Part shown: positions 1-39,085 of the stretch, piece after piece | Layout of the letters: each line of letters begins with the position of its first letter | Position numbering within the stretch: the first letter of the stretch is position 1 | Source: Planctomycetota bacterium | Lineage (GTDB): Bacteria; Planctomycetota; UBA1135 | Length of the DNA stretch: 39,085 bases | Reading direction: 5' to 3' | Assembly: GCA_021776795.1 (NCBI GenBank) | Contig: JAJFFC010000025.1 | Location: 1-39,085 of the forward strand | The notes under the pieces: generated by a model | Databases searched by the model: none | Told to the model about the DNA's origin: nothing | What the model saw: the letters and a program-made list of their open reading frames with translations, nothing else | Program-made: the position numbers and the translations under genes

Positions 1-1625
1 CGGAATTGAATATCAGCTTTCCCTGTTGCATCAAGAACTCCTCGCAGCCCTGCCTGACCCTGGGTTGCCCAAAGAACCGGACTCGGCAGAAGATGGGTAT
101 CCCAGGCTCCAAAATGAAGGCCCGATTCGTCTTCAGCAAAATCCGTTGATAGCAGGACTCGGAATGGACGGTTGGGGCCACTTGGAATATCTAAACCAAG
201 ACGAATTGTACTTCCAATGGAAGCTGATTCAGGGTGATGGAGTGTTTTAAATCCAACGATTGCAAGCCCGGGAACCGGTTCGCTAATCGAACTAATCCTT
301 GCGTACCATTCAGGGTATCCATCTCCATCAACATCACCAACATATTGATTAGAACTTGGTCTAGGGAATAGGCCCAGGGTGGAAGTCCAGGGATCAGTCC
401 TGCCCGCATCCCAGGAATAATCAGTCAATCTACTGCCGTTTTTCCCCGAAAATGCGACCAAGGAGTATCTCTCAGGGCCTATCGCTTGAAAAATGAAATC
501 CGTCCAGCCATCGTTGTCGATATCGACGAAAGAGCGAATTGGAAGACGCGCATCAATGCCCTGCGCCTGGTTTGGTACAAAGCGTGGATCTAGGCTGGCA
601 AAAGGAACCTCCCAAATGAGACTACCATTCCCACCGCTAATCAGCTGAATCTTCCCTTCTGTGGCATGATTGGCAGAGTGAGGCGCACCAAGAATGATGT
701 CGGTAATGCCATCATTGTCTAAATCCGAGGTGAGGGTTGCCGCTGCAGTAAAGATTGGAGTCGGTACGGAATCGAGGGGCCATGTCCGGGACCAAATTAC
801 GTTGCCGGTTCTCCCGTCTAAACAGCGGGCTCTCCAATCCCTGAGACCTGAGTTATTATCCACATAGACTATGAACACATCTTTAATGCCATCACCGTTG
901 ACATCCGCGCCCGGTTTAGTGACCCCAGAATTCATCGCGGGAATAATTTGCTGATACTGCGTTGGCGCGTAGTCAATCCACCGGAAGCGCATCGTAGAGG
1001 TATCGAAGAGTCCTGATATGAATGCATCGTGTAAAGCGGAATCCTGGTAAAAGGTGATCAAGATTTCTTCGTACCCATCTCCATCAAGATCTCCATATGG
1101 GATAGCTTCGCCAAATCCAGCGGCTGACGGGAGGCCGGGTGCAGCTTCTGGCATAAATGAGGCTCCGAGGGCTTCACCTGATGCGGCATCCCATATAACA
1201 ATGTACGGAACAACTCGAAAGGGTGGAAAGGGAAATGTATCGAATGCCATCGATATTTGGGCAACACCAATTTGGTTGCCCACCTGCAATAAAATCTGCG
1301 GCCTCAGATGTGTTTGCAAATTACTATTAGGACCTAGGTTAAATGCTGACATCTTTTGCCTAGTCCCAAGCTCGATTTGGGCCCCGCCAAGGAAAAAACT
1401 AAGCCCATTATCGGAGGTCCCAATCCAATCCACTGCGCCATCGAGGTTGGCGTCTGAAAGCCCCTGACCTGGCTTCATCTCCGGATGGCTGGCTGAGTCC
1501 AGCCAAAGAACATCGTGGAAAGCCATGGGATGGTCATCCGGTTTTTGAGCACCCTGCCCCCACGCTCCTGGTGCCGTCACGTATGTCCCGCAAAAGCAGG
1601 CAAATAGAAGGGTGAGATATCTCAT
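1..1625 (-). CDS. Exported FG-GAP/VCBS repeat protein, 3' end cut by window edge
   Basis: An open frame of 541 codons runs from ATG at 1625 leftward off the window without a stop, so the C-terminus is missing. The start encodes a signal peptide (MRYLTLLFACFCGTYV...). At least six calcium-binding DxDxDG-type loops follow, for example DLDGDGYEEI, DVNGDGIKDV, DLDNDGITDI, DIDNDGWTDF and DVDGDGYPEW. These are typical of integrin-like FG-GAP/VCBS beta-propellers, which bind ligands or surfaces outside the cytoplasm. The last visible part (IGSTIRLGLDIPSG... through GVLDATGKADIQF) resembles the beginning of the beta-rich C-terminal module seen complete in other genes of this window. A structural or adhesive surface role is inferred. 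The family call is secure, the function is not. Confidence 0.85.
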   Translation of the reverse strand, partial: MRYLTLLFACFCGTYVTAPGAWGQGAQKPDDHPMAFHDVLWLDSASHPEMKPGQGLSDANLDGAVDWIGTSDNGLSFFLGGAQIELGTRQKMSAFNLGPNSNLQTHLRPQILLQVGNQIGVAQISMAFDTFPFPPFRVVPYIVIWDAASGEALGASFMPEAAPGLPSAAGFGEAIPYGDLDGDGYEEILITFYQDSALHDAFISGLFDTSTMRFRWIDYAPTQYQQIIPAMNSGVTKPGADVNGDGIKDVFIVYVDNNSGLRDWRARCLDGRTGNVIWSRTWPLDSVPTPIFTAAATLTSDLDNDGITDIILGAPHSANHATEGKIQLISGGNGSLIWEVPFASLDPRFVPNQAQGIDARLPIRSFVDIDNDGWTDFIFQAIGPERYSLVAFSGKNGSRLTDYSWDAGRTDPWTSTLGLFPRPSSNQYVGDVDGDGYPEWYARISSISEPVPGLAIVGFKTLHHPESASIGSTIRLGLDIPSGPNRPFRVLLSTDFAEDESGLHFGAWDTHLLPSPVLWATQGQAGLRGVLDATGKADIQF

Positions 1626-1970
1626 TCGTTGATGGCTACCGTATCGAGGCTGAGTTGCAAAGGTGGGGTTGTTACCAGAATAGCTGCTCTAGCTTATCGG
1701 TTTTCAATAATGAGGTACCTGCCTTTTTGAGAATCAATCACGAATTTCCATGATCTACTTATGCAAGTACCCCTCTGCTTGCGTAGGTATTCTTGCTTGG
1801 TTCATCGCGAACAGGCCAATCCTTACTAGACACGAGGAATCTCAAAGAAAGATGAGTCTGCAAACTGGACTCGAACCGGCGACATGCGGCTAGGGAACCT
1901 GGCACCCTACCCACTGGGCAACGGCCGTATTTTCAGCGCGAGGCAAATCTTCGCAGCGGATCCGAGGTCC
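1626..1970. other. Intergenic gap, no gene; imperfect inverted repeat
   Basis: This A+T-richer stretch separates two minus-strand genes and holds no convincing reading frame. It contains an imperfect inverted repeat (GCAAGTACC at 1763-1771 against GGTATTCTTGC at 1786-1796) and the tRNA-like remnant described separately. No clear promoter for the gene starting at 1625 was recognised. Confidence 0.5.
1856..1928 (-). pseudogene. Degenerate tRNA-like sequence
   Basis: Read on the minus strand, this 73-nt stretch has tRNA spacing. A 4-bp D stem (GCCC/GGGT) encloses a classic D loop AGTGGGTA. Then come 17 nt in the place of an anticodon arm, a 5-nt variable loop ATGTC, and a T arm GCCGG-TTCGAGT-CCAGT with four of five pairs. 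The would-be anticodon stem (CCAGG/GCCGC) and acceptor stem (ACGGCCG/TTGCAGA) do not pair, so it cannot fold as a working tRNA. The variable loop and T arm resemble tRNA-Arg. It is best read as a decayed tRNA or a chance match. A tRNA remnant can mark an old integration site, but nothing else here shows that. Confidence 0.3.
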
Positions 1971-4571
1971 TTATTGCCCCACTACTGCGCGCAAGCCATG
2001 GCTCAGGGCCCAGCCTTGTGTTTGCCCGCTATCGCGGAAGGCGGCTTGCAGGTAGCGCTCTGCACCAATCAATGCCGGGTTATTCGGAATCGAAAGAGTG
2101 ACTGTGGCAACGCCATTGCCGTCGGCGGTCATCGACTTCTGCCACACGACTTGGTTGAGATCGATTAACAAATCTCCACCGAACATCGCCATGTCGTTGC
2201 CGGCTAAGGAAACGTTGAGGAATCCAGAGCCAAAGTCCGGCGCTCCCTCGACAGTCAGCATGACTTGCGAACCTAGCAAAGGCTGTGCGTTGGCTTCTAG
2301 AGTCAAGACGTTGGGGCCGTCACGTAGTTCGGCATAAGGGAAGAACCCAGGAGTTTCGGGAAGGTAGTCCCAAATGCCTCGGCCATAAGTGCCGAAGCGA
2401 ATCATGTTCGCGGAAGGTACGGCTTCGACCGACCAATAGCGAGTGATTGGAGCTTCAGCCCCCAAAATACTCGACCACTGCTGGGTGCTTGGCTCGTACT
2501 CCCAGGCACCAGAGTGTGCGGCGGCGTACATGCGTCCACTACCATCGGGAGCTTCGACCATGTCGTAGACCAAAGTGTTGGGCATGCCCGAACGACGATC
2601 TTGGAAGGATTGGCCGCCATTCGCAGAGAACATGACTGGGGCATTGCTGTAACCCGAACCGCCAATCCAAACCACGTCGGCCGTGGTCGAAGACGGCACG
2701 ATGGTGGTGCCGTAGAAGTAATGCGCGGAAGGACCAGTGGTTGCGGATTGCGTCCAGGTCACGCCGCGGTCAGTGCTCCAGTAAATCTTGCCGTCGGAAG
2801 TGGTGCACCAAGCGCGTTGCGGATCGACAGGAGAAAAGGCCAAAGCGGTCACCTCAGGCGTGAAGGTTTTCGAACCTAACTGGGTGTAGTTCCAGTTGTA
2901 TTGAATGCCTTGCCGCTCATAGCGCCAAATCTTCTTGCCGCATAGGTAGAAGACATCGGGGTCTTCGGGGTCGGCAACCATGAAAGGCAGCCACTGCCCG
3001 GCAAAGCCGGTGGGGAAATCTTCGAAGTACAAAGCAGGCCAACCTTCCCCAACGCAAATCAAGATGAAGCCCGGATAGTCGGAGTAGACAATATCTAAGG
3101 TTCCCGAAGTGGAGCTCAAGTGACCATAATCACCGGTGATGTCCTCGACGAAATTCTGCGAAGGGCCACCACCAGCGATGGGCCCACCAATCGCACGCTG
3201 AAAGCCTTGGTCCTGCGAACCCGCATAAACTTGAGAGGGATCACGACGACTGGTCAGCGTGCTGTAGTACTGACTCACGCCCAATCGCTCCGCACTCAAC
3301 CAGTTCATGGTCGCGGCCTGGTCCGTGCTTTCATAAACACCGCCATGGGTATTGATGAACCAACGTTCACCGGAGGCTACGGAAGCATCGGGAATGACAC
3401 TCATGCCCATGAGGTCGGCGTGCAGCTTGTTTTGACGATCGGCCGGATGCTCCCACCAATCGCTCACCTTGCTAAAGCTGCTGCCACCATTGCTGGAGAG
3501 ATACATTTCGACGCCACCATAGGCGAGGGTATCGGCATCGGTAATCGAAGTGGTGAATGCACTCCACATTTCATTCATGTCGGTCGGATGACTCCAGCTC
3601 GAGCCGGCATTGGTCGTGCGCCAAAGCTCCCAAGTTCCGCTTCGCTTCAAAGCGGCACTGAAGGTTTGGCCGCCGCTAATTTCATGACCACCGAAACGCA
3701 CGTCCTCGGCCGTGAATCCAACGCTGCTCCCCAGGCTGCTGAAGCTCTGCCCGCCATCGGTGGATTGGTATAGGCGATCGCCTTCGAATAAGTACACCGG
3801 GCCGAGGACATCACGTGGCGTGAACAAATCCGCCTGTTCACTGATGCCATAGCTCACCGAAAAGCTCTGGCCATCATCCACCGAACGGTAGATGGACCAT
3901 GTGCTTGCTTGGCGACCCAGAATCAGAACGGTGTTGTTGGCATCGTCCAAAACCAACATGCGCCGAATCTCGGTGAAGATTGGTACACCCGTGGGAGCTT
4001 GCCAAGTCAATCCTTGATCTGCGCTGCGCCAAAGCTGGTTGTTGTCAGCACGAAGAATGACATCTTGCGCACCACCACTCTGGGGAATCACGCCGAGATG
4101 ATACACGCCGCCATACACGCCATCGCCGATGGCGGTCCAGGCGCTGCCGTCGGCCGGGCCATGAAAGACACCGCCGAGGTCCGTGCCGACATAAAGCGAT
4201 TGGCCATCACTGCTCGGCACCGTGATGTGCACACTGCCTGCCAAGTTGCGGCTACCCAATTCTTGCCAAGAGCCGGCAGTGAGTTGTGTGCTAAAAATGG
4301 CCTGCTCGCGCGCGGCCATCAAATCACGACGGTTCTGCTCTTCCATTACGCGCCAATCCACTCCCGGTGCCGCACGGTGCATGGCTTCCATCCATTCTTC
4401 GCGCGCCTCTTGGTTTTCTTCGCCCTCGTCTTGCTCGGCGGCAACCTCGGTCGGCTGCGGCATGCCATTGAGGTATGGCTTGGCGAAGGGATGCCCGGCA
4501 TTGGATTCAGCAACGGAGCAGGCGGCGAGCAGCAACAGCAGACTCGCCCCAATCGGGGAGGTACGGAACAT
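1971..4571 (-). CDS. BNR/sortilin-type beta-propeller lipoprotein
   Basis: This 866-residue protein starts with a lipoprotein signal (lipobox LAAC, Cys18), so it should be anchored outside the cytoplasm. The body carries repeated BNR/Asp-box motifs (S-x-D-x-G-x-[TS]-[WF]), including RSADQGLTW, RSVDDGQSF, QSTDGGQSF, RTTNAGSSW, LSSNGGSSF, WSTDRGVTW and SANGGQSF. These mark one or two multi-bladed propellers of the sialidase/VPS10/YVTN kind. No sialidase active-site set was recognised, so binding or structure is more likely than catalysis. Residues about 760-866 form the beta-rich C-terminal module (SIPNNPALIGAERYLQ) shared with the peroxidases at 8.6-13.8 kb. It follows the glutathione peroxidase gene by 108 bp, so it may have its own promoter. 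Confidence 0.85.
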   Translation of the reverse strand: MFRTSPIGASLLLLLAACSVAESNAGHPFAKPYLNGMPQPTEVAAEQDEGEENQEAREEWMEAMHRAAPGVDWRVMEEQNRRDLMAAREQAIFSTQLTAGSWQELGSRNLAGSVHITVPSSDGQSLYVGTDLGGVFHGPADGSAWTAIGDGVYGGVYHLGVIPQSGGAQDVILRADNNQLWRSADQGLTWQAPTGVPIFTEIRRMLVLDDANNTVLILGRQASTWSIYRSVDDGQSFSVSYGISEQADLFTPRDVLGPVYLFEGDRLYQSTDGGQSFSSLGSSVGFTAEDVRFGGHEISGGQTFSAALKRSGTWELWRTTNAGSSWSHPTDMNEMWSAFTTSITDADTLAYGGVEMYLSSNGGSSFSKVSDWWEHPADRQNKLHADLMGMSVIPDASVASGERWFINTHGGVYESTDQAATMNWLSAERLGVSQYYSTLTSRRDPSQVYAGSQDQGFQRAIGGPIAGGGPSQNFVEDITGDYGHLSSTSGTLDIVYSDYPGFILICVGEGWPALYFEDFPTGFAGQWLPFMVADPEDPDVFYLCGKKIWRYERQGIQYNWNYTQLGSKTFTPEVTALAFSPVDPQRAWCTTSDGKIYWSTDRGVTWTQSATTGPSAHYFYGTTIVPSSTTADVVWIGGSGYSNAPVMFSANGGQSFQDRRSGMPNTLVYDMVEAPDGSGRMYAAAHSGAWEYEPSTQQWSSILGAEAPITRYWSVEAVPSANMIRFGTYGRGIWDYLPETPGFFPYAELRDGPNVLTLEANAQPLLGSQVMLTVEGAPDFGSGFLNVSLAGNDMAMFGGDLLIDLNQVVWQKSMTADGNGVATVTLSIPNNPALIGAERYLQAAFRDSGQTQGWALSHGLRAVVGQ

Positions 4572-4679
4572 GGCGATGTGGACGGGAGGCGGCCAGAGGC
4601 AGCCTTAGGGATTCCCAGGGTCCCCCAAGATTAACCCAAAGCCGCTCGTGGCAACCACATTTTCCGCTCTTTCCGCGGC

Positions 4680-5240
4680 CTAAGACTGCGGCAAAGCGGC
4701 TTCCACCGCGGCGACGAACTCAGGGTCACTTGGGTCCACGCGGGTGCCGAAAAACTGCACTTGCTCGCCATCCGGAGCAATGAGGTATTTGGCGAAGTTC
4801 CACGCCGGTAGTTCTTTGGTCTTGCCGCCCAACCAGCGGTAAACCGGGGACTGGCCCTCACCCTCTTGCACCTCGACCTTGGCCATCAGTGGGAAGGTCA
4901 CCTGATAGTTGTCGCTGCAGAAGGCGCGGATTTCGTCGGCAGAGCCGGGCTCTTGGCCGAGGAACTGATTACAGGGGAAGGCCAGAATCACCAAGCCCTG
5001 GTCGGCATAGCGTTCGTACATTTTCTGCAGGCCTTCGTACTGCGGGGTGTAACCACACTTGCTGGCCACGTTGACCACCAGCACCGCCTTGCCACGATAA
5101 TCTTCCAGCGCTTTGGCCTCGCCCTCTAAGGTGCTGGCCTCAAGGGCGAAGAAATCGGTGCGCGGGGTCTCGGCCGTGACGGTTTGGCTGCAAGACAACG
5201 CGAGGGTGGCACTCGTAAACAGGAACAGGAAGGATTTCAT
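4680..5240 (-). CDS. gpx: Glutathione peroxidase family protein (thiol peroxidase), exported
   Basis: This 186-residue protein is predicted to reduce hydrogen peroxide or lipid hydroperoxides. The catalytic tetrad of the family is visible: peroxidatic Cys62 in NVASKCGYTP, Gln92 in FPCNQF, and Trp147-Asn148 in AWNF. Cys108 (RAFCSD) sits where the resolving Cys lies in thioredoxin-dependent, BtuE-like enzymes, so thioredoxin rather than glutathione is the likely reductant. It uses Cys, not selenocysteine. The N-terminus (MKSFLFLFTSATLALSC) is a signal peptide with a possible but weak lipobox ending at Cys17, placing the enzyme outside the cytoplasm. Its ATG overlaps the recQ stop in an ATGA, which implies translational coupling. 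Confidence 0.92.
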   Translation of the reverse strand: MKSFLFLFTSATLALSCSQTVTAETPRTDFFALEASTLEGEAKALEDYRGKAVLVVNVASKCGYTPQYEGLQKMYERYADQGLVILAFPCNQFLGQEPGSADEIRAFCSDNYQVTFPLMAKVEVQEGEGQSPVYRWLGGKTKELPAWNFAKYLIAPDGEQVQFFGTRVDPSDPEFVAAVEAALPQS

Positions 5241-7162
5241 GACATGCTGGGTTCGACGTCCTCGCCGGCCAAGATGGCCAGAACGGCCGCGCCGAAGCGA
5301 GACACTTTCTTAGGTCCAAAGCCTGGGACCAGCAAGAGTTCTTCCTCGGATTGTGGGCACATGACGGCCATGGCAGTCAGGCTTTTGTTGGTCGCGATCA
5401 CGTAGGCCGGTGCGCCCTGCGCGGCAGCGGTTCGCGCGCGCCACAAACGCAGGCGCTGGAAACGGTCCCCCGCTTCGCCGTCGAGCTCTGGAGGGAGGTC
5501 CTGTGCAGAAACCGCTGCACGATCCGTACTGCTTGAGCGAGTCGTCGAACTCGCTGCGGTGGTGACTTCTTGCAACGGCAGTTGCCACGCCGAAGAGTCG
5601 CCATCTGCCAATAGGTGGCGCGCAATTGGCGTGGCGGTGAGCACGGGATACTCACTCCCGGTGGTGCCGACCCACCCGGCATCCATCATGGCTTGCAACA
5701 AGCTCTCGGCGAGCTGGCGCGGACAGCCTTGGGCATCGGCGTAGCCTGGCGCTTGCACTGGAATGCCTTTGGCTTTGCTACCGCGCAAGATATCCAGGAA
5801 CTTGCGGCGGCCATAGCTGCGGCGCTGATCTTCTTGCGCCACCAAGGCGCGTAAGAACTGTTCTGCAAGCTGACGCTCCTGAGCGGACAACTCTCGCGCA
5901 ACACCTGAAGAAGCAGCACATCGTGCGCAAGAGCCACAACTCGGCACCACTTGGGCGACGTCGGGGTCACCGAAGTATTCCAACAAACGCCGCCACAAAC
6001 AAAGATTGCTTTGCAAGGCTTCATATACCCGATGTAACCGCCGTTGTGCCGCCGCCCGCTGTGCCAAGTCTTCGTTTTGCTGAATCAAGAAATCTTGGGT
6101 GCGGTAGTCCTTGCCCAACCACAGCAAAACTACACGCGCTTCGGAACCATCGCGACCGGCGCGACCAATCTCTTGGTAGTAGTCCTCGAAGGAGCGCGGC
6201 ATGCTCAAGTGCACCAGCAATCGCAAATCGGGTTTGTCGATGCCCATGCCAAAGGCGCTGGTGGCGATGAGTGCATCGAGCTCGTCGGCGAGGAAGGCAT
6301 CTTGGACGCGGGAGCGTGCCTCGCCTTCCATGCCAGCGTGATAGAACGCCGCGCGCAGACCGGCTTCCTGGAGCGCCGCCGCCGCGTTTTCGGTCTTTTG
6401 CCGGGTTGCGGCGTAAATCAGGGCCGGCGCTTTGCCTTCACGCTGCTGCACCAAGGAAACCAGCTGTCGCATTTGCCCCACTTCATTTTGCAAACGGCGA
6501 TCTTCCAACTTTAAGTTGGGGCGGAAGAAGCCGTGCACAAACAAATCTGGGTCGCGCATTCCCAAGGCCTCGCCCAGTTCCTCGCGCAACTCCGGCGTGG
6601 CGGTGGCGGTGAAGGCCGCGATGCAAGTGGGCCGCAGCTGCTCTAAAAAGGGCTGAATCTGCAAGTAAGCCTCGCGGAACTCATGCCCCCAACGCAACAC
6701 GCAATGGGCTTCATCAATCGCGACGAAGGGAACCGAAACTTGGCTCAGCAACTCCATGAAGCGAGGGGCCTGCAAGCGCTCGGGCGACACATACAGCAGC
6801 TTCAACTTGCCGTCGGCCAGGCGCTGCTCCACTGCGGCGCGCTCCTCATAATCTTGGTTGCTATCTAAATGACCTGCGGCATAACCGCGCGCGCGCAGCG
6901 CCAATACCTGATCGCGCATGAGCGAAATCAACGGCGAAATCACCAGGCTGGTGCCAGGCATGAGGGCGGCCGGCAGTTGATAGCAGAGAGATTTGCCGCC
7001 GCCGGTAGGCATGACCGCAATCGTGGGCCGTGCCATGCCGATGGCACGCACGACCTCGGCCTGGCCCAAACGAAACTCCTCCATGCCAAAGCCCTGGCGC
7101 AAGAGGTGGTAGACCTCTCCCTTCGAAAAACCGCTTCCTACCGGGCTTTGCTCCTGCTGCAC
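5237..7162 (-). CDS. recQ: ATP-dependent DNA helicase RecQ
   Basis: This 641-residue 3'-5' superfamily 2 helicase acts in recombination and replication-fork repair. Motif 0 is FRLGQ (about residue 30). Walker A is TGGGKS (53-58), and DEAH (150-153) is followed by a divergent aromatic-rich loop CVLRWGHEFR. Motif III is FTATATP, and motif VI QEIGRAGRDG follows FGMGIDKP. A zinc site of four Cys (CLWRRLLEYF then CGSCARC), an RQC winged helix and a C-terminal HRDC domain complete the usual bacterial RecQ layout. The start is GTG at 7162, supported by an AGGA Shine-Dalgarno seven bases upstream. It lies 26 bp after the small lipoprotein gene and overlaps the peroxidase gene by 4 bp, so it belongs to a four-gene minus-strand transcription unit. 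Confidence 0.95.
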   Translation of the reverse strand: MQQEQSPVGSGFSKGEVYHLLRQGFGMEEFRLGQAEVVRAIGMARPTIAVMPTGGGKSLCYQLPAALMPGTSLVISPLISLMRDQVLALRARGYAAGHLDSNQDYEERAAVEQRLADGKLKLLYVSPERLQAPRFMELLSQVSVPFVAIDEAHCVLRWGHEFREAYLQIQPFLEQLRPTCIAAFTATATPELREELGEALGMRDPDLFVHGFFRPNLKLEDRRLQNEVGQMRQLVSLVQQREGKAPALIYAATRQKTENAAAALQEAGLRAAFYHAGMEGEARSRVQDAFLADELDALIATSAFGMGIDKPDLRLLVHLSMPRSFEDYYQEIGRAGRDGSEARVVLLWLGKDYRTQDFLIQQNEDLAQRAAAQRRLHRVYEALQSNLCLWRRLLEYFGDPDVAQVVPSCGSCARCAASSGVARELSAQERQLAEQFLRALVAQEDQRRSYGRRKFLDILRGSKAKGIPVQAPGYADAQGCPRQLAESLLQAMMDAGWVGTTGSEYPVLTATPIARHLLADGDSSAWQLPLQEVTTAASSTTRSSSTDRAAVSAQDLPPELDGEAGDRFQRLRLWRARTAAAQGAPAYVIATNKSLTAMAVMCPQSEEELLLVPGFGPKKVSRFGAAVLAILAGEDVEPSMS

Positions 7163-7188
7163 CGAGGAATCCTAGCAGCTGGCGAGGC

Positions 7189-7734
7189 TCAAGAGTCGTC
7201 GCCGGCAGGGTCGAATCCGATGATCCCTGCCAGGAAATCGACCATCTGCCCGGGGCTCACGCCAAGGCGCGCGCCGACCAGCACATGCGCCCCAAGTTCG
7301 AGGTCGAAGCCGTGGACCAAACTGCTCTGCGGATTCGTTGGGGCCCAGCCGCCGAGGTGAACCAGGTAGCACTCATCTTGCACGTCTTGTTCGCGCCACC
7401 CGCCTTGGGCGTCGCTAAACAAGAAGCGGCCATGCAATACGCCATCTTCCATGATCGGCGCCACCGGCAGGCCGAGGGTCATGACTCCGGCGCTGCCGAA
7501 GCGCCGGCCAATCATGCCGGCCTCGCCATGCACACCGCCACCCACAGAGAGGTGCAGCAAATCGGTGGCCTGGACGTCAGCGCTGATTTCTGGACCCGCG
7601 GAGACGGTCACCGTGAAGCAATCTAGGAAATCGCGGCCGCGGTCAGGAAGGTAGGTGCTGTTGGAACAGGAGAAAGCGCCCAATGCCAACACGAAAATCA
7701 TGGAGCGAGAGAAACCGTGCAGGAGCAAACTCAT
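7189..7734 (-). CDS. Small predicted lipoprotein of unknown function
   Basis: This 181-residue protein has a hydrophobic N-terminus ending in a possible lipobox (GAFSC, Cys23), so it is probably a lipoprotein. The rest is rich in Gly and beta-prone sequence (LPDRGRDFLDCFTVTV, LLHLSVGGGVHGEAGMIG). The DRGRDFLD...SAGPEISADVQATD stretch recalls an uncharacterised lipoprotein type in environmental bacteria, but I cannot name a family. The ATG at 7734 directly follows the TAA stop of the DUF1801 gene with no spacer, so the two are probably translated together. Function unknown. Confidence 0.7.
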   Translation of the reverse strand: MSLLLHGFSRSMIFVLALGAFSCSNSTYLPDRGRDFLDCFTVTVSAGPEISADVQATDLLHLSVGGGVHGEAGMIGRRFGSAGVMTLGLPVAPIMEDGVLHGRFLFSDAQGGWREQDVQDECYLVHLGGWAPTNPQSSLVHGFDLELGAHVLVGARLGVSPGQMVDFLAGIIGFDPAGDDS

Positions 7735-8163
7735 TTAGCAACCACTCTGCGTCCGTTTGACATGCGCGGCCGATTTCTTGATCAGTTGCCGCAACACTTT
7801 GAGATCGACGTCGTCGAGTTTATTGACGTAAAGACAAGACTTCCCGGTCTTATGTTTCCCTAACTTGGCCATCAAAGCTTCGTGGCCCTGAAAGCCACCC
7901 ATGATGTACAACACCATATTCGCCTTGCGTGGAGCAAAGCCGGCCAGGAACCAATCGCCTTCGCGACCACTTTCGTACTGAAAGCGATACTCGCCAAAGC
8001 CAATCATGGTCGGGCCCCACATCTTCGGGGGCTCGCCGGTAACCTCCTGCATCATGTCCAACAGGACATGGGCATCTTCGCGGCGACGCACAGGCTCGAC
8101 CTGGGCGAGATAGGCGTGGACATCGCCATCGTGGGCTTTGGTTTTGTTGTTCGCTTCGGCCAT
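7735..8163 (-). CDS. DUF1801 (YdhG-like) family protein
   Basis: This 142-residue soluble protein matches the DUF1801 fold family: MWGPTMIGFGEYRFQY, then WFLAGFAPRKANMVLYI, and a C-terminal CLYVNKLDDVDLKVLRQLI. Members are small cytoplasmic proteins of uncertain biochemical role, related in fold to YjbR/frataxin-like proteins. ATG at 8163 is chosen. A GTG three bases upstream (8166) is an alternative with a slightly better distance to a GGGAG element. It is the first gene of the minus-strand run that continues through recQ to the peroxidase, and it is divergent from the SdpI-like gene. Confidence 0.85.
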   Translation of the reverse strand: MAEANNKTKAHDGDVHAYLAQVEPVRRREDAHVLLDMMQEVTGEPPKMWGPTMIGFGEYRFQYESGREGDWFLAGFAPRKANMVLYIMGGFQGHEALMAKLGKHKTGKSCLYVNKLDDVDLKVLRQLIKKSAAHVKRTQSGC

Positions 8164-8223
8164 CACTCGATTGCTCCCTACTACAGTAGCAGAGACCGAT
8201 TTCCTTCGACCGGACTACCCGCC

Positions 8224-8586
8224 ATGTTGATTATCATGATTGCCTTTACCGCCTCCGGCCTTCTTGCCGCAGGCCTCGCGATTCCTCTGCTCCGTGGCAA
8301 AGTGCCGCCGAATCGTTTCTACGGTTTTCGCACGCCTGCCACGCTGAGAGATGAAGAGCTGTGGTACGCCGCCAACCAAGCCAGCGCTCGGCATTTGTTG
8401 GTGTGGGGCATCTGTTGCACCGTGATTGCCTTAGGCGCTTTTTTTCTGCCGAACATCAGCGAGGACGTCTATTTTGCGCTCAATCTTGGTGCCGTAGTTG
8501 GCGGAGGGCTGGTGGTCATTCTGTGGAGCTTTTGGGATCTGCGCAGAATTCAACAGGAGCAAGGCCAAAAGGGGCCAAAGCGCTAG
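8224..8586 (+). CDS. SdpI/YhfL-family small membrane protein
   Basis: This 120-residue protein has three predicted membrane segments (about residues 1-20, 55-76 and 80-100). Its central signature, NRFYGFRTPATLRDEELWYAAN followed by SARHLLVWG, matches the SdpI family, named for the Bacillus immunity protein against the SDP toxin. Most members have no proven role. The frame is open upstream, but ATG at 8224 is preferred because the signature then has the normal distance from the N-terminus and the upstream codons overlap the divergent DUF1801 gene. It precedes the peroxidase cluster on the same strand by 32 bp. Confidence 0.75.
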   Translation: MLIIMIAFTASGLLAAGLAIPLLRGKVPPNRFYGFRTPATLRDEELWYAANQASARHLLVWGICCTVIALGAFFLPNISEDVYFALNLGAVVGGGLVVILWSFWDLRRIQQEQGQKGPKR

Positions 8587-8618
8587 CGGTTCATGAGGTA
8601 GTCTTTTTCGAGGTCCAC

Positions 8619-10307
8619 ATGCGCGGCAACATCCCCTCTGGCAGCTGGTACCCCACATGGTTTATCGCCGTGCTGGGTATGTGCATGCTTGCCGCCAGCC
8701 CGACCACGGCGCAAAGCCTTGGACATGGACCTTTGCCGCCTCCCTCTGCCCCACCAGAGAACCCGCTCACTCCAGAGAAAGCTATTCTCGGCAAGGCGCT
8801 GTTTTGGGACGAACAACTCTCCAGCGACAACACCGTGGCCTGCGGCACTTGCCATCGCCCGCAATCCAGCTTTAGCGATCCGCGCGAGGCGCGCCACCCG
8901 GGCCCAGACTTGTTGCTGCATACGCCCGATGACCTGTTCACCTCGCCAGGCATCATCCGTTCCGACGCCAACCATCTTTACCAACCCGATGCCGTGTTTG
9001 GCCTCGAGGTGCAAAAGACTCGCCGCCGCGCACCCGACATCTTCGGCGCCATGTATGCCCCGGAAGCTTTCTGGGATGGCCGCGCCACTTCGGAGTTCCG
9101 CGATCCCAAAACTGGCGCAGTAGTCATACCTATAGGCGGCGCCCTAGAAAGCCAAGTCGTCGGCCCGCCGCTGAGTACCGCGGAAATGGCGCATGAAGCC
9201 CGCGATTGGGATGACATCACCGCCAAGCTGGTGACGGCCAAACCGCTGGCCTTAGCAAGTAACCTCACCCCCGATTTGCAGGCTACGCTGCAGACCCACC
9301 CGGATTACCCAGCGTTATTCCAACAAGCGTTTGGCACACCAGATATCACCGCAGTGCGCGTGGCCTTTGCGATTGCGAGTTACGAACGCACGTTAATCCC
9401 GGAACGCACGCCATACTTCCGTTGGCTGGCTGGGCAAACGCAAGCCATGACCCCAGACCAAATCGAAGGGCACGACCAGTTCTTCAATCTCGCCAACTGC
9501 GCGACTTGCCATCAACCGCCGGTGTTTACGGTGCATGAGTACTCCAACATTGGCTTACGCCCATGGCAAGATGACCCCGGTCGCATGGACATTACCGGAC
9601 TGAACAGTGACCGCGGGAAGTTCAAGATTCCTTCGCTGTTGAATGCCGGCCTACGCCCGCGCTTTTTCCATACCGGCGAAGAGAACACGCTATGGCCGGG
9701 TGGCGTCGGTCAGGTCTACATGGATGGTGGCGGGCCAAATTTCGACAACCGCGATCCGCTGCTGTTGGATTTAAACCAAGTGCCCGGCGTCGACATGGCC
9801 AAGATTATGGACTTTGTCGGCAATGCCCTCACGGATCCGCGCGTGCGCGATGGCCTTCCTCCTTTTGACCGGCCGACCTTACGCTCGGAGCGACTCGAGC
9901 AAGCCGGTGGCAACCTTTATGGCTTCGGCACCCCAGCGCTCGCAGGGGCCGACGCACCGCGTATTTTGGCTGCCGAACCGGCCTTCCCCGGCGCACACTT
10001 GTTCCGCATCGGCATCGTTGGCGGCGCCGCCGGTACGCAGGCACGCCTGCTCCTCGGGGCAACCCGCTTGTCCGGCCAAGTCCATCGCGGCGTGGCCATG
10101 TTCGTCCGCCCCTACCCGCAAAAGATTGTTTCCACCACCCTGGAAGACGATGGCCAAGGCGGCGGTTATGGCACGGTTTTTTTACCAATCCCGAACCACC
10201 CCAACCTGATCGGGACTCAAGTGTTTGCCCAATGGTATGTAGATGATCTCACGGCAGTTCACGGAGCAGTGACCTCCGAGGGCGCCGTGCTGCGCATCGA
10301 GGGCTGA
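8619..10307 (+). CDS. Exported di-haem cytochrome c peroxidase/MauG-family protein, copy 1
   Basis: This 562-residue protein has a signal peptide (residues 1-32, TWFIAVLGMCMLAASPTTAQ) and two c-type haem sites, CGTCH at 75-79 and CATCH at 294-298. This is the layout of bacterial di-haem peroxidases and MauG, which reduce peroxide or oxidise protein targets in the periplasm. Family landmarks include TPEKAILGKALFWDEQLSSD, FWDGRA, GGALESQVVGPPLS, YERTLIP and DRGKFKIPSLLNAGLRPRFFH. Residues about 455-562 are an added beta-rich module (PIPNHPNLIGTQVFAQW), making the protein longer than simple peroxidases. ATG at 8619 is chosen because it begins the signal peptide. It is followed 70 bp later by a close paralogue. 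The electron donor and substrate are unknown. Confidence 0.9.
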   Translation: MRGNIPSGSWYPTWFIAVLGMCMLAASPTTAQSLGHGPLPPPSAPPENPLTPEKAILGKALFWDEQLSSDNTVACGTCHRPQSSFSDPREARHPGPDLLLHTPDDLFTSPGIIRSDANHLYQPDAVFGLEVQKTRRRAPDIFGAMYAPEAFWDGRATSEFRDPKTGAVVIPIGGALESQVVGPPLSTAEMAHEARDWDDITAKLVTAKPLALASNLTPDLQATLQTHPDYPALFQQAFGTPDITAVRVAFAIASYERTLIPERTPYFRWLAGQTQAMTPDQIEGHDQFFNLANCATCHQPPVFTVHEYSNIGLRPWQDDPGRMDITGLNSDRGKFKIPSLLNAGLRPRFFHTGEENTLWPGGVGQVYMDGGGPNFDNRDPLLLDLNQVPGVDMAKIMDFVGNALTDPRVRDGLPPFDRPTLRSERLEQAGGNLYGFGTPALAGADAPRILAAEPAFPGAHLFRIGIVGGAAGTQARLLLGATRLSGQVHRGVAMFVRPYPQKIVSTTLEDDGQGGGYGTVFLPIPNHPNLIGTQVFAQWYVDDLTAVHGAVTSEGAVLRIEG

Positions 10308-10377
10308 GATTCCTCACGGAATTGTAAGGAACCACAGCCGCGAAACGGTGTTCTGCAAAAGTCCCCAGTCCTTTCGC

Positions 10378-12051
10378 ATGAACATTTCCAGAACCCTTCT
10401 TCTTCTCAGTGTGGCTGCTCTGACCACGCTATGTAGCGCCTCGACCCTCGCCGCACAGGGAGGCGGCCTCCTGCCTCCGCCCGAGCCCTTGGCCAACCCG
10501 ACCACGCCGGAGAAAACCGTCCTCGGCAAAATGCTGTTCTGGGAGGAGCAGCTTTCGAGCGATGACACGGTGGCATGCGGCACCTGCCATCGCCCTGCCA
10601 ATGGCTTCAGCGATCCGCGCATGGCAACGCACCCAGGCCCCGACGGCGTCTTCGCCACCCCTGATGACCGCTTTGCCTCGCCCGGCGTTCTTTCGTCCGC
10701 TCCCGATGGCAGCTACCAGGAAGATGCCAACTTTGGCTTTGCCCCGCAGGTCACCGACCGCCGCACGCCTGGCATCACCGCAGCGCTGTATGCCCGGGAG
10801 GCCTTCTGGGATGGCCGCGCCACGAATACCTTCACCAATCCGGAAACGGGTTTGGTCAGTATTTTCACTGGCGGTGCCCTGGAAAGCCAAGTCGTTGGCC
10901 CGCCCTTGAGTGACGTAGAAATGGCGCATCAAGGGCGCGATTGGAATGCGGTGACGACCAAGTTAGCTGCAGTCGAGCCGATGGTTTTGGCCACCGACCT
11001 CACCCCGGACATGGTCGCGGCACTTGCCGTCGATAGCACCTACCCGGAACTGTTCGAAAACGCCTTTGGCTCGACCGATATCACGGCTGAGCGCATTGCC
11101 TTTGCGATTGCCGCTTATGAGCGCACCTTGATTGCCGATGACACCCCTTGGGATCGCTACATCGCGGGCGACCTCAACGCCATGACGCCGCAACAAATCA
11201 ATGGCTGGAACCAATTCAATGGCGTCGGCCGCTGCAACCTATGCCATACCCCGCCGGTGTTCAGTGACAATCAGTTCCACAATCTAGGTTTGCGCCCCAC
11301 CACCGAAGACAACGGCCGCCAAGGCGTCACCGGTCTTTTCGCAGATCGCGGCAAGTTCAAAACGCCGTCGCTGCGCAACGTTGGTTTGCGCAATCGTTTC
11401 TTCCACAACGGTGAGCGCAACTCGCTCGACAACGGCCCCGCTCCGGGTGGCGTCGATGAGATTTATGTCAACGGTGGCGGCCCCTTCCCCGACAACCGTG
11501 ATCCACTGCTCCTGCCGTTAGGCGGCGTTCCTGGAGTGAGCATTCCTGACATTTTCAACTTTGTCGCGAACGGCCTCACCGACCCGCGCGTCGCCGCCGA
11601 GCTTCCCCCGTTCGACCGCCCGACTTTGTGGAGCGAGAGCAACCCAAGTAGCGCGACCTTGTTTGGCATCGGAACCGCGACTTCGAACGGCCTAGTCCCG
11701 GTTGCGATTACCCACACCCCCGCCACCGTGGGCAGCAGCTCCTTCAAGGTGGGCGTGATGGACGGCCCAAGTTCAGCCACCTTTGGCTATCTCGCGGTCG
11801 CCCAAACCCGCGGCAGCGGCCAAGTGCTGCGCGGAATTGCCATTCAGGTGGCCCTTCCAGCAGCCGCTCTCCGCACCTTCCCCATGCAGCTAGGCACGGA
11901 TGGGCGTACCTATGGCACCGCTCAGTTCCAGCTCCCGGCGATTCCTGCCCTGTCCGGTTCTGAGCTGGTGGTGCAGATTATTTTGCCCGATACCGCCTCT
12001 GCAGGCGGTTTTGGAGGCGCCACCCGTGGTTTGAGCTATCAAATACCCTAG
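10378..12051 (+). CDS. Exported di-haem cytochrome c peroxidase/MauG-family protein, copy 2
   Basis: This 557-residue paralogue of its neighbours has a signal peptide (residues 1-26) and haem sites CGTCH (67-71) and CNLCH (286-290). It shares long identical stretches with copy 1 (SSD-TVACGTCHRP, FWDGRAT, GGALESQVVGPPLS) and with copy 3 (LNAMTP-Q-NGWNQFNG). The C-terminal 105 residues are the beta-rich module (VGSSSFKVGVMDGP through the end), here with LPAIPALSGSELVVQI in place of IPNxPxLIG. ATG at 10378 is chosen; an in-frame GTG at 10348 would add ten residues before the signal peptide. No terminator was seen between the peroxidase genes, so co-transcription is likely. Confidence 0.9.
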   Translation: MNISRTLLLLSVAALTTLCSASTLAAQGGGLLPPPEPLANPTTPEKTVLGKMLFWEEQLSSDDTVACGTCHRPANGFSDPRMATHPGPDGVFATPDDRFASPGVLSSAPDGSYQEDANFGFAPQVTDRRTPGITAALYAREAFWDGRATNTFTNPETGLVSIFTGGALESQVVGPPLSDVEMAHQGRDWNAVTTKLAAVEPMVLATDLTPDMVAALAVDSTYPELFENAFGSTDITAERIAFAIAAYERTLIADDTPWDRYIAGDLNAMTPQQINGWNQFNGVGRCNLCHTPPVFSDNQFHNLGLRPTTEDNGRQGVTGLFADRGKFKTPSLRNVGLRNRFFHNGERNSLDNGPAPGGVDEIYVNGGGPFPDNRDPLLLPLGGVPGVSIPDIFNFVANGLTDPRVAAELPPFDRPTLWSESNPSSATLFGIGTATSNGLVPVAITHTPATVGSSSFKVGVMDGPSSATFGYLAVAQTRGSGQVLRGIAIQVALPAAALRTFPMQLGTDGRTYGTAQFQLPAIPALSGSELVVQIILPDTASAGGFGGATRGLSYQIP

Positions 12052-12145
12052 ATAGGTCCATAAAGACGGGAACGAAACGGTTCTTGGGGTAGTCTAAGGG
12101 GTAGAAAGTCCCATTCGGCTACCCTACTCGTTTGGACCCTCGCTT

Positions 12146-13795
12146 ATGCGCCGCCCCCTCCTCTGCTTCGCTCTGGCCCTAGCCGCCACACTGCTGTCCG
12201 CGCCAGCTCAGGCTCAGTACACCAGCCTGATGCCACCGCCCGAGCCGCCCGAGAACCTGACCACACCTGAGAAGGTGGTTCTCGGCAAGATTCTGTTCTA
12301 TGAAGAGCAACTCGCTTCCGACAACACCGTCGCTTGCGGCACCTGCCACATCCCCGGCCGCAGCTTCACCGATGATCGCCCCGCACAGGACATCGGCAAA
12401 GATGGCATTCCGGACACGCTCGATGATGTCTTTGGCTCTTTGGGCATCAGCAATTTTGACGGCAATGAAGACTTCGACCCCGTCGATGATTTCATTCTGA
12501 AGCCGCAGATTACGCACCGCCGCACCAACGACATCTTTGGTGCGCTCTACGCCGATCGTATTTTCTGGGATGGCCGCGCCGGCGATGAATTTATTGACCC
12601 GGAAACCGGTCTAGTCAGCATTCCTGTTGGTGGCGCCTTGGAGACACAAGCGCTTGCCCCACTGCTCTCGATTGTCGAACAGGGACACCGCTTCCGCACT
12701 TGGGATAGCATCCGCACCAAACTGCAAAACGCGGAGCCGCTGCGGCTCGCGAGCGACCTCACGCCAGACATTGTCGCAGCCTTGGCCATTGACCCAACCT
12801 ATCCCGATCTGTTTGAAAACGCCTTCGGCACCACCGACATCAATGCCGAGCGCATTGCTTATTCGTTGGCCGCCTATCAGCGTACTTTGGTCCCTGACCA
12901 AACGCCGTGGGATGATTACATCAATGGCAATTTAAATGCGATGACGCCGGAGCAAGTCAATGGCTGGAACCAGTTCAATGGCATCGCCAACTGCTTTAAG
13001 TGCCACACGCCACCGTTGTTTTCAGACAACGACTTCCACAACAACGGCTTCCGCCCGTGGACGATCGACTCCGGACTGATGGAGACCACCGGTCTGAACT
13101 CAGACCGCGGCAAATGGAAGACCCCATCCCTGCGCAACGCTGGCTTGCGGAAACGTTTCTTCCACAACGGTGCTTTTGAGAATATGTTCCCCGCCGGTGT
13201 GAGCAATATTTACTGGGGTGGTGGCGGCACCTTCGATGACAATCTCGACCCGCTCCTCGTACCGTTGAGCAATATTCCGGGCATCAACCGTGAGCACATC
13301 TTTGAGTTTGTCGAGAATGCTCTCACTGACCAGCGTGTGAAGAATGAACTTCCGCCCTTCGACCGTCCAACCTTGTTGTTCGAGGAGCGCCCTTTCGGCC
13401 ACAATCTTTACGGGCAACCAACGGTTGGCCAGCAAGGCATGACTCCGCTGATGGCAGCGCAGGCTCCGGCCATGGTGGGCACCACCCAGGAACTCAAGAT
13501 TGGTGTGGCTCGCGTCCCTGCAGGTTCAACCGTACATCTCTTTGGCAGTACCATTCGCGGCTTCGGCCAGATGCGCGGCGGAGCTGCCATGTACGTGAAG
13601 TTCCCGCTAATCATTCACGAGATTGCGACTGCGGGTGGTGTCGGTATGCGTGGCTTCGCTACGGTCAAGCTGGACATCCCGAACAACCTCAACTTGATTG
13701 GGCGCAAGCTTTATCTGCAGTGGGTTGTCGAAGATGCTGGTGCTCCAACTGGAACCTCGGCCACGCGCGGCGCGGAAATCGAAATTCTCCAGTAG
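12146..13795 (+). CDS. Exported di-haem cytochrome c peroxidase/MauG-family protein, copy 3
   Basis: This is the third tandem copy, 549 residues, with a signal peptide (1-23, ending APAQAQ) and haem sites CGTCH (64-68) and CFKCH (283-287). It keeps TPEKVVLGKILFYEEQLASD, FWDGRAGDEF and DRGKWKTPSLRNAGLRKRFFH. It is the most divergent at the motif that reads ESQVVGPPLS in the others (ETQALAPLLS here). The C-terminal module is present (DIPNNLNLIGRKLYLQW). A 94-bp gap precedes it. Its TAG stop is followed at once by a GTG that may start the acetyltransferase gene. Differences in the second haem motif and the central loop suggest that the three copies have diverged in redox partner or substrate. 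Confidence 0.9.
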   Translation: MRRPLLCFALALAATLLSAPAQAQYTSLMPPPEPPENLTTPEKVVLGKILFYEEQLASDNTVACGTCHIPGRSFTDDRPAQDIGKDGIPDTLDDVFGSLGISNFDGNEDFDPVDDFILKPQITHRRTNDIFGALYADRIFWDGRAGDEFIDPETGLVSIPVGGALETQALAPLLSIVEQGHRFRTWDSIRTKLQNAEPLRLASDLTPDIVAALAIDPTYPDLFENAFGTTDINAERIAYSLAAYQRTLVPDQTPWDDYINGNLNAMTPEQVNGWNQFNGIANCFKCHTPPLFSDNDFHNNGFRPWTIDSGLMETTGLNSDRGKWKTPSLRNAGLRKRFFHNGAFENMFPAGVSNIYWGGGGTFDDNLDPLLVPLSNIPGINREHIFEFVENALTDQRVKNELPPFDRPTLLFEERPFGHNLYGQPTVGQQGMTPLMAAQAPAMVGTTQELKIGVARVPAGSTVHLFGSTIRGFGQMRGGAAMYVKFPLIIHEIATAGGVGMRGFATVKLDIPNNLNLIGRKLYLQWVVEDAGAPTGTSATRGAEIEILQ

Positions 13796-14380
13796 GTGAC
13801 TCACCCGGTGCATGAGCGGCTTCGCTTGCGCCCTCTATTCGCAGAGGATGCGGCGGGAGTACTCGCGATTTATGCACCGATCGTGACCGACACCGTCATT
13901 TCCTTCGAGGAAGCGGTGCCCTCGCTCGCAGAGATGGAGCGACGCATTCGCACTGGGCGTGAGCGCTTCCCTTGGCTGGCTGCGGTGGATGCCGAAGATC
14001 GCATGCTTGGCTATGCCTATGCCTGCCCATGGCGCACGCGTCCGGCTTATGACTGGACCTGCGAAGCTTCGGTGTATGTGGCCGCATCGGCGCAACGGCA
14101 AGGCGTTGCCCGAGCTCTGTATGACCACTTACTCAGCATTTTGCTGGAGTGCGGCTTTGTCGATGTTTATGCGGGCATCACCTTGCCGAATGAAGCCAGT
14201 GTGCAATTTCACGAGTCCTGCGGCTTCACGCCCGTTGCCCGCTTTGCTCAATGCGGCTACAAGTTTGGCGTTTGGAGCGATGTCGGTTTTTGGCAGCTCC
14301 CCTTGGCGCCGCGCGACCCCCTGCCACCTAGACCGTGCATTTCGCGATCCAGTATTTATCTAGGAAAATCAGAATCGTGA
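13796..14380 (+). CDS. GNAT N-acetyltransferase, phosphinothricin acetyltransferase-like
   Basis: This 194-residue protein fits the PAT/Bar branch of the GNAT superfamily: LRPLFAEDAAGVLAIYAPIV near the start, the WRTRPAYDWTCEASVYV segment, the acetyl-CoA loop QRQGVARALYDHL, and the ending GFTPVARFAQCGYKFGVWSD. Such enzymes acetylate small amines or amino-acid analogues with acetyl-CoA. The start is uncertain: GTG at 13796, directly after the upstream stop, or GTG at 13808. The last 53 bases overlap the convergent TLC gene, and the final residues after DPLPPRP are probably an unconserved tail. The natural substrate cannot be told from sequence. Confidence 0.85.
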   Translation: MTHPVHERLRLRPLFAEDAAGVLAIYAPIVTDTVISFEEAVPSLAEMERRIRTGRERFPWLAAVDAEDRMLGYAYACPWRTRPAYDWTCEASVYVAASAQRQGVARALYDHLLSILLECGFVDVYAGITLPNEASVQFHESCGFTPVARFAQCGYKFGVWSDVGFWQLPLAPRDPLPPRPCISRSSIYLGKSES

Positions 14381-15017
14381 AGCCGACCGCGGCAATGCCA
14401 TAGGCTACGCCGAAACCTTCGGGCACTTCCCCCATCACGATCGGCCGCGCCGTGAGTGCGGCCAAGGCGATCCACAGAGGGCGGCGTTGCCACACTAAAA
14501 CGAGAAGGCGCGTGCGGGAAGCCCAAGCATGCAGCTTGTCGTCTTTTTTGTGTTGCGACCAGCCTGCCAAACCCGTGGACACCGGCATGAGCTCGGACAT
14601 CATGACGATTAGGCACAGCGAGTAGCCAACGTTGATCGACAAGGCATAACTAAAGGCGGCCAAGCCAACCGCATGGTGCAACACTAAATCCGCACGTGGG
14701 CGAATGTCGGAGCGAAGTCCCCACGCCATCCACAAGAAGTCGGAGACAAAGTGCCCGACGACTAGAAGAACGCCTTGCCACATCCACCAGTCCAGGCCGC
14801 CATTGGCCGGGTCTTGGTGCCACAGAAAGGCCTCGCGCCAGTGGCCCAACGACGTGAATAAGGCCGCAAAACCAATCAGGGTCAAGATCGATGCTGCCAC
14901 GCCGCGCGAAATTTTGAACGCCCTGTGGTAGTTCTTGGTGATGGCCCATTGAGCAATCACATGCAGGACGACAAAAAAGCCCGTGTACAGCAGGAGGGGG
15001 GTCCACATGGTTGGCAT
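14328..15017 (-). CDS. TLC-domain-like integral membrane protein
   Basis: This 229-residue protein has about seven hydrophobic segments. The motif LVLHHAVGLAAFSYAL and the following MMSELMPVSTGLAGW resemble the conserved His pair and acidic residue of TRAM/LAG1/CLN8 (TLC) proteins. In eukaryotes these act in lipid handling, including ceramide synthesis; bacterial members are uncharacterised. ATG at 15017 or 15008 could start translation. It converges on and overlaps the acetyltransferase gene by 53 bp, and diverges from the FG-GAP gene 42 bp away. The TLC assignment rests on motif recall and is moderate. Confidence 0.65.
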   Translation of the reverse strand: MPTMWTPLLLYTGFFVVLHVIAQWAITKNYHRAFKISRGVAASILTLIGFAALFTSLGHWREAFLWHQDPANGGLDWWMWQGVLLVVGHFVSDFLWMAWGLRSDIRPRADLVLHHAVGLAAFSYALSINVGYSLCLIVMMSELMPVSTGLAGWSQHKKDDKLHAWASRTRLLVLVWQRRPLWIALAALTARPIVMGEVPEGFGVAYGIAAVGFTILIFLDKYWIAKCTV

Positions 15018-15059
15018 GGCCAGATTAGCAGGACTACCAATTCCTGATAGGATAGTCTC

Positions 15060-16850
15060 ATGTCCCCCCGCTCGAAGGTTCTCACCCTTGCCTTCCTGAC
15101 CCTAAGCGGCTCTACCCTACCCATTACCGCCCAAGAGCCGGCGCCTGAGTCTGTCGACACCCTCATGCAGCGCGACCAAGCCGTCGCACCCGAGGTTGCT
15201 GACAATATGCAGCGCATTGATCCAGGTTTTGATGGCTGGCGTAGTGAAGTGTTGCATGATGCCGCCAAGCAAGGCTTCAAAGCCTTTTTTGCCTGGGCGG
15301 TGTACCAAGAGGAGTTTCCGGCTGATTCGATTGCCGCAGATTTTTCATGCCCGCCGCTGCGCCCTCAAAACCTCAGTCTGTTGTACGAAGATGGGCAGTT
15401 GAGCATTCGTCATGCTGAGCATCCGCATGGGCATCCACTCAACTTGAGTGAACAGGAAAACATGGTGTCCGGACTGCGTTCGGTATTGGCCGAACCAGTC
15501 GCGAGCAACACCTTCTTCAAGATCACCACGGTCCGCGTTGGCGAGAACCAGCAATTCGAAACCGACTTCATCTTTCATGGCGCGTCGGGCATGCGCTTTC
15601 CGGTGCAAGTCAATGTAGAGGGAACCGCAACTTGGCACATTGGCGCGACCGATGACGAGGTGAAGCTAGCGCAAATTCATCTCCATCAATACGAAGAGAT
15701 TTTGGCGACGCGCACCACCTTCGCCGACGTCTCCACCGGAGTGTTCCAAGGAGACAAGTTGTGGAATCTCCTAATGCTGCATGACACGCAGGACTTCACC
15801 AAACGCACCGACCGTGTCATCGGCCAGAGTTATATCGGCAGCCAGGGCGTTGCCGTGGGCGACATTGACAACGATGGCCTCGATGATGTCTTTGTGCCCA
15901 TGCCCGGTGGCTCACCAAATCGTCTCTACCGACATTTGGCGGATGGCACCGCGGAAGAGATTTCTGCGCATGCGCAGGTGGACTGGGTAGACAACACCCG
16001 TGCCGCATTATTCATCGATGTTGACAACGATGGCGATCAAGATTTAGTGATTAGCGTAGGCGCCAATCTCGTGATTGGCTACAACGACGGCAGCGGCGTG
16101 TTCTCCGAGCGCGTGCCACTTCGCAAGTTGGATGAGCCACATATTTATTCCCTGAGCGCTGCGGACTACGACCAGGATGGCGACTTGGACCTATATGCCT
16201 GTCGCTATGTCTCTGGTGGTTTGATTGGTGGCGCACCTGCCCCTTATCACGACGCCAACAATGGCGCCGACAACTTCCTGTGGCGCAATGAAGGCAATCG
16301 CGAATGGAAGGATGTCACTGCCGAGGTTGGATTGGACAAGGGCAACTCCAAGTTTAGTTTGGCCAGTGTTTGGGCTGACTTTGATCAAGACGGAGACTTA
16401 GACCTTTACGTCGCGAATGACTTTGGCCGCAATAATCTGTACATCAATGACGGCAAAGGTCATTTCCATGATGAAGCCGTGGAGCGCGGAGCAGATGACA
16501 TCGGTGCGGCCATGGGCGCCAGCGTTGCCGACGTCGACGGCGATGGCGACCAAGACATTTTGGTGACCAATATGTTCAGTTCAGCAGGCAGGCGTATCGC
16601 CACGCAAACGAATCGTTTCATGGAAGGGCGCGCGCAGGAAGTTCATCAAGATTACATCCGCCATGCCCGAGGCAACACCCTGCTGATCAATCAGGGCAAC
16701 GGACACTTCACTGATGCCACCGAGGAAGCCGGCATTGCCGTCGGCGGATGGGCTTGGGGCGCGCGCTTTGTCGACATCAACAACAATGGGCGGCCTGATA
16801 TTTATTCCCCCAACGGTTTCCTCACCAACCGCAAGACGAAGGACTTGTGA
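15060..16850 (+). CDS. FG-GAP/CRTAC1-type exported protein, 5' part ending at an in-frame TGA
   Basis: These 596 codons encode a signal peptide (1-24), an N-terminal domain with FSCPPLRPQNL near residue 96, and six FG-GAP calcium loops: DIDNDGLDD (about 268), DVDNDGDQD, DYDQDGDLD, DFDQDGDLD, DVDGDGDQD and DINNNGRPD. The frame then meets TGA at 16848 after KTKDL. The next codons in the same frame (SFFWRR) run without interruption into a seventh FG-GAP loop, an ASPIC/UnbV domain and a thioredoxin-like domain, which is the normal continuation of this protein type. The two parts therefore look like one gene of about 1036 codons with an internal TGA. It is read through, or recently inactivated, or a sequencing error. 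Confidence 0.85.
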   Translation: MSPRSKVLTLAFLTLSGSTLPITAQEPAPESVDTLMQRDQAVAPEVADNMQRIDPGFDGWRSEVLHDAAKQGFKAFFAWAVYQEEFPADSIAADFSCPPLRPQNLSLLYEDGQLSIRHAEHPHGHPLNLSEQENMVSGLRSVLAEPVASNTFFKITTVRVGENQQFETDFIFHGASGMRFPVQVNVEGTATWHIGATDDEVKLAQIHLHQYEEILATRTTFADVSTGVFQGDKLWNLLMLHDTQDFTKRTDRVIGQSYIGSQGVAVGDIDNDGLDDVFVPMPGGSPNRLYRHLADGTAEEISAHAQVDWVDNTRAALFIDVDNDGDQDLVISVGANLVIGYNDGSGVFSERVPLRKLDEPHIYSLSAADYDQDGDLDLYACRYVSGGLIGGAPAPYHDANNGADNFLWRNEGNREWKDVTAEVGLDKGNSKFSLASVWADFDQDGDLDLYVANDFGRNNLYINDGKGHFHDEAVERGADDIGAAMGASVADVDGDGDQDILVTNMFSSAGRRIATQTNRFMEGRAQEVHQDYIRHARGNTLLINQGNGHFTDATEEAGIAVGGWAWGARFVDINNNGRPDIYSPNGFLTNRKTKDL

Positions 16851-16878
16851 AGCTTTTTCTGGCGGCGCGTGACGTCGC
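16848..16878 (+). other. In-frame TGA followed by a GC hairpin (possible recoding site)
   Basis: The TGA at 16848-16850 is in the same frame as both flanking coding parts, so no frameshift is involved. Eleven bases downstream a 6-bp stem, GCGGCG (16862-16867) with CGTCGC (16873-16878, one G-T pair), encloses the loop CGTGA. A stem-loop at this distance with a G among the first loop bases is compatible with a loose bacterial SECIS layout, but GC-rich DNA gives such hairpins often by chance. No other SECIS hallmark could be verified. Confidence 0.4.
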
Positions 16879-18170
16879 AATCTCCAGCTACCGAAAGCGA
16901 AACCCCAACTCAAGCCTATACCGATGCATGGTCTTCCCTGGCCACCATGGTTGCCGACCAAGGCTTGTCCTGGTCCGGGCGCGAACGCAACCGCATGTTT
17001 CTGAGCTTAGCAAGCGGTCGCTTCGTCGATGTCTCCTACGCAACCGGCCTAGATTTCGTGCAAGATGCTCGCTCGGTGGCTTCCATGGATTGGGATGGCG
17101 ACGGCCGCATCGATCTAGTGCTGAAGAACCGCAACGCGCCGCGCCTACGGTTGTTGCGCAACCAAGCCACCACTGACAACGCGCATTGGTTGCAAGTGAA
17201 CTTGCGCGGCAATGGCCTAGTCAATCGTGATGCCATCGGCAGTACAGTCACGCTGCATGCGGGCGACCAAGTGTTCCAACAGGTCCTGCTCGCTGGCGAT
17301 GGCTTCCTCTGCCAATCCTCGAAGACCCTGTTTTTTGGCCTCGGCGAGAACACTTCCATCGACAAACTAAGCGTGCGCTGGCCAAATGGTCAGGTCGAGA
17401 TTTTCCTCAAGGACGGCGAAACCCTAGATGCCAATCAACGCCTGCGCCTAGAGCCCTTGCAGCCTATCGAAGTCCTCCCAGCGCCCGCTCCTGTGGCTTT
17501 GCAGGCGGCACCAAATGAGGCGTCCAGCACGGGCGACGTCGACCGATTGCCGCTCCTCACCAAAATTTCTTTGGCTGAGCTTCCGCTTCCGTCCTTCGAC
17601 AACCCTAATCGCAAGGTCAAGGACCTTGCCGGAAAGCCACTGCTGGTGAACTTTTGGTCGACCACCTGTGCTGCCTGCCTTGAAGAGTTTGGCGATTTCC
17701 ACGAGAACCGTCGCAAACTGCGCAAGCAAGGCTTGCAGATTGTTCCCATGGTGACCGACGGCATGGAGCGTCACGAACGCGCCCGCGCCATTCTCAAAGG
17801 AGTCGGCCTTGCCCAAGGTGCCGGCTGGGCCGACCAGCGAGTGGAAGCCAGCTTGCGCATTTTGACCGAAGAAGTCTTGTACCGCGCCGTGGACATGCCG
17901 CTGCCAGTCAGTTTGCTGATTGACCGTCAAGGTCAGTTGGTACAGATCCACATCGGCCGCTACCCGATTGGTGCCCTCATGCGCGATCTCAAAATCTTGC
18001 GCGAGATGGAGGTGCGCTCACCCGAAGCTTCCGCGATGGCCTTCGGGCGTCGCCTTGCCTTCCGCGACCGTAACTATGCCGAGATGGCGGCCAAGTTCCG
18101 CGATGCCGGCATGACCGAAATGGCGGAGTATTTCCAGAGCTTAGTCGGCCGCTACGCCCCAGAGCGCTAG
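16869..18170 (+). CDS. ASPIC/UnbV plus thioredoxin-like domain, 3' part of the interrupted FG-GAP gene
   Basis: The only independent start near the TGA is GTG at 16869, and no Shine-Dalgarno sequence precedes it. The 433 residues contain one more FG-GAP loop (DWDGDGRIDLVLKN, about 73), then ASPIC/UnbV (LQVNLRGNGLVNRDAIGSTV ... FFGLGENTSIDKLSVRWPNG). A TlpA/thioredoxin-like domain follows with a CxxC active site (LVNFWSTTCAACLEEF) and a cis-Pro loop in MPLPVSLLIDRQG. A helical tail ends the protein. Both domains normally work outside the cytoplasm, yet this part alone has no signal peptide. That argues it is made by readthrough or not at all. Its long uninterrupted frame suggests selection has acted on it recently. 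It overlaps the convergent lipoprotein gene by 4 bp. Confidence 0.75.
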   Translation: MTSQSPATESETPTQAYTDAWSSLATMVADQGLSWSGRERNRMFLSLASGRFVDVSYATGLDFVQDARSVASMDWDGDGRIDLVLKNRNAPRLRLLRNQATTDNAHWLQVNLRGNGLVNRDAIGSTVTLHAGDQVFQQVLLAGDGFLCQSSKTLFFGLGENTSIDKLSVRWPNGQVEIFLKDGETLDANQRLRLEPLQPIEVLPAPAPVALQAAPNEASSTGDVDRLPLLTKISLAELPLPSFDNPNRKVKDLAGKPLLVNFWSTTCAACLEEFGDFHENRRKLRKQGLQIVPMVTDGMERHERARAILKGVGLAQGAGWADQRVEASLRILTEEVLYRAVDMPLPVSLLIDRQGQLVQIHIGRYPIGALMRDLKILREMEVRSPEASAMAFGRRLAFRDRNYAEMAAKFRDAGMTEMAEYFQSLVGRYAPER

Positions 18171-18694
18171 AGCACGCGCTGCATCGTCAGTAGATTGCTG
18201 ATGCGTTGGTCGAGACTTCCATTGATGTAGTCCTCGATCACCTCGGTGCCGATTAGGGTTTCGCCGTCGTCGGCCATCCACAGGTCCTTCATGACGCGCT
18301 CTTCCAAAAATTGCCCATTGGGCAGGGTCAAAAACAGCGTGGTGTCGAGGCTCAGCCGCCCGCTTGGACCGAAGCTGAGATCGTAGGTATCCAGAAGTGC
18401 CAGATAATCGACCACACCGGGCTCATTGATCCCCGGGAAGGAATAGTGGGTCAGGCCGATGGCATTGGCGGTGGGGCCAAAGCTTTCGAAGCCTAGGGTG
18501 AGTTCCAGGCGCTGGACATTGGGCTCTAGCGGCTCAGAAATGCCAACCCAAATCCCATCGAGGTCCTGGGGGCTGAAGACCACAGCCTCTGCACCGGTGG
18601 CGCTGGAGGCTAGGTCGCTGGACGACCCACCACAGGCGGGGAGAATGAGAAAAAGAAGGATGGCGGAACGCCAGAACGGGCGGGATAATGCCAT
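18167..18694 (-). CDS. Predicted lipoprotein of unknown function
   Basis: This 175-residue protein starts at ATG 18694 with a clean lipoprotein signal (AILLFLILPAC, Cys21) followed by a Gly/Ser-rich linker. The mature part is beta-prone and begins DLDGIWVGISEP, a pattern seen in small lipocalin-like or DUF-type lipoproteins with an initial DGxW motif. It contains TLFLTLPNGQFLEERV and ends in SLDQRISNLLTMQRVL. An upstream in-frame TTG (18730) would place extra residues before the signal peptide and was not used. I do not recognise the family. Confidence 0.7.
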   Translation of the reverse strand: MALSRPFWRSAILLFLILPACGGSSSDLASSATGAEAVVFSPQDLDGIWVGISEPLEPNVQRLELTLGFESFGPTANAIGLTHYSFPGINEPGVVDYLALLDTYDLSFGPSGRLSLDTTLFLTLPNGQFLEERVMKDLWMADDGETLIGTEVIEDYINGSLDQRISNLLTMQRVL

Positions 18695-18760
18695 GGAACC
18701 AGCATCGCCCGGTGGCGCCTGTTTTGTCAAGGGAATTGCCCCTCTATCGCCCTTTCTAGC

Positions 18761-18789
18761 TTGACGGCTTCGGTCGCTTGGCGTACCTT
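18761..18789 (+). promoter_or_regulatory. Candidate sigma-70-type promoter for rpsD
   Basis: TTGACG (18761-18766, five of six matches to the -35 consensus) is followed after 17 bp by TACCTT (18784-18789, three of six matches to -10). It lies about 40 bp upstream of the rpsD ATG. A strong -35 with a weak -10 and the ideal spacing make it plausible for an isolated ribosomal protein gene. Confidence 0.45.
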
Positions 18790-18829
18790 ATTCGGCCCAT
18801 TTGGCCTTCTGGCCCCCAAGTCATCATCC

Positions 18830-19432
18830 ATGGCAACCTACACCGGCCCCAAAGTTCGTCTCTCACGCCAGCTCGGCGTGGCGGTCTCGGACAACCCGAA
18901 GCACCTGAACTCCCGCCGTCTGGACACTCCTCCAGGTGGTGCTGGCAAACGCATGCGTCGCCTCAGCGACTTCGGCGTGCGTCTGCGCGAGAAGCAGAAG
19001 CTCCGTTACTACTACAACGTGCAAGAGCGTCAGCTCCGTCGCTACGTTAAGGAATCCATTCGCCGCAAGGGTAACACCGGTGAGAACCTGCTCGATATTC
19101 TTGAGCGCCGCCTCGACAGTGTCGTGCGCCGCATGAACTTCGGTCGCAGCATCTGGCACGCCCGCCAAGTGGTGAACCACGGCCACATCCTGGTCAACGG
19201 CCGCAAGGTAGACATCCCTTCCTTCCAGGTCTCCCCCGGCGATGTCATCACCGTGCGCGAGAAGAGCAAGGAAATGATTGAGCGCAATGTCGAGCTCATG
19301 GGTGCCGAATCCACCTTTGAGTGGATGGCCTTCGACAAGTCTGCTCTTGCCATCACCATCACCGACAGGCCGAAAGGCGCCCAGCACCCGTTCGATGTGC
19401 ACATGGGCATGATCATCGAATTCTACTCCTAG
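18830..19432 (+). CDS. rpsD: 30S ribosomal protein S4
   Basis: This 200-residue protein is S4, a primary 16S rRNA-binding protein that helps nucleate assembly of the small subunit. It starts MATYTGPKVRLSRQLGV. It has the N-terminal rRNA-binding region including KQKLRYYYNVQERQLRRYV, the S4 domain (LERRLDSVVRRMNFGRSIWH, then VNHGHILVNGRKVDIPS), and a C-terminal FDVHMGMIIEFYS. Length is normal. It is a single-gene unit here, with a candidate promoter before it and a strong terminator after it, not next to rpoA or other ribosomal genes. Whether it autoregulates in this lineage cannot be read from the short leader. Confidence 0.98.
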   Translation: MATYTGPKVRLSRQLGVAVSDNPKHLNSRRLDTPPGGAGKRMRRLSDFGVRLREKQKLRYYYNVQERQLRRYVKESIRRKGNTGENLLDILERRLDSVVRRMNFGRSIWHARQVVNHGHILVNGRKVDIPSFQVSPGDVITVREKSKEMIERNVELMGAESTFEWMAFDKSALAITITDRPKGAQHPFDVHMGMIIEFYS

Positions 19433-19467
19433 TCTTCAAGATCGCGTTGGCCCCGCGCCAACCCAAA

Positions 19468-19505
19468 AACGCAGTCACCTTTCGGGTGGCTGCGTTTTTC
19501 TTTTG
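19468..19505 (+). terminator. Rho-independent terminator of rpsD
   Basis: A 12-bp stem (AACGCAGTCACC at 19468-19479 pairing with GGTGGCTGCGTT at 19485-19496, one G-T) with loop TTTCG is followed by a T-rich tract. It starts 35 bp after the rpsD stop. Confidence 0.93.
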
Positions 19506-19506
19506 C

Positions 19507-19872
19507 TCACCGCCATTTATCGTCGAGCGGATTGTCCGGCTTGCCGTCGCCATCGTCGCCGACGTCCTCGATTTTCTCGTTGGCTTTGCGAAACAAGTCA
19601 TCGAGTTCGTTCTTGCGCCCGCGCTCGGCCTGAAGGGCGTCGCCGAAGGCATCCTTGCGGCTCTTTTCGCGTGCCGCCATGCGATCCTGGACTTCTTGCA
19701 GGCTGATGGGCTCTGGCGAACGGTCCTCGGAGCCCTCGGCGCTGGCCTGGTGCGCCGCAGCCTCTCCACCTGGCGGTGGCGTCAGCACGGCCAAGCTGCC
19801 ACTCTCTGGGTCAAACAGGAGCTCCCCGCCACAGCAGGGACAGGTCAAAATTTGCGCTTCGGGTGATGTCAT
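19507..19872 (-). CDS. Small zinc-ribbon protein with acidic, charged tail
   Basis: This 121-residue protein starts at ATG 19872 (MTSPEAQILTCPCCGGELLF). The CPCCGG motif near residue 11 and the following ELLFDPESG strand look like half of a zinc ribbon. The rest is a charged helical region (LQEVQDRMAAREKSRKDAFG, then ERGRKNELDDLFRKANEKI) that could form a coiled coil, and an acidic DDGDGKPDNPLDDKW end. Zinc ribbons of this kind often mediate protein or nucleic-acid contacts. I do not recognise a named family. The stop lies just beyond the rpsD terminator on the other strand. Confidence 0.65.
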   Translation of the reverse strand: MTSPEAQILTCPCCGGELLFDPESGSLAVLTPPPGGEAAAHQASAEGSEDRSPEPISLQEVQDRMAAREKSRKDAFGDALQAERGRKNELDDLFRKANEKIEDVGDDGDGKPDNPLDDKWR

Positions 19873-19925
19873 GGAACCTCTCACCTACCCTACGGCGAAA
19901 TTGCCGAGCAGTATTTCCGGATATT

Positions 19926-19938
19926 CGAGAAATTCTCG
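19926..19938. promoter_or_regulatory. Inverted repeat, possible operator
   Basis: CGAGAA-A-TTCTCG is a 6+1+6 inverted repeat lying about 55 bp upstream of the zinc-ribbon gene start, in a wider frame of TTCCG...CGGAA. Its symmetry and position fit a repressor site, but no regulator is known and no second copy was recognised in the window. Confidence 0.25.
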
Positions 19939-20099
19939 GAACCTTTGGCCCTGGGACCCCCTCATACCTCTGAAGCAAGACGGTTTTGTGGTCATCGATT
20001 CATCCAGGGGGCTGATTGCAGGGCCTCTTGCTTCATTTTCTACCCTAAGAATCTCTCCCTAGACCGCAGCACATCCCCTTGCCCCCGTTGCTGCTCGCA

Positions 20100-20134
20100 A
20101 AAACGCCCTTCGCCTAACAAGCGCAGGGCGTTTT
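20100..20134 (-). terminator. Rho-independent terminator of the pcrA-pgpA-SpoIIE-MazG operon
   Basis: A perfect 10-bp stem (AAAACGCCCT/AGGGCGTTTT) ends in a run of five T on the minus strand. One arm lies inside the last codons of the MazG-like gene, and the stop codon falls in the loop, so terminator and coding end are merged. Confidence 0.85.
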
Positions 20135-20398
20135 GCTGCAATAAGGGCAGCCCGCGCCGTATTTCTTGTGCGCGGCCGCCTCGAGGTCGATGCCCTTGAT
20201 CGAGGCCATGGTCGAGAGCCAGGCGAGGACATCGGCGAACTCTTCTTCGAGGTTCTCGCGGTCATCGTCGCGGCGCAGCGCGCGCGTGAGCTCCCCCACC
20301 TCTTCAGCGAACCACATGTAGGTCGCCTCCAGGCCGCGGGCCTTGTCCTTTTCGAAGTAAATCGCCTCGATGGTCTTCTGAAAGTCGCGCAGGGTCAT
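20114..20398 (-). CDS. MazG-like nucleotide pyrophosphohydrolase with C-terminal Cys cluster
   Basis: This 94-residue protein has the MazG/all-alpha NTP-PPase core: EEVGEL (32-37) and EEFADVLAW (52-60) supply the acidic metal ligands. It should hydrolyse nucleoside triphosphates to the monophosphate and pyrophosphate, probably removing damaged or unusual nucleotides. The tail has four Cys (84, 87, 92, 94; GAGCPYCSKTPCAC), a likely extra metal site that I recall in a subset of small MazG-like proteins. It is the last gene of the operon, 7 bp after the SpoIIE-like gene, and ends inside the operon terminator. Link to pcrA suggests a DNA-maintenance theme, by inference. Confidence 0.88.
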   Translation of the reverse strand: MTLRDFQKTIEAIYFEKDKARGLEATYMWFAEEVGELTRALRRDDDRENLEEEFADVLAWLSTMASIKGIDLEAAAHKKYGAGCPYCSKTPCAC

Positions 20399-20405
20399 GA
20401 TGAAC

Positions 20406-21797
20406 TCAGGCTGCGTCGTGGCGCAGCAGGGTGAAGGCTAGGTCGGCTGCAGGCGCGCCGCCAAGGAAGGCGCGGAGCTTGGCTTCCATCGCTTCGAGGC
20501 CTTCATGGATGGCGATCTTCGCCAGCTGGTAGACGCCGGATTCGCCGAGCTCTTTGCCGGAAGGCGAAACGCATTCGAATGCGGCTGGGCTGAACAGGAA
20601 CAGGGCGTCGCCGGGAGCGAGCTGGAGGTTCATGTTCTCCAAAGAGGAGCGGAAGATTGGCCCCTTATCAAAACCCAGGGCGATGCCATTGGGTTGGAGC
20701 TTGCGCAATTGGCCACTGGCGGCTTCAAAGCGCACGGCGGGCGCTTGCAAGCCAGCGGAAACCAAAGTCACTTCGTTGGTATCTGGCTGAACCGCAGCGA
20801 CAGTTACCGCGCAATACAAACCGCGCGCCAAGTCGCGGTGCAAACTGGTGTTGGCGGCGTCGCAGGCGACGGCAGGTTCGGACCCACCGAGCAGACCACT
20901 GCGTAGATAGGCGCGGGACATGGCCATGAGCAGAGCGCCGGGCATGCCTTCGGCGGCAGGTGCGCCAACCACGGTAATCAGGCGGCCATCGGCGTCTTGC
21001 ATTGCGTCGACAAAATCGCCGCTTCCGGCGCCATCGGCTTCGACCAAGAGTGTGCCCACGGTCCAACCCGCGGGCGGGTCGATGGGCATGGGCTTCAGGT
21101 GGCGCCGCAGTTCGCGCAGATTTTCTTGCTCGGCTTCCGAGGCGGCGAGGGCTTCTTCAGTGGATTGGCTCTCGACTAAGTCGTCAACCATGCGCTCCAC
21201 CGCAATCGACAGGTGCGCGACTTCGCGTGCGGCATCGCGGCCACGGATCTTGCGGTCGAAATGGCCGCGGCTGATGGCCATGACGTCTTCGACCATTTCA
21301 TTGAGCGGCGCGGCCAAACGCTTGGCGGTGAAGGCGCCCATCATGACCACCACCGCAGCCAGGCCACCGCAAGTGAGCACAATCAAAATCAGAATGCGCG
21401 AGGCGGTGTCGTAGTCGTCGTTGGCGGGCGCGTAAAAGGTCCGGGTTTCGCCAGGCACATTGCCGACGGTCGGGCTGGAAACCAGCAGTACCTTGGAATC
21501 TTGGGTCATGCCTTGCACCTCGATCGATCCGCTGCCGACTTGCACCGGCATTTCGTTGGCTGCGGTGTAAGACTTCATTTTCATGGAGCCGCGGCGCGCT
21601 TCGAAGGCTTCCAGGCGCGCGGTTTCGGCAGCGACTTCGACTTGCGCGGCGGTGACGACATCGCCCTCAATGCTGTCGATGCCTTTGAGCAACAACAATG
21701 CGGCCACCGCCGCGACAACGCTGGCCAATAGGCCCAGGCCGAGGGTGAAGCGGGCAGCGATTCCAAGGCCGCCCGGGCGACGGGTGGCTTCGCTCAA
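20406..21797 (-). CDS. Membrane HAMP protein with divergent SpoIIE/PP2C-like phosphatase domain
   Basis: This 463-residue protein has two membrane helices (about 14-38 and 135-157) flanking a roughly 95-residue external sensor region. A HAMP segment (TAKRLAAPLNEMVEDVMAIS) and a short coiled coil follow, then a SpoIIE-type PP2C-like domain from about 240. In active relatives this domain dephosphorylates anti-sigma antagonists. The first acidic motif survives as GSGDFVDA. Where an Asp-Gly pair is expected the sequence reads TVVGAPAAEG, and where TDG...E is expected it reads LFSPAAFE, so at least two metal ligands appear lost. Translation probably starts at TTG 21797, overlapping the pgpA stop as TTGA. 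It may signal by binding rather than catalysis. Confidence 0.8.
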   Translation of the reverse strand: MSEATRRPGGLGIAARFTLGLGLLASVVAAVAALLLLKGIDSIEGDVVTAAQVEVAAETARLEAFEARRGSMKMKSYTAANEMPVQVGSGSIEVQGMTQDSKVLLVSSPTVGNVPGETRTFYAPANDDYDTASRILILIVLTCGGLAAVVVMMGAFTAKRLAAPLNEMVEDVMAISRGHFDRKIRGRDAAREVAHLSIAVERMVDDLVESQSTEEALAASEAEQENLRELRRHLKPMPIDPPAGWTVGTLLVEADGAGSGDFVDAMQDADGRLITVVGAPAAEGMPGALLMAMSRAYLRSGLLGGSEPAVACDAANTSLHRDLARGLYCAVTVAAVQPDTNEVTLVSAGLQAPAVRFEAASGQLRKLQPNGIALGFDKGPIFRSSLENMNLQLAPGDALFLFSPAAFECVSPSGKELGESGVYQLAKIAIHEGLEAMEAKLRAFLGGAPAADLAFTLLRHDAA

Positions 21798-22285
21798 GTG
21801 GCGAGCAGGTCGGGAAGTGCCATGCGCAGAAGAATCAGGGAGACCAGGGCGTAGACCCCGGCCACGAGGTCATCTACCACAATACCCCAACCGCTCGGCA
21901 GTTTCTCTAAGCGCCGGGCCGGCCATGGCTTGACAATATCGAACAGGCGGAACAGGAAGAAGCCCGCGATGAGGCCTGGCCAACCGGGGAAGACCGGAAG
22001 GGCCACGGCGACGAGGTAGCCAGCGACCTCATCGATGACGAACTGGCCGGGGTCTTTGCGCCCCCAGCGGCGCTCGGACCAGCGTCCGCAGGCGACGCCG
22101 AGCAGGCTGATGACCACCATGAGCCCGAGGATGAGCGGGAGGTAGTGTTCGGGCCAAGTCCACCCGACCGCGGCCGCGATCGCCACGCCGCCGAGTGTGC
22201 CGAAAGTACCCGAAGCCACCGGCGCATGGCCGAGGCCACAGCTAGTGACATAGCATTCGATCAGAAAGTCTTTGAGCTTGGCCAT
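21794..22285 (-). CDS. pgpA: Phosphatidylglycerophosphatase A
   Basis: This 163-residue membrane enzyme removes the phosphate from phosphatidylglycerophosphate to give phosphatidylglycerol. Family motifs are complete: GHAPVASGTFGTLGG, the catalytic region KDPGQFVIDEVAGY, FFLFRLFDIVKPWPARRLE and GIVVDDLVAGVYA. Three to four membrane helices are predicted. It is the second gene of the operon, 3 bp after pcrA, and overlaps the next start by 4 bp. PgpA beside a DNA helicase has no obvious functional logic and probably reflects shared expression. Confidence 0.95.
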   Translation of the reverse strand: MAKLKDFLIECYVTSCGLGHAPVASGTFGTLGGVAIAAAVGWTWPEHYLPLILGLMVVISLLGVACGRWSERRWGRKDPGQFVIDEVAGYLVAVALPVFPGWPGLIAGFFLFRLFDIVKPWPARRLEKLPSGWGIVVDDLVAGVYALVSLILLRMALPDLLAT

Positions 22286-22288
22286 GGT

Positions 22289-24601
22289 TTAGTCGCGGGT
22301 TTGCAGCATCGAGTAGGCAAGGAGCAGAATCCGTTCGGCGCCGCCGCGTTCAAAGTCGACGACCACGCGGGCGTTGACACCGTGGCCTTGGATGCGCGAG
22401 ACAGTGCCGTCGCCGAACACCGGGTGGGTGACGAGGTCGCCGGCGGTGAAGGGTAAATCTTCAGTGGCTTCTTCCAGTTCTTCGGCGGCGCCGTCTTCGA
22501 AGCGCGCGGTGGGAGAGCTGGGCTTGGCTTCGGCGCTTCCACCGCTTCCCGCGCTAGGGGTGAAGAACTCTTCGAGGGCCGGGGCATCGGAGAACTCGCG
22601 GTCGATGATGTCGAGTTCGGGCGCTTCTTGCTGCTCACTCGGCACCCGTCGACGCCATTCTGGCATGCCAAAGCCGCGGCCGGGGAGCTTGCCATCGACC
22701 AGTTCTTCGGGAAGCTCGCGCAGGAAGCGTGAAGGCTCGGTTGGCCCCGGCGAAGCTGTACGGAAACGCCGCCGCGCCAAACTCAGCAACAGTTCTTCTC
22801 GTGCCCGCGTCAGCGCGACATAAAACAAGCGCCGCTCTTCTTCGAGACCTTCGTCTTCTTCGAATGAGCGCGCATGCGGGAACAGGCCTTCTTCCAAACC
22901 CACTACCGCCACGCGGTCGAACTCCAAGCCTTTCGCGGCGTGCACGGTCATGAGAGAAATGCGCTCGGCTTCGGCGGACCAACGATCGACATCGGTCAGC
23001 AGCGAAATCTCTTCGAGGAAACCGCGTAGGCCGCCGTCTTCACGTTGGTCGTATTCTTCGGCGAAGGCCAACAGTTCGTCGATGTTCTCGCCGCGGTCGA
23101 CATCTTCGGTGGCCTCCATCGCTTCGGCAAAGCGGCGGTAACCGCTACGCTCGATGATCAAACGCAAAGACGCTTCGGCATGTTTGGTGTCGGCGGAAAT
23201 GTCTTCGTGCAGCCTCAGGAAGGACAACAACCCCTTACGCCCGGGGCCACGCACACTCGCGCGCACTTCCTCGCGCTTGAGAATCTGCACCAATGGCTCG
23301 TCGTGTTCCTGGGCAAAGGCGTGCAAACGATCCACGGTCTTTTGCCCGATGCCCCGTGCCGGCACATTCAAAATCCGCGTGCACGCGGAGTCGTCGCGCG
23401 GGTTCACCGCCAAGCGCGCGTAGCTGACCAAATCTTTGATTTCACGGCGTTCGAAGAAGCTGAGGCCACCAACTACTTGGTAAGGCACCTGCAAGCGCGT
23501 AAACGCCGCTTCCAAAGAACGTGAACAAGCGTTGGTGCGATAAAACACCGCAACTTCTTTGGCCGATGTCCCCCCCTTAATCCACGCCGCCACGCGCAGG
23601 GCCACGCTGTCGGCTTCCATTTCTTCATCCATGCCGGACAAAAAACCAAGAGGCGGGCCATCTTCGCGAATAGTGCGCAAATCCTTCTCTTTGCGCGAAC
23701 GGTTGTTCTTAATCACCGCCTGCGCTGCGGCCAACACATTGCCGACCGAACGATAGTTCTGCTCCAGACGCACGACTTCGGCGTCCGGGAAGTCTTTGTC
23801 GAAACGCAAAATATTGCCGATATCGGCGCCACGCCAACGATAAATCGATTGGTCCGGGTCACCACACACCGCCAAGTTGCGCCGGCCCGACAACTGCTTG
23901 ACGAACTCATATTGCACTTCGTTGGTGTCTTGGAATTCATCGACCACGACATGTTCGAAGCGGTCCACCCAGTTACGTGCACCGCGCGCATCTAATTCGA
24001 CTAAACGCAATCCTTTCCACAACAAGTCATCAAAATCAAGGCCGTCTTGGCGCACCAAGGCATGCTCGTACTTGCCATAGACAATCGCGCAACGCTGTTC
24101 GTCGAGGTTGCGCAGCTGGGCTTCCTCTACCGCCATTTCCGGGCTCCAACGCCGCTGCTTCCACAAGGAAATCATGGCCTCAAAAGCACGCGGGCGGAAC
24201 ACTTGGGGATCCCAGCTCTCGTCTTTGATCAACTGCCGCAACAAACGGCGACGGTCATCGACATCGATGATCGAAAAGTTGCGCGTGCGCCCGATGGGTT
24301 CCGGATCCATGCGCAACATGCGTGCACAAGTGGCATGAAAAGTGCCGACCCACATGCCGGTATGTGGCACCACCTGAGCAATCCGTTGGCGCATCTCGCC
24401 GGCGGCCTTATTGGTAAAGGTGATGGCTAAAATCCGCCCCGGCGGGACGCCGCAGTTGCGCACCAAATGCGCCACCCGACGGGTAATCGTGCGCGTTTTC
24501 CCAGTTCCGGCACCAGCCAGAATCAACAGCGGCCCCTCGGCATGCTCGACCGCCCGCTGCTGCTCGGGATTCAGGTCGGAGAGGAGGCTGGGATCGGCCA
24601 T
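22289..24601 (-). CDS. pcrA: ATP-dependent DNA helicase PcrA/UvrD
   Basis: This 770-residue superfamily 1 helicase moves 3'-5' on single strands in excision repair, replication restart and transcription-coupled repair. Seen motifs: Q motif LNPEQQRAV, Walker A LAGAGTGKTRT (about 28-38), VDEFQDTN, GDPDQSIYRWRGA, LEQNYRS, TVHAAKGLEFD and LFYVALTRAREE. The C-terminus holds an intact Tudor-like module (GDLVTHPVFGDGTVSRI) used by PcrA/UvrD to contact RNA polymerase. Length is normal. It is first in the four-gene minus-strand operon and diverges from acpS, whose start lies 54 bp away, so promoters must lie in that gap. Confidence 0.95.
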   Translation of the reverse strand: MADPSLLSDLNPEQQRAVEHAEGPLLILAGAGTGKTRTITRRVAHLVRNCGVPPGRILAITFTNKAAGEMRQRIAQVVPHTGMWVGTFHATCARMLRMDPEPIGRTRNFSIIDVDDRRRLLRQLIKDESWDPQVFRPRAFEAMISLWKQRRWSPEMAVEEAQLRNLDEQRCAIVYGKYEHALVRQDGLDFDDLLWKGLRLVELDARGARNWVDRFEHVVVDEFQDTNEVQYEFVKQLSGRRNLAVCGDPDQSIYRWRGADIGNILRFDKDFPDAEVVRLEQNYRSVGNVLAAAQAVIKNNRSRKEKDLRTIREDGPPLGFLSGMDEEMEADSVALRVAAWIKGGTSAKEVAVFYRTNACSRSLEAAFTRLQVPYQVVGGLSFFERREIKDLVSYARLAVNPRDDSACTRILNVPARGIGQKTVDRLHAFAQEHDEPLVQILKREEVRASVRGPGRKGLLSFLRLHEDISADTKHAEASLRLIIERSGYRRFAEAMEATEDVDRGENIDELLAFAEEYDQREDGGLRGFLEEISLLTDVDRWSAEAERISLMTVHAAKGLEFDRVAVVGLEEGLFPHARSFEEDEGLEEERRLFYVALTRAREELLLSLARRRFRTASPGPTEPSRFLRELPEELVDGKLPGRGFGMPEWRRRVPSEQQEAPELDIIDREFSDAPALEEFFTPSAGSGGSAEAKPSSPTARFEDGAAEELEEATEDLPFTAGDLVTHPVFGDGTVSRIQGHGVNARVVVDFERGGAERILLLAYSMLQTRD

Positions 24602-24654
24602 TGTGCTTATTGTGCCGTACCTTCGAGCCGGGCGCAGCCGCTATGCTGCGCGGA

Positions 24655-25038
24655 ATGAACTGCCCCGGAATCGGCCTCGATTTGGTGACGGTAACCCGTT
24701 TCGCCGACGCCCTGGAGCGTGGCGGCGAGGCCTTTCGCCAACGCTTGTTCACCGCCAAGGAGCAAGCCCACGCCACCACCCGTGCGAAACCTGCACAGCA
24801 TTACGCCGCGCGCTTCGCCGCCAAAGAAGCGGTGATGAAAGCCCTCGGCCGTGGCTTTGGCCAGGGCGTGGCCTTTCCGGAAGTCGAAATCTTGTCTGAT
24901 GGGAAAAGTGCCCCACAGGTGGTGCTGCATGGCAAGACTAAAGAACTGGCCGAGGCCGCCGGGATTGTGGCATGGTCACTTTCGCTAAGTCATTCCGATG
25001 ACACCGCCGGCGCAGTGGTGATGGCGCGCTTTGCCTAG
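24655..25038 (+). CDS. acpS: Holo-[acyl-carrier-protein] synthase
   Basis: This 127-residue enzyme transfers the 4'-phosphopantetheine arm from coenzyme A to apo-ACP, activating fatty-acid synthesis. The AcpS motifs are present: GIGLDLVTVTRF with the metal-binding Asp9, RFAAKEAVMKALG with the second acidic ligand, and LSLSHSDDTAGAVVM near the end. ATG at 24655 is preferred to ATG 24643 because family members begin within a few residues of the GIGxD motif. It converges on the exported helical protein gene with a 4-bp overlap of stop codons. Confidence 0.95.
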   Translation: MNCPGIGLDLVTVTRFADALERGGEAFRQRLFTAKEQAHATTRAKPAQHYAARFAAKEAVMKALGRGFGQGVAFPEVEILSDGKSAPQVVLHGKTKELAEAAGIVAWSLSLSHSDDTAGAVVMARFA

Positions 25039-25805
25039 CGCACCAACTCCAAGCGACGCCCATTGCGTTTAGCCCGACGCAGCAAAGTTGGCGAGCGCAA
25101 GGACTCTAAAGCCGTAGCAATCGCTTCTCCTTCTGAAGTGGGCGCTTGAGCATGTTCGGCCATGCGCTCTCGCAATGCGGCAATGGCACGACTGGCACGC
25201 ACAAAATGCCGCCCGCCAATCATGGCTTCGATTTCTCGATCGGTAGCCTTGATTTCCTCAATCAAGCTTTCGGCGGAGTCGCGCCATGCTTGGGCAGAAC
25301 GCTCCGCCGCTTCCCAGGAGCACAAGGTGATTTGCACTCGGGTAATCCATTCGCGGCCATCATTTTGGTAACGCAAGCTTGCACCAGGACAATCACGCGC
25401 GCGCCGATAGTCAACTAAGGCCGTGGCATAGCGACCTTCGCGCCGACTCAAGTGCGCCAACTCCAACAGCGCCCGAGGCCGCCAATCCACCCCAACAGTG
25501 GCGAACTCGAGCACTTCTTCAAAGGCACCGCGAGCGGCACCAGCTTCTTCCATGCCGCGCAGCAACTCACCACGGCGAAAAGCTGCTTCGGCTATCACCG
25601 CCCGCGCTCGCGGGAAGTACTGACGCACCGCGCGATAAGCACTCACCGCCTGTTGTTGCTGTTCAAGCTTTTTCTCTCCACGCAAACCGGCAACAGCACC
25701 CTGCGCTTCCCGCGCCCAAGCCAACTGAGCTTCGGCGCTTTCCTGCTTGGGCACTTCCTCACCAGCCAATGCCGCCACCACACTCAGCATAAGTTCCAGA
25801 ATCAT
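25035..25805 (-). CDS. Exported helical (TPR-like) protein coupled to an ECF sigma factor
   Basis: This 256-residue protein starts at ATG 25805 with a short hydrophobic leader (MILELMLSVVAALAGEE). The mature part is a run of amphipathic helix pairs (AVSAYRAVRQYFPRA, AAFRRGELLRGMEEAG, ALLELAHLSRREGRYATAL), as in tetratricopeptide repeats, and ends with a basic region (LLRRAKRNGRRLELVR). Its ATG overlaps the sigma-factor stop in an ATGA, so the two are translated together. That arrangement often pairs a sigma factor with its regulator, but this protein has no recognisable anti-sigma or zinc-binding anti-sigma motif. Function unknown. Confidence 0.75.
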   Translation of the reverse strand: MILELMLSVVAALAGEEVPKQESAEAQLAWAREAQGAVAGLRGEKKLEQQQQAVSAYRAVRQYFPRARAVIAEAAFRRGELLRGMEEAGAARGAFEEVLEFATVGVDWRPRALLELAHLSRREGRYATALVDYRRARDCPGASLRYQNDGREWITRVQITLCSWEAAERSAQAWRDSAESLIEEIKATDREIEAMIGGRHFVRASRAIAALRERMAEHAQAPTSEGEAIATALESLRSPTLLRRAKRNGRRLELVR

Positions 25806-26389
25806 GACCACGTCCCCCGCCGCGCGGCGGCTTGTTCCAAAATGCGTTCGCGCAAGCGCCGCCGCGCACGGAACAAGCGCCCCTTGATGGTGGAAGTCTT
25901 GCGCCCCTCGCGCACAGCCATGGCGGCGCAATCTAGATTCTCTTGGTAGCGCGACCACAGCATGAGCCGATCTTCGGGTGGCAAACCGGCCATGGCCATG
26001 GGTAGTTCGGCGAGCAACTCCGCGCGGTCAAACTCACCGGCTTCGGTATCTGCCAGTACACAATTATCTTCGCTTTGGCTGCGTGGGTCGACCAGCAACA
26101 GCAAAGGCAGTTGCCCACTCTGTTGCATGGGCAGTTGGCGGCGCAAAAAATCCACCGCTAGATTGCCCGCCACGCGGTAAAGCCAAGACCGCGGCTGCTT
26201 GATTTCTTTACCGTCGTGCTGGGCTTGCCATAGGCGCATCATGGCTTCTTGGGCCAACTCCTCGGCGATGGCATGGCGCCCCAGCCGTTTGAGCAACCAA
26301 CCGGTGAGCTCCTCTCGCCATTGTTGCCAGGGGTGGGCGGAAGCTGGCTGTGGGGCGGGAGCTTCCGATTGCAGTGGTCCGCGATTCAT
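25802..26389 (-). CDS. ECF-type RNA polymerase sigma factor
   Basis: This 195-residue protein has sigma region 2 (about 25-85: AIAEELAQEAMMRLWQAQ, then PRSWLYRVAGNLAVDFLRR) and region 4 (about 125-185: LPPEDRLMLWSRYQENLD, then TSTIKGRLFRARRRLRERI). Regions 1 and 3 are lacking, as in extracytoplasmic-function sigma factors. The region 4 helix-turn-helix has an unusual CAAMAVREGRKTSTIK, with an Arg-Lys-rich turn. ATG at 26389 is chosen because farther upstream starts run into the terminator of the previous gene. It is preceded by GGGAG only one base away, so initiation may be weak or another start used. Confidence 0.88.
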   Translation of the reverse strand: MNRGPLQSEAPAPQPASAHPWQQWREELTGWLLKRLGRHAIAEELAQEAMMRLWQAQHDGKEIKQPRSWLYRVAGNLAVDFLRRQLPMQQSGQLPLLLLVDPRSQSEDNCVLADTEAGEFDRAELLAELPMAMAGLPPEDRLMLWSRYQENLDCAAMAVREGRKTSTIKGRLFRARRRLRERILEQAAARRGTWS

Positions 26390-26443
26390 CTCCCTATGCC
26401 GACGCGCCGCCATCGCCCAAGACACTTTTGTGGACAACCAAGC

Positions 26444-26471
26444 AAAAAACGCGGCCCGAAGACCGCGTTTT
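26444..26471 (-). terminator. Rho-independent terminator after the TPR protein gene
   Basis: On the minus strand a 9-bp perfect stem (AAAACGCGG/CCGCGTTTT) with an 8-base loop is followed by a run of T's (complement of 26444-26449). It separates the TPR gene from the sigma-factor gene. Confidence 0.88.
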
Positions 26472-26519
26472 CCACATGAGAGTCGTCACCCTGCCCGCAG
26501 GCGGCAACGAAAAGGCCGC

Positions 26520-27623
26520 TTACATCTTGAGGTTCAACTCGTCGAAGAGGCGCTTGGTCCATGGGGACTTGGCGTATAGCTTCTTGAGGCGCGCAGCGAC
26601 CGACTTGGCACCAGAGGTATCTCCGTACCGCTTGAGCGAATCGCCGGCGTAGTACATGGCGCGAGGAGCGAGAATGACTTCTTCGCGGTAGACCGAAGCG
26701 ACCGTCAGGAAGTCGAGGATTGCGGCTTCTAGCAGCGGTTTCTGCGCGGCAAGGTCATCTTGCGCGAGTGCTTCGTGGTAGGCGCAGTCACCCAAACCAG
26801 AGATGGCTGCAGCCAAGGTGCTGGTCTCGACACTGGCTTCGTCAAGGATCGCTTCGAAACGCTGACGTGCACCGGAGTAATCCTTGGCTTCGACCAAGGC
26901 GTTGCCGACTTCCACGCGCGCACGCGCCGCCACCGTCGGGAACTGGTCGATGTTCTTCTCGGCAACTCCTTCCAGAGCTTGGGTACGCGCCTTACCCTGC
27001 AGGGCACTATCCAACAGAATCGTGCCAAGCTCGGCTTCACGCTCCCAGCGCTGCGGCAATCCTTTGGAAGCCACATCGTTGGAAAGGCGCTTGTACACCG
27101 CAGTGGCGCCAGACTTATCGCCCATCACGCGCTTGGCCTGCGCTTCCATCATCAGCGCGGGGGCGTAGAAGAAGGTGTCGGGCACATCGCTCAGCAAGCT
27201 CTGCACGGTTACCGACACACCTTTCATATCGCCAGCGGAATACTGGCACCGGGCCATGCGGAACAGGCTGTGCTGCTTGACCCATTCGTAGGTCGAGCGC
27301 TTGAGCATGCTCTCGTCTTGCAACACCTCTTCAAAGATGGTGAAGGCCACGGCAAAGTTGCCGGCGTCCATCAACTCCACACCGTACTTGTAGTCCTCTA
27401 GGGCAGTGGCGCTGAGGTCGCGGGTGACCGCAAGCACTTGCTCGGCAGGCTTACTGCCTTCGGAGCTACCGCGCTTGAAGGTGACCTCGGTAAAAGTCTC
27501 GGTGAGAATCCGGTCGACCTCTAGGGTGGTGCCGTCGGTCAGGTGAATGACGTTCTGATCCTGAGCCGTAGCGGCTGGAACCAGAGCGAAAAGGAGGAGG
27601 GCTGCGGTGAGAATGCGGGACAT
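26520..27623 (-). CDS. Exported TPR-repeat protein
   Basis: This 367-residue protein has a signal peptide (MSRILTAALLLFALVPAATA, cleaved near residue 20), a short strand-rich segment (IHLTDGTTLEVDRIL) and then helical TPR-like pairs. Examples are DYKYGVELMDAGNFAVAFTI, ALMMEAQAKRVMGDKSGATA, ARVEVGNALVEAKDYSGARQ and APRAMYYAGDSLKRYGDTSG. Such scaffolds hold envelope complexes together. The gene lies 34 bp after xdhC on the same strand and ends in a clear terminator, so it closes that unit. The binding partner is unknown. Confidence 0.82.
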   Translation of the reverse strand: MSRILTAALLLFALVPAATAQDQNVIHLTDGTTLEVDRILTETFTEVTFKRGSSEGSKPAEQVLAVTRDLSATALEDYKYGVELMDAGNFAVAFTIFEEVLQDESMLKRSTYEWVKQHSLFRMARCQYSAGDMKGVSVTVQSLLSDVPDTFFYAPALMMEAQAKRVMGDKSGATAVYKRLSNDVASKGLPQRWEREAELGTILLDSALQGKARTQALEGVAEKNIDQFPTVAARARVEVGNALVEAKDYSGARQRFEAILDEASVETSTLAAAISGLGDCAYHEALAQDDLAAQKPLLEAAILDFLTVASVYREEVILAPRAMYYAGDSLKRYGDTSGAKSVAARLKKLYAKSPWTKRLFDELNLKM

Positions 27624-27657
27624 GGGGCAGGGCCTTTAGTGGCCGCACAGGATAGCG

Positions 27658-28485
27658 TCACCCTGTGGTTTCGGGCATCTGGGGGATTTCGGCCTCCAGG
27701 CGGCCGAGGCGGCGCAGGCGCACCAGCTCGGCGACCAGGCTGACGGCAATCTCGCCGCTCGACTTGGCGCCAATGTCGAGGCCGATCGGGGTTTTGATCC
27801 CCGCCAGCCACTCGCTTTCCACGCCGAGGTCTTCCAGCATGCGGTCGAGCTGGGCCTTTTTCGCGCGCGAGCCAATCATGCCGAGGTAGCGCGGATCGAC
27901 CTTAGCCTTCCACAGTTGGTGGAGGACTTCCTGATCATCGCGGTGGCCGCGGGTGACGATCACAAGGAAGTGGTGTTGTGCCTTGCCGAGTTGCTGGATG
28001 GCCTCGGCCCAATCCATGGCTAAGCAGCGGTCGGCCTGCGGATGAGCGACGGCGTTGGCGTGCTCTTCGCGCGGGTCGGCCACCCAAATCCGAAAGTCGG
28101 CTTCGCGGGCGACGCGGGCGGTGGCGGCGGCAACATGGCCCCCACCTAAGAGCACCAAAACCGGAGGCACCACCGGCTCGGCCAAGATGGTCACTTGACC
28201 CCCGCAGATGAGGCCAGATTCGGGGACATCGGCCTGGTTGAGTCGGAAACTCTTTGTCGCGGCGCGGTCACTCGCAATGACCTCGAGCGCCATTTGGCGA
28301 ACGTCTTCTTCGACACACCCCCCGCCGACCGATCCTTGGGTACTGCCATCGGCCCGAACCAGCATTTTCATGGTTTCCTTACCAGGCGTCGAGCCGCGGG
28401 CCAGGATCACGGTGCACAGAGCAGCAGCTTCGCCAGCGCGGCGAAGGCGCACAATCTCCTCGTACAGGTCGGGGGCCGCTGCCAT
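27658..28485 (-). CDS. xdhC: XdhC/CoxI family molybdenum-cofactor insertion protein
   Basis: This 275-residue protein has the two-part XdhC layout: an N-terminal domain with GSVGGGCVEEDV (52-62) and SGLICGGQVTI (90-100), and a Rossmann-like C-terminal domain starting VLLGGGHVAAATARVA. The closing YLGMIGSRAKKAQLD motif is present. XdhC proteins bind and sulfurate molybdenum cofactor and deliver it to xanthine-dehydrogenase or CO-dehydrogenase-type enzymes. No such molybdoenzyme is in this window, so its client lies elsewhere. It starts at ATG 28485, divergent from a GNAT gene with 53 bp between starts. Confidence 0.92.
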   Translation of the reverse strand: MAAAPDLYEEIVRLRRAGEAAALCTVILARGSTPGKETMKMLVRADGSTQGSVGGGCVEEDVRQMALEVIASDRAATKSFRLNQADVPESGLICGGQVTILAEPVVPPVLVLLGGGHVAAATARVAREADFRIWVADPREEHANAVAHPQADRCLAMDWAEAIQQLGKAQHHFLVIVTRGHRDDQEVLHQLWKAKVDPRYLGMIGSRAKKAQLDRMLEDLGVESEWLAGIKTPIGLDIGAKSSGEIAVSLVAELVRLRRLGRLEAEIPQMPETTG

Positions 28486-28538
28486 CGGTGCATTCTAACG
28501 CTGAGTGATTCTTCGGTGGCATGCGCTAGGCTTTGGTC

Positions 28539-28988
28539 ATGAGTTGGCAGCTGCACCGCGCCCATATGGACGATTTAGATTCCTTGACCCCCCTGTTTGA
28601 CGGCTATCGACGCTTCTATGAACAAGTGAGTGACCCCGAGCGCGCGCGCACGTTTTTGAGCGAGCGGTTGCAGGCGGCCGACACGGTGTTGTTCTGGGCA
28701 CAACATGCAGACGGTCGTGGCGGTGGCTTTACACACCTTTTTCCGCTGTGGTCGAGCGTGCGCACGGGCCGGCTGTGGCTGCTCAATGACCTATATGTCG
28801 CTCCCGAAGCGCGGCGCCAAGGTGTGGCGCGGCTCCTGATGCAACAGGCGCTCGACTTCGCCCAGGCCGATGGCGCTTTAGGCGTCACCTTGTCGACGGC
28901 AAAGACCAATCACCAGGCTTCAGCGTTGTACCGCGACATGGGCTTCGTGCTCGACCAAGAGTTTGACAGTTATGAGCACAGCTTCTGA
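28539..28988 (+). CDS. GNAT family N-acetyltransferase
   Basis: This 149-residue protein has the complete GNAT fold signature: LHRAHMDDLDSLTPLFDGYR at the N-terminus, LWLLNDLYVAPEARRQGVAR with the acetyl-CoA pyrophosphate loop, and VTLSTAKTNHQASALYRDMG near the end. The single-domain layout resembles small-molecule or protein acetyltransferases; the acceptor cannot be predicted. ATG at 28539 is chosen over an upstream TTG. The last 17 bases overlap the start of the next gene, which suggests coupling. Confidence 0.88.
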   Translation: MSWQLHRAHMDDLDSLTPLFDGYRRFYEQVSDPERARTFLSERLQAADTVLFWAQHADGRGGGFTHLFPLWSSVRTGRLWLLNDLYVAPEARRQGVARLLMQQALDFAQADGALGVTLSTAKTNHQASALYRDMGFVLDQEFDSYEHSF

Positions 28989-29502
28989 GCCGAGCAGAGC
29001 GCGCCCATGGAAGCGTCGCCTGATGTGGACTGGGGTCCTCATCGTGACCCTTGGCTTGGTTGGCCTCGGTGTGTTTTCTGGTTTGGCCATGCAGTGGACC
29101 GAAATCCAAACCGCGGATTTGGCCGTGGCGACTGCCACCTTCCAGGCGCAGCGCGAAACCCTCGGCAGCGCACCGCCCTATCTAGACCGCGATGACCAAG
29201 GCCGCGACTTCCTGCACCATGAGCTGGAGCAGGCTGAACAGCAGGACCTCAGCACGCTCCACGCCATGGTGTGGATTGCGCCACAGGAGAAGCTGGTGCA
29301 CGTCACCATGCCGATGTGGTTCGTCCGCGCCAAAGACTTTGGCGGCAATGGGCTCACTTTGTTCCTGGCGACGGCCGATCGCGATTTGGGCGACCTCGAC
29401 CTAGAACTCGATGTTGCCGCGCTAGAACGCCGCGGCCCGGGTCTTTTGCTCGACCGAAATCTGCCAAATGGCACCATTTTCCTGGTCTGGAGCGAAGACT
29501 AG
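28972..29502 (+). CDS. Single-pass membrane protein of unknown function
   Basis: This 176-residue protein has a basic N-terminus, one membrane helix (about 22-42, LMWTGVLIVTLGLVGLGVFS) and an outer soluble domain of about 130 residues. The domain contains LHAMVWIAPQEKLVHVTMPM and ends LPNGTIFLVWSED. The helix is an uncleaved anchor rather than a signal peptide. ATG at 28972 overlaps the preceding GNAT gene by 17 bp, implying a two-gene unit. I do not recognise the family. Confidence 0.7.
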   Translation: MSTASEPSRARPWKRRLMWTGVLIVTLGLVGLGVFSGLAMQWTEIQTADLAVATATFQAQRETLGSAPPYLDRDDQGRDFLHHELEQAEQQDLSTLHAMVWIAPQEKLVHVTMPMWFVRAKDFGGNGLTLFLATADRDLGDLDLELDVAALERRGPGLLLDRNLPNGTIFLVWSED

Positions 29503-29623
29503 GCCGGAATTCGTAGATTTCGACCGTGAAACCGCGGATTACGGTTATTCTGCTGTTCCGTCGGATTGTCGTTCCCCCCTAGAGGGCGGCTTTCCGTACT
29601 TAGACTCAAGAAGAATTAGACAA

Positions 29624-30067
29624 GTGACCATTAACATCTACGTCGGTAATCTGTCCTACAACACGGACGACCGCGAACTCGAAGACATGTTCTCCCCATT
29701 CGGAGACATTACTAGCGCACGGGTCATCACTGACCGCGAAACTGGCCGTTCCAAAGGCTTCGGTTTCGTCGAAATGCCCGATAAGGAGCAGGGCGAAGCA
29801 GCAATCGCTGCATTGAACGGTACCGATGTCGGTGGCCGTGAGCTCCGCATCAACGAAGCACGCCCACGTGAGGAACGTCCTCGCAGTGGTGGTGGCGGCG
29901 GCGGCTACGGCGGCGGCGGCGGTGGCGGTGGCTATCGCGGCGGCGGTGGTGGTGGCGGCTCCCGCGGTGGCGGTGGTGGTTACGGCGGCGGCGGCGGCGG
30001 TGGAAACCGTGGCGGCGGCGGCGGTGGCGGCTACGGCGGCGGCGGTGGCGGCGGCGACCGCTGGTAA
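29624..30067 (+). CDS. RRM RNA-binding protein with glycine-rich tail
   Basis: This 147-residue protein begins with one RNA-recognition motif (residues 3-80): RNP2 is IYVGNLSY and RNP1 is KGFGFVEM, with ITDRETGRS between them. From about residue 85 it is almost pure Gly with interspersed Arg, Tyr, Ser and Asn (GGGGYGGG units), a flexible low-complexity tail. The layout matches cyanobacterial Rbp proteins and plant glycine-rich RNA-binding proteins, often cold-responsive RNA chaperones. The start is GTG at 29624, since MTINIYVGN is the usual RRM beginning and the upstream frame is unconserved. The tail DNA is a GGC/GGT repeat that may be unstable in length. A strong terminator follows. Confidence 0.9.
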   Translation: MTINIYVGNLSYNTDDRELEDMFSPFGDITSARVITDRETGRSKGFGFVEMPDKEQGEAAIAALNGTDVGGRELRINEARPREERPRSGGGGGGYGGGGGGGGYRGGGGGGGSRGGGGGYGGGGGGGNRGGGGGGGYGGGGGGGDRW

Positions 30068-30111
30068 ATCCCGCGTAGATGCGGCGGGTCGTTCTACGGC
30101 CCCATGATTCG

Positions 30112-30150
30112 AAGCGCCCTGCACCTCTATGGTGCAGGGCGCTTCCTTTT
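30112..30150 (+). terminator. Rho-independent terminator of the RRM protein gene
   Basis: A perfect 14-bp stem (AAGCGCCCTGCACC at 30112-30125, GGTGCAGGGCGCTT at 30131-30144) with loop TCTAT is followed by CCTTTT. It lies 44 bp after the stop. Confidence 0.93.
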
Positions 30151-30175
30151 GCTATCGCCCAGCGATCCTTTGGCC

Positions 30176-31285
30176 TTAGTTACCGGCGGAAAGCAACACT
30201 TCCTTGCGCAAAGGAAGGCGCAGTGCCTCGGCGCCACGGCGGACGTCGCGCCAATCACCCGGCTCGACTTCTTCACGAGATTTCTCTGGCATCAACAGAA
30301 GATCGTCGATTTGCCAGCCGTCGGCCTCGGCTTGTGAACCTGGATGGATGCCGATCGCGCGACGACCTTCTGGGGTCGGTGTAAAAAACACGGCGTAGGC
30401 AAGAAGGTCTTCGGCCGGTTGCGCTGAGCTTTGCGAGGCTTGGGCATAGAGCCTGTCGGTAGCCTGATCAAAGATCAGGGTGAACTCGCGCAGCACTTTG
30501 GTACCGACGAGCTCGGTGTCTTTGGTCAGAAAAACCACTGGGCGCGCGAAGCGTTGCGAAAGAAAGGGGTGCTCCCCCGCCAAGCGCCCGGCGTGGTTCC
30601 ACTCCAGGCCATCAATCGCCATGCCCGTGCCCACCACAATCGGATCCTGCTCCCAATCTAGCCCGCTGCCTTCGCGGAATTCGAAGCCAGAGGACGAGCC
30701 AGAGTCGAGCAACAAACGCCGTGCCTTGCCGCCGAACTCGATGCGCACAAAGGGTCGATTTTCCCGGTCCAGGGGGAAAATCACTTGGTGGTCGGGCTTA
30801 GGCAAGATTCCGGGGGTGACTTTCATTTGCCCTGCGGGGTAATCCAGCTGCACCAGCATGTCGGCGAGCGCGCCATAGCCCAGAATGCCATCGAAAGGGT
30901 GATGTAGCGCGGCTTTCAGGTGCTCCAAGTTGCGCACGCGCAGGGAAAGATTGTCGATGGTCATGGGGCCGCAAGTGGCGTCGCTGAGGTTGACACGTTT
31001 GCCCTGATTCGGCGTCCAGGAACTCACGGCGGCGAGGGAATCAGCGTCGACAAGATTGACGTTGGAACCGGTGTCAAATAGGAACCAGAGTGTGCGCGCT
31101 TCCTCGCCCTTGAGTTGAATTGGAAGGAAGAAATAGTCCTTGGTGAAATCGGCCGGCAGCAAGTGCCAGTCTTCCTCGGCGGGCATGGCGCCTTCGGGTC
31201 CGGGGCCCGCGCAAGAGGAGGCCGCACCGGACAGCAAAAGGGCAAACAGCAACCCAGGAAGCAATCGAGATTGGCGGCGTAGCAC
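30176..31285 (-). CDS. Retropepsin-like aspartic protease lipoprotein with C-terminal PDZ-like domain
   Basis: This 369-residue protein has a lipoprotein signal (ASSC, Cys25). Two aspartic-protease half sites are visible, LWFLFDTGSNVNLVD with Asp71 and RLLLDSGSSSGFEF with Asp194. The FDGILGYGALADMLVQLDY segment is typical of pepsin/retropepsin folds. The fused pair could form one active site in a single chain. Residues about 300-365 (GIHPGSQAEADGWQIDDLLL) look like a PDZ domain. The second site has Ser in place of Thr, which is allowed. Start is GTG 31285; no in-frame ATG lies nearby. It diverges from the TraB-like lipoprotein gene with only 26 bp between starts. Confidence 0.85.
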   Translation of the reverse strand: MLRRQSRLLPGLLFALLLSGAASSCAGPGPEGAMPAEEDWHLLPADFTKDYFFLPIQLKGEEARTLWFLFDTGSNVNLVDADSLAAVSSWTPNQGKRVNLSDATCGPMTIDNLSLRVRNLEHLKAALHHPFDGILGYGALADMLVQLDYPAGQMKVTPGILPKPDHQVIFPLDRENRPFVRIEFGGKARRLLLDSGSSSGFEFREGSGLDWEQDPIVVGTGMAIDGLEWNHAGRLAGEHPFLSQRFARPVVFLTKDTELVGTKVLREFTLIFDQATDRLYAQASQSSAQPAEDLLAYAVFFTPTPEGRRAIGIHPGSQAEADGWQIDDLLLMPEKSREEVEPGDWRDVRRGAEALRLPLRKEVLLSAGN

Positions 31286-31311
31286 GCAGACATCCTAGTA
31301 GAATCAGGCCA

Positions 31312-32532
31312 ATGTTTGGGCGACTCCTACGCGGCGCTGCGGCGGTACTTCCTTTGGCCTTGCTGCTCCCGGCCGCCTGTGGGCAAGCGCCGGTGCAGGA
31401 GTCGGTGCAAATGCCGGAAATGGCCCGCACCGAAATCCTGGTCTTGGGCATGATTCACGACGGCCATCAGGAAAGCGAACTTTGGGGCATCGAGCAGGTG
31501 CAGGAAAGCATTCGCCGCATCAATCCCGATGTCGTGATCACTGAAATTCCGCCCGATCGTTTGCCGGGGGTGCTGGCGTTGTGGGAACGCGAGCAACGCG
31601 TCGAAGATGACCGCGTGCTGTTGTTCCCGGAATATGTCGAAGGCTTGCTACCTCTGAGTCATGAAATGGACTTCGTGATCGAGCCGGGCGCGGGTTGGCA
31701 TCAAATGATGGCCGACTATCGCAAGATGCGCGTGGAGGCTTTTCACAATAAGGTGGCTTTTGCTGGGCAGAAAAAGGCCTACGACAAAGCTGAAGCGTGG
31801 GTCGCGGCGTGGAATGCGGCGCATCCTTTGACCGTGGCCGAAGATGACCCGCTGTATCTGCATAGCCAGCAATACGACCGCCGCACCAAGGGCGAGTTGG
31901 GTCCTTATGACCACTTTTTGAACGATGTCATCGGCCGGCCTGGTGGCTGGACCTATGTCAATGAAGAGCACTATGTGCTGATTGAGGAAGCGCTGCGCAA
32001 GCACCCAGGCAAACGCATTTTGATTACCTTTGGCGCCGGCCATAAGTATTGGTTCTTGGAGCAGTTCAAGAACTTGCCCGAGGTCGACATTCTCGAGGTG
32101 CGCCCCTACCTTCCGGGTGGTGAGGACTGGGAGCTCGATCTTCATCAGCGCGGCGTCGAAGAAGTCTACGCCGGATTAGATGATCTCGAAATCTGGCGCT
32201 CGATCATGCGCGGCGATGCGCTGTTTGCTTGGGATCGTTTGGAAGCACGACTGGACATGCCCGCGGCCGAAAAGGAAGCCTTGCTCGAATCCTGGCGCGT
32301 GCAAAAGGGCATGAACGAAAGCGAATTTCTCGGGCGTTTGTGGCTCGGCGAACCCGAGGTCGTGTGGAACATTCCCCTCGGCGGGCTAATCGTGACCATG
32401 GAGGTGCAGTGGGCGCTCCAATCCGCCGATAAAGCAGACACCCTGCGCGTGGGCTTGCGCCCCGACAACTCCTACCCGGGCGGCTTTGCTTGGCTCTTCG
32501 CCGAAATCCCGACGCCACCCCAGCATGACTGA
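31312..32532 (+). CDS. TraB/TIKI/DUF5694-like lipoprotein
   Basis: This 406-residue protein has a lipoprotein signal (LALLLPAAC, Cys23). The first strand-loop, TEILVLGMIHDGHQE, is followed by INPDVVITEIPPDRL, and a second conserved His lies in ILITFGAGHKYWFLEQF. Two His/Glu-bearing motifs in this order are typical of the TraB/PrgY/TIKI superfamily, some members of which are metal-dependent proteases or hydrolases. The C-terminal 130 residues (from about LDDLEIWRSIMRGDALF) are unassigned. It overlaps the patatin gene by 8 bp, so the two are probably co-translated. Catalytic activity is inferred, not shown. Confidence 0.7.
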   Translation: MFGRLLRGAAAVLPLALLLPAACGQAPVQESVQMPEMARTEILVLGMIHDGHQESELWGIEQVQESIRRINPDVVITEIPPDRLPGVLALWEREQRVEDDRVLLFPEYVEGLLPLSHEMDFVIEPGAGWHQMMADYRKMRVEAFHNKVAFAGQKKAYDKAEAWVAAWNAAHPLTVAEDDPLYLHSQQYDRRTKGELGPYDHFLNDVIGRPGGWTYVNEEHYVLIEEALRKHPGKRILITFGAGHKYWFLEQFKNLPEVDILEVRPYLPGGEDWELDLHQRGVEEVYAGLDDLEIWRSIMRGDALFAWDRLEARLDMPAAEKEALLESWRVQKGMNESEFLGRLWLGEPEVVWNIPLGGLIVTMEVQWALQSADKADTLRVGLRPDNSYPGGFAWLFAEIPTPPQHD

Positions 32533-33427
32533 TCACCCGCATTCGATTGATGTCGTTCTCGCCCTTGGCGGCGGCGCGGCGCGCGGCGTGGCGCACATTG
32601 GCATCTTGCAGGTATTAGCCGAACGCGGCATTCGCGTGCGCGGGATTGCGGGGACAAGTATCGGCGCGATCATCGGCGGCATGTACGCGGCCGATTGCAT
32701 GAAGCCTTTGGTCGAGTATTTATTAAAGCTCGATGCACGGCGCATGTTGCGCTTGCTCGACCCGGTGGTACCGCGTTCGGGTTTGCTTGGCGGTTCCCGC
32801 GTGGTCGACAAGATGACCGACTTTGCTGGCGATGCACAGATTGAAGATTTAGAGTTGCCCTTTGTTGCCGTAGCTGCCGATTTGCGCACCGGCCACGAAG
32901 TCTTGTTGCGCGAGGGCTCCTTAGTCGAAGCCGTGCGCGCCAGCTTCGCGATTCCAGGCGTGTTCACTCCGGTGCAGATTGGCGGACGCTGGCTAGTCGA
33001 TGGCGGCATTTCTTCACCAGTTCCGATTCGCGCCGCGCGCACGCTGTTCCCCGATCTTCCCGTGATTGCCGTCGACCTGAATAATGTCGACATGGTCTTT
33101 GAAGGCGAAGTCTTGTGCAGCCTCGATGCCCCAGAAGAAGAACGCGAACTCGGGCGCATTGAACGTCTGCTGCGCAGAATGCGCGGCGACGAAGAAAAGC
33201 GCCCCGGCATGTTGGCCAGCATCAGCGATGCGGTCACGCACATGGAGCACCGCTTGGCCCGCTTCCAGATCGCCGCCGATGAACCCGAGCTCCTGCTCGA
33301 ACCTCCGGTCTACGGCATCGGCCTCTTCGACTTCCACCGCTCCAAGTCGATCATTGAGGCTGGCCGCCGCTGCGCCGAACAAGCCTTACACGCCGATGCG
33401 GTCCATGCGCTGGCGCGGCATCGGTAA
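32525..33427 (+). CDS. Patatin-like phospholipase (RssA-like)
   Basis: This 300-residue protein has the full patatin catalytic set: oxyanion loop LALGGGAARGVAHIG (about 12-25), nucleophile elbow GIAGTSIGAIIGG with the catalytic Ser in GTSIG, and the Asp of the dyad in LVDGGISSPVPI. No signal peptide is present, so it is cytoplasmic or membrane-associated, like RssA/YchK. Such enzymes hydrolyse acyl esters of phospholipids. ATG 32525 gives the expected short N-terminus and overlaps the previous gene by 8 bp. This is the last gene before the base composition shifts to a lower GC content. Confidence 0.92.
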   Translation: MTDHPHSIDVVLALGGGAARGVAHIGILQVLAERGIRVRGIAGTSIGAIIGGMYAADCMKPLVEYLLKLDARRMLRLLDPVVPRSGLLGGSRVVDKMTDFAGDAQIEDLELPFVAVAADLRTGHEVLLREGSLVEAVRASFAIPGVFTPVQIGGRWLVDGGISSPVPIRAARTLFPDLPVIAVDLNNVDMVFEGEVLCSLDAPEEERELGRIERLLRRMRGDEEKRPGMLASISDAVTHMEHRLARFQIAADEPELLLEPPVYGIGLFDFHRSKSIIEAGRRCAEQALHADAVHALARHR

Positions 33428-33490
33428 GCTCCCCTTTTTTTTCGGGGAAACTACAATGCACTTGGTTTCAAGATTCCAGGAAACTTAGTG

Positions 33491-34885
33491 ATGCTCAAAT
33501 ACTCTTATCTAACTGCCTTGGTGGCACTATTCACCTCGATGGCAGCGTATGGCCAAACCACATTTGAAGATCATAAACATGATGTCTTGATGGAGGCTGC
33601 GCAACGCCATTTAGATCTTGGCGTTTGGTGCCGCGATCGTGGGCTAATCTCGCAAGCCACAGTGGAGTTTTACACAGCTGTGGAAGTTTCAGATAGCCAA
33701 CACCCTGGCGCTCTCCGCGTGCTTTCCATCATGACTTCTCTGGATGACGCCTTTTGGAAGAAGAAGCGCAAGCGGCCTTCGGAGTCGACTCTGAATTCCT
33801 ACAGCAAAAAATCGGCTAAGGCGCAGCTGAAGGACAGAAAAGAACGCGTTGCCTTGGCTGAATACGCCTGGAAGAAAAAAATGCGTTCAGAGGCCGAGGC
33901 TGAATATGAAAGTATTCTCCGCAATAGAGATACGCCGCTGGAGATTGATTCCAAAGGGCGCATCAAGGTAGAGGGCGGCACCATTCCGATTGAGATTTCG
34001 AAGGCATTCCTGAGTGGGGCAGTCCAGATTAATGGCGAGCTATATTTGCGCGACCCATTTATGGATTTGCTGCCAGACTTGAAATCGATCCAGCAAGTCG
34101 AGTCAGACGCTTTGCGGGTACGGAGCGTTTTATCTTTAGAGGAAACAGAGGGATTCCACGCACTTGGAGAAGCCCTGTTCCCCTATCTCCAACAGGACTT
34201 GCTTGGCAAGCCTTTGGTTCGGCTAAACCTATTCGTGTTTGCTCACCGCACCACCTATGACCAATACCTTGCCGCGACGGAACAATTGGCCTACAAGGAA
34301 GTTTCTGGGCTTGCCCAGGCCTCGAACCTCACCGCCGTGATTTGTGCAGAAGGCTTGGAGGGAAGCGCCTTGCAGGGCATGGTTCTTCACGAGCTTACTC
34401 ACCTTTACACCTATTCGATGACACGCGCTGTCATGCCAAGCTGGCATTCGGAGGGTTTTGCGGAGCTATACGGAGGACAAGGAACCTTCCTCTGGGATGG
34501 AGCCAAGCTTGAAGTCGGCAGGATGATGGCTGATTTCCGACTTGCCCCTTTGCACGAGCGAAGCAATCGGTTCACTCTGGAGGAAATGATTTCTTCGGAT
34601 GCCATTCAATTATTTGCGACTGACCGCGAGCGCGCCCTGCAATTCTATGCTCAATCGTGGGCATTGCTTTACTTTCTACGCACCGAAGGGGACAATGATT
34701 CTCGTCTCTTATTCAAGGCATGGGAACAGCGCTGCTTTGGCTCTGGCGTTGGCGCGAAAGTTGGCGACCGAAGCGGTAGAGATTTTGGGGATGCGAACGA
34801 CCTGTTCCGCAAAATGCTCGGCAAGAACTTGGCCAAACTCGAGGCCGATTTCAATACTTGGCTTGACGAGGTTTTCATACGGTAA
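33491..34885 (+). CDS. Exported HExxH (gluzincin-type) metallopeptidase
   Basis: This 464-residue protein has a signal peptide (1-22, ending AAYGQ), a charged helical N-terminal half with TPR-like character, and a zinc-peptidase core. The core reads VLHELTHLYTYS, with His300, Glu301 and His304, followed by PSWHSEGFAELYGG, with Glu321 as likely third ligand. This order fits the DUF1570/peptidase-MA-like gluzincins. The LNLFVFAHRTTYDQYLAATE strand before the core also fits. ATG 33491 is preferred to GTG 33488. Base composition is clearly more A+T-rich than in the preceding gene. A CCCC-T8-CGGGG hairpin in the gap before it is too T-rich in its loop to call a terminator. Confidence 0.85.
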   Translation: MLKYSYLTALVALFTSMAAYGQTTFEDHKHDVLMEAAQRHLDLGVWCRDRGLISQATVEFYTAVEVSDSQHPGALRVLSIMTSLDDAFWKKKRKRPSESTLNSYSKKSAKAQLKDRKERVALAEYAWKKKMRSEAEAEYESILRNRDTPLEIDSKGRIKVEGGTIPIEISKAFLSGAVQINGELYLRDPFMDLLPDLKSIQQVESDALRVRSVLSLEETEGFHALGEALFPYLQQDLLGKPLVRLNLFVFAHRTTYDQYLAATEQLAYKEVSGLAQASNLTAVICAEGLEGSALQGMVLHELTHLYTYSMTRAVMPSWHSEGFAELYGGQGTFLWDGAKLEVGRMMADFRLAPLHERSNRFTLEEMISSDAIQLFATDRERALQFYAQSWALLYFLRTEGDNDSRLLFKAWEQRCFGSGVGAKVGDRSGRDFGDANDLFRKMLGKNLAKLEADFNTWLDEVFIR

Positions 34886-34907
34886 CCAATCGATAGAGAC
34901 CAGTTTT

Positions 34908-35735
34908 CTAGTCATCAAGGCGCTTGTAGAACAACTCCATAGCACCAGCCGCGTGCTTAGCTTGAGCTTTCATGAACCTTCCACTGAGGTTCTCTTCGAC
35001 AACGGTTAGGTTTGGGACATGGCCACTTTCCAGCTCTTCTAGCAAGGCCGCGATGTAACGGGAGTCCTCCATGATGGAGGCCTTGAACTCAGGCACGGTC
35101 ACTCCATATATGGCATCAATCCCATGTTCTGTGGACTCGCTACCTGATTGAACCTTGAGTCGAAGTTCATTCACAATGCGATATAGAACCGGCTCAACCG
35201 TAGGCACCCAACCGAGTTCGCCCACGTTCTTCACTTTCAAAGGGCTAAATCTCCAAATCATATGGCATACGTAGATGTCCGGGGTGCAGGTGCCACAATC
35301 CCAAATGAAACGCACAGCTTCTTCCCAGAAGTTCCAAAGCTCACTTTCCAGGGGAAACTGCTCTGCAAGCAATTCAATATCTTCCATCTCCCACGACTCG
35401 TAGAAGAAGCCCACCTTTAAGCTCAAAATCAACGACGCAGGAGGCGAAGGTATATCGGGCCAAGCTTTCATTCGCGGAAGTAGTTCTTCATAACAAGCGC
35501 CCAGGGTTGGAGCATAGTCCTCCGAGCCGTTTGGAAAGAGGCAAGCATGCAGCTCTTTTAATAATGAGGACAACTCCTCCGCCGTCTGAATTGATGGTTG
35601 GTCTGCTGATCCCTGATAATCCGCCAGGACAAGAATGGACTCCTCCGGCTCAAGGATGACTTCTCTGGAACACCCCATGAATAGGGTGCACAAGAGCAAG
35701 CCTCCAATCACAAGGCGGTGAATGAAACCGTTCAT
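34908..35735 (-). CDS. Predicted lipoprotein, unknown family
   Basis: This 275-residue protein has a clear lipoprotein signal (LLLCTLFMGC, Cys22). The mature part is mostly helical and acidic, with several Cys in the middle (FIWDCGTCTPDIYVCHMIW). It has a C-terminal helix region MKAQAKHAAGAMELFYKRLDD. No catalytic motif or named domain was recognised. It converges on the metallopeptidase with 22 bp between stops. Codon use is A+T-rich, like the other genes at this end. Confidence 0.7.
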   Translation of the reverse strand: MNGFIHRLVIGGLLLCTLFMGCSREVILEPEESILVLADYQGSADQPSIQTAEELSSLLKELHACLFPNGSEDYAPTLGACYEELLPRMKAWPDIPSPPASLILSLKVGFFYESWEMEDIELLAEQFPLESELWNFWEEAVRFIWDCGTCTPDIYVCHMIWRFSPLKVKNVGELGWVPTVEPVLYRIVNELRLKVQSGSESTEHGIDAIYGVTVPEFKASIMEDSRYIAALLEELESGHVPNLTVVEENLSGRFMKAQAKHAAGAMELFYKRLDD

Positions 35736-36043
35736 CTATCCGCTAGGGTAGCCAAGGCTGGCTGCCAGGAGCATGGGAAATGTTCTCCCACAATCCCGAA
35801 ACACAAAGGAAATCAATGGCATCAACCCAATTGCTGCCATCTCAATAGCAAACAAGGCGTGAACGACGTCCGGATCTGGACTGCACAAACCATGTCTCGT
35901 CCGTCGGGTAAGAACAAGCGATTCAGGCTCTGACCTGTTCGCTGCTGTTTGGCATCCCGGCAGGGCCAAAACGAGACCAATCTATGTTGCTGCTTTCCTC
36001 TCAATGATTTGTGGCGGCGGTAACAAAGGCAAAGGCGCACGCC
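35736..36043. other. Intergenic gap without a supported gene
   Basis: This 308-bp stretch separates two lipoprotein genes on the minus strand. A 77-codon frame on the minus strand (35736-35969) ends directly against the downstream ATG, but its composition and sequence show no domain or signal, and no ribosome-binding site was seen. Weak inverted repeats are present (ATGGCA/TGCCAT; GAACA/TGTTC) but do not form a convincing attC site. Confidence 0.4.
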
Positions 36044-37045
36044 CTACTCCCATGCCGCATCGGTTATGAGCAAACTCAGGTTACCACGAGAACGTCGAGG
36101 TAGTCGGAACCCTTCCTCCCCTTTCACACACCAAGAATCGGAGGTAGCAAAATACTCAATCAGGGCCACTTGGTCATTGTCAAGAGTGCAAGCAATCCGC
36201 ACTGAGGGGCTCTCCTGAAGCCAAGGCGGCAACTCCCTTCTCCCGTCTTGGTAGGACTCCAGCGTGATTTCTCTGGGTTGGCGTATCGCCTCCTCAATTC
36301 TCGCTATGGTTCCGGGTTTAGCTTGCCCCATCAGTCCAATCTGGCATAGATGGTTTGATTCCTTTTCAGTGCATGGGCAGGCACAAAGAGAGTAGAGATC
36401 TGCGGAGACTATTTTCCAAATCTCCCATTCACTTCTTAGAAATGGGCTCTTGTCTAATGAAATATCTTCAAGAGAGATGTGTCGGCCAATCCATTCATTG
36501 GCTGCAATCTGCAGGCCCGGCTCCTCCTCTTCGAGGCAAACCTCCCATGCGGTGGCGTCAGCTAGAAGTTGAACCGCTTCTTCCGACAAGCCCAACTGGA
36601 ATCCAGATTCACCCTGCACAAAATACTTCCCACCAGGGAGGACTCGAAGGTCAATGTCCTGCCCATTGCTAAAGCGACAGCGAATCCATTCCATGGTCAT
36701 GCCAGAAAACCCTCTGCTGCCCCCATGACCCGCAAAGGGAATCAGATGCAACCAAACTACCCGCGGGCCGCGCAGCACCGCTTCTTCCAGGACGTCAAGG
36801 GTTTGCTGGGTTGCTTTCCCCCTACACACGCTAACCATTGTTGGCTCCTCAGAGAGCCCTTCGCCTTGCGAGGAAAGCAGCTTTGAATTAGCAGCTGGAT
36901 TGGGAATCAGCTCGAAACGATGGACCGAAAGAACGTGAACTTCGTCTAAACTAATGCCAGCCGGAGGAACCGAACACCCCAAGCTCATCACCACAAATGC
37001 TGGCAAGAGTGCAGCTTTAACAGGATTCATCATGAGTTCTTTCAT
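36044..37045 (-). CDS. Predicted lipoprotein, unknown family
   Basis: This 333-residue protein has a lipoprotein signal (FVVMSLGC, Cys24) and a beta-rich mature region (TMEWIRCRFSNGQDIDLRVL, then YFVQGESGFQLGLSEEAVQL). A Cys-rich stretch (SLCACPCTEKESNHLCQI) and a basic end follow. The internal similarity between YFVQGESGFQLGLSEE and WCVKGEEGFRLPRRSR hints at a duplicated segment. No named domain is recognised. It lies 26 bp after the HigA gene with no attC-like site between them, so the two may share a transcript. Several in-frame Met codons at the start make the exact N-terminus uncertain. Confidence 0.68.
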   Translation of the reverse strand: MKELMMNPVKAALLPAFVVMSLGCSVPPAGISLDEVHVLSVHRFELIPNPAANSKLLSSQGEGLSEEPTMVSVCRGKATQQTLDVLEEAVLRGPRVVWLHLIPFAGHGGSRGFSGMTMEWIRCRFSNGQDIDLRVLPGGKYFVQGESGFQLGLSEEAVQLLADATAWEVCLEEEEPGLQIAANEWIGRHISLEDISLDKSPFLRSEWEIWKIVSADLYSLCACPCTEKESNHLCQIGLMGQAKPGTIARIEEAIRQPREITLESYQDGRRELPPWLQESPSVRIACTLDNDQVALIEYFATSDSWCVKGEEGFRLPRRSRGNLSLLITDAAWE

Positions 37046-37071
37046 AGGCCCACTAAGAGGTTGACATTCCC

Positions 37072-37380
37072 TCAGCTGGCATGCCGCGTTTTTCTAATTT
37101 GACGAAGCGTCTCTTTCTCCTCCACCTGGGCATGGAACAAATCCCAACGCAGCTGGAGGTTCATCCAGTACCCCGCTGTCGTTCCCAAAAACTTGGCAAG
37201 ACGAAGGGCGGTGCTTGGCGTAATGCCACGGCGCTGATTCACAAGCTCATTCACTCGCTGATAAGGAACGTGAATACCATCGGCGAGATTTCTCTGGGTG
37301 AGCCCCATTGGCTCAAGAAACTCCTCAAGGAGCATTTCTCCAGGATGAGTAGGCTGGCGATTGGATGGGACTCTAACCAT
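37072..37380 (-). CDS. higA: HigA-family antitoxin (XRE helix-turn-helix)
   Basis: This 102-residue protein matches the HigA/VapI antitoxin family: HPGEMLLEEFLEPMGLTQRN at the N-terminus, an XRE helix-turn-helix (LTQRNLADGIHVPYQRVNEL, about 27-46), then RRGITPSTALRLAKFLGTTA and YWMNLQLRWDL. In complete modules HigA binds and neutralises the HigB ribonuclease and represses the shared promoter. The ATG at 37380 is preceded by GGAG six bases upstream. The toxin gene expected just upstream is present only as a broken remnant (37392-37483), so this antitoxin is orphaned here. Confidence 0.95.
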   Translation of the reverse strand: MVRVPSNRQPTHPGEMLLEEFLEPMGLTQRNLADGIHVPYQRVNELVNQRRGITPSTALRLAKFLGTTAGYWMNLQLRWDLFHAQVEEKETLRQIRKTRHAS

Positions 37381-37391
37381 GGTTTTCTCCG

Positions 37392-37483
37392 TTAGTGGTA
37401 ATCAACAATGTGGACGTCATCAGGACCGGATTCGGTCCAAGTAAAACAAATTCGGTACCGGGAGTGCCGAACTTTCGAATCAT
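37392..37483 (-). pseudogene. higB: Remnant of higB toxin gene
   Basis: The minus strand just upstream of higA encodes, in one frame, RYRICFTWTESGPDDVHIVD plus YH and a TAA stop at 37392. This is the canonical HigB C-terminus, with the usual 11-bp distance to the higA ATG. A HigB-like start, ATG at 37483 reading MIRKF, lies only 23 bases before the RYR codons and in another frame. The roughly 60 residues that normally separate these ends are missing, so the toxin has suffered an internal deletion and cannot be functional. The RYR frame has no start codon of its own before a TAG at 37485-37487. Confidence 0.75.
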
Positions 37484-37489
37484 TCTACC

Positions 37490-37517
37490 ATGATAGCACG
37501 GCTTCCATGCTACGCAA
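37490..37517 (-). promoter_or_regulatory. Candidate promoter of the higBA remnant
   Basis: On the minus strand TTGCGT (37512-37517) and TATCAT (37490-37495, five of six matches to -10) are separated by 16 bp, just upstream of the remnant higB start. It could still express higA. Confidence 0.35.
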
Positions 37518-37525
37518 TGCGAACC

Positions 37526-37597
37526 TCCTAGCGAGGTTGCTATTGAGCTGCGGAGCTCGCGGAGCGGGCGACAGTCTGCCGCAATGGCTGGCTAGGC
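37526..37597 (-). repeat. attC-like site 1
   Basis: On the minus strand the sequence opens with GCCTAGC, close to the integron R'' form GCCTAAC, and ends with GCTAGGA, close to GTTAGGC. The arms partly pair (GCCATT against AATAGC, GCGG against CCGC). The opening arm shares CCTA-CAGCCATTGC-GCAGAC with attC-like site 2 (19 of 22 positions). It begins 16 bp after the stop of the gene at 37613-38167, the usual place for a cassette attC. Confidence 0.45.
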
Positions 37598-37612
37598 CTC
37601 TGCGCTGCCCAA

Positions 37613-38167
37613 TCACGGGAATAACGGAAGGGAGTCAATCTCATCCGGCGAGGCGTTGCCTGGAAAATGGGAGTAGGTTACATCTGAGAGAATCTCAAAA
37701 ACCATACCTGAGGGCTCATAAAGCATCCATTGCTCATAAACCTCCTCATCCCCTTTCTCTTCCCATGGTCTCGTTTTTAAGGTTCCACCAAGGTCAAATT
37801 GGAAGATGGTCGAGGCGTCAGGGAGAACGGTAACGCTTTCCAATATCTGACCGTCCAGAAACGATGCTGCTTCGTCAATGACGGCATCAGGAGACTCATT
37901 GTGCGAGAGGAATTTGTCCTTGCTTCGAATTTCCCAGTGGCAACAATAAATCCACAGGTGCCATTCTCCACGGACAGTCACTAGGCGCCTCCCCCGAAGT
38001 TCATGAACCCGATCACTCATCTCAGGATAAGGGGCCTTCGGTTCTCGGACATTTAGAGATGGTTTGCCAAACTCGAAAGTGAGAAAAGACCCATGCCCCT
38101 TCTTCACCTGCCAAGCTGGCTTGCCAAGAATGGGACTAAAAACTCTCTTAACGATCTCTGGCTTCAT
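37613..38167 (-). CDS. Unknown soluble protein
   Basis: This 184-residue protein starts at ATG 38167 (MKPEIVKRVFSPILGKPAWQ) and has no signal peptide or membrane helix. Its mixed strand-helix sequence includes GHGSFLTFEFGKPSLNV, HLWIYCCHWEIRSKDKFLSH and FQFDLGGTLKTRPW, and ends in a low-charge MVFEILSDVTYSHFPGNASP. It resembles, in overall style, small proteins often found next to toxin-antitoxin genes or in mobile cassettes, but no domain name can be given. It is flanked on both sides by attC-like sites on the same strand, so it fits a single-gene integron cassette. Confidence 0.7.
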   Translation of the reverse strand: MKPEIVKRVFSPILGKPAWQVKKGHGSFLTFEFGKPSLNVREPKAPYPEMSDRVHELRGRRLVTVRGEWHLWIYCCHWEIRSKDKFLSHNESPDAVIDEAASFLDGQILESVTVLPDASTIFQFDLGGTLKTRPWEEKGDEEVYEQWMLYEPSGMVFEILSDVTYSHFPGNASPDEIDSLPLFP

Positions 38168-38175
38168 CAATGGTG

Positions 38176-38239
38176 GTCTAGCGGGATTGCCATTCAACAA
38201 CCTGCGACAACGCGTCTGCTGCAATGGCTGATTAGGGAC
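38176..38239 (-). repeat. attC-like site 2
   Basis: On the minus strand GTCCCTAATC opens and GCTAGAC closes a 64-bp imperfect inverted repeat. GCCATT pairs with AATGGC, then CAGCAG pairs with TTGTTG (two G-T), with one extra G on one side only. An unpaired extrahelical base on one arm is a hallmark of attC hairpins. It lies 6 bp after the stop of the lipoprotein gene at 38246. Confidence 0.45.
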
Positions 38240-38245
38240 AAAACA

Positions 38246-38722
38246 TTAGGGTTGCTCCAGCTTCGCTTTAGGTATTGAGTTGACAAGGATCTCAACAATC
38301 TCCGCCGCCTCAGCTTGACTTAATCCATGGTGTCCACCATCAATTAGCCCTGCTCCAATCTGGCGGCCGCGAACGCCCTTCATCTCCACGATGACCCCAT
38401 CAACCTCAATCACCATGCGGCCAGTAGATAATCTCTCAGTAAAATCCCCGAAGCGACGCTGTGCTTCTTCTCTAATTTCATAAAACACTATGGTTGATCC
38501 CGGTCCGTGCAAGAGGCCTGCATAATCGAGGTCGAAATGCACCGCAGGGCCCAGCCAAATGGTTCGATCTCGGGTCTGCAAGGAATCGCAAGGGATTGCT
38601 CCTTCAGTGCCTTTTGTAACCTCCGCGCGGAATGACAAAGGGCTCAACACTTGCGGCGCCTGGCATCCGGCCATAACAACCAATAAAAGGCTCCAGCTAA
38701 GGCTCTTCACACTCCAGGCCAT
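38246..38722 (-). CDS. Predicted lipoprotein, unknown family
   Basis: This 158-residue protein has a lipoprotein signal (LLLVVMAGC, Cys20). The mature part contains TIWLGPAVHFDLDYAGLLHG, IVFYEIREEAQRRFGDFTER and VIEVDGVIVEMKGVRGRQIG, ending in a helix LSQAEAAEIVEILVNSIP. The alternation of strands and two helices suggests a compact alpha-beta domain such as a SecD-like or GlnE-like ferredoxin fold, but this is only a shape impression. It lies between two attC-like sites. Confidence 0.68.
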   Translation of the reverse strand: MAWSVKSLSWSLLLVVMAGCQAPQVLSPLSFRAEVTKGTEGAIPCDSLQTRDRTIWLGPAVHFDLDYAGLLHGPGSTIVFYEIREEAQRRFGDFTERLSTGRMVIEVDGVIVEMKGVRGRQIGAGLIDGGHHGLSQAEAAEIVEILVNSIPKAKLEQP

Positions 38723-38780
38723 TCCTCCACGATAGCACTTCTGCGTTCATCCCCCTCCCTCCCAACTATTCTCCCGGTTT

Positions 38781-38841
38781 CCGTAACGTCCAGCATCAGC
38801 GGCCGGCCGTAGGCCGGTTCGACTGAATGCGTTTGTTAGCA
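38781..38841 (-). repeat. attC-like site 3 (best match)
   Basis: On the minus strand GCTAACAAACGCATTCAGTC opens and GCTGATGCTGGACGTTACGG closes a 61-bp imperfect palindrome. TAAC pairs with GTTA (outer boxes), GCAT-CAG pairs with CTG-ATGC with one extrahelical T, and a central CCGGCC-TAC-GGCCGG hairpin completes it. The opening TAACAAACGC is the familiar start of many chromosomal-integron attC sites. The closing box GTTACGG departs from GTTRRRY. The site begins 11 bp after the stop of the preceding gene. Confidence 0.6.
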
Positions 38842-38851
38842 GTCACGACAG

Positions 38852-39085
38852 CTACTTTTCTCTTTCCGAAATCTCTTTTACTACAGCCTCATAATTTTTG
38901 TAGAGACTGTCGCCATATATTTCTCTACGCTCATTGATGTATTGGTTAGCGTAACTTCCTTTCTGTAAAATCCCTCGCACCTCTGCACGCGGTCGGCTTT
39001 TGGCAGTCAGTTTGCAGTGCTCAGGGGTCCCCCCATGGGGGGACCCCTGAGAAAGAGAGTTGAAGTGGCAGGCCCCAGATGTTCT
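38852..39085 (-). CDS. C-terminal part of an unknown protein, cut by window edge
   Basis: A minus-strand frame is open from the window edge to TAG at 38852-38854 (77 sense codons). The last 42 residues, from an in-frame GTG at about 38980 (RGILQKGSYANQYINERREI ... EISEREK), look like real protein: helical, charged, A+T-rich codons. The upstream part passes through a 32-bp palindrome and may not be coding, so the gene may be a small protein starting at the GTG instead. Its 3' end abuts the best attC-like site, as expected for a cassette gene. Confidence 0.45.
   Translation of the reverse strand, partial: RTSGACHFNSLSQGSPHGGTPEHCKLTAKSRPRAEVRGILQKGSYANQYINERREIYGDSLYKNYEAVVKEISEREK
39020..39051. 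repeat. Perfect 32-bp palindrome
   Basis: CTCAGGGGTCCCCCCA is followed directly by its exact reverse complement, with no loop. It would form a cruciform or a very strong RNA hairpin. It could be a dispersed REP-like element, a binding site or part of a mobile-element end; only one copy was seen in the window. Confidence 0.8.

Follow-up and report, generated by a model that had tools for sequence, protein, structure and literature searches.

How should a lone in-frame TGA be read when it interrupts an otherwise intact gene of more than a thousand codons, and what would the product do if that codon were translated? The question is posed by a gene in a stretch of 39,085 nucleotides, hereafter the window, which forms contig C18 in a draft genome of 3.26 Mb from a Planctomycetota bacterium (G000; 31 contigs, 89% complete). 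As the earlier note had described, one long frame runs through the locus (Table 1) and is broken by a single TGA, codon 597, with no further stops. From comparisons of the sequence with its relatives, we consider it very probable that this is a single selenoprotein gene whose TGA is predicted to be decoded as selenocysteine (Sec) with the aid of a downstream hairpin, and whose product is likely to be an exported enzyme.

Table 1. Features of the recoded gene (window coordinates)
Feature	Position	Strand	Details
Whole recoded gene	15060..18170	+	Begins with ATG at 15060, stop codon 18168-18170; 1036 residues (~110 kDa) when the TGA is read as Sec (U597)
Likely signal peptide, MSPRSKVLTLAFLTLSGSTLPITAQ	15060..15134	+	Read from the sequence by eye
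Part before the TGA, FG-GAP propeller, 596 residues	15060..16847	+	Pfam FG-GAP; the relatives' equivalents stand alone in databases
In-frame TGA for a predicted selenocysteine, residue 597, which opens the predicted helix 597-607	16848..16850	+	
FFWR motif 3' of the TGA (D-L-U-S-F-F-W-R-R-V)	16854..16865	+	Aligned contexts are D-x-U-S-x-x-W-R, x variable
SECIS-like hairpin, GCGGCG-CGTGA-CGTCGC	16862..16878	+	Stem arms 16862-16867 and 16873-16878, loop 16868-16872
ORF after the TGA if annotated alone, 433 aa, GTG start	16869..18170	+	From the ORF list; used for the 30 best database matches
ASPIC/UnbV domain, residues 725-795	17232..17444	+	Pfam PF07593, 62.5 bits
TlpA/ResA-like thioredoxin domain, residues 845-962	17592..17945	+	Pfam AhpC-TSA; PDB 1jfu (TlpA), 3.1e-09; Foldseek to ResA/TlpA
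CAAC (CxxC) pair of the thioredoxin domain, residues 870-873	17667..17678	+	

The FG-GAP repeats, the ASPIC/UnbV domain and the AhpC-TSA domain all score above the Pfam cut-offs, so that the FG-GAP, ASPIC/UnbV and CxxC thioredoxin-like content first recognized from the letters alone is borne out. Elsewhere in the window, three genes for di-haem cytochrome c peroxidase/MauG proteins lie in a row upstream on the same strand (8361-13795), a glutathione-peroxidase-like protein (GSHPx) with an ordinary Cys is encoded at 4680-5240, adjoining a RecQ-type helicase gene, and 29468-30067, judged from its translation, likely encodes an RRM-like RNA-binding protein that has a long tail rich in glycine (GGGYGGGGG).

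The TGA is conserved well beyond this genome. In 24 of the 26 genomes of the window's own family (f1, the window's genome included), the best match spans the site with a single TGA, while the other families of the same order have both TGA forms and sense forms. An earlier expectation that relatives carry an ordinary residue at this position thus holds for other branches and fails for family f1, where the close relatives keep the TGA. A first census of the alignment column found TGA in 72, a sense codon in 16 and TAA or TAG in none of the 88 rows covering the site (39 of the 127 aligned stretches lay outside it and were left uncounted). With 60 stretches added, and again with site-covering rows only, the 149 homologs comprised 99 with TGA, none with TAA or TAG, one with TGC and 49 with other sense codons; these stretches were picked from the top of match lists, with and without TGA, and the proportions are therefore not those of a random sample. 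Among 30 loci fetched from across the phylum as the best matches to one query, a fragment of database protein P0072, the site is TGA in 29, among them all 21 from outside the window's order (the other nine are partly the same genes as among the 149 homologs). A fresh nonsense mutation or a sequencing error, which had been put forward as the sober alternative, is rejected by this conservation: given TGA in 99 of 149 homologs and in 21 of 21 loci outside the order, it is excluded for practical purposes.

Where a sense codon stands at the site it mostly encodes Glu, and otherwise Gln, Ala, Asp, Asn or His. Cys is rare, found in one of the 50 sense loci (L178, TGC) and in two of 82 sense database proteins (P0042 and P0072); the downstream CxxC is kept in P0072 and absent from P0042 and L178. 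A site dominated by Glu in the non-Sec homologs is unusual for a selenoprotein. The serine codon directly after the TGA is AGY in 72 of 72 TGA rows, as against 37% of the surrounding serine codons, a preference that is not specific to TGA because AGY also fills this position in 14 of the 16 sense homologs. Scanning the window's genome with the motif TGAAGYNNNTWYTGGCG returned four matches, all in genes of this kind (the window gene, one on contig C13 and two in tandem on C12); as the reversed control of the same scan gave two matches in that genome, the result is supportive only. Two homologs have an extra stop away from the site (a TAG in L051, contig G001:C60; a TAA in L062, contig G003:C10), and these are perhaps decaying copies or errors.

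An AF2 model built from 65 aligned sequences, with Cys in place of Sec, has a pLDDT of 91.8 and a pTM of 0.92, with low confidence at residues 1-4 and 16-29 of the N-terminus, and places residue 597 as the first of its helix. The start of a helix is a common place for a reactive Cys or Sec. Foldseek matched the model to murine CRTAC1 (9etn, 1.3e-24; TM 0.72 by target and 0.40 by query), and the modelled fold is CRTAC1-like plus ResA/TlpA-like. We propose that SelB and tRNA-Sec would decode the UGA at the hairpin and insert Sec at codon 597, and that the full-length product would then be exported. Sec597, at the helix start in the propeller, could attack an oxidized substrate (a peroxide, a disulfide or an oxidized residue), and the CxxC domain of the same chain would resolve and re-reduce it. 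That Sec597 is recycled in such a redox relay by its own CxxC domain seems to us rather probable.

The distribution of the CxxC pair among homologs bears on this proposal. A C-terminal TlpA-like CxxC occurs in 90 of the 99 TGA genes, and in 74 of the 74 that are readable to the stop; it occurs in none of the 50 sense loci, 48 of which are readable to the stop. All nine TGA genes without CxxC run off the end of the fetched stretch. Among them is one real exception, a group of three loci from one genus (L070-L072), which carry TGA and reach the motif but show a degenerate WDSSDPAA or similar sequence. Among the 82 sense database proteins, CxxC is present in four, with Cys (P0072), Ser (P0104 and P0113) or Gly (P0078) at the site. 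The last of these, with Gly at the site and an intact CxxC, may be a mis-translated TGA gene, Gly being the reading of TGA under translation table 25. Three sense paralogs on contig C2 of the window's genome have 213-218 residues past the site, too few for a thioredoxin domain. A sense codon at the site usually goes with absence of the CxxC or of the whole domain, a pattern consistent with the redox function having been lost as one unit.

In a quick tree built from 177 rows (without a mixture model, and with warnings on two long branches), the TGA and CxxC traits need five changes each, and the supported independent contrasts number four, of which three agree, none oppose and one is neutral (sign test p 0.25). 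With so few evolutionary events, coupling of Sec to CxxC is not proven beyond ancestry; judged from these sequences, the association is striking in its counts and rests on few events. This speaks for a reading in which Sec is inserted but is not redox-coupled to the CxxC, serving instead as a metal-binding or structural residue of the propeller, with the CxxC linked to it by ancestry alone. The degenerate motifs of L070-L072 and the four sense proteins that keep CxxC favour such a reading, as does the statement, in the review PMC13188914, that some Sec residues may be metal-binding ligands. Against it stand the complete co-occurrence among readable TGA genes, which come from several distant subfamilies, its absence from all sense loci and the three truncated paralogs on C2, and we regard uncoupled Sec as unlikely. 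We favour, on balance, a phylum-wide expanded superfamily of exported two-site selenoenzymes, in which the Sec of the propeller would perform the chemistry and a CxxC domain some 270 residues further on would recycle it.

Several of these genes occur close together. Contig C12 of the window's genome (L095, 62000-68500) has two tandem paralogs just before a FabH-like frame (by eye), each with one TGA in D-[LV]-U-S-x-FWR plus a CxxC; their subfamily is more distant, and its hairpins lie in other registers. Four further genomes (G292, G263, G372 and G422) have several TGA-bearing matches, among those listed, close together on single contigs, and G292 has eight such listed matches, four of them on contig C204. 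This clustering suggests tandem arrays.

The hairpin that follows the TGA is as first described, starting 11 nt past the codon with a 6-bp stem and a 5-base loop, and the distance from TGA to loop is 17 nt. Taken by itself it is not unusual (fold z -0.87, with 36 of 200 shuffles folding equally well), and its significance therefore comes from the family. The codon-shuffle z averaged -1.42 in 71 TGA genes and +0.04 in 16 sense homologs; elsewhere, at offsets taken in 15-nt steps between -300 and +300 apart from -30 and -15 (windows that span the TGA), the mean lay between -0.52 and +0.45. The bacterial SECIS (bSECIS) model as given in PMC13188914 specifies a loop of 3-9 nt, a stem of at least 4, a G in loop positions 1-2, a spacing of 16-37 and an energy of -7.5 or lower. 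After one of the 99 TGA rows was dropped (N or short), 93 of 98 TGA genes agreed with this model and five failed it, compared with 374 of 1960 (19%) synonymous codon shuffles; the sense homologs agreed in 12 of 50 cases, compared with 291 of 1000 of their shuffles. The window gene is among the 93, and a hairpin distance compatible with a bacterial SECIS, suggested at the outset, is in line with this result.

The same stem register pairs at a minimum of five of six positions in 56 of the 71 TGA genes, and the other 15 do not fit that register; by eye, they have hairpins in other registers. In two of the stem pairs both partners vary (A-U/G-U/C-G/G-C and G-C/A-U). In a formal covariation test of 47 distinct rows, 99.6% of cells were paired and 33 cells were changed on both sides, values of which neither was reached by any of 500 shuffles, while slid versions of the stem were 15-79% paired. 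These rows had been preselected for at least five of six pairs, and since they were thus chosen for pairing, the unselected tests (the codon-shuffle z and the bSECIS model) weigh more. A search of Rfam at 16700-17000 gave no match up to E 5.

Selection on the part behind the TGA was assessed by the Nei-Gojobori method in nine pairs of relatives. The dN/dS before and after the TGA was 0.055/0.076 (L013/L014), 0.038/0.078 (L011/L016), 0.087/0.085 (L061/L037), 0.104/0.110 (L199/L200), 0.085/0.179 (L080/L082) and 0.49/0.41 (L024/L031). Synonymous change was saturated in the remaining three of the nine, on both sides in L021/L023 and before the TGA in L010/L012 and L011/L012, which gave 0.24 and 0.11, respectively, after it. 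Values well below 1 on both sides wherever they could be computed argue that the second half is translated.

Databases present the relatives differently. Among 120 listed database homologs of the whole protein, 37 end in ..DL at the site, and the 30 best database matches to the ORF after the TGA are 401-435 residues long and start after the site, the top two being 88% and 78% identical to it. Such second halves are entered as separate 'ASPIC/UnbV' or 'peroxiredoxin' proteins, and the contig of a second half is sometimes as long as that of the matching first half (288,821 bases for both P0009 and P0132). The separate entries, together with the insignificance of the window's own hairpin, would be expected if the TGA were a true stop, whether it arose by a recent nonsense mutation, reflects an assembly error or divides two proteins by design, so that the downstream half is a separate protein or is never made. 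Such a stop is very improbable, considering that TGA outnumbers TAA and TAG by 99 to 0 at this column, that purifying selection continues past it and that sense homologs lack the hairpin signal. Nor was a start signal of the second half's own seen: no Shine-Dalgarno-like sequence was found by eye ahead of the GTG at 16869, the first listed start of the downstream piece, in agreement with the earlier note, and a separately started second half is rejected on this ground. Read as a selenoprotein gene, the family instead explains a recurrent annotation error, by which the two halves of relatives have been entered as separate proteins.

A search for selA, selB and selC in the genome, which had been named as a check, found all three and selD as well, each above its family cut-off. 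In G000, selA lies at C4:420884-422245 (440 bits), selB at C26:40823-41896 (273 bits), the tRNA-Sec gene selC at C4:427350-427442 (71 bits, anticodon tca) and selD at C4:426233-427159 (288 bits), the last with an in-frame TGA of its own (SGUAAKL). Recoding by another route, either reassignment of TGA to Trp or Gly (codes 4 and 25) or hairpin-stimulated readthrough by a near-cognate tRNA, finds a point in its favour in the Gly of the database protein P0078, which is what code 25 would give; with a sole TGA in the window frame, the full Sec machinery in the genome and a hairpin that fits the SECIS model, we give it hardly any credence, and a change of the genetic code is rejected on the first two of these grounds.

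Across a sample of 343 genomes of the phylum, a selA match (E 0.001 or better) was present in 59 of the 63 with a TGA-bearing match among those listed, compared with 185 of the 280 others (Fisher p 2.4e-6, kinship ignored). In two of the 59 (G212 and G414) the selA matches are only partial, and the four exceptions without one are draft genomes of 67-84% completeness. The position of the TGA was confirmed against the site in the 30 loci fetched from across the phylum. One genome, G438, is a single contig at 100% completeness and has both selA and a listed TGA-bearing match. Inside the class the co-occurrence offers little contrast, because 145 of the 154 genomes have a selA match; the nine without one are 56-90% complete. 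Sense forms are present in selA-carrying genomes too, so having selA does not impose a TGA at the site. In one genome (G019; L026 on contig C131) a selA fragment (3-374), a selenoprotein gene of this family (371-3466) and a SelD-like frame with SGUAAKL (3516-4949) follow one another on the same strand, almost without gaps. No gene of the propeller-thioredoxin family was found near selA in nine other stretches, from the same or other genomes, so this arrangement was seen in G019 only.

Recoding itself would work by a known mechanism, and the novelty lies in the protein family. The earlier note had expected recoding to be new for this family, and what we could consult agrees. The 2026 inventory of 119 prokaryotic selenoprotein families (Table 1 of PMC13188914) lists no FG-GAP, ASPIC or CRTAC1 family, and 'planctomycet' does not occur in the paper. 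NCBIfam has no model for the family, and its three TlpA/ResA/DsbE matches all fall below the cut-offs. In PMC9312934 and PMC5029168, searched by term, Planctomycet, UnbV, VCBS, FG-GAP and ASPIC are all absent, and the open-licence literature on selenoproteins and Planctomycetota, in so far as its text was at hand, names no selenoprotein of the FG-GAP/ASPIC/UnbV/VCBS/CRTAC1 kind. The main text of PMC4807772, on the selenoproteins of two planctomycetes, contains neither ASPIC nor FG-GAP. The family may have gone unseen because the site is Glu, not Cys, in its non-Sec relatives, a combination that searches for Sec/Cys pairs miss. According to the part of PMC12013277 that was available, the method used there may miss selenoproteins without Cys homologs, a caveat that fits the propeller-thioredoxin family.

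If the proposed reading is correct, a large selenoprotein family would be added, on a domain architecture absent from the 2026 inventory. It would also suggest that searches for Sec/Cys pairs can miss whole selenoprotein families, and the association of TGA with CxxC hints at a role for many FG-GAP/ASPIC proteins.

Compared with known systems, the gene resembles bacterial selenoproteins in its conserved in-frame TGA, the distance from TGA to hairpin loop, the presence of selA, selB, selC and selD and a redox-type CxxC in the chain. It differs from the listed ones in the predicted position of Sec in a propeller and in a site that is mostly Glu, and rarely Cys, in non-Sec homologs. With CRTAC1 and the FG-GAP-ASPIC(UnbV) proteins it shares the predicted fold (9etn) and the Pfam domains, an FG-GAP propeller plus ASPIC/UnbV, and is set apart from them by the added thioredoxin domain and the TGA codon. 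The C-terminal thioredoxin fold with its CxxC is like that of the TlpA/ResA thiol-disulfide oxidoreductases, whereas here the domain is fused behind a propeller and its CxxC is found almost exclusively in the TGA members of the family. Finally, it would be a redox selenoprotein with a thioredoxin-like fold in its chain, like the Sec-containing UxxC oxidoreductases of that fold; unlike in those families, the predicted Sec lies outside the thioredoxin fold, 273 residues upstream of an intact CxxC.
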